Below, in pieces: positions 1-64,000 of a stretch of DNA of 64,000 bases. The stretch comes from Viridothelium virens. Lineage: Eukaryota; Ascomycota; Dothideomycetes; Trypetheliales; Trypetheliaceae. The position numbers and the translations under genes were made by a program. The notes below the pieces were generated by a model. That model was given only the letters and a program-made list of their open reading frames with translations. It was not told the DNA's origin and did not search any database. The stretch covers positions 124,001 through 188,000 of the forward strand of contig ML991792.1 of the NCBI GenBank assembly GCA_010094025.1, given 5' to 3'. Positions within the stretch are counted from its first letter, which is position 1. Every line of letters starts with the position of its first letter.

Positions 1-774
1 CCGCAACTCAACTCCCACTTCCGCCTCGTCCTGAGCCTACACAACCCATGGGCGGCCTCCCACGACGACCCGATGCTTCCCAAAGCGCTGCAAGAATGGC
101 TACTCCTTCCCTTCGGCGCCGTCAAACACCTACCCGAAGTCGAGATCCAGGGCCCACACCACGACAGCGTCGAAAAGGCGCTCCGCGAAGCCATGGCGGT
201 GCCCGTCCCGACACCCGAAGCCTGCCTCGAAGCCGCAACCCGGCTCAAAGACGAAGGCAACGCGCTGCTGCAGACCGGCGATGCGAGGGGTGCCATCGCG
301 AAGTACGTGGACAGCTTCAAGGCGATCTTCATCCTGTGCAAGGGGCGGCGGCGCGATATCTGGGGCGAGGCGCATTTCCAGACGATGCTGGCGAGTGGGC
401 AGTTCAAGAACCAGAATGGGGCGATTGTGAGCATGACGCTGAGGGTACGATTGGTCGCGAATGTGTGTCAGGCGTACTTGAAGTTGGGGGAATACGATGA
501 GGCGCGGTTTTGGGGCATGCGCTCGATTCAGATGATTCGGGTGGCGATGTTGGGGGACGATGACGGGCAGGAGGTTGATGTGGAGCAGGAAGTGTTCATG
601 CATATTCCCGCGGCCGCGGAGGTTGGGAAGATATATTATCGGACGGGGATTGCGGCGAGGGAATTGGGGGAGAAGGAGGAGGCGAGGAGGCTGTTGAGGG
701 TGGCCGAGAAATATCTACCGAGTGATAAGCAGGTGAAGAAGGATCTGGCAACAGTGGCGTTGAGGATATTGTGA
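1..774 (+). CDS. TPR-repeat protein, 3' part (5' end outside window)
   Basis: The frame is open from the first base to the TGA at 772-774, so this is the end of a gene that starts upstream; the first in-window ATG (73) is probably internal. The part before about residue 70 reads like a domain boundary with a Leu/Pro-rich stretch (EWLLLPFGAVKHL). After it come helical pairs of tetratricopeptide type: one around CLEAATRLKDEGNALLQTGD, one around VANVCQAYLKLGEYDEARFW, and a last one around IYYRTGIAARELGEKEEARR. TPRs bind other proteins, so a scaffold or co-chaperone role is possible, but I do not recognise a specific family. It converges on the acyl-CoA synthetase gene that follows on the other strand. 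Confidence 0.75.
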   Translation, partial: PQLNSHFRLVLSLHNPWAASHDDPMLPKALQEWLLLPFGAVKHLPEVEIQGPHHDSVEKALREAMAVPVPTPEACLEAATRLKDEGNALLQTGDARGAIAKYVDSFKAIFILCKGRRRDIWGEAHFQTMLASGQFKNQNGAIVSMTLRVRLVANVCQAYLKLGEYDEARFWGMRSIQMIRVAMLGDDDGQEVDVEQEVFMHIPAAAEVGKIYYRTGIAARELGEKEEARRLLRVAEKYLPSDKQVKKDLATVALRIL

Positions 775-1519
775 GTGTGCCTGTCTCTTATGCTAGATTA
801 TGTTGTTTTCAAGCTATCAAGAGCTCATGCCATCATTGGGATACGATTTATGTATTATTGTATTTACATACTATGTATAGCTGCGAACATTACGAAGAAA
901 ACCCAAGTTTGTGTAGTGGTACGGATATTCACCGGTACACATGCGATGAATGAAGAGAAAGATGAGTACGGTGATGGGCGATATGATAGGATATGTTTTC
1001 ATCTCTTGAAGCTTACCAGAATATCTATATGAAGTGGCCGCCTTTCTAGACCAACCATTTGACGCGCCGATCTTCCGTTCTATATCTTCACGAGTTGATC
1101 TTCTAGAAAAGCCATGGCAAGGATCGAGGGATGTCGATGCCCATAACGAGGATACTAAATGGAACCTCAAGACACTGGCTCAAAAATGCTATAGATGTCA
1201 ACCCAGTCGGCTACCTTCCAAATCTTGTTGGTGGCCACCATGGTTGTGCCGAGTAAGAGAAGTGCTACAATAAGACCTCCGTCGATTCTTGATCAGCCTC
1301 GAACATCTGCCTGTTTCCCTGCATAATCAGAAATGTTCGCTAGGAGTCGTCGAGGACACTGTCGTTGGAAGGCAATTATGCGGGACATCAACGCGAGTAA
1401 ATGTCACCCATTACAATGGCCCGGTGAGGCCTCAGCTTCGGTGCCGATCTCGAGTTTCGATCGAGGATGTCCCCATTATTTACTTCGAGGTCCTGATAGA
1501 ACTGCGCGGCCTTGTTCTA
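775..1519. other. Intergenic gap between two convergent genes
   Basis: This stretch lies between the stop codons of the TPR gene and the acyl-CoA synthetase gene. I see only short, biased reading frames without intron-linked continuation, and no RNA gene. It should hold the two 3' untranslated regions. Confidence 0.6.
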
Positions 1520-3616
1520 TCATTTTGATGCCTCCTCTGGAAAGACTTCTTTGACTAACAGTTTTTTGTTGACTGTCAGACCTCGTCAGCAAATAATCAT
1601 AGTCCTCCATCTACAACAAGACTTACTCTTCCCCATTGCATTCCTTGGAATACTTTCCACAATCTTCATCTCCTGCGGGATCTTATACGTCGCCAACCTC
1701 TCTCTCAAAGCCCTCCTCATATCCAACGGACCCCACGCCTTACCCCCTTTACCCCCTTTCTTCCCTTCTTCACTCAATACCACCACTGCCGCAACTTTCT
1801 GTCCCCACTGCTCACTCGGCAGCCCCACAACCGCCACCTCTTCTACCTGCCCCAGTGACAGCATCTCCCTCTCCACCTCCAACGCCGAAACCTTCTCTCC
1901 TCCGGTCTTAACGATATCCGCCGACTTCCGCCCCTGTATAAAATACATCGGCCCCGTCGCCCACTCCCCACTCCTCCCTCCACCCGCCCCTTCCACCCTC
2001 CTTCTCACCGCCACATCCCCCGTCCGAAACCACATCCCCTTCCCATCCTCACCGTCGACAAACTCCTTCGCCGTCGCCTCTTCATTATCCCAATACGCAC
2101 TAAACACCGTCGGCCCGCGTAGCTGAATCTCCCCCTGCTGCTCCCTCCCCCCCTCCACCTCTCCCTCTACCTCCCCCTCCCCCTCCCCTTCTCGCCCCCT
2201 CTCAGCCTCCTCAGGAACCACCGCCCCCGTCTCCATATCCACCAACCTAACCTCCACCCCCGGCAGCGCCCACCCGACGCTCCCATCAACACGATCCGCA
2301 AAGTCCAAGCCACACGACAGCGCCATTCCAACCTCCGTCATGCCGTACCGCTCGAGCAGGACATTGCCGCCGCTGAGCGCCGCCCAGGCCTGTTTCGTTG
2401 GCGTCGGCAGCGCCGCTGAGCCGGAGATATTGAGGCGGAGGTGGGTAGGGGAAATGGCGGCGCGGGTCGCGGATTGCAGGTGGGTGGGGAGGGAGGCGTG
2501 GGAGGCGAGCAGCCGGTTGTAGATCGTGGGGACGACGGTGAAGAAGGTGATGGGGCGTTTGTGGGGGGGTGGGGGAGGAGCGTAAGGGGAGGGGGAAGGG
2601 GAGGGGGGAGTGGAGGTGGTGTTGTGGCCGTTGGTGCCGTTGGTGAAGGGGAGAGAGGGGAGGAAAGGAGCGGCGAGGCGTTCCCAGACGCGGGTGACGT
2701 TGAAGGGGAACATGAATTCGATGGTGGAGCCGGCGAGGAGGGGGGTGAGGAGGGCGTTGACGGTGCCGTGGATGTGGTGGAGGGGGAGAGGGTGGAGGAT
2801 GTGGTCACTGGGGGAGTAGTGCCAGGCTTGGTGGAGAGAACGGGCTTGTGCGGTGAGGACGGATTGCGGGAGGACGACGCCTTTCTAGAAGAACTCAGCC
2901 ATGCGCATATCGAGATGGACAGAAAGTGGACTCACGGGTCGACTTGTCGTCCCCGATGTGAACAGCATCATGCCGCCCCGGGAAGGTCCAGTTTCTTCAA
3001 GCTGTACGGCTTCTCCGCCAGACCTTCCTCTCTCCCTCTTTTCAATTTTTGTCATGAGTGTGCCATGGCTCAATCCCTCTTTGACCACCTGTTCGGCCTT
3101 TGTATACCATCTCGTCGATGATAGAAATGCTAGAGCTCTGCTATGATTGACAATATATTGAAGCTCGTGGGGAGGAAATTCGGGAGACATAGGAACAGCG
3201 ACGCCATGATTGGCAAAGATGGAAAGCATGGTCACTGCCCAGTATTAGAATCATTCTAGGAATAGCAAACGTTCACAGCTTTCCGCACCTACATAGTCAT
3301 ATCCATTCTCTATCAAGAAAGCTATCCGCTCTCCGGCCAAGTCCTTGCCATGGACAGTGTTTTTAAGATTTTCCTTTGTCTCCGCGACATCCTTCAGTAA
3401 CTCGCCGTAAGTGAAACTCCGTCCCGATAATGAATGTACAATAGCTGTTGAATTGGGGTCATGTCCGGCAATCGCCTCAAATAGAGGTAGTTTTGGAAGG
3501 GTAGAAGCCATGCGAATCGAAGATGCTCGAGATCTATGTTTCTGTATAAAATAAGGAACTGGAAAGGATTGACAGGAGAATCTAAAACTAAACGTCGATC
3601 TTTTTAGCTGCAGCAT
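1520..3616 (-). CDS. Acyl-CoA synthetase, ACSF3 (malonyl-CoA synthetase)-like
   Basis: Four exons: 3616-3289, 3234-2936, 2884-1627 and 1572-1520, about 645 residues; introns of 54, 51 and 54 nt have GT-AG ends. It is an ANL-superfamily enzyme that would activate a carboxylic acid with ATP and load it on CoA. Visible motifs: P-loop-like FTSGTTSRP joined by splicing to KGVV, YGMTEVGMALS, RTGDVAVRR, GGEKVSALEVE, and the C-terminal IPRNAMGK-INKK carrying the adenylation lysine. The overall run (IENGYDYV-VTMLSIFANHGVAVPM) resembles human ACSF3, a mitochondrial malonyl/methylmalonyl-CoA synthetase. The first 35 residues are basic and Ser-rich like a mitochondrial presequence; a second Met follows at RMASTLPK. 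Oddities: Ser replaces the usual Gly in SGTTG, and two low-complexity inserts (Pro/Ser-rich and Glu/Gly-rich) interrupt the core. Substrate is inferred. Confidence 0.85.
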
Positions 3617-3862
3617 GGCATTTTAAGAGGCAGGAACTGCCCAGGGCTTAAGATAAGCATTGGATGCGGAGTGCTCTGTCGGCATTTGTTGGTGACTGTA
3701 AAAAGCTGGTCCGAAAACCGGGGATCTAGGGAGTTTTTCTCTTCCGGACTCCGATGCAGCGGAAAACGCGACGTTTGCGCCGGGAACTAATTACCTAGTC
3801 GAGCTAAGGAAAAGCGAAGAGTTGAGGAGAGTTGACTGCATTCGTGGCCTTCCGAGCATTCT
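3617..3862. promoter_or_regulatory. Shared promoter of the ACSF3-like gene and BOL1
   Basis: Only 246 bp separate the two divergent start codons, so both promoters must share this segment. Both flanking products look mitochondrial, which would fit co-regulation. I see CG-rich boxes around 3710-3770 but no factor site I can name with confidence. Confidence 0.5.
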
Positions 3863-4564
3863 ATGGCATCAACTGCAAGGCGAGGCATGTTACGTCGACC
3901 TCTACAACTGGCCTTTAGGCGTCCATTGTCCAGTATGGCAGAATCTCAGACGCCTGTCGAGGATGCGATAAGAGCAAAGGTAAAAAGCTTGTTTACCCTT
4001 TTTTTTGTGATCAAAGTTCAACCCGGTCTCCTGAGGAAGTCAATGTAGTTGAATTATTGAAATAATGTTCTTCCAAACTATCATCCATTTCGAAGGAGAG
4101 CAAGATTGCAAAAGTGATGATACATTCAAAATAGTCTTGCCATCTATATACCATCACAACCATACTTTCCTGGCTCACCATAGTCAGATCACGGAGTCTC
4201 TCCAACCCACCAACCTTGAGATCGCCAACGACTCTTCTCTTCACGCCCACCACAAGGCCATGCAAGGAAGGTCTGTATCTCGTCTCGCTCGTACTTGCGA
4301 TATCTCCTTCCATGCCGTTCCGATTATACTGAAATTCAGGCCAGCGTTTCTCGCGAGACACATTTCCGCCTGACAATCACCTCTCCGCTATTCGCGTCAA
4401 GAACCCAAGCGGCACGGCATCGTATGGTCTATGCCCTGCTCAAAGACGAGATGGCCGCCGTTGGTGGAATCCATGCCTTGCAGCTTAAGACGAGAACGCC
4501 TGAGGAGGAGCGGAGGGTTCGTGAGCGAGAGAATGCTGAGACGGGAAGTGCATCATCGGCATGA
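3863..4564 (+). CDS. BOL1: BolA-like protein, mitochondrial Bol1 type
   Basis: Three exons: 3863-3979, 4188-4270 and 4345-4564, giving 139 residues; introns are 208 and 74 nt. The spliced protein shows the BolA fold landmarks: VEDAIRAK-ITESLQPTNLEIAND, SSLHAHHKAM with the histidine-rich loop, SRETHFRLTITSPLF, and the signature ARHRMVYALLKDEM. BolA proteins pair with monothiol glutaredoxins in iron-sulfur cluster maturation. The basic, Arg-rich first 24 residues (RRGMLRRPLQLAFRRPLSS) look like a mitochondrial targeting peptide, hence Bol1 rather than the cytosolic Bol2 type; Bol3 is not excluded. The second acceptor was placed at CCAG before CGTTTC because only that restores the BolA frame. 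Confidence 0.88.
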
Positions 4565-6013
4565 TATCTTATGGGGGAGGTCAATCGGGTCGACTGCGAT
4601 TCAAAGAAGAATTTAGATTAGTGGATTGTAGAAAATCTGAGTTTGTTCCAAAATCCAATGACCGTGCCCGTCAAACAGATATTGTAGACATTGTGTCAAT
4701 ACACTTGTTTCTACTCCGTACTGAGTGACTTGAACACTCCCTCTTGAAGAACCTGTAGCCAGGGCATCTTTGCCTCCAAAGCTTACTGGAAAAGATGTGC
4801 TGATGGCCTCGGCATTTAAAATGTCTTTGCTACATCCTGTCTGGAGTGTGCAGAAAAAATGTTGAAGCCTGGAGTAAAAGCGTCGGGCTTAACGCTATGG
4901 GAAGGAACGGAGGATTGTGCGTGGACTTGGCCTCTATGCGGCGCCGTAGCTGAGGACGAGATGAAGATTTTAATTTGGGGGGGCTCCACCACTGCACGGA
5001 ATTGGTGTGGATAATTTGAAGACGGTACTCGTTGGAGTCTGTTCTATCGAATGGTAACATTACTTTTTTAATTTAGGCGTCGTGGAGGTGGGCGCATTTG
5101 TGGAGATTTGTATGGAGTTGGAAATTGGCGTGCAGGGCAAATGGTACTCTGCACCCACCGTAATGACGTATGCTCGGGGTATCTCTCTCCGAATCCGAAC
5201 ATCACTGGGTGACTGGTGGCACACGACACTAAGTTACCTTAGGTAATCATCTGGACCTACTTAGCCTTACTAAGCTTTCACAACACCATCTAGCTCTCTC
5301 TTTAATCCAATTCTAGTTTGGTGCAACAGTCCTTGTTCACAGTAGTTTGCCTCTCAATACGCTTCTCAAGCGTTAGGCCGCTGCCGCTTTCTACGTGGAT
5401 TTGCTCAGGATCTGGCGAATTGGCTGCCCCATTCGTTGGAGACTGGTTTGCTCTTGTACATCCAGCTTGAGATGCAATGCAAGCTTTGTATTCCTCGAGA
5501 TGTCGACGAAGGAGTCTTTCCCACACCGGGCACGGGACTATCCGTATGACAACGCCGTCAAGACCACCATGACCACGAACAGCTCATCCCTGTTGAGACT
5601 CATCAGGTCGGTCGATAGTTGCTAGCGCTTACCACTATCACTCGAGATATTTTCTTGTGGATGTCACTAATTCTTCCGCGTTCAATCTTTTCTGTGCATG
5701 TAATCACACTTCTCTGCTCGAAATGTAAGGGTGGGTTTCCTCCCTGTCAATGACCTGCTCGGGTAGAGCGTCCAGCGCTCGTGGCGGCGCGATGGATGCG
5801 CCAAGTGTTACGAGACGCAAATGGCCCCCACATTCAATATCGCAATAGGCGACTAGTCTTTGGATTTCCTAATCGTCTGCTGCACTAGTTATACTCTTTC
5901 TTTTCCCCTGAGCGCACCATTTTGTTCTTGCTTGCAACCGTGATTTAATTGCTTGCTAATCATACGAACGAACCTCATCTTCTGGCGCGCTCAACTTTTC
6001 ATCAACGCCAAGA
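4565..6013. other. Intergenic gap, nothing recognised
   Basis: There are only short frames on both strands with no convincing exon chain. A near-palindrome (GTTACCTTAGGTAAT) lies near 5234-5248. The last 100 bp before 6014 should be the promoter and leader of the membrane-protein gene. Confidence 0.5.
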
Positions 6014-8113
6014 ATGTCTAGGGCGTCATACGCGCGTGTCAACAGTAATGGCGGACCTGTCAGCGGAATCGAGGAACATGAACTTGCGACGCGGAACAGC
6101 GAGAAAGCGCCCCATCTTCCATCTCATGTTGAGTCAACAACAGCAGGTGCAAGTCCATCAAATCCTGTGAATGGAAGGCCGTATAGATCTGTCAGGGCAC
6201 CCTCCACAAGCTGGTATGCCCTCTTGGATTTCTTGATTGCTCTTCCGGCACTGTACTTCCTAATCTTCGGCTTCCTTGTCTACGCGCGGGATAAGACTGC
6301 TCTCACGTCGGGGCCTGAAGATAATAATTTGATAGCTGCAGCGAAGCTGGTAAGATCTGTCGTCCATCAAATCAAGTACTCGAGGATGTTTTAACATCTC
6401 TCACAGAATCCAACAATCTTCCCGATAGCTTTCGCCGCCATTGTAGGTCGATTCCTAAAGTCTGTCGCTGCGTGGAGGCTCGAACGTGATGCGTCTATTC
6501 TGTCCCTGGAGCAGCTACTCAATTCCAAGACCGTCGTTAGTGCTGTTGTCCTGCCCTTTAAGCTACGGAGACTGGACGTGCTCTCTATTCTGCTTATCAT
6601 CCTGTGGGCTATCTCTCCGCTTGGAGGCCAGGCTTCTCAACGTGTGGTATCTTCTGCACCTCTTACCGCTCAGAATTATGCGAACATTTCCTACCTCGAT
6701 ACTAATTCCTGGTATATTGTTTCCAACGGGAATTCAAACGGTTCTTATTATCCCGGAGCCAGTGCTGCATATATGTCTGCGCTTGTGCCACCATTAGCGA
6801 TCAAAGGTGAGGGACAGGATGCATTCGGAAACGTCAAGATACCCATGTTGGAGTATCTAGAAGGATCAGAAGATTCGGAAAATGACGCCTTTAAGCCTAT
6901 TACAAACGATGCTAATGTGATTTGGTCGTCACTTCTTGGCGTACCGCTTACGTCTGCATCTAACAGCTCAACGTCACCCGGAGGGGCCCTGTTACCGATG
7001 GTAGGCTCAACAAACACAACGTTCAATCTTGAGTCATCTTACTGGAGCTTCAACTGCGCGCCTCCTATCCATATGCCGATGCCCCCAAATTACGGATCGA
7101 GCGACGTTTCTTTGTTCTCTAATTTTTCGAACGGCTCCTATCCTCATACCACTACGTTGGACTCGGGTAAAATGCTGATCGGACTCAAGAAGCACACGGA
7201 AAATTCGACTGATCCTAGAACGATCTATGTCGAATCTATGGATAGCAATGGTGCTGACCATGTTGAATGCAACATGACGACCACATATGTCGAGTCGCAA
7301 GTTCAATGTTTAGGCGCAACGTGCTCAGTCGTCGGCATCCGCCGCTCATTATCTCCGCTCAGTTCCCCGAATATCTCGATGCTCGACTTCAGTACTGATA
7401 ATATCATGGAGACAGACAAGGCATTTATCACGAACTGGCTTTACCTGACACCACTTTCCCAGGAGTCAACCAGTAACGACCCAAATCAGGTCTACCTTAC
7501 CGATCCCGAAGCGCCCTTTTTTACACAGTTTGCAGGTGCGGGCCCCGCCTCGCCTGTCGAACTCTTTAATGTCGATTCCGTTGCCATTCAGCAGCGACTC
7601 GGCCAAATGTTGAACACGGCCTGGTTAGCGACCTTGGCCCCAAACGCTATAACAGGCAATTATACGTCACAGGGGACTCTCCCAATTCCGCCTTACCCTT
7701 ACGTCGAGAATCTTCCCAATGGCTTTGCGACTCCTGATCCGTTCTACTACTCCCGTTACTCCTCGGCCAATGTTCAGCAATCACAATTGGTCCTATTCTG
7801 TCATCGACAATGGCTCGGCATACTGGTAGTCTCCTCACTCATCATGCTCTTTGCCGGTCTATCCACGATCTTCCTCGAGCTAGCCCGTCGTGGTCCGGAC
7901 ATCTTTGATAGCTTCTCTAGCTTGATCAGAGACAGTCGATATTTTGCCGCTCAAGGACATTCAACACAAGACTCTTCAGATTTGACTCGTGAATGGGCGA
8001 AGAAGAAGGTAAGGCTTGGAGATGTAGCACCAGAACAACAGATTGGACACATCGCAATCGGAATGGCAGCCGGGAATGTGCAGAGGCTGAGAAAGGAAAG
8101 ACTATACGATTGA
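6014..8113 (+). CDS. Fungal-specific membrane protein with large glycosylated domain
   Basis: Two exons, 6014-6349 and 6407-8113 (57-nt intron), give 680 residues. Hydrophobic spans lie near residues 68-90 (WYALLDFLIALPALYFLIFGF), about 170-183 (LSILLIILWAISPL) and about 580-603 (WLGILVVSSLIMLFAGLSTI). Between the last two is a domain of about 400 residues with many N-glycosylation sequons (NGSY, NSST, NTTF, NFSNGSY, NMTT, NYTS) and a few cysteines, so it probably faces the outside or the lumen. The short tail after the last span is charged (REWAKKKVRLGD). The arrangement matches large uncharacterised membrane proteins common in Pezizomycotina. I do not recognise a catalytic domain and assign no function. 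Confidence 0.8.
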
Positions 8114-9990
8114 GCGACTGTACAACTGAGAGCCTCTTCGAAAGAGTCACGAGTAGTGTACAGGTCATGGACCGATCGCGTCTGATACACGAGATTGTGG
8201 TGATGCGTCGACATGCTGAGGACAAACACCAGAGCGCGGTCTTACCATGTTTAGGGTCTCCCTTCAGTGTTAAACTGGACTGCAGCGATCTTTAGCTCGA
8301 CACGCGGCTTGATGTCAGCCTGGTCAAACGAGCTTACATAATTTTATACCGCTTACTATCACAGTCCGTGGGATGACTGACGCGCTACTGAATTAGAGAT
8401 AATCAGCGACGACTCCCGAGAGGATGATCGCGGTATGACGAGCGGCCTGACCAGACGCTACCAGCGAGATGGAAAGGCGCAAAGAGATGGTCTTAGAAGT
8501 TCAACGGTTGACGGAAAGGGTAGCTGAGAGGAGATTTAGGAAGAGATTAGCTGAATGCACATTAGGGCGAGGTTACGCTGAAGGAGGAATGGTGTCTGTA
8601 TTTCGCAAAAGATGATAGATGCTATAGCGGATATGGGATTGTACGGGCAGACAGATCCGAAGGAGGAAGTCCAGTAGGACACTGAGCATGGGACTGATGT
8701 CATTTTGCCTCTTTGGAGCCCTGAATGGATCATCATGGATACGTCCAATTCGGATGCGTGGTAGCGTGGGTTCCTGTGGAATGATAGTGCCAAAGTCTCT
8801 GCCAGTTGGTAGCCGTCTTACTTTCTCATGAGGCTCATTCCTGATAGTAAAGCGGAGACTTGAAGGAAAGAGGGGATAAATCGGTGCACTTGAGTGGGAG
8901 CTACGGTAGAACTCATTCGAGGGCTGATCTTCGGAGAGCCGAATGGGTAGGTACTTAGGTAGCCACGCAGGCGTCACACAAAGCCGCATACCTAATTTGT
9001 TGAGGAGCCTTCGTCGAAACAGAGCGATCGTACTGGTAGATCAATGCTACAATCCAAATCGATAAGACGGACACTCAAGACATTAATGCTGAGGAAACAT
9101 GTTGGTGTCATTGCTTAGACCGAGATCCAGCAATCTAGGACCTGTACAATAATCACAGGTCATTTGAGGCTCAGACTTTGCATTGCCAAACGGGAGATGG
9201 AAAGTATTTCTAACCGGTGTCTTAAGATATAATAGATTTCACCTTCTATAAAATGTAAAGTCTGAAACCCGTTTACATAGCCCAGTAGGAAATGTGGTGT
9301 TGGGTGGTGATGAGTAGTGTAATCCTGCATGTGTAATTCTACAAAAAGTCAGAACCCAAAATTAGTTCCCGTACTCCCTTCCCAGATCTGCAAGGTTGCC
9401 CATGCATGTAAAATACCGTTTAACCCTTCCCAAACCCATCTATGATAGTACACCGGAAAGAATCCCCTAACCAGTCGTTCGGGACTCGATTTCCCAGACC
9501 ACCAAATTGCAGAGAAAACCCACCAACACCAAGCAATGATAGAAACGTAAGAGATATCCCGAAATTCCCGCTCAGCCCCAACAATAATAAAACAGCAGAC
9601 GCGTGACCGGTCGGGCGAAGTGGGTGATGTGAAAGGCGCGATTCAGATCGGGGCTTAGCTTAGCCAAGCTTAGTAGTGGCCCTCTCGGCTGTAGCCGCCG
9701 AAGTAAACTTAGCTAAGCTAAGCCCCAGCCCGGTTTTGCGCCATTAGCGATTAAATCGGATCGGACCCAGACTCAGAAGCCCAAAAAAGCAAAATCCAAA
9801 ACGGTAAATTTCCCAAAAAAGCGCCGTAGTTTGCATCAGTGAAGAATAACCCCCCACCGGTAGAGATCCGAAACAGTAACGCAGTAGCAATCGGCCGGTA
9901 GCGAAAAACTCCTTTGCTATCGCCGCACCACTCATGATGGCAACGAGTAGAACGGTCCGGATGATAGGGGACATTCGTGAGCAGCTTTAG
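8114..9990. other. Intergenic gap with an inverted repeat
   Basis: No gene could be built in this 1.9 kb. The frames present lack introns, start context and recognisable motifs. TAGGTA-type words recur around 8940-8965. The only clear structure is the inverted repeat listed at 9650-9726. Confidence 0.5.
9650..9726. repeat. Inverted repeat with 15-bp perfect arms
   Basis: GGGGCTTAGCTTAGC at 9650-9664 is the exact reverse complement of GCTAAGCTAAGCCCC at 9712-9726. The 47-bp spacer is GC-rich and contains a smaller complementary pair (CGGCTGTAGCCG). Outside the perfect arms the match continues imperfectly. It could form a hairpin or bind a dimeric factor, or be the footprint of a small mobile element; no target duplication is evident. 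Confidence 0.75.
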
Positions 9991-10326
9991 TTACCGCCAG
10001 TACCCGACATCTTGACCACCGGTGCTGCGGGGACCGGTGTTGGTGCTGCTACCACCGTAGGTAATGACAGGTTTTCCTGGTTTGCTGCTGTAAGAGGAAG
10101 AGCTACGAGAAGAGCCGGCATAGGAGGCTCCGTATGAGGAGGAAGACGAGGACTGCCGTGAGCTCGTCGATGTGTAGCGGCCACCTGAAGAGAAGTGGTC
10201 AGTGATGGATGTTGGAAGAATCTTAAGAATTTCCAGCGTACTCTTTGGTTCAGCGTAGCCAGTGCTGTAGCGACTTGAGCTCGAGCTGGAGCTTGAGGAG
10301 CGGTAGTATGAGCCAGAGGAAGACAT
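9991..10326 (-). CDS. Small Ser/Tyr/Gly-rich protein
   Basis: The continuous frame is 111 residues. A likely 57-nt intron lies inside it at 10185-10241 (GTACGC donor, CACTGAC branch region, CTTCAG acceptor). Its length is a multiple of three, so splicing gives 92 residues and retention gives 111, both in frame. Removing it deletes the only non-repetitive segment (around LEILKILPTSITDHF), leaving a protein almost wholly of Ser, Tyr, Gly, Arg and Thr, for example [18 protein letters not shown] near the N-terminus and YGGSSTNTGPRSTGGQ near the end. It is predicted to be disordered. I know no family for it. It has a long gene-free region on each side. Confidence 0.55.
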   Translation of the reverse strand: MSSSGSYYRSSSSSSSSSRYSTGYAEPKSTLEILKILPTSITDHFSSGGRYTSTSSRQSSSSSSYGASYAGSSRSSSSYSSKPGKPVITYGGSSTNTGPRSTGGQDVGYWR

Positions 10327-12353
10327 TGTGGTTGGGGTGATGGTAGTCGACTGTGGTGAGTGGTCTAATGTAATACGAGACGTATTGATTGATGATGGTT
10401 GAAGATTGGAAAGACTTGGATTGAGCAGAAAGAAATAGATCAGATGTTGTTGGTAGAGCCTGTCAATGGGGGAGTAGCGCTGTTAAATAAGTTTGATAGC
10501 AGTGGTGAAGATATTTAAAGCTTGTCTGAGAGAGGAAGATTTATAGCAAACAATGACGGGCCGGGGGCAGTGCTCTTTATACACTGGGGATGGTCATGAA
10601 AGCGGCCAAAGTAGGAGAGATAGATACCTAGATCTGCCTAACGGTATGACTGATTTCTGAGGCGGAGCTGTCGAGTCTGCCTCGGGGCCCACCTAGAAAA
10701 GGGCCCATAAGAGGCCGCTTGCCCTCAATCGCAGGCAGAAATGCAACTAGAGACTCGGGAGTGTTATTGAGGCAAAAGACTCATCGACAAACCTGAGACT
10801 TTTAAGCTGCTGCTTGGTGGACATGGTAGCGTCAGTTGGATCCGTTGTGCGTGTGGATCGAGAGTGTCAGGATGGCACTGATGGGGGGATAGCTACGCTA
10901 TCGTCGCAAGCACCAATCACCAACGCCGCCAGTACTGTCAGGCACGCCTACGACACCAATGAGTGTGCCTAGCGGGGTGTCGAGCAGGTCAAACTTGCGC
11001 GGCGCTGAGGCAGGTACGGAATTGGGGGCCAGAGAGAGATCCGGAATCAGGACAGGGCCTGAACGTTGGCGCTAACAACCTCATTCTCCACCACACAGCC
11101 TGAGTGAGCGTATGGCACAGATGGCCGGCGGGAGTGACAGGGCAGACTGAGCGCGGCAGTGCGCTGCTGAGGCTTGGTGGCTTTCTTCGTGAGAGAGCAA
11201 GAATTCGCTAAGCTGGCTTTGCGTCCTTTCCAGCTTGAGTTGAGGTCAAGGCACCGACGCGGCTAGCGTCTCCTGCGTGAGGCTCCTAACGCGGCTGCCT
11301 GGAAAGTCAGGACTCATGCGTCCCGTCGACTCATCGCAGCATGTGACGCATTCGCGGCCAGGGGCCGTCTGGATCGCAAATCCAAAATTACTCAACCTAC
11401 AATAATAGTCATTCAACAACGTCGCCATCTTGACGCGTCGATAAGGTAAAACAGATATAGATCGCCGAGCGCGGGGCGGGCATGGACCAAGCAGCCAAGT
11501 CCAATTCTGTTTCCACCTAGTTCACCTAATTAGTCCGTCTCCCAAGAATAGCCCCCAGACCGGTCAATCGTCAGCGACATGCGCGACACCTGTTGGCAGA
11601 AATAACCTGAACAACCACGAGATTCTTTCGCAACACGGCTACACTTCTAGACCCTTGCATTCGCATTCGGCATGACGTCTTTTGCAAGAATTTCAATTCT
11701 TGTGGCTGCACCATTGCGCAGCAGAAAAGGCATCTATGAGGGAAGCCTCGTGGCACCCTGTATCGGCGCTGCACTATCGCCAAGAGCGACCCCTTGGAAC
11801 CAGAATCACTAGCATGAACGCCTTCGTACATTTTCCAGAACATCCAGCCTGGGATATTAGTGGACGCACCGTGGTGCACTGGCCCATGTTCCCCGAAGCG
11901 CCCAGCACAGGGCACGAGCTGTGCGGCTGTAAAATGGGGGCGTTTCATGTCGGTGCTGCGGCTGCGTATGAAACGATTATTCAGCCGATGGTGCAACCCG
12001 CAAACAGTTACTAAGGGAGCACGACATGGAGAGCTGGATGCATCGGCTTTGCCACTCCATCACCCTATTGCCCCATCGCCATTTCTGTGCCAATTGGAGG
12101 CGACCGTTGAAATCGGACGGCGGACGGGAGCGACGGCCGGGAGCTCCTTGGTCTCCACAAAAGCCCTCCTTGGTACCCCCTATAAGCCCTCCATCTTTGG
12201 ACGAGCACGTTGTTTGGATGCATTAGGCAGGCCTGAACTTCACGGCGGCTAGATGACGCAAGCAGCATACATGTAAAGGCAATCAATACAGAGAGGTTTA
12301 ATTTTTTTTGGTCTTTTCGGGTTCACGTTGCGAAACAGCCATCAAATCACATC
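10327..12353. other. Intergenic gap, nothing recognised
   Basis: Two kilobases without a supportable gene. Frames of up to 141 codons around 11570-12290 overlap on both strands, which marks them as chance frames in GC-rich DNA. A small perfect hairpin (GATAGC-TAC-GCTATC) lies near 10889-10903. Confidence 0.5.
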
Positions 12354-14138
12354 TCAAATGTGTTCCCCATATCGGCCATGCTGTAACTCACGCACAGCAG
12401 CTCGTTTGATGCCCATCTCAGCCCTTTCCGCTGCAACCTGCTGCTTGGTAATCCTCTCTTTTTCCGAGTCCATCTCCTCCCGGAGAATCTTGATTTGCTT
12501 CTGGATCTCCCGCCACAGCACCAAGTCGTCCAGGTTCTTATCATCGCCCTTCTCCGAAACAGTGATTACCGAAAAATCGACAAGATCATCCTCGGTCGTG
12601 GACGAATCTGAAGTGGTTGGTGGTGCCTCCGGCCCTCGCTGCTGCTGGAGCTCTGACCCTTCTGCATCTTGTACGAGCTGCTGCTGCAGGGCGGCCTCCG
12701 TTTCATCTCCACCATGCTGCTGTAGGCTGCACTGCGTTGCGGCTTCTTGATGCCGCTTTGCATCTTCTCCATACTGCCGAGGGCCTGGGTGCCACGCGTC
12801 TTCCCCAAGTTGCTGCATGTCTGACTTCTCTGCGTCTTCCTCATCCTCCCTGGCTGCTATCGCCAACAAGGCAGCGACGAAAGCCTCTTGCATATATGCG
12901 AAGGAAAATTTGTCAGTGATCCTCGCAATTGCCGTGCAGAGCTTGTCCGGAAATTCCACCTCCGGGTTATCAGCTAGTTTGCCTTGCCAGTAGTGACAGT
13001 ACTGAATTCGCTGATCCATGTTTGGCTCAGGAAAGTAGATTTTGCGATCGAAACGACTGGGTCTCTTCGCAATGCCAGGATCAAGTTGGTCCAAATGGTT
13101 TGTACTACCGATCATGTAGATACCGTCATTTGAGTTCAGTCCGTCGACCTCGTTCAGGAAGTAACTCCGCACGTCATCCGACACAATGCTGTCCAAATCC
13201 TCGAAGACCAAGTAGCACGGCGCTGTCTGTCTTGCCTTCGTAAAGATCTGAGACAACGACCACTGCGGACCACTAAAGCTCGCCAGCGTCCGCACATAGA
13301 GCGTCGGCACAGGATCCTCTCTCTCAAACAACGAATGCATCGTCGCCTTAATCGAGATCGTCTTCCCGTTCCCCGGCGGCCCATGAAAGATGACCCCCCT
13401 CTTCCACGGCACCTTCAGCCGCTCATACGTGCCCCTCGAATCAAAGAACTTATCCACATCGCCAATAATCGCCTTCTTCTTCCCCTCGTCAAGGATGACG
13501 TCCTCCCACTCCGCCTTCTGCACGCTCTGCCACAGCTCCCCACTCTTCTGCCACCACCCCTGATCAAACACCCAAATCTGCTGATGCAGCTCGACCCCCC
13601 ACCTCGACGCCGCCGTCACCAGCTCATCAGCCGCCATCGGCGTCGCCGACAGAATCCCATGCCACACCATCAGTATCAACCCGTCCTCCTGGCCCGTCGC
13701 CACATACACAATGTGCTCCTGGCCCCGGAACTCGTAGAGATACTTCTCGAAGCGCACCACATCCACCAGCGCGCCGCCCGCCCCGCCGTCCAGCCGTCGC
13801 GCAGCTGGAAACCACATCCGCCATTTCACGCTGCCACCACCACCTCCTTCTCCTCCTCGCGCCGCCCCAGAAGAGGAAGAGGAAGAGGACGCGGGAAGCG
13901 ACGAAGACGACTCGTCGACAGGCGTGCAGCGGGCGTGCCCGGCGCCCGCGAAGGCGAGCAGGTCGCACGTCCCACGTGGGGTGAGCGTCAGGTGCAGCTC
14001 CGGGTACTGGGCGCGGAGGGCGTCGGCGAGGACGGTGTCGGTGGAGCAGCGGAGGCCGCGCGAGTGCTCGAGGTATTCGGTTGAGGCGGCGTCGCGGGCG
14101 GGGCGGAAGGCGAGGTGGACGTTTTTCGTGCCGGTCAT
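12354..14138 (-). CDS. BCS1-like AAA ATPase with C-terminal coiled coil
   Basis: Single exon, 594 residues. Residues 1-200 are a fungal-type N-terminal region with a Ser/Gly-rich linker (about 78-103) and no transmembrane segment, unlike true mitochondrial Bcs1. The AAA module follows: Walker A GPPGNGKT at 253-260, Walker B LVFEDLD at 310-316, and a second region of homology around GSTNHLDQLDPGIAKRPSRFD with its arginines. After the ATPase lid comes a Gln-rich stretch (about 445-515) made of degenerate repeats around LQQxGxDA, then an acidic linker and a charged helix likely to form a coiled coil (KQIKILREEMDSEKERITKQ). It is a protein-remodelling ATPase of unknown client, probably cytosolic. 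Codon third positions are strongly C/G. Confidence 0.85.
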   Translation of the reverse strand: MTGTKNVHLAFRPARDAASTEYLEHSRGLRCSTDTVLADALRAQYPELHLTLTPRGTCDLLAFAGAGHARCTPVDESSSSLPASSSSSSSGAARGGEGGGGGSVKWRMWFPAARRLDGGAGGALVDVVRFEKYLYEFRGQEHIVYVATGQEDGLILMVWHGILSATPMAADELVTAASRWGVELHQQIWVFDQGWWQKSGELWQSVQKAEWEDVILDEGKKKAIIGDVDKFFDSRGTYERLKVPWKRGVIFHGPPGNGKTISIKATMHSLFEREDPVPTLYVRTLASFSGPQWSLSQIFTKARQTAPCYLVFEDLDSIVSDDVRSYFLNEVDGLNSNDGIYMIGSTNHLDQLDPGIAKRPSRFDRKIYFPEPNMDQRIQYCHYWQGKLADNPEVEFPDKLCTAIARITDKFSFAYMQEAFVAALLAIAAREDEEDAEKSDMQQLGEDAWHPGPRQYGEDAKRHQEAATQCSLQQHGGDETEAALQQQLVQDAEGSELQQQRGPEAPPTTSDSSTTEDDLVDFSVITVSEKGDDKNLDDLVLWREIQKQIKILREEMDSEKERITKQQVAAERAEMGIKRAAVRELQHGRYGEHI

Positions 14139-14180
14139 GGTTACTTAGAGTTAGGGGGTTCGGGATGTGGAGATCGTGGT

Positions 14181-14280
14181 TCGGATGGGATCGGATGGGA
14201 TCGGATGGAAGGTGAGAGGTTGGGTGGGTTGAGATGGATTGAGATGGAGCAGGCGGGTGTTGGCGGGTGTTGGCGGGGTT
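14181..14280. repeat. Three successive 10-bp tandem repeats
   Basis: Upstream of the AAA ATPase start codon lie three different decamer arrays: TCGGATGGGA three times (14181-14210, last copy changed by one base), GAGATGGATT twice (14231-14250) and GGCGGGTGTT nearly three times (14252-14280). On the transcribed strand these read as C/T-rich leader or promoter sequence. The shared 10-bp period in unrelated units suggests slippage or helical-phase constraint. Confidence 0.8.
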
Positions 14281-14717
14281 AGATGGAGTGAGAAGGCGTG
14301 GTGGTTGATGGCTTCATGAGAGAGGTGTATTGGTTTCCGGTCGGAGGTGGTAGGCAGAAGTCGAAGCTTCTGCTTCAGCCTTGTCCGTCATGAGCGAAGG
14401 AGCTGCTCCGCCATGATTGGAGGGGAAGCTTTGATCGCGGGGGATGGATAGGGCTGTCGAAAACAACAACCATTTCGAAATGACTCATGATTGGGACTCG
14501 GAGATTTTGCGCACACAAGATGCTTTGTGGAGCAATGAAGATGACAGGCGCGCAGTCTTAGCGATAGGGTTGATCAAGAGAGATGTGGGCGAAGAGGATC
14601 CAGCCACATAATGGAGATAGTAGCGGGTAATCTAGATAAAGCCTCTTACTGGATCTATCGAATACAAGTAACTTTCAGGTAACAAAACTTGTCAAATATG
14701 CACCAAATATAATGTCA

Positions 14718-14733
14718 ATATATATTTAAATTT
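14718..14733 (+). promoter_or_regulatory. TATA-like box upstream of tRNA-Val
   Basis: ATATATATTTAAATTT ends 26 bp before the first base of the tRNA cloverleaf. Upstream TATA elements at about this distance help TFIIIB placement at tRNA genes in several ascomycetes. The assignment rests on position and composition only. Confidence 0.45.
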
Positions 14734-14773
14734 GACTTGCAGCGTAATATTCTATGCTGCCGGAGTGATCTAG

Positions 14774-14826
14774 GTAATTTCGTCTCAAGTCGTCCATCAC
14801 GGTATACAAGCCTAACCCATTTGCAG
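14774..14826 (+). other. Spliceosomal-type intron-like insertion in the tRNA D loop
   Basis: This 53-nt segment starts GTAATT, ends CATTTGCAG and contains CTAAC (14812-14816, in AAGCCTAACCC), whose branch-site A lies about 11 nt before the final AG. Length and signals match the protein-gene introns of this window (47-75 nt). Removing it restores A14-G15-T-G18G19 of the D loop. Because AG precedes both junctions, the exact boundary can slide by up to two bases with the same product; the GT-AG placement is one of these. Alternatives are an ectopic intron cut by tRNA endonuclease, or an insertion that killed the gene. Confidence 0.65.
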
Positions 14827-14848
14827 TGGTTATGATACCTCGTTTACA

Positions 14849-14862
14849 CTGTCTACCCTTTA
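14849..14862 (+). other. Canonical 14-nt tRNA intron
   Basis: The insertion lies between A37 and C38 of the anticodon loop, the normal position of eukaryotic tRNA introns removed by the SEN endonuclease. Its removal closes the perfect 5-bp anticodon stem CCTCG/CGAGG over a 7-base loop. Confidence 0.65.
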
Positions 14863-14906
14863 CCGAGGTTGTCGCGCGTTCGATCCGCGCCTCCGGTAGA
14901 AGAACC

Positions 14907-14921
14907 TTTTCTTTTCTTTTT
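14907..14921 (+). terminator. Pol III terminator after tRNA-Val
   Basis: Three T-runs in succession (TTTT-C-TTTT-C-TTTTT) begin 9 nt after the discriminator base. Four or more T on the non-template strand is the normal stop signal of RNA polymerase III. Confidence 0.65.
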
Positions 14922-15871
14922 GCTCTGTCGTGTGGCTGCGGCGCAAGTGGATGAGTTTTCATTTTTGATATTCCATTGTTCGTTCGCACGGCGCCGGCTC
15001 TAACCCAGCGACAGACAGCGGTAAGATTCTGACGCGGGGCTCCAGCTGGCTAAGTCTCGTACCGCTGTTGCCGCCGTACGGTGTACAAAGGACGGCACGT
15101 GGAGCAGGGAACTTGAAAGAGGGACGCTGTCGGATTCATGTGGAATAGGGAACATCCATGGTCAAATCGAATTCAAAACATCGGGAAGTAGGGCGACAGA
15201 TTCTGCTCAACCCGAAACGCAAGGGTATCTACAGGAGTTGAGACGGAGCTTGTGTTACCTACTCAATCGAATATGCTTAACGCATGGTCGGTTGATTTCC
15301 AAATTCATGGGAGGTTGCAGGTTTGTAACTTAACGATCTGAGGACTCGGTTTTCTGGGGTTGCGAACTGGTAACTACTGGAGACAAGTGCGCTATTACGG
15401 TGCACATATCTAAGCGACAGCTTCCAAGATAACCTGCGCGCGTGATCGCAAAGCCAAGTCGATTACCGGGTGCTGTGCCACGCAATAGATGAAAATGTTT
15501 GGGCGTAGAAAGGCTCGAGCACGAAGGAGTGGATCTCCGTTAAAGATCTGAATTTAGCCGGAATGAATGCATGGTGCCGCTGCACGCCACCAAGAGCGGT
15601 GAACGCACGGATTCTGCTGACAATACATCCATCTCGGCAGGAAATTAAACATCAGTATTGGAAGTGAACGGACAATTGTAGGAAAGCTCCGAGAAGCTTG
15701 TCAAGGGTATGAAATGAATCTTCCTTCAATTGTTAGTAGAAGAGTAATTGGAGTAATGGAATGCCCATTGGCGACATGGAATGAGAACGGTGCCAAAAAC
15801 AAACACGTCGCGTCGCACAGAGCTTCGCAACCAACGCCAAGCAAACTCTAGAAGTAGTACCACCCTTTTTC
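14922..15871. other. Intergenic gap, nothing recognised
   Basis: There is no exon chain on either strand between the tRNA and the end of the acetate-transporter family gene. The part next to 15872 should be that gene's 3' untranslated region. Confidence 0.5.
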
Positions 15872-16931
15872 TTAAACTGCCTCCGCAGCGCGTGCAGCGC
15901 TGTTGTCAACCTTTCCGCGCCTCTCGCGACCCTTCTCAGACCAGGGAAAGTGAGCGACGGGAATCAAGAAAAAGCTGCAGAGGTGTCAGTGCTCATGTTC
16001 CACATGGGATGAAGCGCATGCAAGAGCGGGCCGCATACCTGTTACCCGTATCTGCAATACCAGCCAAGGCGTTGTACCACGCCAAGAATGCCGCCAGGAT
16101 ACCGAAAACACCACCAGCCTTGATACATCCCTCTCGTGGGGCACCATCCACACGATCGGCGTAGCCAATACCCAGCATCAGGAAGGCCATGTCCAAGGTA
16201 AAGAAGAGAAGGAAGAAGGCGACGGTAGATCGTAGCGTGCAGATCAGAAGAATGAAGGTAAAAATGAACCAGCCCTGTGGACATTGTCAGCATGGGATAC
16301 TCGCAGCTAGAATTTTCGTGACATACGAAAAGGAAGAGCGCTAGAGAGTCAAGGAACATTGTTTCTTTTCCGCCGTCTGCCGCCTCTAATTGGCTGAGGA
16401 TTTGGAAACCGCCTGGAGTAAAGATAATGCCGAAAGCAATCCAGAATCCTCCGTATGAAGAAAGGGCGGTAGCACCAAAAGTGTTACCAACAGCCATTTC
16501 CCTGCAAGTGATGTGAGCTGCATTCATGACTGATGTAAGTTCGACAAGTCCACCTACCACATGCCTGCGAGGAGCTGGACAAGACCTCCGTATCCAAAAG
16601 CAGCAGCAACAACAATGTTGGGTTCTGAGATTCCGCGCGTACCCATGTTAATGAGAGATAGAACGAAGGTAGTCAAGGCGAAAGCCGATAGACCAAGAGG
16701 CGCTGGATTGGCAATCTTGCGATCCGCAATGGGCTTGTATAGACCGGGTTGGAATTCACCACCGAAAGCTGGTAAACGGGCAGAGTCGTTGGTGTTGAGA
16801 TGAGCCAAGGGATTTCCGCCATAGTCATATGGTCTTCTCAGCCGGGCATCATTGGCGTGATCCTGCGTGTGAGTACCATCGCTCTCCTTGAAGGCGCCGG
16901 TAGTATCGTTGTGCTCTTGCGTAGTAGCCAT
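15872..16931 (-). CDS. GPR1/FUN34/YaaH (Ato/AcpA-type) acetate transporter
   Basis: Four exons: 16931-16558, 16501-16327, 16274-16039 and 15974-15872, 295 residues; introns of 56, 52 and 64 nt all have GT-AG ends. The family signature NPAPLGL lies at residues 75-81, directly before the first of six hydrophobic helices. Other landmarks are MWEMAVGNTFGATAL across splice 1, GWFIFTFILLICTLRSTVAF after splice 2, and the ending SFFLIPVAHFPWSEKGRERR created by the last splice. Family members (yeast Ady2/Ato2, Aspergillus AcpA) carry acetate and, in some cases, are linked to ammonium export at the plasma membrane. The hydrophilic 70-residue N-terminus is normal for fungal members. Induction on acetate is usual in the family, but no FacB site was searched for systematically. 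Confidence 0.92.
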
Positions 16932-19503
16932 TTCGCAGAAATGTAGAAAACTTGGAGAAAACTAGGAGAAACTACAAGCAGGACGCGCCTTGTCAGAGAG
17001 GCTTTGGTATGACTTAAAAATGAAAGGCAAGGGGTCTGTGTTCCCGAAGAACCTGGAGAAGCGCGGAGGACTGCGACGGACACAGCAGGGTGGGACGACC
17101 CCAAGCTATATAGCTATAATACTCCGCGTGCCCACCATGTCCGCATATGCGAGTCTGCGAGCTGTACCGTGCTGGTGATTGGCGAGCGCCATGGGGAAGC
17201 AATTAGTGTAGTCTTAGCAATGTGGATGCTTATGCTCTCCCTTTTCCGAGCATGATCTCGAACGATTTCTGTCCAATCCCAAGCTAAGGAGGAGCCGTCC
17301 CTGCATCATTCCCTGGGCGCCCATCAAGGGCTCCCATTCATCCGGTGACGCAGTGGAAAAGGATTTTGGACGCGGCAGATGGGTGAGCACTTGAGCTTTG
17401 GTCTTTGAGCCGAATCCGGATACAAGTTGCTGGTCTGTTCGCGAGGCCCTACACCTCTTAGACCTGGGTAGCTAAGACCGATAAGGGCATGGCCTATTGG
17501 CGCCATCCTCACTGCGGAGAACTGCCCTAACGACTGAGACGTGCATACACCGTCTGGGGACCCGTTCGATCGCCGCTAGGACTTGGTGCGGTCACCGAGG
17601 CAGCAAGCTCTGCGACTTGCAATGAACTGCCGTTGGCGAGACCTGAGAGGAACGTGCACAAGCGCTGGCGACGGGTAGAAACTTCACACCGTGAGGAAGG
17701 GCATCACCAAAAGACCAACGTGCTCATGCCACGCCAACAACGCTGCTGAACGAGATACCGCATGAGAGACGGCTCAATGATTATTGATGGTGTTCAGGTA
17801 ACGATGTCGGATGGCGCCTATTGCTGACGGCTAATTACGACATCCAACGGATGGGAGGACACTAACTCAATCTGATCAACATCAGAATTGGTTTCCATTC
17901 GTGCATTCAATTCCATATCTTGTCCACCACTCGACCTATAAGGTAGGTCTAGCGGCCGAGTGACTCGAACACATCAATCCGTCGTCTTGTCCTCCGTCCG
18001 ACAGATCCGTTTTCAAACAACCCTAAACACTTGACCATTGTCTACGATATCAGCATCGTTTCATGGACAAAACATTTATCTGTGAGTACGTAGTTTTCAG
18101 GGCCAGTCTCATCAATCTCCGATAGACGGCCACATCCCTGACAGGAAGCCTGCTTTTCGGAAAGACGTGCCAATGACATTTCGGCAACAAGGTGTTTCAG
18201 GAGAATTGTCCCACTTTAATTTCACTCCACTTGCAGACTCACGGAGTTTCCCATCCAAATACAGAGATAGTACAAAAGTACTCGATAGTGAGCTGGCAGA
18301 TCTTTCCAAGCAAATTTATCGTTTTCTGTTTCGTCTCTTCCCAATTCGTGTGGCGTTATCATGAAACCAACGGTTTTCTCCGCACGGCGTCACCCTTTCA
18401 TACTTTACCGAACACCTTAAAACTTCCTGGACAAGGGCATCATACTCCATTCAGGAGCCGAACCCATGCTAAACTTCGATATTGACAAGGTGTATCCGGT
18501 GGTCCACGCAGGATATCATTTGGAGACCTCAGAGAAGATCTGTGCAAGAAGAACGGGACCAATCATTTCTTAAAGCGTCGTTGCAGTTCATTCTATCGAG
18601 AAAATGCTCTCAAAACCCCGTTTCTTCAGGACAACGAAACTTAGCTGCGCCTTTGCTGAGCCTTCGCTGAATTCCGACCTGAACCCCTCTGGGAGCGCTG
18701 TATGATCTAGAACGGCCTCTGGTCAAGGCTTGCGAAGAAACATGTATTATCAACTGTAATCTGAAGCTGATTGAGTCTCAAAGACACTGACTTCCGAATT
18801 AATTGTACGAAGGCGAAGATGCTGGCTGAATGAGGCATAAGGTGCTAATGGATTCCCCGCTGATGCTCGCATGCTACTGCTTCCGACTTAGTAAGCGTCC
18901 ATACAAATGAGGCACATGTCTGCTTAATTTGGATATTCTCGAGCATCCCAATCTATCCAAAACAGCTTAATTACTCCTCAATGGGTGGATCCTGGGGTAC
19001 CGGGGTGGTTAAGCGAGGTGGAGTAGATCGAACATACGCTACGAGCTCAATAACCTGGAACAAGAATCTAGTCCAGACTGCCCTTCCCTCACATTCTGAA
19101 TAGCAGTATCACTCCTCTCGAGTCACATGAGAGAAGGGCGATGTGTCCCAGCCCTCCATCATCTGAACCAGTTTGTGTATTCAAATCGGGGTAGACTTCC
19201 CAATGGTTGAAAAAGGATTGAAGAGGTATTTGTCAATCTGGGAGATGGGTTGGTCTTCCCCCGGGATCTATGAATTGTACAAGATAGATCATCGAGATGC
19301 TTTCTTTGCTTCTCTGGTAGAATCGGTTAAGCTTCTAGACTATTGAGCGAAGCGTGGGGCACACCTCCCGTCATCCCGCACCGCAATCCGGACCCGGACT
19401 CTAGCTCCGACGTCACCAACGGCTGCCATCCACAGTAATCCGTGCTTGATATAATTCGCCATCTTGAATCTTGCCGTACTTTTTACTGGATCTTATCATT
19501 CCA
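16932..19503. other. Largest gene-free stretch of the window
   Basis: In 2.6 kb I find no convincing gene. A 65-codon frame at 18167-18364 has ordinary composition, but attempts to link it to the upstream ATG at 18063 hit stops at every plausible splice. No terminal repeats, transposase motifs or RNA genes were seen. The region could hide a non-coding RNA or old, eroded sequence. Confidence 0.5.
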
Positions 19504-20768
19504 ATGTCCATCCGGGAAGCTAGCCATGCTGGGTCCTGGTATACTTCCAGCAAACAGCAGCTTTCCACTCAGCTAGACGGATGGCTTGCTCAAGTACCCT
19601 CCAGCACAAAGCCTATCGGACCTCAATCCTCCAGCAGTAATGCTGTAGAGCTACCGTCGCCGGGATGTAGAGCTATCATTGCACCGTGAGCCTCGCTTGA
19701 GCGCTGATCGCGAAATGGAGTTGCTCACGGTGCTGCTCTAGTCATGCTGGATACTCCTATTCAGGGCCTGCAGCAGCATGGGCATACAAGGCATTAGACC
19801 TTTCAAAGGCGTGCGTTCTCACAATGCTTCCAACCTCAAGCATCCATTTCTCTAATACAAACTAGAAAGCGGGTGTTCCTGCTTGGACCCTCACACCACT
19901 TCTACCTCACCCGCTGCGCCCTCTCCCAATGCGAGGAATACGAAACCTCCCTTGGCAACCTCCGCCTCGACAAAGATACCATCTCCGCGCTCCACCAAAC
20001 CGGCAAATTCGACAAGATGTCGCTCAGCGTCGACGAGGACGAGCACAGTCTCGAAATGCACCTCCCCTATATCTACAAGCTCCTCTCTAAGTCCGCATCT
20101 CCTTCCTAAATCCCACCCCCACTTGACCCCTCCTACCCATCTTCCATACAACAAATACGCCAAAAAATCTAACCCGTCCCCACAGCGCCTTCCCCACCCC
20201 CTCCGCCTTCCCCCCCCTCATCCCCATCCTCATCGGCAACACCTCCCCCAGCAGCGAAACGACCTACGGCCGCCTCCTCGCTCCCTACCTCGCCGACACC
20301 AGCAGCATCTTCATCATCTCCTCCGACTTCGCACACTGGGGCTCGCGCTTTCGCTACACCTACTACGAGCCCGGCGCCGCCTTCCCCAACACGCCACCCG
20401 TATCGCTGCGCTCGTCGAATCGGTCGGCGCCGAAAGAGCGGCCGATCCATGAGAGCATCAAGGAGGTGGATTTTCGCTGTATGGGCGCCGTGGAAAGGGG
20501 CGCGAAGGAAGGGTTTTGGGAGGTATTGGAGAGTACTGGGAATACGGTGTGTGGACGCCATCCGATTGGGGTGTTTTTGGCGGCGGTGGAGGCAGTGGAG
20601 GCGGGGAGGGGGGGTGGGGAGGGGGGAAAGGAAGGGGGAGAGGGGGAGGCGGAGGCGGAGGCGGAGTGGAAGGGGAGGATGCGGTTTGTGAGGTATGAGA
20701 GGAGTGGGGAGGTGATGAATGTAAAGGAGAGTAGTGTTAGCTATGCGTCTGCGTTTGCGGTGTTTTGA
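19504..20768 (+). CDS. MHO1: MEMO-family protein (Mho1 type)
   Basis: Four exons: 19504-19685, 19742-19810, 19866-20090 and 20186-20768, 352 residues. The ATG at 19504 was chosen because MEMO proteins begin M-S-x-R-x-A-x-HAGSWY; an in-frame ATG at 19471 would add 11 residues. Conserved blocks follow in order: [57 protein letters not shown]-like [19 protein letters not shown], and [12 protein letters not shown]. The histidines of HAG and of HSLEMHLP and the Cys of CGRHP correspond to the metal-site residues of MEMO1, linked to oxidation of copper or iron and to cell motility in animals. A Gly/Glu-rich insert sits before the last strand. Intron 3 (95 nt) has a weaker GTCCGC donor. Confidence 0.92.
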
Positions 20769-20810
20769 TCTCAGGTCGGATCTTGAGTTAAATTTGGATT
20801 TTGGAGGAAA

Positions 20811-20816
20811 AATAAA
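20811..20816 (+). terminator. AATAAA polyadenylation-type signal
   Basis: A perfect AATAAA lies 43 nt after the stop codon of the MEMO gene, in an A/T-rich stretch, at a fitting distance for 3' end formation. Confidence 0.35.
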
Positions 20817-21086
20817 CTTTATTTATTTGGTAGTTCCTTTTTCTGATAGATACAGAGATGAAGAGAAGGTCGTGTCTCGTGAGCTGCAGATCCAGCGATT
20901 GTATGTTGGAAAATAACTACAGAATGAAAGGAAACAAAACTCATTCGCTCGCTCCTTCAACGTCATTGAAAAGTAGAATCTTCCGCTTTGAGACGAAGCA
21001 TTCCAATGGCCAGAATGCCAGGTCACTCTGCTCCCGATCTAATGCTTTCCCCTCATACGCCTTGAACGCTGAGAGAGAGCCTATGT

Positions 21087-21795
21087 TTACACGTAGTACT
21101 GCCTGCGGCTGCTCTGATGCGAGCGTCGGCTACTACTAGGGCGGTAGTCGTAGTCCCTGCTGCTGCGTCGCGGAGACCTCCTAGAGCCATGTCGTGAATG
21201 GTGATACTCACGCTTCACGACCACTTTATCTTCTGGGTGATTTCGATGAATAAGCAGGGCAAGGAGCTATCACCGGCGTTGTTAGCATCCGAGTAAGTAG
21301 AAATGTAGAATCAGACGCTCAACTTACGAAAGTAAAGAAAAAGAAAATTATATTCATAATCCCCAAGGCGAACGCCGCCTTGAGCATTGCACATGGCTTA
21401 TTCACATTCGCCGCCCAGGGACTGTTGCTCTGCCGGCCATAGTACCCGAACGGTCCCAAATCCACGTAGAAGCTTCCCGCTGAGAAGTTCGAGCAGTTCT
21501 GTCCAGCAATGCCCCTCAGTTCATAGACACCCGCGATCAGCGCGCCGACGAAGCCCAAGTCTACCAGCGCGACGAAAAGGCCCGAATGCCGGGTACGTGC
21601 ATACCCGATCAAGGTGAACAGGGCCCAGGCGCCCGCGAGCACGGAGGTTATGAACAGGACGAGTATGTAATTGGGGGTGAGTTGGTTCGAGTCGGTGAAG
21701 CCATTGACGAACCAGGCTAGCATGCCGATTATGGGGATGAGAGTGACGAATTCAACGATGCGCCAGAAGATGAAGAGTAGGCCCGAGAGCGCCAT
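21087..21795 (-). CDS. MARVEL-like four-helix membrane protein
   Basis: Two exons, 21795-21328 and 21266-21087, with a 61-nt intron; 215 residues. Four hydrophobic helices are visible: near residues 5-30 (LLFIFWRIVEFVTLIPIIGML), 42-65 (YILVLFITSVLAGAWALFTL), 70-92 (LFVALVDLGFVGALIAGVY) and about 140-163, the last continuing across the splice (IIFFFFTF then LLALLIH). A Cys pair (GQNC and KPC) flanks the loop before helix 4, as in fungal MARVEL proteins of the plasma membrane. The tail is very basic and Ser/Arg-rich (HSRHGSRRSPRRSSRDYDYR), probably cytoplasmic and a phosphorylation target. A role in membrane-domain organisation is inference from the fold. Confidence 0.8.
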
Positions 21796-23346
21796 TGTGA
21801 TGGTTTAGAAGAGATCGTTGGTTTAGGAAGCAGGGGCTTGGAGACGATTGATGGACAATCTGGGATGAAACGGACGATCGAGAGAGGGCGAGGGACAGTC
21901 TGATGTGTGTAGCTGACGTCGTCCGTTAGGGTTTTCGGCGATGGTGGGGTACTCGATTAGCTGGGATCGCAAAGTATCTCGGTCGTCGGTTGAGAAGCGA
22001 TGCGCAGGCTATTAGTATGGAGCAACTATCGTTGAACACCGGCTGAGGGGAAAAAGAGAGAAGACCCCTAAGGGAGTTGAAAGAAGAAAGATCAACAGCG
22101 ACGAGCGCAAGAGGGCGAATGGGATGGGAGGCTGTTTTGAAGCTCCGGAGGATCTGAATTAATTCGTTGGCTGGGAAGCCAGTGACGTCGGTAATCCCTG
22201 TTCAATCTACAGTTGGCGCAAAAGAAAGAGATGAAAACTTGGCCTGAGGATGGAAAACCTGTATCTTCCTGGCTATGCATGTCAGCGCTCTTGTATGCAT
22301 CTACAATATCCAGGCGGGTGGCTGGTGTGGACTCGATTGGAGGTGGTTGGCGGGGGCGGGACGCGGCCGAGGGCAAAAAATCTCCGTCAACACCTCCATC
22401 ATAAGGTAGAAGTACCTGCCAGTGCCTGCCACCTCTACAAAAGGTTTCAGAATGCCCCACCGGCCTCGAGATCTGACTTTCTCGCGATACTGAGATCTCT
22501 GGTCTCTAGCTATGCGGAATGCCTTATACACAAGGTTGTGAAAGTCATCAAATAGCGTATCACCGAGGCCAGAAATCGATATGGGGTTCACTCGAATGGT
22601 AGGTTTCCCAAAGTAGCTCCATCTGGTAACTCGAATCAAAGTGCTTCATGTATTATTGCAATTCGCGTACTCGCATTGCTTTTGATCTCATTGTCGCAAC
22701 CGAAGAAACCTCTCCTGCACTCTTTTGATCTTTTCAAGTGGCTGCTGCGACGTTCAAGTTTCACCATACTATTGCTATATAAATCGAGCTTTGCCTACGT
22801 TGCATTATCTTCCCAAGTATTGCAGGGTACGATTGATCGCATGACATTGTTTTGCACTGTATGGGTACAACCTTGCAGACTTACCTGCAGGTTGCGACTC
22901 CATATACAACTCTCACGACTGGTGAACTATGTTAAAGCTAGCGTACGCGCATACCCGAACCCTAGCAAGTGAGTCTACCTAGCTGTCACGGATGCAACTT
23001 GTTAGCCCGCTCCAAGCAATTTGCCGTCAACGTCTACCACATGGGAGACTGGGGTGTTTTCGCTTGCCCGAACATACGTAATAGGGAAAGTGGCGCGTAA
23101 CCCCAAACATCAGAATACTCACGGACCGCCGCGGTTTGCGAATACGGCATTTACCAACCCACGGGGCCCCAGATTATACTTGTATCCCATGATTCACTTG
23201 CAACACGATGATCCCGAGCTTCGCAACATCGTCTGTCGCGCTGCTTCATATGCGGTCGTGCTTCGATTTTGGTTGAGAACTTGATAACGATCACAAGCCA
23301 GCGAAAGCAGTACACCGAAATTTTGCTTTAGCATTCTGCTACTATT
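21796..23346. other. Intergenic gap, nothing recognised
   Basis: Overlapping short frames on both strands around 22090-22640 cancel each other as evidence. The stretch separates divergent genes and should contain the MARVEL and MFS promoters; its length (1.55 kb) is unusual beside the compact pairs elsewhere. Confidence 0.5.
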
Positions 23347-25069
23347 ATGGATTCCGAGAAAGGTGTCACTGAAAGCAAGGATTTCCACACCGATCCTACA
23401 AAGGATGGAAATGGAGACTCGACTCTGCTCCAAGAGCAGACGAATACCTCTCTTCCGGACGAGGAGCTCCACCACAAAGCAACCTATATTCCCACAGGGA
23501 CCGCAGCGGATCTCCCGCAAGAGCATCGAGACTACTTGATCAAACGTCACGGCACGATTGAACTTGATCCAATTCCATCTGATGACCCAGCCGACCCTTA
23601 CAATTGGCCATCATGGAAGGCAAGTCTCTGTGAGACATGATGAGAGTCCTTTTCGATTGACAGAGTTTAGAAACTGGCCAACCTAGTCTTGGTGGCCTTC
23701 CATGCGATGATGACCACTTTCATCGCAGCTGGCATCATTCCGGCATTTGGCCCAATTTCTGAAGCATTAGGATGTTCTGTGACGCGAGCATCATACCTCA
23801 CTTCACTGCAGATCGCTGTTCTTGGTTGGGCGCCCCTATTCTGGAGACCAATCGCTAATCGCTACGGTCGTCGCCCTGTCTGGCTCATCTCTACACTGGG
23901 TTCTATGCTTTTCAATATTGGATGTGCCAAGAGCACAACTTACAGCTCATTGGCCGTATGCCGTGCTTTCACCTCGTTCTTCATCAGCCCAGCCATAGCC
24001 ATTGGCAGTGGTGTAGTCACAGAGACGTTCTTCAAGAAAGAGCGCGGACGATACATGGGCATCTGGACTCTCCTTGTCACACTCGGCCCTCCTTCCGGTC
24101 CTTTCTTCATGGGCTTCGTCGCCTACCATGTGGGCTTCGTCTGGATCTTTTGGATCAACGCCATCGTATGCCACCTCTTTCTCCCAACTTCCCTTGCCCT
24201 TTCCCTCTCGCTCAATACTAAATCCCTCTCAGATTAACGGCGTCCAATTCATCCTCTACCTCTTCCTCGGCCCCGAAACCCGCTACATCCGACGCGGCAT
24301 CTCCAACCGCGGCTCCGCCTTCAAACAAGAATACCTCTCCTTCCGCCGCATCGACCCCTCCCCCCTGCACCCCCGCGAATTCATCGAGCCCCTCTTCCTC
24401 GCGCGCCACATGGCCATCCTCATCCCCAGCATCTCCTACAGCATCGTCTTCGGCTTCGCCTCCGTCCTCGTCACCGTCGAGATCCCGCAGCTCTTCCTCC
24501 CCAAATTCGGCTTCAACCCGCAGGAGATCGGCCTCCAGTTCCTCGGCATCATCATCGGGAGTATAATTGGAGAGCAGCTGAGTGGACCCTTGAGTGATTG
24601 GTTTATGGGTGCGAGGGCGAAGAAGTTAGGACCGGGGAGGAAGCCCCAGCCGGAATACAGGCTGTGGCTGAGTTACGCGGGGTTTTTGCTTGCGATGGTC
24701 GGGCTGATTGTGTTTGGGGTTAGGACGGCGCAGGCGCCGATGATGCACTGGAATGTGACGCCTATCGTGGGAATTGCGATTGCGGGGGCGGGTAACCAGA
24801 TTGTGACGACGGTGTTGGTGACGTATGCTGTGGATTGTCATCTCGAGCATGCGGCAAGTATCGGAGTGTTTGTCAATGTGATTCGGAGTACGTGGGGCTT
24901 TATTGGGCCATTCTGGTTCCCGAATATGTTTGATAGCATTGGTGTTGCGGGGTCGGGAGGATTGATGGCTGGATTGATTTTCATTGCAGGTTGGGTTCCA
25001 ATTATGTTTCAGCAGTGGATGGGGCAGCGGTGGAGAGAAGGAGGCAAGAATGGACAAGTCGCGACTTAA
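23347..25069 (+). CDS. Major facilitator superfamily transporter (DHA1-like)
   Basis: Three exons: 23347-23619, 23671-24165 and 24233-25069, 534 residues. The N-terminal 90 residues are hydrophilic and end DPADPYNWPSWK, the usual lead-in of fungal DHA1 drug:H+ antiporters. Transmembrane helix 1 follows (NLVLVAFHAMMTTFIAAGII), then motif A between helices 2 and 3 (NRYGRRPVWLIS), and the helix 4-5 region (RGRYMGIWTLLVTLGPPSGP, with the PxxGP of motif C). The central loop reads FLGPETRYIRRG, as in related transporters. Intron 1 (23620-23670) has a GCAAGT donor, i.e. a GC-AG intron; GT alternatives nearby give stops. The substrate is unknown; multidrug or metabolite export are both open. Confidence 0.9.
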
Positions 25070-25826
25070 GACTGATCTCGTTTTCATTCACATGTTTTTT
25101 TTTTTAAGTTTTTCTAGAGCCGGATCGGTCATTGAATCCGTTGCTACATCTTTCGAACATTCTTGTGTCTGGTACGCGAGATGAAATGTTTTGTAATCGA
25201 CATTGCGGGAGAACAATGCAAGTTGCATGAGACTCTTTTGACCAGGTATCGTCAAAGACACGAAATGATGTTACTGCTCAGCTTTCCTTTATCCCGATTT
25301 TGATCAACACGCAGAGCCTGAGGAACCAGAAATACATTACTATAGGTAGAGCTCACCTCATGAAGTGATTCAGTCAGGGGTTCACACTTTCACGCCGCGA
25401 GCGAGCAGGCAACATCTTATGTCACGATTTATATTGGTGGAGAGAGACATGCTCAGCGAGGAGGTTCCTGCGAATAGCTTTGAATGATTTCTGGAAGCGC
25501 TGTCACCCGGGCATGCCAGGGAGAGAACTTTCACGGTCACTGACAAGTAGCTTCGAATCCGATCGAACAAGGCGCACTAGGACTATCGGTGTCAACAGAG
25601 GAAGTGATATAATAAAAGCCAGAATGATGGTCATGAAGACTGCACCTTGAGGATTTCGTCTGACAAATTTACTGGATCACGTCAATCGCTGAGTAGGATG
25701 GATCAAATCCCACTAACAATATCCAATGATGGGCATGGATGGTACTGTAGCATGAGTCAATGCTATAATGTAGCATTGATTGAGTATGAATGTTAACTTA
25801 AAACTCCAGCGCCAGGTTCATGCACC
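25070..25826. other. Intergenic gap between convergent genes
   Basis: This lies between the MFS stop and the end of the glutaminyl-cyclase gene. No exon chain or RNA gene was found; T- and A-rich runs near 25095-25105 fit 3' end formation of the MFS transcript. Confidence 0.5.
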
Positions 25827-27109
25827 TTATAACTCCGTCCTACTGATGACGTTCGCCAATTGTTCGTCCTCCTCATAAAAATCCCTTTTCGACGCGGCCG
25901 AAGTGTCGAAGAATCCCTCCAGTTCCATCCACTCCCCAGTAAAAGCCGTTACTAACTTCGCCCAATCCTCCACCGTATCAATATCCAGATGATCGCCATC
26001 ATCATCCGGCTGGTGCCATACTTTTGGGAACGGATTCGGTATCATATGTAAGACCTCTACACCTCTCTCAATGAAAGGCACGTGGTCGTCCCCGATTCTG
26101 CCACCCAAGAAAAAATTGTTGACTTTTTCTGCTTCGGGGAGAAACATGGGTTCTTTTCTCGGCTGATTCCGCGCTTTCGAATCCCGAGAGGAGACACTGC
26201 GTTTGGAGGGGTGGTTTGGTGATGATTTAAATTGCTGAAGCTTGCGGAGGCGATCTTCTATGCTGGCCATCGACTGGTAAGCCCAGTGAGTGGTCTTGTA
26301 GTATGAAGGTACTGTGGGGTTTTTGGATCCAAGGAGATCAAGAAGGACGAAAAGCGAAATCGATGAAATGGGGTTAGGGAAATTGGAAGTAGCAGGATGA
26401 ATAACGGTTTCCCATGAATCTGCTAGAGATCTGCGCATAATGTTAGCTCAGACCTTCTGCTTTCCATTGCTGCTTGGGGGACTTCAGGAACGGACCTTGC
26501 TCCATAAGTTGAGTCTGTATCTGTCCAGCTCACAAAAGCTTCTTCTCCGTCCAGTAGAATAATCTGCACTCCCCTCTCTTCCTCTAGAGAACCTCCCTCT
26601 GCAAGTCCCTGTGCCTTCATCTGCCCCCATTTCTTCGTCAAGGCTGCATCAACACTCCGCGCGGTATGAAGCAGCATCGCGCATGGCGCCGCACTATCCA
26701 CTGCACCGATGAATCCTTCCGGAGTCACCTTGCTGTCATAGTGCGCTACCAGTGTAAGTCTTGAAGCATCTCCATCTGCAGCCCATGGTGGATCACGCGC
26801 TGCAATGAGATTTACGAAGGGTGTAGGCTTATCGTAGGGCGCAGGTGGCGTTTGCGTAGAATTCTGAAACTCGAGATGCCAGTCAGGAAGGTTGGTCTTG
26901 AAGAAGTTGACGAAATGCTCCAGGACCAGGGTTGAATTGGGAGTGCCGGAGACGCGGGGAATTAGGATGGGGGAGAGGAGAGCGCCGCTGTGAATGTCAA
27001 AATCCGAGCCCGGATCCGGGAGAGCTCGTAGAGAGTCGTCGGAGAGTTTGGTGTATGCAGCGCCATAAAGAGTAAGGTAGAGTAGGATGTGGAGAAATTT
27101 GAGGAGCAT
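25827..27109 (-). CDS. Glutaminyl-peptide cyclotransferase-like M28-fold enzyme
   Basis: Two exons, 27109-26496 and 26430-25827 (65-nt intron), 405 residues. The first 20 residues form a signal peptide (LLKFLHILLYLTLYGAAYT). The M28-type zinc-enzyme blocks appear in order: LTLVAHYDSKV, GAVDSAAPCAMLLHTAR, VQIILLDGEEAFVSW, GGRIGDDHVPFIERGVEVLHMIP, and VWHQPDDDGDHLDIDTVEDW. These match glutaminyl cyclases, which convert N-terminal Gln of secreted peptides to pyroglutamate: the zinc ligands Asp (VDSA), Glu (DGEE) and His (DDGDHLD) and the Asp of IGDDHVPF are all present. Action would be in the secretory pathway. A charged, poorly conserved insert (SKRSVSSRDSKARNQPRKEP) interrupts the second half. 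Confidence 0.9.
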
Positions 27110-27363
27110 CTCGAGGGGATTTAGCGGGTTCGCAAGGTTCGACGTAGTATCATGGCGGTTTTGGAGGACCTCAGCTTCTCAATCTAACCTTTGGATTCAT
27201 GGACGATAAATTGTTGAGGTTGCGAATGGCTTGGTAGCAATGTCAGAGCCAAAATCAGGAACGGACTTACCCGGGAAATGATTGGCGCGGACATGATTCT
27301 ACCCAGTCCAAGCCAGTATAGCCGTCACGTCTCCAATACCTCGATACTTTACCTAGTTATGCC
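27110..27363. promoter_or_regulatory. Shared promoter of the glutaminyl-cyclase and TMEM70-like genes
   Basis: Divergent start codons lie 254 bp apart, so the promoters overlap. No named factor site is evident to me. Confidence 0.45.
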
Positions 27364-28192
27364 ATGCTATTAAGATCCATCAACGCGGTGCCAAGCTTCC
27401 GGATCGGTCAATGTAGAAGCTGTAGTCGCATTGTTTCCACCCTACCATTCAGAAGACCTCGCCTCACTTCAATCGGCTATGTATCCCGCGAGTGGAACAG
27501 CAGAATCACTGCTCAGAGGGGCAAGACCGGTAAGTAGGGTAAAATTTATGGAAACAGATCAATGTTGAGACTACATAGTATACCCTGAAAGACTTTTGGT
27601 CTATCATGTCGGCGTTGGCAAGACTGCCCTTGTTGGATGCATCAAAGTCAGTACGATAATGGCATTTGCCTTTGCTTGCCTTGTCGTTGCTCCGTCCTTC
27701 TACAATGATCCAGCTTCTCCCTCGTGGGCACCTGCAGCAGGTATGCTGCCCTCCTCCTAAACGTCACGCAATCTACTCATCTTTTCAGTCATTGCCATGG
27801 GCGCATTCCCCATGATCTTTGTGGCATCTGTTAGTGCTCCTTTTGTAAGCACTATTCATTTGCATTTGCCTCCGGAAGCACGAATTTCAAAGGAGAGGAT
27901 GATGAGATACACTCAGCTTCTGGGTCCTGGTGCTCGGCTGGAGATTACGGCGATTCGGCTTATAGGATCGCGGAAGACCGTTGGTACGAGAGTTTCTGAG
28001 CTCCGCTCATTCAAGTCTCTCTTTTCAATAGCGGACTTGAAGCGTGTACCACAGAAGCAAGCTGCTCTGGGGAGTTCATGGAATTTTCAGCAGAAATTTT
28101 ATGTGGGCGAGAAAGAAGCTTCGAAGCGAAGCAGAGCGCCCGGCGCTTGGGACAATATCATGCGGCAAATACGTAAGAACTCAATTGACTAG
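27364..28192 (+). CDS. Mitochondrial inner-membrane protein, TMEM70/TMEM186/TMEM223-like
   Basis: Three exons: 27364-27529, 27579-27740 and 27789-28192, with introns of 49 and 48 nt; 243 residues. The N-terminus is basic, Arg/Ser-rich and free of acidic residues (MLLRSINAVPSFRIGQCRSC), as in a mitochondrial presequence. The spliced core begins VYPERLLVYHVGVGKTALVG, followed by two hydrophobic spans (STIMAFAFACLVVAPSFY and VIAMGAFPMIFVASVSAPFV) separated by a short polar loop. This PERL-YHxG plus two-helix layout is that of fungal members of the TMEM70/186/223 group, which act in assembly of respiratory complexes. The C-terminal half is basic (KRVPQKQAALGSSWNFQQKF). Family placement is from memory of the pattern, so moderate. 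Confidence 0.75.
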
Positions 28193-29050
28193 ACCTTGAA
28201 TTTAACTGGCACCGACGAATGGGTTGATGGACATCGAATACCAAGGGACCGGCCGTCGGGTTGCACAAATGTTGAGTCACTACCTATTTGTGGAGCACCT
28301 TACCAGTGGAATGCAATAAGAAATGTCGGCAGCGCGTACAAGGCTCAATGTTGCTAGGTGTCTCCCTGATTGAAAAAGCTGAAAAAGTGTATCACGGAGG
28401 TTGCCCCTGGGTTCTTTCTCAATATCGTAACGGACTCTTCTCCTTAAAGTCGGGCAAGAATCAATGAGTAGGATCCAGAATTTCCCGCCTCAAATACTCT
28501 ACCTAGTAGGTAGCACTGGCGACTTTTTTTTCATCCCGGGGTGACAGCTTAGACTCCATACCTCGCCAGAGAAATGACACAAAGCGGGGATCGTCTCAAA
28601 AATAACTAACTTGCTAAAAGTATCTGGAAGTCTTCATCAATGTCATTCTTTTTCGAAGAGAGAAAGTATTCCTTTCGATGCAGATGAAGGATCTAAGTAG
28701 AGGAGAAGATTGAAGTCTTGCATCGCTTTTCAGCACCGTACAGGCCCATGCATCAAAGAGTCGGGATGGACAAACCAAGAATCTCCGTCTTAGGCATGGT
28801 ACACAGTTGAGCATTGCTGCGTAGGACCCGCGATGTTTCGATGGCTTGGTTTGGACGAGTATGCATCGATCAGTCGGGTCTACTCCAGAGAACATCCTGC
28901 AAGCCCAATCTGCCGCGTTACGGAACGCGCGGAAATCCTTGTCGTCCTTTCTCTCTTGGTTGATAGGAACATTGGGAAAACATCAAAGCTGCTGTAGGCT
29001 TCGCGGTTGAAGATTGAAGTATGCGGCGCTCGCCACAAGATCCCTCTCAA
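28193..29050. other. Intergenic gap between convergent genes
   Basis: No gene can be supported. The 93-codon minus-strand frame near 28614-28895 has no motif, intron or conserved look. Confidence 0.5.
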
Positions 29051-29509
29051 TTACGACAAAGCCGAAAACACCCTGTCCAGAGGGATCCAGTCGAAAGCAC
29101 CAAGCATCACACCACCAAGGGCGAGCATCACCGGCGCATAGCTCCAATGATTCATCTCGCCTTTCCCAACCATGAACTTGCAAACTGCGCCATCGGTTGC
29201 CGCCACACATGCCGCTGCAATCACAATCCACCCCAAGGCTTCCCTAGTGCCACAGAATGCGGCAGCATAGATCGCCGCGCCCATAAAGGCATCGCGCACA
29301 CCGTATACAACGGAGATGGCATCCATGGTCTTCTTCGCGTCGGTTGAGGCGTTCTTTGCAGAGCCCTTGGAGCTGGCCTGGGGGTATGGAAGCTCAAAAA
29401 AGGAGAGAGCCATTGGTGGGTTGACAAACCACATGATGCCGAAACCAATGAAGATTGTGGCATAGAAGCTCGCTGCGTACTCAAGATATGGGAGAGTTGA
29501 GAGCATCAT
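29051..29509 (-). CDS. Small membrane protein, DUF4267-like
   Basis: Single exon, 152 residues, starting with two adjacent ATG codons (29509 and 29506). Four hydrophobic helices are visible: near residues 9-30 (YAASFYATIFIGFGIMWFV), 68-86 (VYGVRDAFMGAAIYAAAF), 92-108 (ALGWIVIAAACVAATDG) and 122-143 (WSYAPVMLALGGVMLGAFDW). The YGVRDAFMG-IYAAA segment and the Asp before the last loop recall the fungal DUF4267 family of small integral membrane proteins of unknown function. A linker rich in Ser, Lys and Ala lies between helices 1 and 2. No enzyme motif is seen. Confidence 0.75.
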   Translation of the reverse strand: MMLSTLPYLEYAASFYATIFIGFGIMWFVNPPMALSFFELPYPQASSKGSAKNASTDAKKTMDAISVVYGVRDAFMGAAIYAAAFCGTREALGWIVIAAACVAATDGAVCKFMVGKGEMNHWSYAPVMLALGGVMLGAFDWIPLDRVFSALS

Positions 29510-29887
29510 TTTGTTGACGGTACGATGCTCTCAAGAAGTGATAGTGGAGGGTGCGTTCGTTGACCGCGGTGATGGGAGAACGTTCTTCAGACGTTTTGAT
29601 GTGATTGCCGATGCTGGTAAACAGACCTGTCTCTTTTGATATCAGCCTTTGTGGGTGACGCCGTAATCATTCAATCTTGTCGTGGCCAGAATGTGATATA
29701 ATTTTCAATGTTATGTCTAGAAAAGGGAGGCTGTACGGAGTATTATGACTCATTTTCCTGACCTTAAGCCCCTACCTCAACGCGTCCTGAACCCGAGGAT
29801 CGCGTCTCGCGTCGTCCCGCTCCGTCCCATCTGATTAACGTCAACTTAACCTCCATCAATCTCACACTTCTACGAATTCATATCAGT
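29510..29887. promoter_or_regulatory. Divergent promoter region (DUF4267-like / Cys-rich protein)
   Basis: The two start codons are 378 bp apart and face away from each other. The side near 29888 is pyrimidine-rich with CA steps, like a fungal transcription start region. No specific factor site is named. Confidence 0.4.
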
Positions 29888-30578
29888 ATGACCATCAAAC
29901 GGAAGCGCTCCTTCTCAGACTTCTCTCCCGAGTCAAATGCAAGCACCTCATCAGAGCGGCACGGTTCGCCCAGTCCGACATCACCTTATGGGATAGAAAA
30001 AGCTCTCCTGGCTTTAGACGGATCTTACGACGCGGATCCCTGGCCTACCTCGAGGAATGTCGATGCTTGGCAAATGTCTGGTAGGACGATGAAGCGCTAT
30101 AGGGACAATCGTCCTTCGGAGAAAATCATACACGGTACAAGCTTACATTAAATCCATTCGTTCATCGACTGTCGACTAACATTTGACTTCAGAAAACACA
30201 ATGCACAAGCTCTACGATGCCCAGAAGCGCGATCCTCAGCCTTTCTCCCTTCCTGCGATCGAGCCCGCAGTTGCAGAAAATCCGATACTGTCAGCGCCAC
30301 AAAAATCGACGCTTCACGCCTTTTGGCGACTCCCTGCCCCATCGCGGCATTCTCCTGCGTGGCCTATTGATCAATCACAGAGCGTTGTGCTGGCACATGA
30401 TACTCGCTGCGAAGACTGTGATTGTTCGCTCCGGCCGACGGATATGATGGATGTGGATGTGGATGGCCAAGATGTCGGACATGCCTGCCATGCCTGTCAA
30501 AGGAAGGTGTGCGATAGGTGTGCTGTTACTACAGAGGAGAGATTATGTCTTGAATGTGCTGGCCACAAGATGAGGTAA
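29888..30578 (+). CDS. Cys-rich protein with PIP-box-like motif
   Basis: Two exons, 29888-30134 and 30193-30578 (58-nt intron), 210 residues. The N-terminus is basic then Ser/Thr/Pro-rich (MTIKRKRSFSDFSPESNAS), nuclear-looking. The middle holds PQKSTLHAFWRLP, close to PCNA-interacting peptides (QxxLxxFF class; here Gln is shifted by one and Trp takes the last aromatic place). The C-terminal 60 residues hold a probable zinc-binding module: CEDCDC, then after an acidic spacer CHACQRKVCDRCAV and CLEC. The spacing CxxC-x4-CxxC-x8-CxxC suggests a treble-clef-like fold. I do not know a named family. A chromatin or DNA-replication link is inference from the motif alone. Confidence 0.75.
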
Positions 30579-30910
30579 TTTGGAGGATGGGGTGTGCATG
30601 AGTCAAGGAGTCGGGGATATGTATTGCTATGACACTTGGATACTGTGGTTGGTGTTAGGCTTGGATTGCAACTTTATGGCTGTAGGAAGCCATTCTACTC
30701 GGCGCAAAAAGAGTTGATTTGGTTGAGTGTCAGACTTTTGTAGGTCTTTCCTGGACGAGTGCCAGTGTGGTGAGGAAACGTTGAAACTTGGGCGAGGTAT
30801 CATGATTATGTGCATCCATTTTATGAAAAGGCAGTAGTCATCTACTTATCGAGTAAAGACTAAACAAGACGCATCGTTGGGTATCAAAGCCAATGAAACA
30901 GGTGCCGTCC
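30579..30910. other. Short gap between convergent genes
   Basis: This 332-bp stretch lies between two stop codons and shows no coding or RNA features; it should carry both 3' untranslated regions. Confidence 0.6.
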
Positions 30911-32290
30911 TCAATTCAGACCACTGATGGCAGCAACAAATGGTCCTCCATTCTTATCCTTCCCCTTTCCTCTCTTCCGCTTTTTCCTTCGCTTCTTCGT
31001 CTTCTCTTCCTCACTATCCTCGTCCACCCAACCATCCTCATCTCCATCCTCCTCGTCATCATCATTATCAAGCTTTCTCTTCGTAGCCCCATTGATCTCT
31101 TGTTCGATGACAGGCTCAGCCTCATGCCAAACCTTGATGATCTCCCCACCCCCACTAATCATCCTCCCACAGACATCAAACCCCAAACTCACCACGCCCT
31201 CATGATCATGATGCTGAATCTCAGCCACAACCTTATTCACCCCCAACTTCGCAAACTTGACACTCCCGTCTCCCAATCCAATTGCCACGACCTTCCCCCC
31301 CTGCCCCACATCTTCTGGCAACAACGCCATAACATCCAAACTCTCCCCTCCCCCGGGACTCTTATCCACAACTATCCGCTCATCCTGATCGTCCCAGACC
31401 CCCCTCTCCCACAACGTCAACACGCCAGACCCGCCCCCCACTAACACCTTCTCCCCCTTACTCGTGCCCCTCGCTCCCAAGCCCCCCACAAATACCGAGC
31501 TCATCAACTCCTCCTCCTGGTCTTCACTCTGTACTAGCACACCCCTGCGCAGATCCGTCACTGCGAGCGTTGTGCCTCCAGTGCTGATCCACTGCTTGCT
31601 GAAGCCGCTCGTGCTCGCCTCGCTCGGGGGCAGTGGCGTCAGTGAACTGATATAGTCGTCATGAGGATGGTAGGTCTGCGACGGGGTGGACTTGGAGAAG
31701 TGGTTGGCGCGTAGGTCGTAGAGGTGGAGAGCAGAGGAGTCAGTCGCGAGGAGTAGGGTTTGGGGAGAGAGCGCGTGGATGAGGGAAGGGGCGTCGATTC
31801 TGGAAGAGGGACTGGAGGATATGGATTAGCTGGTTGAAGTTTCGAGGGAGGTCTTGGTGGTGGACGGGAGATAGACGCACGTGTCCAATGGTGGAATGGC
31901 AATTTTGCTCTCCACCTGCCCGGTCTCTGTTGCAGCAGCTTTGAGCAACCCATCGGTGCCTGCTGAATAGAGTGATGTCCCGTCTGTGCTGAAAGCTACT
32001 GTGCGGCAGCTATCTTTGTGTCGACGTGTCCGCCATGCCGTTTCTATTTGTCCAAATCCATTTTTAGCTGGCGATCCCTCGTCGACGTCTTCATCGCCGA
32101 CGGGCGGTAGTCGTAGGGTCTGAACGTGTCCAGAGGAAAGGCCGAGGGCGAGAACAGGTTCAGAGGGATGGATTGCTTGGGCGAACAGGTCTGAGGAGAG
32201 AGGGAAGGAGCAGACGGTGTCGAACATTGGCGAAATGGAAACTTTGTAGCTTGAAGAAGGTGCAGGCGTTGATCCTCGCTCGGACGTCAT
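30911..32290 (-). CDS. JIP5: WD40-repeat ribosome biogenesis protein Jip5 (WDR55 homologue)
   Basis: Two exons, 32290-31881 and 31811-30911 (69-nt intron), 436 residues. The ATG at 32290 is the first ATG of the frame. The diagnostic opening is [20 protein letters not shown] followed by [18 protein letters not shown], shared by Jip5 and WDR55. WD-type blades follow ([75 protein letters not shown]). The tail is acidic then strongly basic ([19 protein letters not shown]), a nucleolar localisation pattern. Yeast Jip5 is essential and acts in 60S ribosome production. Its neighbour across a 368-bp divergent promoter is the GH36 gene, unrelated in function. Confidence 0.92.
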
Positions 32291-32658
32291 TGGTTGAAGA
32301 CCAGCTGCAGTTGGAAACTTGCGGAACAACAAGCAACCACCTCGAGCTTAAGTGAAGCTCACCCACTCTCAAGGCCCACTAAAAGAATGGGGTGATATGC
32401 CGTAACTTTGAACATGACATGAACTACTCCCCAATGCAGCAAGAATCTAATTGACTCGAAACGCCGTCGCTCATTTCCATCAGCTTACCTACTCCTACCT
32501 GCCTATCATAGAGTCAGATCAACCTTCATAATAAGCCTTCCGTCGTTGTTCAATTTCAATCTCTTCGGGCCACAGACATTGTCCTTCTGTCCTTCATCTC
32601 GATAATCAGTAGTTTATCTTGCGCGCTTTTGGACTATTTTCATTTCAGCTCGTCAAGA
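32291..32658. promoter_or_regulatory. Divergent promoter region (JIP5 / GH36)
   Basis: A 368-bp segment separates the two start codons. The part before 32659 is pyrimidine-rich with several CAATC/TCATC words as in fungal leaders. I saw no CreA consensus (SYGGRG) here, in contrast to the GH43 promoter. Confidence 0.4.
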
Positions 32659-35496
32659 ATGTATGCCAAAATCATTTGCACGCCTCCTTTGTCTCAAAGT
32701 ACAATTGTACCCATTACTCAACCATTTGTAGGGCTCATTGATACATTAGATATCTCGAATATATACTCATCCAAAATAGGTCGCTTTCACCGTTCTGGTT
32801 GAGACAAATGCTTCTACGGACAGCGACGGCTGGGAAGTCAACCTTTGGCATGGCGAGGCACGCTCCAGCCGATCGTGGAACGCCCTGCCATTGCAGGAGA
32901 TTCCGAGAGACTCGAATATTGTAAGTCGTTGGTTGAAAATCCTCTCCCAAGTTCGCCTTCCTGACGTAGACTAGCTGGCGGTGAACGATAGGACCTTAAA
33001 ATCTGTCACCCGTCGTTGGTTCACAGCGAATCTGGACCGCAAGGACACTCTTTGTGATCCTACTTCATTTACCATCAGATTTCGTACAAACCCGACCAGC
33101 TCATGGAAGTGGGTTAATGATCAATCTGCAGTCTCCGACGGACAACTTTTGTGGCAGACGTCGAGCCCCGCCAATGGGGATTTATCGTATTATATTCACG
33201 GCTTGAGTTCCAAGCTGAACATCAAGAGCGAATTGAGCGAAACACCGGATACCTTATTATGGTCTGTTGCTGCAGCTGCCCCTGTGGCACATGGGCAATC
33301 CCCAGGTTTTGTTGAGTATAAACTTGGACGTCCAACCAATTTTACACGCTGGTTCTCCACCGTTAGGCAGTGGACGCCGTGGATGGCTCCCCGTCATGGC
33401 AAGTACAAATGGTATACTGACAATGACGCCATGCTATGCTCTTTTCTTCGTCACGACGGATATAGTGTGGTAATGCTAGCTGTGAGCGGTGTCAGGAATG
33501 TTACTACCACATTCAACCACGATGGAGACGGCCACATAACCATCAGAGGTAGCAACGATCGGGAGCAACTTGGACCAGCGATCGCTCTTGTTGCTGTGGC
33601 AAAGTCATTTGACGTAGCCAACGCTTCAGTCATGTACAAGGCTCGCCGAATGATCATGGATCACGTGATCGAACAAGAGACACAAGCACAAAAGCCTCTG
33701 TCTGAGCTACATCCGCCGTCACCACAGTGGATCGAAGAGTGGTACGACGGCCTGACCTATTGTACGTGGAACGGTCTGGGCATCAAGCTCAGCGAAGCTT
33801 CCATCCTGAAAGCGATCGACTCATTACGAAATGATGGCGTCCAGATCGCAAATCTAATCATCGACGACAACTGGCAATCTTTAGATCATCCAGAAGGCCA
33901 ACAATATGATCGGCGTTGGCTCAACTTTGAAGCAAACAAGGAAGGCTTTCCTAATGGTCTACGAGGCCTGACAGACAAGATCCGCAATGACTGGAAGAAC
34001 CAGAAACTTCTCCACATTGCAGTGTGGCATTCCATAGTCGGCTACTGGGGTGGTATATCTCCAGATGGTAGCATCGCTCAAAACTACAAGACGATCACCG
34101 TCCCTAAGAAACCTGGTGAACATACCGGTGAAATGCTCGTTGTCGACGAGCAAGACGTCTACCGTTTCTATAATGACTTCTACTCTTTCCTGGCGGACTC
34201 GCGAATCGACAGTGTTAAGACCGACGCCCAATTTCTCCTTGACGAAATCGCTTCCGCACCTGCTCGTCGCTCCCTCATAAATAATTATCTCGACTCTTGG
34301 ACAATCACGCAGCTCCGCTATTTTGCTGGAAGAGCCATATCTTGCATGTCGCTATCACCACCTATCATCTTCCACTCCTTACTTCCTACAAACCGACCAC
34401 AATTACTCCTCCGTAACTCCGATGACTTCTATCCCGATGAGCCAGCGAGTCACCCATGGCACATCTTTTGCAATGCGCACAACGCACTTCTAACACAGCA
34501 TCTCAACGTCATCCCAGACTGGGACATGTTCCAGACTGCTCACCCCTGGGGCTCGTTCCACGCCGCTGCACGGTGTGTGAGTGGTGGTCCCATTTACATC
34601 ACCGACGTCCCCGGAGAACACGATATCGGACTGATCCAGCAGATGACGGTCAACACATCGACAGAGAGAACAAGGATCCTGCGGCCCGATATCGTGGGGA
34701 AGGCGACGCAGGTCTACACCGGTTACGACGAAGAGGCGCTTCTGAAAGTGGGAACCTATGTCGGACGCGCCCACACCGGCACGGGCATCTTGGGTATTTT
34801 CAATGTCAGTCAGAAGCCCTTGACCGAACTGTTGCGTCTAGATGAGTTTCCGGGAATCGGCGTCGATTCGGATTCAAGCTATGTCATTCGGGCTCACACG
34901 AGCGGGGAAGTCAGCGAGCCTATGAGTCTCGCTAAGGCGACGCGAGCGAAAGCAATCGTCTCGATGGACCTACCGGTGAAGGGTTGGGAAATCTTGTCTG
35001 CCTATCCGCTGAGTTGTTTCGAGCTTGGTACCCAGACCATTTCCTGCTGTCCTCATCACGCCAGGATTAAAGCTGCTTCGTCTGTCAGTGTCGCTGTATT
35101 GGGACTGGTTGGTAAGATGACGGGAGCGGCCGCAATCATGGAAAGTAAGGCGGAGGAGGTTGCCAGTGGGAGAATCAAGGTTTCTGCTAGGTTGAAAGGG
35201 TTGGGAGTGCTTGGTGAGTATCCACTATTCATCCCTTGCTTCGAAATTGCAGCAAAGTGTGCGTGCTGACACAGCCTGGGATAGGTATATACGTTTCCGA
35301 CTTGGCCAGGTGGATGATTCCAGTGGACATTTTTGTTACGATCTACGGTAGACCAGTGCCTGCTCACACCGTGAAAGTAAGCGAGGTGGCGAAGAACGTT
35401 GTAGAGATTGATGTTGAAAGAGCATGGAAGGAGACGGATCAGCAGGCGCGATGGAGCAACGAAGTCGAGGTGGAAACCTTTTTCAATATTCCCTGA
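32659..35496 (+). CDS. GH36 raffinose-synthase/alkaline alpha-galactosidase-like glycosidase
   Basis: Four exons: 32659-32727, 32780-32920, 32975-35213 and 35285-35496, 886 residues; introns of 52, 54 and 71 nt. It has the Raffinose_syn layout: a beta-rich N-terminal domain (WEVNLWHGEARSSRSW; RRWFTANLDRKDT), then a (beta/alpha)8 barrel with LIIDDNWQSL, AVWHSIVGYWGGISP, DSVKTDAQFLLDEI and VIPDWDMFQTAHPWGSFHA, then SGGPIYITDVPGEHD. By family comparison the nucleophile is Asp487 (KTDAQ) and the acid/base Asp587 (PDWDMF). There is no signal peptide, so it is probably intracellular. Substrates would be alpha-galactosides such as raffinose; galactosyl transfer versus hydrolysis cannot be told from sequence. 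It stands in tandem with the GH43 gene. Confidence 0.9.
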
Positions 35497-36067
35497 TTGA
35501 TCACACTAGCAATATGCAATCATTCCTCCAGAACTAACTGTACTAATCTGTATCTGAAGTGACTCAGCTATTAGCGGGCAATGAGCACAAACTTGCAAAG
35601 GACTCGACGATCAAGAAAATCCCGAAGGACACGTACGCGAGCCCACAGACCGTACGGACTCCCGCTTTCTACGGTTCCAATTCTTGTTTCGCGAGCCTTC
35701 TTCGAACATCAATAAAAGGTCCAGCAATGACTTCATCGAAGCTTATTACGCATCCACTTCTCAATTGACATGTGGAACGGTCCAATTTACTTGCATTCCA
35801 GGCTATTTGTGCCCATTCCAGGCTATTTGTGCCCATTCCGCCCCAGTCTGGTAAGATCATGGTTATATACTGCTAACGGTTATTTTTTGACCTTCGTTTA
35901 AGAGGAGCTTAGAGATTGCGGTTGAAAACCAGAATACTGACAATGCTAATTTACCAGGCGTCGCGCGCGTCAGACAAGCCTCGTCGTACAATTCGACTAC
36001 AGATCTGAGTTTCGGAGAGTTTAACAAGTTCAGCGCAGCAAGCATCTCATTAATCGAAGTCGTATTG
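35497..36067. other. Intergenic gap with a 20-bp tandem repeat
   Basis: The stretch follows the GH36 stop codon. It holds no gene that I can support; the tandem repeat at 35794-35839 is listed separately. Confidence 0.5.
35794..35839. repeat. 20-bp tandem repeat, 2.3 copies
   Basis: The unit CATTCCAGGCTATTTGTGCC occurs twice without change (35794-35813, 35814-35833), followed by CATTCC. Identical copies imply a recent duplication. The unit resembles no site that I recognise. Confidence 0.85.
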
Positions 36068-36234
36068 GTGGGGTTATTCAACTTTAACCCCTTTTAGTAT
36101 GCGGGGATTTTTTTTCGTCGGGGTTGACATGTGGGGGATTTTCTTTATCCGAGTAATTAGAGTAGTGGTTCGGCCGGTGTGGGGGAGACAACTCCTTGTT
36201 GCCAAGCCACCGAGGGCTGGAGTAATGTGTGGGG
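36068..36234 (+). promoter_or_regulatory. Cluster of five CreA-type sites upstream of GH43
   Basis: Five matches to the CreA consensus SYGGRG lie on one strand within 167 bp and 107-273 bp before the start codon: GTGGGG at 36068, GCGGGG at 36101, GTGGGG at 36131, 36179 and 36229. CreA (Mig1 type) represses genes for plant-polymer breakdown when glucose is present, and closely spaced sites are usually needed. Function is inferred from density and position. Confidence 0.6.
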
Positions 36235-36340
36235 AAATGCAGCCTGCACTGATTTATAGAGATATAAGGACTGCTCCAATCACATCGACGCTCAAAAGGC
36301 ACTTCGGTACTTTGTACTCTGCTCAGGTAAGGTGAGAAAG

Positions 36341-38180
36341 ATGTACCTGCCGCATATTGTGAAGTTGGCAATATTCGCTGCTCATGCTTGTTTCGCTGCG
36401 AACTCGACATATTTCAACCCAGTATTACCAGGGTGGCACTCTGATCCTTCAATCGTCTATGTTGATGGTACCTTCTATGCGGCAACCTCAACGTTTCTCG
36501 TTTATCCCGGTATTCCTATATACACAAGTCCGGATCTGATACACTGGAAATTGACCAGTCATGTCTGGACAAGAGCAAGTCAATTGCCTAACGCAGGCAG
36601 GGATGTTGCGATACAGCAAGGAGGCTTCTTTGCACCTACGCTTCGTCACAAGGATGGAGTATTTTATGTCATTAATGTTTACCTTGGAGGTCCAAGTTTG
36701 GCCAATGGTAGTTTGCTGGGTACCATTTACAATACCACAAATATCGTGAATAGCTCCGCATGGTCTGATCCAGTCTATTTCAACAGTCCTAGTATTGATC
36801 CTGACCTATTTTGGGATGACGATGGGAAAGTATACGTTCACACGGCCGGAATAAAGCAGCAAGAGATTGACTTAACAACCGGCAAGGTCAGCAATCCTAT
36901 TTCGGTGTGGAATGGTACGTGGTGGCTTACCCTTTTAAAGTATTCTACACAAATCGGATGTTAACAAATAGACAGGGACTGGTGGCAGCAATCCCGAAGG
37001 TCCACATATGTACAAGAAGGATGGCTGGTATTATCTCATGATTGCTGAGGGTGGCACCGAGCTCGGGCATCGTGAGACTATCGCTCGCTCAAGACACGTT
37101 TCTGGCCCTTTCGTGTCAAATCCCAGCAATCCCCTCGTCACCAATAGCAACACATCTGAGTACTTTCAAACTGTGGGGCATGCGGATCTTGTTTTCGATG
37201 GTAAGGACTGGTGGGGTCTGGCATTGAGTACTCGTTCAGGTCCAGAATGGGAAATATACCCGATGGGCAGGGAGACAGTGCTCTTCCCGGTAAGCTGGGA
37301 GGAAGGGAAGTGGCCCGTGGCTACGCAAGTACGCGGAATAATGGATGGATGGGAACTCCCTCCGTATGGACCATTTGTTTCTGGGCCTGGACCATTTAAC
37401 AACGATCCAGATGTGGTTGATTTTGCGCCCGGATCCAGCCTTCCGCCACAATTTGTCACCTGGCGTTATCCCGAGGACGACGTTTTTGCGATCTCAGAGG
37501 ATGGTCACCCTAACACTTTGCGGATTCGGCCTTCCAGGGCCAATTTGACAGGAATTCCCGGATCAACGACCCAACCTGCACTGACAGGCCAATCTGGTAT
37601 CTCATTCATTGGTCGTCGGCAGGTCCATACGCTATTTACGTACAGCGTAGATCTCGAATTCAAGCCCCAAGACCTCGACCAGGAAGCCGGTATCTCTGTT
37701 CTCCTCACTCAGCTCAACCACATTGATTTGGGTATTGCTTTGTCCAGGAACACCTCGCAATCCGATCATCCGTCACAGCTAGAGATACGCCTTCGGACTG
37801 AGGGGTCTGGAACACCCAATGGAACTGTTCCGTCATCTCTCCAGACATTTGCGCTTCCAGAATCTTGCAATGCCGGCGGGGATATACGCTTAGAGGTCAC
37901 AGCGATAAACAGCACGACTTATATGTTGTCGGTCAAGCCTGCGAATAATGCCAACGAAAAGGTGGTGATAGGCTACGTGAGTGCGCTCGTGGTGAGTGGA
38001 GGTAGTGGCCCTTTTACGGGCACCTTACTGGGAGTGTATGCTACCTGCAATGGCGGCAAAGGCAGTGGTAACGAATGCTCCTCGAGCGGAGGAAATGCAT
38101 ACTTTAGCCGCTGGAGGTATCAAGGTGCTGCTGAACAATATTCTTTCACGGAGTTTCTTCCATCTACATATGGAATGTAG
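36341..38180 (+). CDS. Secreted GH43 beta-xylosidase / arabinofuranosidase-like
   Basis: Two exons, 36341-36914 and 36976-38180 (61-nt intron), 592 residues. The start is the ATG at 36341, heading a signal peptide (YLPHIVKLAIFAAHACFAAN). The five-blade propeller domain follows, with the three GH43 acids: general base Asp35 in GWHSDPSIVYV, the pKa-tuning Asp153 in SIDPDLFWDDDG, and the acid Glu199 in NPEGPHMYKKDGWYYL, which is assembled across the splice. The C-terminal half (from about residue 330) is a beta-sandwich of the GH43 C2 type (GISFIGRRQVHTLFTYSVDL; EAGISVLLTQLNHIDLGIAL). Many N-glycosylation sequons fit secretion. Likely substrates are xylo-oligosaccharides or arabinan; which cannot be read from sequence. 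CreA-type sites lie upstream. Confidence 0.92.
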
Positions 38181-38732
38181 CGCAACCTGTTTTAACAAAT
38201 ATCTCGGTAAGTGCTTACTTTGTATATGGGCAGATTCTCAAGTGATCCTGGCACCGGCACTAAATTAGATGTTGAGCAGGTGGCTTTGATTACCACATTT
38301 AGTCTAGTGTGGATTGAAACCTATTTAGGTAATAAACGTGGTTTTGAAGAACAAAGGCATCCATCCAATGCAGACCCTGAGCAAAATGTGTTTCCCTCTA
38401 ATCACTCCCGTCCCGCGTAATGCTGAAACGCTATGGACAAAGCTTAAGATTGACTAGGTAGATGTGAACAATAGCCTGCCGCAAACGGCATCAATATGGT
38501 TCAAAGTAAGTTCTTTTGTGTAAACGTTTTTGGACTGAGATGTTTCCTTTCAAAATCTTTCTGAGCGGGACGCCTCCAAAACTTCAGTCCGTGTCTTTTA
38601 TGATTCCGTACACTGTCTGGTTATAGTTGCACGGAATAACTCTCCTTCTCCTTCAATACTCAGGCTCTCGCTTCCATCCAAAAAGCACCGTCGTATTACA
38701 CTCCCTTCTTTTACAACGGGAACTTTGAGATC
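38181..38732. other. Intergenic gap, nothing recognised
   Basis: The segment between GH43 and the next gene on the same strand shows only short frames. The stretch before 38733 is pyrimidine-rich and probably the promoter and leader of the next gene. Confidence 0.5.
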
Positions 38733-40295
38733 ATGTCTGAAGCAGGCAACAGTGCGCGAACGGGCTGGTTCAGCCGCACATGGCCATTTGGCTCCATCAA
38801 TGCGACCCACGACAACAGTTCTGTCGTGAACAACGCACCATCAGGATCTACCGGAAACTTGGAACAAGAGCTGGGTCAAGTCGACCCCGCGCGACCACGT
38901 ACACGAGAGGTATTTCTCCAACATCTGGATGCCAAGAAGAATGGGACCGGGGAGCTGGTTCCAGAAGCCGAAGCAGCCAGGATGGATCTGATCTGGGATC
39001 TGAACCAAGTTCGCTACCCTCTCACCAGCCTCGTCAAGACGCCACAACCGGAAGACATTCTTGCATTACGCAACGGGGTTCGCCAAGGCATTTTTCAGAA
39101 TGCGCTCGTTCGTCCACCATACGGCGTATTCAACCCCATCAACGCTGCTATCTTCCTCACGGAGCTATCGAGCGGGCAGGATTTTGCCTATTCGACGGAT
39201 TACTTGGAGGAGAAGCCTTGCGAGCTATCCATCACGGAGAAAAAAGACCGGCAGATATTCTTCGTGTTTCTGAAGGGCGAAGACCTCCCGAGCTACCACT
39301 TCTGGCAGGAGCCTGAGGATCCAGATCCCACACAATGCTTGCATTTGGACAAGAATCAGCTTGATGTGTTGGAGAGGCTGGTGGTTCAGTCAATTGATCG
39401 CTTTCAGCGGATGCGCCAATTCTTTGATACCGATGCGACAAATGAGAAGAAGGCGGCGTATGCGGAAGAGACGTTCGCGGCTGTGTCCGAGATCTTGGGA
39501 CGTATAAAAGTCCCTATGGCTAGGGACTTATCGAGAAAAGTCCATGGGGTGAGACGAGGCCTCAACGCTATTGGCTATGGTGTTTCGGAGGAGCTGCTGG
39601 ATGAGGATTTGGGACGCCAGCTTTTTGATGTTCCTGTGGAGCAGGGAGCAGGGCAAGTACTCGAGCAGGACGACAAAAGTGACACGAGTTCTTTGTTGGA
39701 AACCACTTATCCGGCTTATGAGCGCCCTGGTGCTAGCGAACAGCACCAGGAGGATGACGGCACCAATGTATACCCTCATACGGCTTCGGACGAGGGCCAC
39801 ATGGAGGAGGATGCAGATGAAGGTGAAGATGAAGATGAAGACGAATACGTTATTCCCACGGGATCTGGGAATATTCAGGAGGAACAACAACGAAGCCCCC
39901 AGACTTCGAGCTCTCCTCTCACAGAGCTAACCTCGAATGAGGAGGCAGAGGAAGAGATCCTAGTTCGCCCGAGGAGCACAAAATCCGCCACTGATACCAT
40001 TGGCGATACCGGTAAATCAGTCCCTCGAACTCCTAGGACCAGGGCAAGGTCTAGGAAACAACGCGAGGCCGACAAAGCCTATGACGGGAAAAACGACCTT
40101 CCCTTGTCACCTGGAGAAGTGTCACCGGTGCTAAGGAAAACACCGAAAAGGAAATCCCCGGATCATCCAGAGGCACCGTATCGGCCTGAGAAGAAGAGGC
40201 GGAAGAGGTCTTCCGGCATGACGGAAAAAGATCCGGGAGCTGGAATTGAAAGGGGGACGACGAGTTCGGGGGCTAGGTTTTTGAGAGAAAGATGA
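38733..40295 (+). CDS. Unrecognised protein with basic, nuclear-type tail
   Basis: Single exon, 520 residues. The first 60 residues are polar. Residues about 60-310 look folded, with mixed hydrophobic and charged stretches: PLTSLVKTPQPEDILALRNG, RPPYGVFNPINAAIFLTELS, KDRQIFFVFLKGEDLPSYHF and a long helix-rich part (LDVLERLVVQSIDRFQRMRQ). From about 310 it is disordered, with an acidic run (DEGEDEDEDEYV) and Ser/Thr-Pro sites, ending in basic clusters (KTPKRKSPDH and PEKKRRKRSS) that would act as nuclear localisation signals. I do not recognise the folded part; no enzyme motif is visible. Probably a fungal-specific nuclear protein. Confidence 0.75.
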   Translation: MSEAGNSARTGWFSRTWPFGSINATHDNSSVVNNAPSGSTGNLEQELGQVDPARPRTREVFLQHLDAKKNGTGELVPEAEAARMDLIWDLNQVRYPLTSLVKTPQPEDILALRNGVRQGIFQNALVRPPYGVFNPINAAIFLTELSSGQDFAYSTDYLEEKPCELSITEKKDRQIFFVFLKGEDLPSYHFWQEPEDPDPTQCLHLDKNQLDVLERLVVQSIDRFQRMRQFFDTDATNEKKAAYAEETFAAVSEILGRIKVPMARDLSRKVHGVRRGLNAIGYGVSEELLDEDLGRQLFDVPVEQGAGQVLEQDDKSDTSSLLETTYPAYERPGASEQHQEDDGTNVYPHTASDEGHMEEDADEGEDEDEDEYVIPTGSGNIQEEQQRSPQTSSSPLTELTSNEEAEEEILVRPRSTKSATDTIGDTGKSVPRTPRTRARSRKQREADKAYDGKNDLPLSPGEVSPVLRKTPKRKSPDHPEAPYRPEKKRRKRSSGMTEKDPGAGIERGTTSSGARFLRER

Positions 40296-40682
40296 ATGTG
40301 CGTGAGGCACATAAGGCACAAGGTCCCATTGGGGGCCTCCCGGATAGTGTAAGGTTAGAATAGAAATATTAGAGAGATTTCCACTCGTTCTTGTTCAATG
40401 TGACAGTGAGCACTTCTCTATGGCCTACCGGAGGATTACGAGATAATGTCATCGACGCCAGGAATTTTCATTGGGGGGTTCCTGAATTATCCCGAGCGAA
40501 AATGGGATTTTCATATCTTTGCCCCCAATTCTTAGAGTCGTAACCCTTCGATTGCGGAGGTCTCGGAGGTTTAATCGGCGAGAGGCAAGTGAGCCAAAAT
40601 CTTGACAGCATCTGACAAAACTCGCATGAACGACAACGATCCTAATGGAATTTGAGAGCTTCTGTCTTGAAATCCAATCCTA
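40296..40682. other. Intergenic gap with probable TyrRS promoter
   Basis: A 387-bp segment between two genes on the same strand; no further coding or RNA features seen. The 40652 ATG is in another frame and could act as a short upstream frame. Confidence 0.5.
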
Positions 40683-42563
40683 ATGTTCGCGAATTATATT
40701 TGCCCTCGATGCTTTTCCAAAGAAGGAGTTCTAAACAATGCATTGCGTTACTCGAGGCCTCAAAGTCTAAATCACAGAAGCCGGAGCCAGGACATTGCAA
40801 GATTGTTCAGTCAACATGCTCGACGCGCCGATACTCTCAAAACCGAGCCATACACCACTCCTCTTCAAAATGATGTCAAGAACATACGAGAATCTGTGGA
40901 GAAAGGAAAGGAAAGCGTATTAGACGTTTTGGAGGCGCGTGGGTTTATCCATGATATTGCAGGGTAGATTTGACAAGTGTAATACAAGACGGAATTAAGC
41001 CTCACACTTCGTAGGGCTCGAATTGGCTTGGACGATCTTCTCAAGAAAACGAGTCCCGGTGTATATGTGGGTATTGATCCTACGGCACCTTCACTCCATG
41101 TCGGACACCTACTCCCTCTTATGGCCCTGCTCTGGATGTCTCTCTCTGGCTATCCTACCTTCCCCTTAGTATGTGGGACTGTTGGACAATCGAAATTCAG
41201 ATCATGGCTCATGGCATATAGGTCGGAGGTTTCACAGCCAGAATCGGTGATCCTTCGGGAAGGACCACTGCCAGAGATCTTCAGAGCTCTACCACAATAG
41301 CGGACAACTCGGCACGGATCGTTAACCAACTTGAGAAGCTCTGGAAATTGTTCGGGAAATACGCTCATTCTCACAAACAATACGGCGCGGGACAGAATGC
41401 AGTAAAAAACAACGCGGAGTGGGGACCTGCATTGACCTTGGAGGATTTTCTACGGACAATTGGAACAGGAGTGAGACTGGGAACCATGCTAAGCAGAGAC
41501 ACGTGGGTAGGCACCGTTCACTTACTATAAGGACATCTTTAGTAAAGATGAAGACTAAGATCGCTCTCAGCGTCAAGATCCGTTTGGCAAAGGGAGGAGG
41601 CATGTCCTTTGCTGAATTCACCTATCCTCTATTACAGTCATACGACTTCGTGCACTTGTACCGGACTTTTGACGTTCAATTGCAAATCGGCGGCTCTGAT
41701 CAGTATGGCAACATTGTCGCTGGCATCGATGCAATAAATCACTACCAAGCGACAGCACCATCGGTACCCGGTGAAAAGAAAAAGGATGCTAAAGATCCCT
41801 TGAGCACACCATATGGTCTCACTGTTCCTCTGCTCACTACTGCATCTGGAGCTAAATTCGGCAAAAGTGCCGGAAATGCTATCTGGCTTGACTCGGAAAA
41901 GACCAGTATCTTCGACTTGTACGGAGTAGGCACTCCCCGCCAACTCCTCTGACCTCTTCAATTTCTGAATGAAATTCATAGTTCATGCTTTCCACGGCCG
42001 ACGCCGACGTCGAGCGCTTCCTCAAACTCTTCACCCTCGTTCCTCTCCACCAAATCGCTCAGGCCATGGAATTCCACGCCAAAGACCCCTCCGCTCGCCA
42101 TCCGCAGCACCTTCTCGCGCATGAACTCGTCTCCCTCGTCCACGGCGCCACAGCAGCGGATCGAGCGCGTAGTCAGCATGCACAGCTCTTTGGTAGGCGA
42201 GGCCTCCTGGACACCAAGACTACTACAGGCGACTCTGAAGCCTCATCTGCCTCTCTTTCGCTTGTCCCAGACCTCACCCTCCCCCGCTCCCACGTCCTCG
42301 GTCACTCATTCGTCCACGTCATCGTTCTCGCCAAGTTGACGGATACCCGTTCCATGGCTCAGAACGCGATTGAGGCTAAGGGCATCTACCTCGGGGCGTC
42401 AGGTCAGACGAGACTGGTTTTCAGCAGGAGAGTGGAAGATCGGAAGGAGGTTGTGAGGGAACAAGATCTAGTGGAGGGTCGGTGGTTGGTGCTGAGGAAG
42501 GGAAAGAAGGATGTAGGGATTGTGGAGGTGGTGGATGATGAGGGATGGGAAGAGAAAGACTAG
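40683..42563 (+). CDS. MSY1: Mitochondrial tyrosyl-tRNA synthetase
   Basis: Five exons: 40683-40963, 41015-41168, 41222-41502, 41571-41925 and 41982-42563, 550 residues; introns of 51, 53, 68 and 56 nt. The basic N-terminus (about 50 residues) fits a mitochondrial presequence. Class I features: GVYVGIDPTAPSLHVGHLLP with the HIGH-like HVGH near residue 121, VGGFTARIGDPSGR created by splice 2, the tyrosine-site run GGSDQYGNIVAGID, and the KMSKS-like KFGKSAGNAIWLD near residue 334. The helical anticodon-binding part follows (TADADVERFLKLFTLVPL), and the last 60 residues resemble an S4 domain (GIYLGASGQTRLVF). It charges mitochondrial tRNA-Tyr. The gene converges on NOP7, with 360 bp between stops. 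Confidence 0.93.
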
Positions 42564-42923
42564 TGGGGAGACGGGGAAGACATAGGACATGGGAGAGGAC
42601 GGTGATTACAACAAGCTGTCTCAATTATTCTAAACCGTGGATCAGCTCGTTACGGAGCAAGAACCTCCCACTCGGGACATTGAGCCAAAGACAGAGCACA
42701 TCCAGCTTAACGTCGACCTTGATGCTCAACAACTTAAGGGGAAGGAAGTGAAAGCCAGGCGTGATTGGGGGAGACGATGATATATATTTCTGAGGCCTCA
42801 TTGCTCCTGTAAATAAGCTTGACTTCGCGAATTGTATCGATAGTATAGATCTATCATTTCATACTAGACCTACGACAAAAAACCCCAGATTACCTTCCCA
42901 ACCCTAAAGATTCCACCCCATTC
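42564..42923. other. Gap between convergent genes
   Basis: 360 bp between the stops of the TyrRS and NOP7 genes, with no further gene. The end near 42860-42920 is A/C-rich on this strand. Confidence 0.55.
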
Positions 42924-45279
42924 TCACCCGGCCACCCTCTCAATCCTTCTCCTCTTCGCCCTCAACCGCTCCGCCTCCGCATCCCTCTTCGCATTCCCAT
43001 ACATCATCCGCTCCAACGTCTTCCTCTTCCTCCGACTCATCATCGTCTTCCGCCGTTCCAAGTCCTCTGCCTCCTCCCTCCGCCTCCTCGCCGCCATCCT
43101 CTTCAACTCTTCACTCGTCTTCCCCTTCTTCTTCGCCTCCCCGTCCGCGTCCGCGCTCGGTGCCGGCAGCCCCGCAGCTTCGGCTTCGAGTTCGCGCTGG
43201 TGGAGGGAGGCAGCGGTGTCGGGCTCAGAGTCGAAGCCCGCCCAATCGTCGTCTTCTGCGTTCTCGCCTACAGTAGCGACAGCGGTGGAGGTGGCGGGTC
43301 GCGCAAAGTCGCCATCTCCTTCTCCTTCTTCTTCGTCCTCATCCTCATCAGAACCCGCGACCTCCATTCCCTCACCAACCTCGACATCTCCCTCCCAATC
43401 CAACATCGCGTTCTCAGCCTCCTCACCTTCCAACACTCCCACCACCTCCTCCTCACCATCCACCTCATCCACACCCCCCAATTCCGCCCCCCCTTCCGCT
43501 TCCGCTTCCATCCCCGCAATCGCCCTCTCGTCCTCCTCCGCCTCCGCAATCGCCGCCTCGCCATCCACTTCCTGCGCCTCAAGCGGCTGCGTCGGATCAT
43601 ACTGCCCTTTCCTCGGCTTAACCCAGGGGCTCAGATGCGGCGGCAGCGTCGTCCCCGGCGCATACAGGTCCGGTCGGAGGAGCTTGCCCGCATTGACGCA
43701 ATCCCAGACCCACTGCGGCTGGACATAAGTTCTGTTGGGATAACGCTGGTTTGGGCGTGGCGCCAAGGTGGGTTGCGCGTCGTCTGCGTCTGCGCCTGCG
43801 CCTGCATCTTTTTCGCCGTCGTTGTTGGTGTTGTTGGTATTGTTGGCGCCGTTGGCGATGTCTGTGGGGTCGTTGTCGTCGTGGTGCTCGGGTGGCAGGG
43901 CGGAGACGGGGAGAGGCGGGCGGTCGACGACTTGGTGCGTGATGCTGGGGTCGCTTTCGGCGGTGGTGAAGGCGCCGTCGCCGAGGACGGTGTCCCAGCC
44001 TACGCGTTTGCAGCCGAAGGCTTTGAGGAGGAATTCGAGCGGTTGGCGCGGAGTTTCGCGGGAGAGGTAGAAGGTGAATGGGGCGAAGAGGGAGGCTGCT
44101 TCGTTGCTGCTGACTTGTGGTTGGGGAAGGGTGTCGGCATCCTGGACGGCGGGTTCGAAGGTGTCGATTTCAGCAGTAAGTTCGGAGACTTCTAAGGGTG
44201 ATGGTTGTGGGGACCCTTCATGAGTTAGGGCAGAAGACTGATCTTCCAGCTCGTTAGAGGCGGCGAGACGATCGACTTCTGCTTGAGCTGCTGCTGAGCC
44301 GTCGGTCTCTTCAGAAGATCCATTGATACCGTTTGATATTCGACGTGGCTGTTGGGATTCCGTGAGGCCTTGACCTTCCAGAGTGAAAGCTCCAAGTTCG
44401 CCTCCACGATCATCGGCGTTGATATTGAATTTTGGCGGATATTTCAAACCTACGGATGTGTAGAGGCGGTAGTTGACGAAGCCGAGAAGTGTCGTATAGA
44501 ATTCAACGAACGTTCCCATAATCCGGAAATCGATATCCCCACTTGTCCGCTGAACAAACTTGTACGGCACAAGCCATAGTATGTCTTGTCCTTGTATTGT
44601 CGCTTGATAATAGATACCTTTGATCGATAGGAAGGACTTTCGTAGTGAGTGCGAAACTATCAGATAATGTTCAAATTCCAGGCACAGCCTTTGGCACAAT
44701 GCAACGGTCTTAGCAGGTACGGCGGAGGTGGAGGGAAGATTCGCGAAGAGGAACAGCATAGACAGTGCGTCATCTAGATCGCGGAGCGCATCGACAAACG
44801 TAGGATATCGCTCTTTGATGATATGGTCAAGAGCTATCCGTGGTGTGAGATTTTTCTCAAGCCGTGCTGCATCACCGATCTCGCCTCGGCCCAGGGCTCG
44901 TGCAATCTTCTTTGCTAAAGCCTTGTGCTCGCGGAATTTCTTAAGAAGAGGCTCGTGAAGTAGATATTGGACATCTCTCGTGTAGTAGAAAGTGGTTGAA
45001 GGCGTGGAGGATTTGGAGGCCTTCTTCTTGTTGCGTGGCTCTCGAGGATAAATTCCTTGATTGTATCAATATTAGCGACTTCGGTATTCAATCGAAGAAG
45101 AGGAAATCTACCCTTGAATATGCATAACCGTCTGAAGTCTGGCAGCGATATCTGGAGCTTGCGCACTGCCTGAGTTCTCGTAATGAAGTTTTTGGCTTGA
45201 CCAGATGTCCCTTAACGAAGTTAGTCGAGGAACCAGATTGAGCAACGCGGGATATACCTTTCTTCTTTATCCTCGCCAT
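42924..45279 (-). CDS. NOP7: Pescadillo homologue Nop7
   Basis: Three exons: 45279-45258, 45210-45112 and 45055-42924, 750 residues; introns of 47 and 56 nt near the 5' end. Splicing yields the Pescadillo N-domain: [60 protein letters not shown], and [20 protein letters not shown]. Next come [19 protein letters not shown] and [25 protein letters not shown] domain (about residues 330-500) includes [20 protein letters not shown] and ends [17 protein letters not shown], but has a long acidic/Asn-rich insert. The tail is acidic then a basic coiled coil ([20 protein letters not shown]). In yeast Nop7 forms the PeBoW complex with Erb1 and Ytm1 for 27S pre-rRNA processing. Confidence 0.95.
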
Positions 45280-45488
45280 GATGTCAAACTGCCTTCAGTG
45301 GGGGGGTTTTTTCATCCAAGCGCCACAGATGGAATTTCTCTCCACAAAGATCGATATCCTGTGGTCTGTGCTCACCTCCGCGGCGACACGGATCGACCTA
45401 CGAATCAATCTCACTAAATGACGAGAACGACTCAAGCTCACTGGATATCGTGACTCAAGAGATGTGGCGGTGACGTTGACATTTTCAA
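45280..45488. promoter_or_regulatory. Shared promoter of NOP7 and the PIG-U gene
   Basis: 209 bp between divergent start codons. A G7-T6 run (near 45300-45312) sits just upstream of NOP7. No known ribosome-biogenesis box could be named. Confidence 0.5.
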
Positions 45489-46999
45489 ATGGCCATTGAT
45501 CGCCGGAAAGCAGTCCTATATGGATCTGCGGCAGCTATTCGTCTCTTCTTATTTACCGTCTTCCCTTCTCTCCCTGATCTTTTAACTGGACGGGTTGAAA
45601 TCTCGACGCCGGTGACGAGCTTTAAGAGATGTGTGTGCTTATATGAAATTGCTCTACTCCAAATATACTGACAAGCGTCTCAAATGCAGTGCAAGAAGGC
45701 TTATTCCTCTACACGCACAATGTCTCTCCTTACGATGGCGGCGTCTTTCACCAAGTATGATGGGTTGCAGCCTATTTGAAAACCTCATGTCTGACAGCTC
45801 TACAGGCGCCGCTTTTGCTTCCTCTATTCTCCTTACTTCCAGACCTAAAGCAATATCCCTTTGCGACCAATGTTCTATACACGGCGGTCGATTTGCTTTG
45901 CGCGAATGCACTCATGGAGTTGGCACAGACCGGTCAAGCGACATCGTCACGTTATTTCACATCGCCTAGAAAAAGGATGACATGGAGTGCGGTCTCAATT
46001 GGCGCCAGGTGAGACACGAAAGCATAGCTGCTTAAAGATTTGGGTTGAACTAATCTAACTTTCACCAGCTTTCTCTTCAACCCTTTTACTATCCTAACCT
46101 GTCTGGCCCGACCTACCAGCGTCTTCACCAATCTCTTCATTACTCTCGCTACCACAAAGGCCGCGCAAGGAGCTACTTCGACATACATCATTGCTCTCTC
46201 GTTCGCCTCCTACCTCTCGCTCTATCCCGTTCTCCTCTTCCCACCCCTAGCTATCCTCTGCTATGATCGCCAAGCCTCCCTGACAACCAAAACCGATAGA
46301 TCTTCCAGTCCCATTACTTTCACAATTACCCACGTTAGTGCTCTTGCGGCCGGTATTGGTGCTCTTCTCTACCTATCCTATTTCCTCACTGGCTTTTCTT
46401 GGGAATTCATCCCCTCCACCTACGGCGTGCAGCTGCTTCTCCCTGACCTCACTCCTAACGTGGGACTTTGGTGGTACTTTTTCACTGAAATGTTCGACAG
46501 CTTCCGAGAGTTCTTTCTGGGCGTCTTCTGGCTGCATATGGCGTCGTATGTCGGTGGACTGAGCTTCCGTCTCAGAAACCAGCCGTTGTTCGTTGTAACA
46601 ACCTTATTAGGCATTTTTGCGGTGTACCAGCCATACCCAAGCATTTCGGACACGAGTCTATATTTTGCATTTCTCGCCCTGTATCGACATATTATACCAT
46701 GTAAGTGTCGTCTCCATTCCCATTCACTGATTCAGACGCTGATCTTGGCGGCAACAACAGTAATGCGGTATTCGTTCTTCCTTGTTGCAGCATTGCTGTA
46801 TGCATCGTTTCTGGGCCCGGCGTTCTACTACTTGTGGGTATATGCTGGATCCGGGAATGCCAACTTCTTCTATGCCATCACTCTTGTTTGGAGTCTAGGC
46901 CTATCCTTCATCGTCGCGGATTCACTCTATGCAGTTCTACGGGACGAGTGGGAGGTGGAACGGCCGGAGATGCGAGGAAAAGAAGCCAGGCAAATATAG
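45489..46999 (+). CDS. GAB1: GPI transamidase subunit PIG-U (Gab1/Cdc91)
   Basis: Five exons: 45489-45630, 45690-45754, 45806-46008, 46069-46700 and 46761-46999, 426 residues; introns 51-60 nt. The multi-spanning protein shows PIG-U landmarks: TPVTSFKR-LQEGLFLYTHNVSPYDGGVFHQ, then APLLLPLFSLLPD after splice 2, SFLFNPFTILTCLARPT, the lumenal segment GFSWEFIPSTYGVQLLLPDL, NVGLWWYFFTEMFDSFREFF, and near the end FLGPAFYYLWVYAGSGNANF with YAITLVWSLGLSFIVAD. PIG-U works with Gpi8, Gaa1, Gpi16 and Gpi17 to attach GPI anchors to proteins in the ER. Intron 4 is 60 nt and in frame, so retention would insert 20 residues without a stop. Its stop is only 40 bp from that of the NAA40-like gene. Confidence 0.93.
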
Positions 47000-47039
47000 C
47001 TCATTCGAATTATCAATTTACATTCCTGGTCTCCGTGCC

Positions 47040-47732
47040 TCAGACCGCCTTTGACATGATAATGTAGTCCGGCCTCTTGACGACACCATTTCTCAAAATC
47101 TTCGGTGCTGGACTATACTCGTCGTCTGTATATCCTATCTTCCGGTAGAAACTCTCAGCGGCTTCGTTTGACGTGAACACTGTCAACATGACTTTCTCTA
47201 GGCCAACTTTACTCGCAATCTCTTCGGCATAGTGCATAAGTTTTCTACCTATGCCATGCTTACGTAGACAGGGCCCAAGATGGATCTCGTAGATATAAAG
47301 TACCTCGTAATCATCTTCCTCGGTGATCATGAATGAAAGGAACCCCTCCACTACAGCTTTGTCAGATGCCTTATCATCGGAAGCCTGCGCTCCCTCATTC
47401 TGTAGCAAATTGTCCTGCTGCACAAGTAGATAACGCATGTCCTTGTCGCTCATTTCTTGCTCCTTAGCCTTTGGTTTCCAGCCTCGAGACGATGATTTGT
47501 AGGCCGCCGCCGAAGTAAGCTCGACAAGTTTGAAACAGGCCATTGATTCGGCCTGTGAGAGTTCTTCGGCGTAGCGAAAGTTGACTCCATAAGCTTTACT
47601 CTCTATGGCAAAGAGAGAAAGCTTGGCAGGAAGGTACTTGCAGGAGAAGGTCGCCGAAGAGAAATGATTTGTAACTTCAACAATCGGTTGATCTCGCTCC
47701 TCTTTGATGTGAGAGGATTGTAAGACGCCCAT
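47040..47732 (-). CDS. NAT4: N-alpha-acetyltransferase NatD (Naa40/Nat4)
   Basis: Single exon, 230 residues. GNAT fold with acetyl-CoA loop RKHGIGRKLM at about 157-166. NatD-type landmarks are MACFKLVELTSAAAYKSSSRGW with KPKAKEQEM, MRYLLVQQ, VEGFLSFMI, EVLYIYEIHLGPCLRKHG, VGLEKVMLTVFTSNEAAESF and the end RPDYIIMSKAV. Family enzymes acetylate the N-terminal Ser of histones H2A and H4. An acidic/Gln insert (about 106-126) follows the first strands. The tail-to-tail spacing with PIG-U is 40 bp, so the two mRNAs almost surely overlap at their 3' ends. Confidence 0.92.
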   Translation of the reverse strand: MGVLQSSHIKEERDQPIVEVTNHFSSATFSCKYLPAKLSLFAIESKAYGVNFRYAEELSQAESMACFKLVELTSAAAYKSSSRGWKPKAKEQEMSDKDMRYLLVQQDNLLQNEGAQASDDKASDKAVVEGFLSFMITEEDDYEVLYIYEIHLGPCLRKHGIGRKLMHYAEEIASKVGLEKVMLTVFTSNEAAESFYRKIGYTDDEYSPAPKILRNGVVKRPDYIIMSKAV

Positions 47733-47965
47733 ACTTTGTGAACAGATTTGAGCGGTACATAAAGCTGTGGGTGTATAAATCGATTGTAGTAAGTGTGTCG
47801 CGCTTCAGAGGACGCGCCGAGTCGTGACCGCGTTCTGAGATTAATCGATCGAATGACGTCAGACTTTATGGCCCGTTTTTCCTAGGCCCTTTTCCCCATT
47901 GAATGATAAGAACAAAGGCATTTAAGTTGTAGGTCTAGTGCTGAGGAGAGAGCTAGCTGCAGGTA
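47733..47965. promoter_or_regulatory. Shared promoter of NAT4 and the LYRM2-like gene
   Basis: 233 bp between divergent start codons. TTAATCGATCGAATGACGTCA around 47841-47861 includes TGACGTCA, a perfect 8-bp CRE/ATF palindrome roughly central to the promoter; binding by a bZIP factor is an inference. Confidence 0.5.
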
Positions 47966-48522
47966 ATGAGGTTTGGGCGTCTCAATTCGTCCCTACAGGC
48001 CCGCAGGGCCTATGCCACGGTCCAAAACTCGCGCCCTTCGCGGTTGAAGAGTAATGTAGTTGATCTCGATCACGTACGCATAGAGAGGAAGAAGAGGGGC
48101 TTGAAGACATTACTAATAGATCGCCAGTTCCTCCAAAGGCAACGCGCTCTGGCACTGTGGAGGGATATTGTACGTGCTATTCGATGTAGGATAAAATCCT
48201 CGGATCAGATTCACCATGAGTTCTAATGTGATGGTGCTAGCGGTTCCGAACTCCTCCACGAAATATGAACTCCGGCGATACGCCAGAGCAGAGTTTGAAC
48301 GGAACAAGCAAGTGACAGATATCGTACGTTGATTGCAGCGTTCTTTCAAGATATTCTTGCTATAAAGTAGCTCACATAATTCAGGCCCATATCCGCTATC
48401 TCATCTCGGTATGAAAAGGGATCACACGCTATTTATGCATACTTCGTCTTCTGACACCAGGACAGACGGGGAAGACCGAATTCGACGGAATGAAGAGATA
48501 CATTGAAGAGCAGGCTCAATAG
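47966..48522 (+). CDS. LYR-motif protein, LYRM2-like
   Basis: Four exons: 47966-48185, 48241-48323, 48385-48408 and 48466-48522, 127 residues; introns 55, 61 and 57 nt. Exon 3 is a 24-nt micro-exon coding AHIRYLIS. The spliced protein follows LYRM2: DRQFLQRQRALALWRDIVRA, then IRSVPNSSTKYELRRYARAE with FERNKQVTDI, then AHIRYLIS-TGKTEFDGMKRY. The LYR triplet is LWR here. The basic N-terminus (about 30 residues) fits mitochondrial import. LYR proteins bind acyl carrier protein and help assemble or tune mitochondrial complexes; LYRM2 is tied to complex I. The last acceptor was placed at GACAG because this restores TGKTEF. Confidence 0.85.
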
Positions 48523-49136
48523 TCAAACCACCAGTGGCGGTTGGATATCTTCCAAGCTGGACAGAGGTTGCTCAAGGCACTTCAAAGGAGCGCTTTGGAC
48601 TTCTCATGAGTAGACACTGCTTCTGCTATCCTAACGTCTTTCTTTGTAGATTAGAAATGGTAGAATTGACCAAATGTAAATGAGGACCGCTCTACGGAGC
48701 AATGATTATTGGATCCTCACTCAGCATCTGCTAAACCTCTAGATTGGCGTTCTGCATCACACCGTGAGAATGAGTCTTCGACTCAATAGAAGACAAGGAC
48801 ACATACTAAAACAAAGGACAGTCTAGTAGTCAATCACATAGAAAGGCGGGAATGTACCTTATACCCTGGTGTATGAACTTGGAAGGTTTAGCGGTTGATT
48901 CAAGCTATTACTTAAGCGATTCACATGCATCAACTTAGTGGCTGCCCGCCGGTGAACTTGCAGAATCCAGGACGCCATTACCCCGAAATCTTTCCAGAAG
49001 CAATAATTCAAACGCCATACGCCATCAGCCCGCCTGAGAGCCCAAGCCTAGATCCAAAAGCCTTTGAGCATCATGAGACGGCCCTACTCCACATCATGCT
49101 TCCAAAAATCATAGCATTTCAGCTGATGCCTAAGTC
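48523..49136. other. Intergenic gap, nothing recognised
   Basis: No coding or RNA features beyond the expected 3' end of the LYRM2-like gene and the promoter of the large gene starting at 49137. Confidence 0.5.
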
Positions 49137-52100
49137 ATGTCCGGCCGCGCCAGAGATAGGGCGGCCAGGTCTTCTACTTCCTCTCCACCCTCCGTTGCCT
49201 CTTCCTCTACCGTGAGCTCGAGATTAGTACGCAAATCCCAAGAAGTCGGGGGACCCGTCGGCATCGCTGGACGCAAACAATCGCCTGGGAAATTGGGCTG
49301 GCAGACTGCGCCTCCTCAGAACGATGAGCAATATCTACAGGCAAGAGGCTATCTTGATAATAGCGCAATAACCACAAGTACATTGCGGCAAGATCAAAAC
49401 CGAAAAAGTGGAGGATTCCTGTTGTCGCCGGCCTTCAATGCCAAGCAGCGCCTTCCCACTGAGCCATCGACGCAGAGCCATGCTGGCAAGGGCAAAGGGC
49501 GAGCAGACGGCGCCTTGTCTGCTAGTGGACAGAGCATAGGAGGAGATTCTTCTCATCATTCAAGCAATGGACCCGACACCCGCTCTTCCGACAAACGGCA
49601 TTCGCAATTCGCCCAGCTCAGGCATAGCAACTCAGGAGCAGAACAACAGTCTGGAAGAACAAATGGCACAATTGGAATGGGAGCAAATGGAGCCAATGTT
49701 GGCGGAGACCTACAGGGAATGCGAAAGATAAGAAGTACGGACAAGACACGTCATGCAAGTCAAGCTTCGCCTCTTCGACAGCCTGGCATGGACCCAACAG
49801 AAATCGTAAACATGGCACTGAATCTGAGCGAGAGTCGGCGGAGACATTTGAGCGCTGGAAGGCTTGCCTCGATGCCTATCTCTAGTGGAAGACGGGTCGC
49901 TTCTGCTGGCCTGCCACAGCCCAATTTTCCCCTTCAGGGAAGCTATCGAGCCAACGAGTCAGGGAACCTTCTTCAACAGCATCTCCAAAAACAGGTGTAC
50001 TCCTCGCGGGGAGTCTCTCCCGCAAGCGCAAGACCGGATTCATACGTTTCCACCGGTTCCAATACATCCACACCCCTCGACCTGTCATCTGATTCTCCTG
50101 TGGCCTTTGACCAACCAATAGGATATGGCTTCCATTTTTCCGCTGGAACAATTGCTCGAGCAGAAAAGGCTCGTAAAGCCATCGAATTATCAATTGAATT
50201 CAGGCGACTCTTACAATTTCTTCCCCCACTGCAACCCGATTCATCTCTACCGAGCAACAATATGGTGACAACCACCAGTCACCCAGGATCAGCAACTGTT
50301 GAAGTCAGCAGAGTCTCCTCTCATGCCGATCAAGAGCGTCCCCTTGGTCGATCCTACAATCCTCTACAATTGATTCGTAATCGAAAGGTTAGAGCTCGAG
50401 AGCGCAGGCAACTTGACCTGGATGCAGGGATGTGGGATGATGTGGAAATGGCAAAATGCTGGATAGACACTGTGGAGGAACAGTCTCGGTGTCCAGGCTA
50501 TCGCATGCAAGATTCTGTCGCGCTTCCCGAATTGGATTATGAAATACATAATAAAGGCCCAAAAGAACAACAAACGGGACTGTCAGCGAAAACAAAAAGG
50601 ACGAGGCTGGACTGGACATTCCAGCCTTGCGAGGCCTTTGCAGATGCTTACTGGATGGAACGTGGTGATAACAAAAGCTCTATTGAAGATAGGCATGGGC
50701 ACAAATTGTTTCCTGACTACAAATCTCCGTCCGTTAAAGATTTCTCCATCGACACTCAGTCTGCCCATGATATGCGACACAAGCGTAAAGACTATGCTGA
50801 GCCTATGAGTGCATCTTCCTCTATAGCTTCACCAGATGCTCGTGAAGACACAAGAGGTCGCACCCACAAACGACGGAATTTCCTTCATTTACCGATCCAC
50901 GATACACATGGCAAATTCAAAAGAAGATCGTGGCATCGCAGCCCAAGTAGATCAAGCACTTCCACAAATCTCTCAAGCTCCGAAGAAGAAGGTAGTGGAG
51001 GCAATAAGAACCCAACGATCAAGATTTCCGCTAAGGATGAGGATACTGGTCCGTTGGCAAGGCACATGGATACTCTCATGCAATCGGAAAAAGCAGAGGC
51101 TACGGGTATCTCACCGATATCCCCAGACCATTGGGATAGCCAGCAGGCGAGACGTCCGATATCCAATCGATTTGACAATCATATAGACTCATCTACGACA
51201 GGTGACTCGGCCAGTCCGCGGGATCACCGTCACTGGCCAACGTCGAAATTCTTTGAGTTTCCCAAAAGGCCAAAACGCGGAGTTAAAGAAGACACAGACC
51301 GACAGCCTCGATCGTCACTTGATACGCTTGATTCGACTGCGCCGAACAGTCCCAATTTCAAACATTCTATGCCAGGGATAAGCATGGACCTGTCTCCCCC
51401 ATCGACAGCTGTGGATGGCACGGCGAACAAGCACAAAAAGCCAAAATTCTCCTTTCTTCATCACGGCGATGACAAAGCAAAGTACAATATCGAATCAAAT
51501 GACTTTGCAGTCTCGTCTCAAGGGAAACACGCGTCCCGGCTTTCTGCTGATGAAACGCGTGTACAGAATCGCTCCAGTCTCGAGGTTCCTAGACCTACAA
51601 GGCTACGGCATGTTCGTTCGCGGACTGCAGACGAGAGCTCATCTCTTCGCGATGCTAAGGATCGCATCGCCGAGAAAGAGTTGGATGAAGACAGAGAGCC
51701 TCCTTCTGCAGTCGAGCGATTTTTTAAGAGCAGCCGTATGAGAGATCTAGTCCGCTCAGAAGGGTCAAAGCTCAGCGATCGTATTAGAAGGAACAATGCT
51801 TCCAACGATGGCTCGAAGGCAACTGAGGACTCTGTCGGCCTGGCTGACGTCTCGCCATATACTTCAGAAGAGGAAGGCGATATGCCACAGCGAGAATCAA
51901 AACCTCGCCCCTTCCCGGTCTATGATGAGACAACTGAAACGGATGACGAAAAGCAAGTCGGTCGTCGTGAACCGCAGTATCATATGGCAAATCTGCCTTC
52001 GTTCAAACACTCTTCTGCTCTTGAGAAGATCAGCACGGTGGGCTCAACATCAGCGCAGGTAGACGATCCAATTTCAAGCCAGCAACGCTTACATAGGGAG

Positions 52101-53069
52101 CGAAGCCGATCGCAGCGTTTCAATCGACTAGCGCCACCAAAAATCGATCTCAGCAACATCAGCCGCTCCTCTTCGCCAGGGCTCACGCGACCAGAGCAGA
52201 ATGGAGGGGGACCAGATGGAAGCAGGCTCCACGACCGTAGATCCAGTCTCGGATCTTCTCAATCTCGCTCTCGATCACCTGGCGCGAGTCGAGACTATCC
52301 CAAGGGTGTGCGTCATACAGAAAGGCTGGGGTCGCGGAAACCGCCCACTGGCCTTTCGAACGTGCCTATTACAGGACCCGAGGCCAGCCGTTCATCGAGC
52401 AACTCCAGGTCTCGAATTGGCAGTCGACACTGGAGCATTACCGACAAAGCGCAGGAGCCCCACACCGTCGTCAACAAGCGCGAGATAGCGCGCATGGAAG
52501 CTCTCTTCCTCTCAAGCGGCATCAAGGCGAAAGAAATCACTCGCCGGGCGCTGACGCCACGGCCAGAAACGCCGCAGTTCCTTGTCAAGGCTGCGGAAGT
52601 GGCGAACGAGCCCCTGTACCCTGTGGCTCGAAAAGAAGAACACGTGCTTGCTGCTCGCATACTCTCGACGCATCTGGAAAGGACGTCGAAGGATATCGAG
52701 GGCAGCATCCAACGCTTCCGAGAGCGAGATGTGCAGAATCTGCGCTCGGAGCTTCATGAGGTCCGGATGAGAGTCGCGGACGAGCTGACGCCGCTTGTGC
52801 TCAATAAGGCGGATGAGGCGGATGCTTTTACTGCTGAGCTTACGTCGAGGCATACATTGGATATCAAGCAGCTAAATGATTATATTGAGCTGATGAAGAG
52901 ACAGCGATGGAGGCGGTTGCGGTGGGTACGAAGAGCAGGGTTTACCATCCTTGAGTGGATGCTACTGGGTTTTATGTGGTGGGTCTGGTTGATTGTGGTA
53001 GTGATCAAATCAGTCAAAACTGTTGTCGTGGGATTTGTAAATGGTATTCGTTGGATCCTGTGGCTTTGA
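49137..53069 (+). CDS. Giant, mostly disordered protein with C-terminal membrane anchor
   Basis: Single exon, 1310 residues, no intron. The first 300 residues are Ser/Gln/Gly-rich (ASSSTVSSRLVRKSQEVGGP). A short conserved-looking block lies near 330-365 (IGYGFHFSAGTIARAEKARK then AIELSIEFRRLLQFLPPLQP) and another near 410-500 (RARERRQLDLDAGMWDDVEM; TFQPCEAFADAYWMERGD). The middle is charged and low-complexity with many SP/TP and RRxS sites. Near 1120-1260 long helices predict a coiled coil (STHLERTSKDIEGSIQRFRE; QLNDYIELMKRQRWRRLRWV). The last 45 residues are hydrophobic with two likely spans (ILEWMLLGFMWWVWLIVVVI and VVGFVNGIRWILWL). So it is anchored by its C-terminus with the bulk in the cytosol. 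I know no function; a membrane-contact or cortex scaffold is only a guess. Confidence 0.85.
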   Translation: MSGRARDRAARSSTSSPPSVASSSTVSSRLVRKSQEVGGPVGIAGRKQSPGKLGWQTAPPQNDEQYLQARGYLDNSAITTSTLRQDQNRKSGGFLLSPAFNAKQRLPTEPSTQSHAGKGKGRADGALSASGQSIGGDSSHHSSNGPDTRSSDKRHSQFAQLRHSNSGAEQQSGRTNGTIGMGANGANVGGDLQGMRKIRSTDKTRHASQASPLRQPGMDPTEIVNMALNLSESRRRHLSAGRLASMPISSGRRVASAGLPQPNFPLQGSYRANESGNLLQQHLQKQVYSSRGVSPASARPDSYVSTGSNTSTPLDLSSDSPVAFDQPIGYGFHFSAGTIARAEKARKAIELSIEFRRLLQFLPPLQPDSSLPSNNMVTTTSHPGSATVEVSRVSSHADQERPLGRSYNPLQLIRNRKVRARERRQLDLDAGMWDDVEMAKCWIDTVEEQSRCPGYRMQDSVALPELDYEIHNKGPKEQQTGLSAKTKRTRLDWTFQPCEAFADAYWMERGDNKSSIEDRHGHKLFPDYKSPSVKDFSIDTQSAHDMRHKRKDYAEPMSASSSIASPDAREDTRGRTHKRRNFLHLPIHDTHGKFKRRSWHRSPSRSSTSTNLSSSEEEGSGGNKNPTIKISAKDEDTGPLARHMDTLMQSEKAEATGISPISPDHWDSQQARRPISNRFDNHIDSSTTGDSASPRDHRHWPTSKFFEFPKRPKRGVKEDTDRQPRSSLDTLDSTAPNSPNFKHSMPGISMDLSPPSTAVDGTANKHKKPKFSFLHHGDDKAKYNIESNDFAVSSQGKHASRLSADETRVQNRSSLEVPRPTRLRHVRSRTADESSSLRDAKDRIAEKELDEDREPPSAVERFFKSSRMRDLVRSEGSKLSDRIRRNNASNDGSKATEDSVGLADVSPYTSEEEGDMPQRESKPRPFPVYDETTETDDEKQVGRREPQYHMANLPSFKHSSALEKISTVGSTSAQVDDPISSQQRLHRERSRSQRFNRLAPPKIDLSNISRSSSPGLTRPEQNGGGPDGSRLHDRRSSLGSSQSRSRSPGASRDYPKGVRHTERLGSRKPPTGLSNVPITGPEASRSSSNSRSRIGSRHWSITDKAQEPHTVVNKREIARMEALFLSSGIKAKEITRRALTPRPETPQFLVKAAEVANEPLYPVARKEEHVLAARILSTHLERTSKDIEGSIQRFRERDVQNLRSELHEVRMRVADELTPLVLNKADEADAFTAELTSRHTLDIKQLNDYIELMKRQRWRRLRWVRRAGFTILEWMLLGFMWWVWLIVVVIKSVKTVVVGFVNGIRWILWL

Positions 53070-54041
53070 GCGTTGTATGTTTTTGGGAAATGATGCATAG
53101 CGCGGCGTTTCTGGACACAACAAGCCGGTGTAATGTGGTGTTGTTTGGCCCACTTTAGCTGCTTGCATGTATACCCTTGAGCAGCATGACTGTCAGAATT
53201 TCTTTTGTGTATTAGACTAGCAAAGATCACGTACATACTACGCAGCATCCATCTGCGCCCAATGCGCTCGGCACGCTTCAATAGAGACCTCCGACGCTAA
53301 TAGAAACAATTATGTACCTGGGTAGGGTTCCGGGCAATTCGACTTGAAAGATTCTACGCAATCTCTAAGGGGTTTTTGTCGCCACGCAGTGACTCAGTAA
53401 TTTTGGATCAGTGCACTAGTGTAGTTACGTTGTAGTTTCATTGAGCGACAAAAGTAGCTGAGACGAGAGGCGTTGACCCGTGTCAAATTCGGATGATTTT
53501 AGCTTGCACGAGTCAGCTCGACAGGGATAGACACCAGGTATAATCCTCGTTCTCTCATGAACTACTCGTTCCCTTTATTGAGGGTACCACTTACAGCTAA
53601 ATTGTTACAAGCGCGTACCCTAGACAGGATTGGTCCCCAAGACATGATCGCTGTCTGTAGACTTTCATCCTTTGAAGCAGTGGCTTGAAGACTTCAGCAC
53701 ATTCAATGGTTTGTGCAGTGCTACTTCATTAACCCCAGAAATACGCGCGGCGCGTAAGGCAAATTCCCTTTTAGCTACGTCACGCCAACGTGCCTGCCAG
53801 TCTAATAACATTCGTGAAAGTTAAGTCACACAACCTTAATCGCGTAGTGATCCAGCCTTCTCCATGCAGTTGGAGAAGCTTTGCCGTGGAGCCTTGCGTA
53901 GAGCCTTGCGCGGAGAAAAGAGTGCAGGGCTGACCCGCATCCAGCCTTGCTATATCAACGTGGGACGGCCCTGCACTTCCCTTCAACTGATTTAATCTCT
54001 CAAACAGCTCTGCTACCGAAAATATTGCTGGTTCATTGACA
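53070..54041. other. Intergenic gap, nothing recognised
   Basis: No gene in the 970 bp. Near 53885-53920 the word AGCCTTGCG recurs in close copies. The segment before 54042 reads like a promoter with a TATATCAA-type element near 53950. Confidence 0.45.
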
Positions 54042-56335
54042 TGTCTGGAGCTGAGGCAATCTTTGGAGTGATCTCTGGAGGAGTGGGCTTGGTTTCGCTA
54101 GGTATTCATTTTAAGGCACGTATCCAGTCTCGAAACTATGGGCCTTGCGTTACAGCTACTTGAACAGCACCGCCAGTATGACACGCACAACGGAATCCTC
54201 CTTAATCGATGTATTAAGAAATGTCAAGAAAGTACCTCTCAAATACAGCAACTAGTAGATAAGATGAACGACCACCTAACAGCACGTAACAAAGTCAGGG
54301 GAAGATTCTACACCGTATACAAGGAACAAGAAGTGAAAGAGCTTTTTGATGATTTAGAGGGGGCAAAAAGCTCACTAGAGCTTGCGTACTTGATCTATCT
54401 GAAAGCTGAGCAGACGCGGCGAGATGAGACAATCAGTGATACGCTTGCTCTTCATAGCACATTGCTGAGTGGCCTGCAGGCACAGGTTACGGCCGGAAAA
54501 GCCGATATTTCACAGCAGCTGGCACGGCTTCTACCATCTTCAACAGTATCGCAGCAGACTCAGTTTCTCGCCGCTGACAGCTGTACAGCAATTTCAAGCG
54601 GACTGCTGAGACTAGGATCATCCGAATTCGATACGGGCGAACCGTCAAGCTATCGCGATTTGCTCGAGCAAGGCGGTCGCCCTCTTCCAGCTAAGCAAAC
54701 CAAGCGCAAGGATCGCAGATCAAATATTCGTATCAGTCTGCCCCGCTGGCTCTGTAACCGTGTGTGGGAGTTCGCAATATCTGAGAGTCAATCCAGCTGG
54801 GGTGTAACATTGTACACATACAACATTGTTCATCATAATTCACTCATCTTTAAGTACTGTCGGCTGGGAGACCTTGATGCAATAAAGAGGCTCATTAGGA
54901 GCGGAGAAGGATCATTACTGGATATCATGTCCTATGAACTCCCAGGCTCGGCCATCAAAATCAATATGACCTTGCTTGAGGTAAGCCCCAAGGCATGAAC
55001 ATGTGTAATAGCTAAGCTGTTTTAGTTCGCTGTCTTGCGCCAACAGCTCGAAGTTTGTCGATATCTTCTCAACGAGATAGAATGGCCAGACCAGACGGCA
55101 GTACTGAACCGTGCTCTAGGATACTTTTTCCCGAAACGGAATGACGCCTTCGCTGTAAACATGTATCGTCTTTTCCTAGAAGCTCCTGGTTTTGATGCTG
55201 ATCTTGAGGATGACCAGGTTCGTTATGGGTGGCTGGAAGGGTGCCCTGATGTGTCATGTTTCAACATGATTTTGGAGAAGTTACAGCCAAGATTCTACTT
55301 TCTCCCAGCAGACGCTAGATTTGAGCTATACATCCGGAACTACCCAGGGCGTGCTCTCAAGGAACCATTTCGCTTTCTCGATTATATTGATTTACAACAA
55401 TGCGACCCGAGACTTGCCTCATTACGAAGCAGTAGCGGCAAATCAATTCTGCACTACATTGCACATGTTCTGTGCTGTTCGAAGGGGGCAGCAGGTCATC
55501 AGGATATTGATTTACAAACATGGCTTGATATTGGAATAAACGTGCTAAAGAACGGTGCAGATCCTTCTTGCATTGCACGAGAGGGACTGCACGGACAGCA
55601 ATGCACGCCCCTTATGGACGCCGTGGGTATTGTAAACTGGATATTTTTTTTGTTGGACCCCCGAGCTGGAGGCTGAAATACTTAAAGTCATTCGAATATG
55701 GGCCGAAATGATTCAACAAGCTGGCCTTGACCTTCTCGAGTATGGCGATAATGAGAGCCAAATCTGGAAGAGATTCGGTTCTAAAGATATTTCCAAAGTC
55801 GATCGAGCAAACAACCTTGAATTTTCTGAAACTAGAGCGCCGGAACTAATTTACGGAGCTACACCAGCAGATTGGAGTTTGATGACTTGTTGGCCCCCTA
55901 AAATTCGCGCATCCATGCTTCACCCTCCGCCAGGAGCATTCCCCAAGAGCCGCAATCTCCCAACTACCATCATATGGGATCCGACAGAGGAAGAAAGAAA
56001 CGAAGGTCCTTGGGAGATCGCTGAAGTGAGGATGATACCGTCTAGATACAGGGACCTCAGGGATGTAGGTATTGAATTAAAAGAAGCTTTTGAGGAGCTC
56101 AGTGATGGTGTCCAAGACGACTTGGGTGCCATCATGTTGATGCAGTATCGAGCGTCTCATCCACAAGGCTCTGCCTCAAGATCACATAGTCAACCTCGAC
56201 ATATGTATCGCAGGGATATGGTCTATGGAAAATTGCGGTCCTCCCGCAGACATCAATGGCTGGATGTATATCACTTATGCCTTTTTGATGCACAGTGGCG
56301 GTTGGCCTCCTGTTGCAGTCGGGCAGATGCAATAA
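54042..56335 (+). pseudogene. Decayed STAND/ankyrin-type fungal gene
   Basis: It opens MSGAEAIFGVISGGVGLVSL, typical of the fungal N-terminal domain found on STAND and ankyrin proteins. The matching helical part follows in another frame: LETMGLALQLLEQHRQYDTH, NRCIKKCQESTSQIQQLVDK, KELFDDLEGAKSSLELAYLI. Then come LPRWLCNRVWEFAISESQSS and repeat-like helices of ankyrin kind (FKYCRLGDLDAIKRLIRSGE; LLNEIEWPDQ; GINVLKNGADPSCI). A segment appears missing after the opening, and the reading frame changes at least twice in the second half, so I count about three breaks unless unseen introns explain some. One plausible intron interrupts the frame near 54980-55025. Intact relatives act in self/non-self recognition; here loss of function is likely. 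Faster turnover than the neighbouring housekeeping genes fits that family. Confidence 0.6.
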
Positions 56336-57777
56336 GGACAGATTGGTACGGCCATTGCCAAAATCCGAGAAGTTGTGCTAAAGGGATATCAGCTGGGTGC
56401 CACTCCGTGCAAGAGTCAAGTTCGTGGCGACATAGCAGTTATCTCGGAGATATCGCTCAGTGCCAAGAGCAAAATCCCCGTGGAGACGAGCATGGGATAC
56501 CGCGGGGCATGAGGCACAGTTACACTCGTAGCTGTCCTCAGGGCTGCGGCAAGGTTCATTTAGATCGGATTCAGGTGCCCGAAGCACTCCAACCTTACCA
56601 CCCAACACCGTGGAGAAGATACAGGAAGCGAATATGAAGAATGAAGAAACACGACAGTGATGCTTTGTCCATGATAAAGGCTTGGAGTGCACATGGCTTG
56701 TCCTTAATAGCGGCTCTTGATATCTATTATGTATCGTAATCTTGTTTTCAATGACAAGGCTTAAGAAGAGACTAGAGTATCAAGCGTGGCGGGAGTAATT
56801 AATAGGAAGACCTCCTGATTTACCTGTCGATGTCTTCTCTAGCTACCTACCCACTCGCCGCTAAAATCCCGGAATGCTCTTCGACATGGTCAAAGCCTGA
56901 TCGAGAAGTGTAGAAGTGTAGAGTTTTTATGGATAACTCAACCATTCGGTAATCTAGAAATTGAAAGAGATTGCTGATATCCATCGCATAACGGAACGTA
57001 TGTGCCCAGCATCTCTGCATTCCGTAAGTACGATAACTATAATTTGCACATTCTTCCTATCGTCTAAAACTATCCCGGGGACGATCCAAGAGGTAAATAA
57101 GAATTCTCGTTTGCAGAGTATTGAGGCTGGAGTTAATAATGTGAACCTATTGAAGGAGTTTCTAGCATCCGGAGTAGAGGGTACCTTACCATTCAGATCA
57201 ATCTCGGTGGCTATCAACTTACATCATTAAGGCGCCAAAAGGTCCAAGTCAAGAGAAAGGTTACCGCATCCAAAGACAGGTCCCGAGCGCTTTCCCCTTG
57301 CGTATCGACAAGATGCTGCTATCGAGATAGCCACTGCTTGAATCTCGTTTAGGCCATCTTCTTAGCGCTGTTAGAGCTGCAATGAGGGGTTGTTCAAACA
57401 CCTTGTGCCGTCGAAGCATGGTCTTTAGGTGGTACAGCGGGTAGAAACGTAGAAACCCAAGATGAGGGAAGATGAATTACCCCTAGTCATGTCTGATAAA
57501 TTTGACACGCGCCTGAGACGGAATTTTCATATCGAGCCTTGTAGGAAATGCGCAAATAGATTAGTTTAGTTGAAAATCCGCAGTCCCGACCGACGTATGT
57601 AGATGAACAAAAACTCTAGTAGAGTATGGAGTTGCCGGAAACTCCTCATTGCCATTGAGCGTAGTCTCCGCCTTTGTACCCGCTTCCCCATCACACTGGT
57701 CACTATGAAACCACGTGAGATTTCCGTCTACATCCAAGGTGGTCCTCGAGCCTACATGGACCTTTACCTCAATCAAG
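56336..57777. other. Gap, possibly with eroded sequence
   Basis: An 89-codon frame near 56961-57230 includes a hydrophobic run (VSTITIICTFFL) and repeat-like words (NNVNLLKEFLASG), which may be a relic related to the decayed gene before it, but nothing can be named. The 300 bp before 57778 should be the RRN9 promoter. Confidence 0.4.
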
Positions 57778-59820
57778 ATGTCCTTATTCGGTGGTGATAG
57801 CGCCGCATCACGGAATACAATACCTGCTCTTTCTCAGTCTAGTTCAGACGACGAGGATGCTATCCCGACTTCAGCACAGCAATCCAGTAAACCAAGCCGT
57901 CCCGCGATTCGCCAATCCAACAACTTGGACTCAAACGAAGTCCCGCTCTCCCCCAGCCCTCTCCTCGATTCGACCGCGTCCCCAGATGCCGAAGTCTCAG
58001 ACGGCGCATCCTCATCATCCTCCTCCTCCTCCTCCTTCTCCCTTCTTCCCCGACCGAACCGCTACACCGGCCCTCAGCCGAGCTGGTTCTTCATCACGCA
58101 GCGCGAGCGGTCTCTCATCGCCAGCCTCGAGCAGGAGCGCGCCAACGACCTCAGCATGCACCTCTACAATGCGCACGCGCTGAAGGCGCGTATGCGCACG
58201 CAAGACCGGGTGGCGCGGTCGAAGTCCTGGACGTCGAGGCATCAGTGGATGGATGTGGGGAAGGAAAAGGGAAAGAAGTTCCAGAAGTGGCATCCGAGAG
58301 CGGAGTGGACGGCGTGGCCGTTGGTGCCGGAGCGGGTGCCCAGGCGGGATGAGGTGTGGGGTATGGCGGGGGACGATGGGAATGATGCGTTTACACTGAA
58401 GAGGGAGGAGGAGAAGGCGAGTGAGCTGATGGAGGATGTGTTGATTGGGGTGATAATGGGGCAGGCGAGGGAGCAGTGGGATGCGAGGGAATGGGAGGAT
58501 GAGGATGAGGATGATGAGGAGGAGACGGCCAAGGGCGGCAGGAGCAGGAAGAGGGTCAAGCGTGAGGATGGCAAGGCCTCTGATGGTGCTGAGCTGGAGC
58601 CGGATCCTATGGAGTCGCCCTCAAGATCACGACCCGAAAGTCCTTTGGAGCAGAGTAATAAGCCTACGATCAAAGCTATGGAAGGCGACGCTGAGACAAA
58701 TTTGATGGATGGCAGTGTCCGAGAGCACCATTCCAGGCCGGTCTTCATGGCAAATGAAGAGCAGGAGAGGCTCATTCTGAAACCGATCGTACGATCTCTA
58801 CTTGCTGATTTGGATGCGTTGCTTGGAGCTCTCCATTATACAGCTCCCGACAACACTTCGACAGCTAAGGATACATTTCCTAAATATGATCCCCCGGCTC
58901 ATGGACACCAAGCAAATGCCGATGCGCGGGGCCCATTGATGAAAGATCAGTTTTCAAAGCGGCCAGGAATTGGAAAGGATAGCACGTTCGTGAGAGATCC
59001 TCAAGAGTTATCAAAGCAAGACACGGTGCCCGAAGATGAGATAGACTCGAATAGCAGTACATCCGATTCCGAAATGCCAGGGGATTTCATTGAGCCTGCC
59101 CCCTCCGCACCTCAGAAAAAGACTCAGCCAGAGACTGGGAAAGGCCTGCGTGACTGGAGTGAAATTCTCAATGCAGCGTCGACCATCGGATGGAATAGGC
59201 AGGTCATTCATCGAGCAGCCCAGCGTTGTACTGCGCTCTTCGGCGAAACCATGTCCTTCAGGATTCTCAAGGAAGAAGATGCACAGATACCCGTTGGTGC
59301 ACCAATTCAATATACGCCAGAAATCATCCCCCCTCTTCCTCAGTGCGATGATGGTGCTACCCCGGAACTTATCCGCTGGGATGGCGAAAGTCGTCGGTGT
59401 CCTTTTCCCACGTGTCCTGATGGGAAGCACGATCAACCCCTCAGTGACATCAAGTCACTCGACAGGCATTTGCTCCGTGTCCATAATTACGATCATTGGG
59501 AGGACAAGAGAGTAGGCGCTGTGCATAATGATGGGTTCTTACAGCCTATCCCAAAGCAGCGAGTAAACCCACGAAGGCGGCGCATACCTCCTTCTGTGAA
59601 AGATATATTGGATTTCAGAGACCCACAACACCCACGGTCTTCGTCAAAGAATACCTCGAGGAAGAGGAAGAAGAAAGCAATGGATGCCTCCAGGGATAAC
59701 GGCACAGAAGCTGGGAGGGCAGAAGTGAAGAATGGAGAAGACTCCAGGTTAGACAATGGACAAGTGGCAGAAGAGAATGTCCACGATGATGAGGAAGTTG
59801 TTAATAGGGATGATAGATGA
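57778..59820 (+). CDS. RRN9: RNA polymerase I initiation factor Rrn9-like
   Basis: Single exon, 680 residues; the ATG at 57778 is the first in frame. After a Ser-rich N-terminus comes the Rrn9 signature: RPNRYTGPQPSWFFITQRER with LIASLEQERANDLSMHLYNA and HALKARMR, then WHPRAEWTAWPLVPERVPRR and DEVWG. Rrn9 is part of the upstream activating factor bound to rDNA promoters. A Glu/Asp-rich, then Ser/Pro-rich middle follows. A second folded part (about 450-620) starts GLRDWSEILNAASTIGWNRQ and contains a C2H2-type finger: CPFPTCPDGKHDQPLSD then LDRHLLRVHNYDHW. The end is basic (NPRRRRIPPSVKD; RKRKKKAM) and acidic. The finger suggests direct DNA contact; I do not recall it from yeast Rrn9. Confidence 0.85.
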   Translation: MSLFGGDSAASRNTIPALSQSSSDDEDAIPTSAQQSSKPSRPAIRQSNNLDSNEVPLSPSPLLDSTASPDAEVSDGASSSSSSSSSFSLLPRPNRYTGPQPSWFFITQRERSLIASLEQERANDLSMHLYNAHALKARMRTQDRVARSKSWTSRHQWMDVGKEKGKKFQKWHPRAEWTAWPLVPERVPRRDEVWGMAGDDGNDAFTLKREEEKASELMEDVLIGVIMGQAREQWDAREWEDEDEDDEEETAKGGRSRKRVKREDGKASDGAELEPDPMESPSRSRPESPLEQSNKPTIKAMEGDAETNLMDGSVREHHSRPVFMANEEQERLILKPIVRSLLADLDALLGALHYTAPDNTSTAKDTFPKYDPPAHGHQANADARGPLMKDQFSKRPGIGKDSTFVRDPQELSKQDTVPEDEIDSNSSTSDSEMPGDFIEPAPSAPQKKTQPETGKGLRDWSEILNAASTIGWNRQVIHRAAQRCTALFGETMSFRILKEEDAQIPVGAPIQYTPEIIPPLPQCDDGATPELIRWDGESRRCPFPTCPDGKHDQPLSDIKSLDRHLLRVHNYDHWEDKRVGAVHNDGFLQPIPKQRVNPRRRRIPPSVKDILDFRDPQHPRSSSKNTSRKRKKKAMDASRDNGTEAGRAEVKNGEDSRLDNGQVAEENVHDDEEVVNRDDR

Positions 59821-60290
59821 GATGTGATGCGGATCTGTGTCTGGGATGTTGCCGTCATTGGAGCGTATGCCAGGGCATGAGGTGAAACGGCACACTTGCG
59901 GCGGTGGGTGTACTTCATCGGAGAGGCGTGGTTACTGAGACACACAACCCCTTTCCTCACTTGTCTTATCATGTTGCAAGTGAGATAGGTCATTCACGTG
60001 CAGGGGTATGGTCTGTCGGTGATATGTTTATATTACTTGCTCCACTCTGCATGTTTCTCACTCTCCCTCCTCTACTGCACAACTAATATATCTGCTTCTT
60101 GCTAAAAGGCTTTAAACAAGGTAGGCCTTTTGATTCTCATATATCTCAAAATTCCGAGAGCTTTCCCGCTGGATTAGTCTCAGTTCCATGTGATCAGTCT
60201 TATGGATGTCGTGTATAGCTGAACGAAACTTGCATTATCGGCCACCCGCACTTCAATGAACCACCTCACTAACAAGTCTTCAAAATACGG
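59821..60290. other. Intergenic gap with promoter of the next gene
   Basis: 470 bp between two genes on the same strand. No further coding or RNA features were seen. Confidence 0.5.
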
Positions 60291-61009
60291 ATGGTCGTCC
60301 AGAACTCATCCGCTATGGACAAATCAAATACGGATGAGATGGTTGAGCCAACTACCAATGACTTTGAGAACTTTTTCAAACCTCAAGAGAAGAAGTTGAT
60401 GGCGTAAGTTGAACAACCTGAGTCGCAATGAACATGACCGCTAATTCCATACAGGGCTATCTTCCTATCCTTGCTTGAATGGCCAACGGTATGCATCCAA
60501 CCTGATTCACCCCCTTGTATCTGATGTTCTGTTGGTGAAGACTGATAGAGGTATTAAAGATGAACCACACCCGAGTGGCCGAATTGATGGGACACTCGAA
60601 TCCAAGAAGCGCCGCCAATGCCTGTGCCTATCTGAGAAAGAAAATCATGGGAGGGAAGGCTCCCCGTTCTCCTGGCAAGCCTACTGCCAAGCCTGGCGCA
60701 AAGCGCGGTCCCAAGTTCAAGACCGACAAGGATAACGAAAATCCTACCGGCTCTAAGATTAAAGCCAACCCGGCGGGAGACGATGATGGCAATTCCGACA
60801 TCCCGGCCAAGAAGGCCAGATCCGAGGTCAAGAAAGAGGCTGATGAGGACGATGAAATTAAGATTGATTTTGCAGAGGTGAGGACCAGCCCCCCGATTCA
60901 TACCAATATTCCCATCAAGGACGTGAAGACCAAGGTCCCGGTCAGAACAATCCATTTCTTGACTCTCCTAAGTAGCAGCGAGTCGAGTCGCAGTAATTTC
61001 TATCCATGA
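60291..61009 (+). CDS. Small helical-domain protein with basic tail, copy A
   Basis: Three exons: 60291-60403, 60455-60488 and 60551-61009, 201 residues; introns 51 and 62 nt. Exon 2 is only 34 nt. The N-terminal domain reads NDFENFFKPQEKKLM-AAIFLS then LLEWPT-VLKMNHTRVAELM and GHSNPRSAANACAYLRKKIM. It is a helical, winged or Myb-like unit as in many uncharacterised fungal nuclear proteins. It then runs into a Lys/Pro/Ala-rich tail resembling histone H1 (RSPGKPTAKPGAKRGPKF; KKARSEVKKE). Domain plan and exon junction after the first helix match the gene at 61830. The true 3' end is uncertain: GTGAGG follows FAE at 60883, so the last 40 codons may be intronic. DNA or chromatin binding is inferred from charge and fold look. 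Confidence 0.7.
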
Positions 61010-61829
61010 GCGGATGGCTATACGGCTGCAGGCTCTTCTGAGCAAGACAGCCGCATGTCTGAAGCACATTATGATGGATGATGCTAATGAGGAGATTCTA
61101 GTGGCCGTAGCCGTTGTGTTGTACGACGCACCGCATACGTGAAGATACAGGCAGGCAACCGCGGGTCTCTGCCGGGCACAATGTCGCCTTCACTTTCGCT
61201 GACTGGGTGTTTTGCTGGCTGAGGGGCTTTATCGTAGCATTGCGGGAAATGCGAGGAGCTTTGCGAACCACACATACACACCAACAATGTCTATTCTCTT
61301 GACCTTGTTTTAGAGGCAGACCCGGCTCTAAACAGGATTTCTCATCATTAGTATAATTCCAGGCCCTTGCTCCATTGTGAATCACTGCAAGAACAGATCT
61401 GGTTGCTTTGCGTGTGAATGCGTGAGCAAGAGTGTTCAAACACTCTACCGGGCGCTATCGAAACTTGTGCTATCATCACGTTGCTGCAGGAGCAATGTGA
61501 GAGTCCAGTAAAAGTGGGACCAGTCCAGAAGCGAACTCTTGCCAATTATCAAGTGACCTGCAAGACTCTGGTTCTGCTTCTTCTACCGTCGTCTTCCTCC
61601 ATCCTTCACTTCTCCCAACTTTCTGCTTCAACTCAAACAACCCGGACAGAAGACTTGAACTTGACTGCAAGAAGTCTTCTTCCAACGTGTAAGCTCTTTC
61701 TTCCTTGCAAAGCGTGTCGCATATCCAGCAAGGCTAACTTGACGATTTGGAAGCGTTGCAGAAAAGATCTATCACATTTCACAATCCCTGCAACTATCGA
61801 TCAACTTCGGACTTCTGCTTATACTCGCC
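61010..61829. other. Intergenic gap between the two paralogs
   Basis: No gene is supported. It should hold the 3' end of copy A and a pyrimidine-rich leader for copy B (61560-61830). Confidence 0.5.
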
Positions 61830-62670
61830 ATGGCGTCCAATACTACCTTGACCGAAAAAGACATGCGAAATCTCGCACTCACCTGGCAGTGCTTCATTGG
61901 TGGCGAACCTGCAGTAAGTTTAATTTCAATTTTCTTGCTCAGTCCTATTACTCTGGGCCTCTAAAATTCCCTCTCGCTTCTTTGCAATCTCACCACCACC
62001 AACCGTCCCGCGACGACGAAACAACTACAAAAAGAACAAATCTTGCTATTCCTTCCACTCCCCAGCATCTCCACCCATCACCACCTCACCTTTCCCCCCA
62101 CGTTCAAATCCCATCCACCATTGATACCCCTTCTCCGACCCCAATCTTCCCCCAACCTCCTCAACCTCCCCACTAACCCCCTCTCTCTTTCTCCCCAAAC
62201 AGGTCGACTACACGAAATTTGCCCACCTCGCCGGCTACACCGAAGGCAGCGCGCGCACAACCCTCGGCTCTCTCCGCCGCAAGATCAAAAACCTCATCGC
62301 AAACCCGGACCAGCTCGACGCTGCCGGCGCTACCGAGCCGTACAGCGGCGTCAGCGGCAGCGGCAGCAGCAATAATGTTGGCAGCAGTGGTGGAAGTGGT
62401 GGTGGAGGCGGGGGCAAGAAGCGCAGTCGTAAGAGCGCGGCGGCGGGAGAAGAAGACGGCGAGGAGGAGGCGGCCCCGAAGAAGCAGAGGAAGAAACAGC
62501 AGGGAAACGGGGGGCGTGCGCCGAGGAAGACAAAGAAGGAGAGGGAGATGGAGGCCGAGGCGAGGAGGGCTATGGATGGTGGTGAGGATGATGGGGAGAA
62601 TGCGGATGGGGATGAGGGGAAGGTGGCGGTGGTGAAGGAGGAGATTGAGGATGAGGAGTTCATGATTTGA
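61830..62670 (+). CDS. Small helical-domain protein with basic tail, copy B
   Basis: Two exons, 61830-61913 and 62203-62670, 183 residues. The 289-nt intron is the longest in the window and very C/T-rich before its CAAACAG end. The domain reads LTEKDMRNLALTWQCFIGGE then PA-VDYTKFAHLAGYTEGSAR and TTLGSLRRKIKNLI, parallel to copy A (AAIFLSLLEW; TRVAELMGHSNPRSAANACA; YLRKKIM). The tail is Gly/Ser-rich then strongly basic (GKKRSRKSAAAG; APKKQRKKQQGNGGRAPRKT) and ends acidic (VVKEEIEDEEFMI). It stands in the same orientation 820 bp after copy A. Function is unknown; a small chromatin-associated protein is the best guess. Confidence 0.8.
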
Positions 62671-63040
62671 GGGGGTGCGGGAGAGGGCGTGAAGAGCGGA
62701 GGGGAAGCTTGACTGTGGAGAAATGGGCGTGGTGGAGAAGTGCGGTTGGTTGGGAGATGGCTTTAACTTGACTGCGTGGGCGCTCAGATCCATGTGGCGT
62801 TGATGGACATGATGGCGATGATCTGGGGTCGAATTGGGCTTGGGTTTATGGAATGCTCCTGGCGGAAACGGATATACGAAACGGATCTTCTCTTTTCTCG
62901 GAAATGTGAAAGGAGCTTCGATAAGTAGACATTTGATTTTACACCTAGCGCTATGCATCTGAATGTGGTCATGCCATCGTGGTTCACGTCTTTCGTCGAC
63001 TTCATGGTCTTCGCCTCTCTTCAATGAGACTGGTTTCTCA
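62671..63040. other. Gap between convergent genes
   Basis: 370 bp between the stops of copy B and the NudC gene. Frames here are shadows of GC-rich DNA; nothing else is seen. Confidence 0.55.
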
Positions 63041-63869
63041 TCACCCAATCTTCGCCTTTGAGAAGTCCATCTCAGGATGCTGCTCCTGGAATTTCCTGGT
63101 ACTAGTCAGCACAAGATATATCGAGCCATTGTATCCAGCGCATTACGAAAGGAAGAGAATTCCAGCAAAAAGACAGTCGGGAGTCCTTACCTCAACATCT
63201 CCGCCTTCTTTTCCTCGTCGCTCGTCGGCTTCCCCATCTCTTTCTGTCGCTGATCATACATCATCTTCTCCACCATCTGCCTTGTCTCCCCGTCCAAATC
63301 GCTCAGCTTGCTATCTTCAGGCGTGATCTTGGACGTGTCGATGGCAGGCGCGGATGTCACGACATGGGGCCACCATTCCATTTTGTTAATCTTATCTAGG
63401 TGGATGCTGATTTCTTTGGTGCCATCTGACAAGGTTTCAAGCGTCCAGGTGGATTCTTCGGTGTGGATTGGGTGGGGAAGATCGCCCTTTTGTATGGAGA
63501 AGCCTGGTTAGCTGGGTCGGATCGGACCGTATGGCAGCAAGAAAACATAGAGAAGTTGAGGATATTAGAAGCAAAAGGTGTTGGCGTATAGAAAGAGACT
63601 TATGCCCCGTGATAGAACGATGGTGAGAATTTTCATATGCTTACATCGATAATTGGCGTTTGTCCCTTCACAGCGACTTTGAGCTTGTTCTTGGTAAACT
63701 TTACATCTAGATCTCTTCCCTTCAGATTCCCTGCAATGGGCGTCGTGATGTCCACATCTTTGATCGTCTGGGTCCACTTGTACGGCAAGGCAGCTTGCTC
63801 GGCTGCTTCCTTTGCTTTTTGTTCCTTATCCTTCTTCTCGCGTTCCTCTGGTGTTGGAGAATCCGGCAT
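63041..63869 (-). CDS. nudC: Nuclear movement protein NudC
   Basis: Three exons: 63869-63645, 63486-63191 and 63095-63041, 191 residues; introns 158 and 95 nt. The N-terminus is charged and helical ([18 protein letters not shown]). The CS/p23-like domain starts [18 protein letters not shown], with [20 protein letters not shown] then [20 protein letters not shown] across splice 1, and [20 protein letters not shown] followed by [10 protein letters not shown]. The C-terminus is [20 protein letters not shown] then [19 protein letters not shown] after splice 2. NudC is an Hsp90 co-chaperone that stabilises the LIS1/NudF-dynein pathway for nuclear migration in hyphae. Length matches Aspergillus NudC (about 198). 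The remaining 131 bp of the window are its promoter side. Confidence 0.95.
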
Positions 63870-64000
63870 GTTGCACTTACGGAGTCTGAGGCAGGCTCTT
63901 CACGAGCTAGTAGAATTTTTGGGTCCGATTGTCTGCGTGCAGGTTCTGTAGGAAATTTTGTGTTGCAGGGGTAGCTGCTTAAAGCGATCGTGGCGTCTCG

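Follow-up and report, generated by a model that had tools for sequence, protein, structure and literature searches.

Positions 14759-14898 of the DNA analysed here (a single stretch of 64 kb, called the window throughout) hold what is, on balance, probably a working Pol III gene for tRNA-Val(UAC), carrying two introns of different kinds and needing both splicing machines for its expression. One of these is a 14-nt intron in the anticodon loop, while the other is a 53-nt insert in the D loop that has the borders and the branch-point motif of an mRNA intron. Taken one step further, there is perhaps an even chance that this is a living tRNA gene whose transcript passes through the spliceosome and then through the tRNA splicing endonuclease, in which case no other tRNA is known that needs the spliceosome, and the gene would belong to a class that common annotation would miss. 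As judged from the letters of the locus and its surroundings, the best reading is that the gene is alive or was so until very recently.

The cloverleaf and its anticodon-loop intron

When both inserts (14774-14826 and 14849-14862; Table 1) are left out of the locus, what remains is a 73-nt tRNA-Val(UAC) to which ARAGORN gives a score of 115.3, all eight of the E. coli tRNAs scored as a yardstick lying slightly above this value (116.4-125.2). Leaving out the D-loop segment alone also gives a Val(tac) call, with a 14-nt intron at 37/38 and a score of 104.0. ARAGORN finds no gene in the unspliced locus, nor in the locus with just the anticodon intron taken out, and the raw 64-kb window contains no tRNA by the same program, whether run with the bacterial code or with anticodon-loop introns allowed. 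Similarly, the Rfam tRNA model has no match in the window at the gathering score and none in 14600-15000 at E values up to 10.

Table 1 Features of the tRNA-Val(UAC) locus, with positions numbered from the first letter of the window.
Feature	Position	Strand	Basis
AT-rich TATA-like block, proposed Pol III start signal, 27-41 bp upstream of first tRNA base	14718..14732	+	Position statistics in window
tRNA exon 1, bases 1-15 (acceptor strand, U8, G9, D stem, A14, G15)	14759..14773	+	Cloverleaf after removal of both inserts
Probable spliceosomal-type intron, 53 nt, D loop between bases 15 and 16, GTAATT...CTAAC...GCAG	14774..14826	+	D-loop grammar, up to 2-base slide
Candidate branch-point motif CTAAC, branch A 11 nt before intron end	14812..14816	+	Sequence
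tRNA exon 2, bases 16-37 (rest of D arm, anticodon stem 5' strand, UAC, A37)	14827..14848	+	ARAGORN, cloverleaf
14-nt intron at canonical 37/38 site, register slides one base either way	14849..14862	+	ARAGORN, intron fixed at 37/38
tRNA exon 3, bases 38-73 (anticodon stem 3' strand, variable loop, T arm, acceptor, A73)	14863..14898	+	ARAGORN, cloverleaf
T4-C-T4-C-T5 tract, proposed Pol III terminator	14907..14921	+	Position statistics in window

The spliced product has a 7-bp acceptor stem (including G1-U72), anticodon and T stems of 5 bp each, and a D stem made up of A10-U25, U11-A24 and C12-G23 plus U13.U22, the last of these being usual in tRNA-Val. It is also the single exception among the 21 stem positions, the other 20 being paired, and the conserved base is present at each of the 19 conserved positions checked. 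An earlier sequence-only reading of this DNA had described just such a cloverleaf, reached by two omissions and marred by one G-U pair and one 13-22 mismatch, and both that description and the coordinates and letters it gave for the locus hold good. Two features of the body are out of the ordinary, namely the presence of A10 in place of the usual G10 and the splitting of the A box by the intron between bases 15 and 16; G10 is near-universal in tRNAs, and the combination of G10 with an unbroken A box is usual, if not absolute.

The identity of the tRNA depends on how the anticodon-loop intron is placed. With no position imposed on the intron, ARAGORN reports Lys(ttt), and with the intron fixed at 37/38, Val(tac). 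Preference is given to Val on account of the loop UUUACAC and of A73, both of which are those of Val(UAC), and the same anticodon loop and discriminator rule out tRNA-Lys(UUU). A tRNA-derived SINE is likewise ruled out, the acceptor stem, A73 and the T tract all being in place.

As to the anticodon-loop intron itself, it had been called the usual 14-nt kind, and ARAGORN agrees, placing it at 37/38, one base 3' of the anticodon. The anticodon-intron pair, which by the yeast rule is made with base -3, is absent here, since the base three before the end of the intron, opposite U32, is a U and never a purine in any of the three registers (3/3). Passages in PMC10539383 describe this pair as both vital and strictly placed in human pre-tRNAs.

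Borders of the D-loop insert

Where the 53-nt insert begins and ends was approached through the tRNA rather than through splice signals. Every stretch of 1-100 bases with its start in 14745-14899 and its end by 14905 was deleted in turn (n = 11,129), and after 78 of these single deletions ARAGORN calls a tRNA, which in at least one case is other than Val. The program seemingly gives no weight to the letters of the D loop, and some other deletions score above the one running from GT to AG (104.0), namely 14778-14833 at 106.2 and both 14770-14823 and 14771-14824 at 105.3, all of which leave non-canonical D loops. Requiring that the D loop on this D stem be of canonical form (A14, R15, 1-3 pyrimidines, GG, 1-3 bases, A21) keeps three of the 78, these being 14772-14824, 14773-14825 and 14774-14826, and all three leave one identical product; an AG repeat at the flank allows the borders a two-base slide. 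One of the three registers, 14774-14826, runs from GT to AG. It is thus the canonical grammar of the tRNA that sets the borders, so that the splice signals are found there rather than picked, and the GT start, CTAAC and GCAG end that had been claimed for a 53-nt segment are indeed present at these borders.

Spliceosomal-type signals in the insert

How readily such signals would arise by chance was gauged in two ways. Among 400,000 random 53-nt inserts placed between the fixed exons and having the dinucleotide make-up of the intergenic stretch, 0.97% have GT-AG in any equivalent register and 0.18% have GTR-YAG; the fraction that also has CTRAY 8-20 nt from the end is 7.25e-5, and that with GTR...CTAAC...YAG is 1.25e-5, or about one in 80,000. 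Conversely, if intron-like stretches are defined as GTR...CTRAY...YAG of 40-110 nt on either strand, the window holds 298 of them, and removal of a single one (14774-14826) yields a tRNA, as against none of the 3,516 removals made as a control in eight random windows (402-482 such stretches in each). Together with the fact that the borders are set by D-loop grammar, these figures bear out the earlier assignment, and the view that the insert is of the spliceosomal (U2) type is well supported by its signals. A group I or group II ribozyme is ruled out by the length of 53 nt.

The same figures bear on the suspicion that there is no tRNA gene here at all, its cloverleaf and intron signals being a coincidence or an assembly error. 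It is true that two segments must go before a tRNA appears, but in 200 random windows of 64 kb (12.8 Mb) with the dinucleotide make-up of the window ARAGORN made just one call without introns (101.4) and two with introns (best 101.8), i.e. at most two in all of this sequence, both scoring lower than the locus itself, and the control removals gave none. Chance is strongly disfavoured, and as an explanation it is very improbable indeed.

The 5' splice site is GTAATT, having T rather than G at +5. G at this position is common in U2-type introns without being universal, and six successive pairs with U1 would be kept thanks to the AG that precedes the splice site. Folding of the precursor is predicted to leave the 5' splice site partly base-paired. 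The further suggestion that the intron was gained at a proto-splice site is plausible, the exons reading TAG/T after removal. Within the 64-kb window, a search for copies of the insert gives chance-level matches only, the longest being 11 nt without a mismatch or 15 nt with a single one, and the lowest E value 0.52.

A comparison had also been drawn with the size of local mRNA introns, and this stands in part: 53 nt is near the 56, 60, 60, 61 and 67 nt inferred for introns of the window, but the match is only rough because these values come from the joining of open frames. A total of 21 joins of 42-136 nt was found in the window (many surely false), two of which were used (46009-46068 and 46701-46760, 60 nt each). 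Of eight frame pairs tried, four gave no join; the TyrRS pair gave one, of 56 nt with CTGAC 29 nt from its end, the MFS and GH43 pairs gave four and six respectively (the best scoring being of 67 and 61 nt, neither with CTRAY in range), and from the ank pair came another three (45, 66 and 114 nt), which were left out of the comparison.

It is natural to ask whether the D-loop insert might instead be an ectopic tRNA-type intron. Such an intron would be cut out by the tRNA splicing endonuclease, which would act on a bulge-helix-bulge, strict or relaxed, and this has been proposed for the tRNAs of Cyanidioschyzon. D-loop introns do occur in some algal tRNA genes, according to passages in PMC4090602 and PMC3978253, and a scan of 56 border combinations gave two in which a 4-bp central helix can be formed. 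Both of these are off-register, and such a helix is found in none of the three proper registers, the best having three of four central pairs with one of three in the outer helix. Since the canonical 14-nt intron also fails to form the central helix (at most one pair of four), this must be considered a weak test for eukaryotic introns, and more weight is therefore put on the presence of GT, CTAAC and AG, signals that are dispensable for endonuclease introns and that membership of that class does not predict at the borders. An endonuclease-type origin of the insert accordingly seems improbable.

Flanking signals and genomic setting

Upstream of the tRNA there is a TATA-like block and downstream of it a broken tract of T (Table 1). 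TATAWA occurs within -50 to -20 of 0.63% of window positions, and an A+T content as high as that found here at 0.017%; a run of five T with a second run of four T within 40 nt downstream occurs at 0.48%, and the TATA-like block and T runs are found together at 0.02% of window positions, bearing in mind that neighbouring positions are not independent. Flanks that look Pol III-like are in place around the tRNA. With the A box split, it would fall to the TATA-like block and the B box to direct the start of transcription.

The tRNA sits between two frames on the minus strand, both with Pfam matches: an AAA ATPase (12354-14144) and a member of the GPR1/FUN34/YaaH family (16042-16647). The latter covers just positions 65-123 of the 207 in its profile, so that it may be an interrupted or a multi-exon gene, and upstream of the former, at 14150-14290, short direct repeats are visible by eye (GATCGGATGG and GGCGGGTGTT). 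An open frame of 107 codons runs antisense through the tRNA gene (14729-15049, minus strand); frames of this kind may be annotated as hypothetical proteins. On the plus strand there is no open frame of at least 180 codons between 14145 and 16041, the longest seen having 114 codons (15757-16098, where the end of the stretch examined cuts it), so that there is no obvious plus-strand mRNA to own the intron, though there may be a less obvious one. A second intron-like stretch, AG/GTAACA...TTGCAG, lies on the plus strand at 14679-14742; it is 64 nt long, overlaps the TATA-like block and is probably due to chance, since it is without a CTRAY motif.

These surroundings are relevant to the idea of a Pol II transcript that crosses the locus and loses the intron by splicing, the tRNA exons merely riding along in an untranslated or non-coding RNA. 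Spliceosomal introns are known in Pol II non-coding RNAs, as described in passages of PMC6726248, and the intron-like stretch just upstream could be counted in favour of such a transcript, were it not for its missing CTRAY motif. The Pol III-type signals that flank the tRNA, the minus-strand orientation of the neighbouring Pfam-matched frames and the shortness of the plus-strand frames between them all speak against this idea, which is unlikely to be right.

As far as the window in general is concerned, its proteins make it look like nuclear DNA of a filamentous ascomycete. A mitochondrial TyrRS is encoded in two frames at 41335-42563 on the plus strand, joined by the inferred 56-nt intron, and its best structure fits are 5ijx, 1y42 and 5ihx, all Pezizomycotina enzymes; 1y42 is CYT-18, a Neurospora TyrRS with a second role as a helper in group I intron splicing. 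For a Pescadillo frame the best structure fit is 8i9p (692 bits), followed by 8esq (467) and 11aa (407), which are presumably from Chaetomium, fission yeast and budding yeast, respectively.

Relatives of the locus were sought with four DNA patterns derived from this tRNA (the T arm; the D loop with insert; the D arm to the anticodon; the D arm to the T loop). None was found in a collection of viral contigs with all four patterns and two further D-loop-intron patterns, in genome contigs with two of the four, or in plasmids by blastn of 14600-15000; none of these collections is fungal, so that absence of relatives from them says little. The sole pattern match, in the viral contigs (L001:4019-4070), is put down to chance, since it falls within an open frame of 920 codons on a phage-like contig in which ARAGORN finds no tRNA. 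It does serve to show the chance level of D-loop patterns.

Proposed expression of the gene, and the case for a recent death

If the gene does work, its expression might be pictured as follows. Transcription by Pol III, directed by the TATA-like block upstream and by the B box, would end in the T tract, producing a precursor in which the 53-nt D-loop intron, besides splitting the A box, would prevent folding of the cloverleaf. The spliceosome would remove this intron in the nucleus, much as it deals with the mRNA-type intron of fission-yeast U6, and it is only then that the body could fold. The tRNA splicing endonuclease would presumably act afterwards, removing the 14-nt intron at 37/38, an order suggested by this enzyme's reading of the folded mature body together with the D arm. 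Passages in PMC4090602 and PMC10539383 describe the endonuclease as reading the folded tRNA body, D arm included.

Several points count against a living gene, namely A10, the split A box, T at +5 of the D-loop intron, the lack of an anticodon-intron pair and the partial pairing of the 5' splice site in the predicted fold. A10, the T at +5 and the missing purine opposite U32 had not been stressed in the earlier reading. The first four of these points, with the weak +5 position among them, are also what might be expected if the gene had recently been killed. On this account, which is the main rival to a working gene served by two splicing machines and is a real if distinctly less probable possibility, an authentic spliceosomal intron landed in the D loop (by reverse splicing, through an introner-type element or during repair), the copy is silent or its product is not made, and intact copies elsewhere serve the cell.

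One way to judge how recent such a death would have to be is to ask how soon random change would become visible. In trials in which random substitutions were introduced into the exons and the result was scored for retention of all 19 positions and 20 pairs, one, two, three and five substitutions left the exons this intact in 34%, 14%, 5.5% and 1.1% of cases, respectively. These rates imply either that constraint still acts on the exons or that it ceased to do so very recently, and the first two of them show that one or two changes since a death might pass unseen. Against a recent death stand the intact cloverleaf, the intact intron signals and conserved positions, the presence together of the TATA-like block and the T tract, and the fact that the 64-kb window contains no similar copy of the insert. 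It is on these grounds that a gene still working, or at any rate one that has stopped working only very recently, is the reading adopted here.

Implications

Should the working-gene reading prove true, Pol III transcripts of ordinary genes would be able to feed the spliceosome, the supply of one tRNA would be tied to splicing capacity, and a case of intron gain would have been caught outside mRNA. tRNA splicing is described, in passages of PMC13149111, as independent of the spliceosome. Fungal tRNA sets might also turn out to be undercounted, because ARAGORN with introns allowed and the Rfam tRNA model both miss this gene; common annotation would be expected to miss others like it, since introns of eukaryotic tRNAs are sought in the anticodon loop. 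For tRNAscan-SE 2.0, passages in PMC8450103 describe a search for non-canonical introns in the archaeal mode.

Comparison with known systems

It had been claimed that no tRNA with a GT-CTAAC-AG intron is known, and in agreement with this no tRNA gene with a GT-AG intron appears among the literature matches listed (titles, abstract openings and some passages). Four known systems offer partial parallels. The introner-like elements of Dothideomycetes (PMC4457414) are known to give rise to new spliceosomal introns in filamentous ascomycetes. An element of that kind would be expected to have many similar copies in other genes of the genome; the 64-kb window has no copy of the insert.

The tRNA genes of the red alga Cyanidioschyzon merolae and of the Guillardia theta nucleomorph offer a parallel as regards the position of the intron. 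According to passages in PMC4090602 and PMC3978253, they have introns outside 37/38, including in the D loop and in some genes several at once; the same passages hold the splicing endonuclease, with bulge-helix-bulge motifs, responsible for the ectopic introns of C. merolae, and give the way in which those of Guillardia are spliced as unknown. The likeness lies in an extra intron outside 37/38. The difference is that the insert described here has GT-CTAAC-AG borders and no bulge-helix-bulge helix in register.

Another parallel comes from fungal rRNA. Rogers et al., cited in PMC11782384, are said to have described, in 1993, spliceosomal introns in nuclear rRNA genes of fungi, and there are lichen cases of such introns in rRNA genes as well. 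Here too an mRNA-type intron sits in a fungal gene for a structural RNA, but rRNA is a Pol I transcript and not a tRNA.

The precedent among Pol III transcripts is the U6 gene of Schizosaccharomyces pombe, in which Tani and Ohshima reportedly found an mRNA-type intron. Passages in PMC10484740 describe this intron as being spliced out of the U6 snRNA. In both cases a U2-type intron would lie inside a structural RNA made by Pol III in an ascomycete, its removal at the tRNA locus being a prediction. They differ in that the host RNA here is a tRNA, which is not part of the spliceosome, and in that there is a second intron of another class; since the host is not a spliceosomal component, reverse splicing, as proposed for U6, offers itself less readily as an origin. 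Introns of mRNA type in U6 and in fungal rRNA are thus already familiar, and what would be new, if the present reading is right, is one in a tRNA gene.
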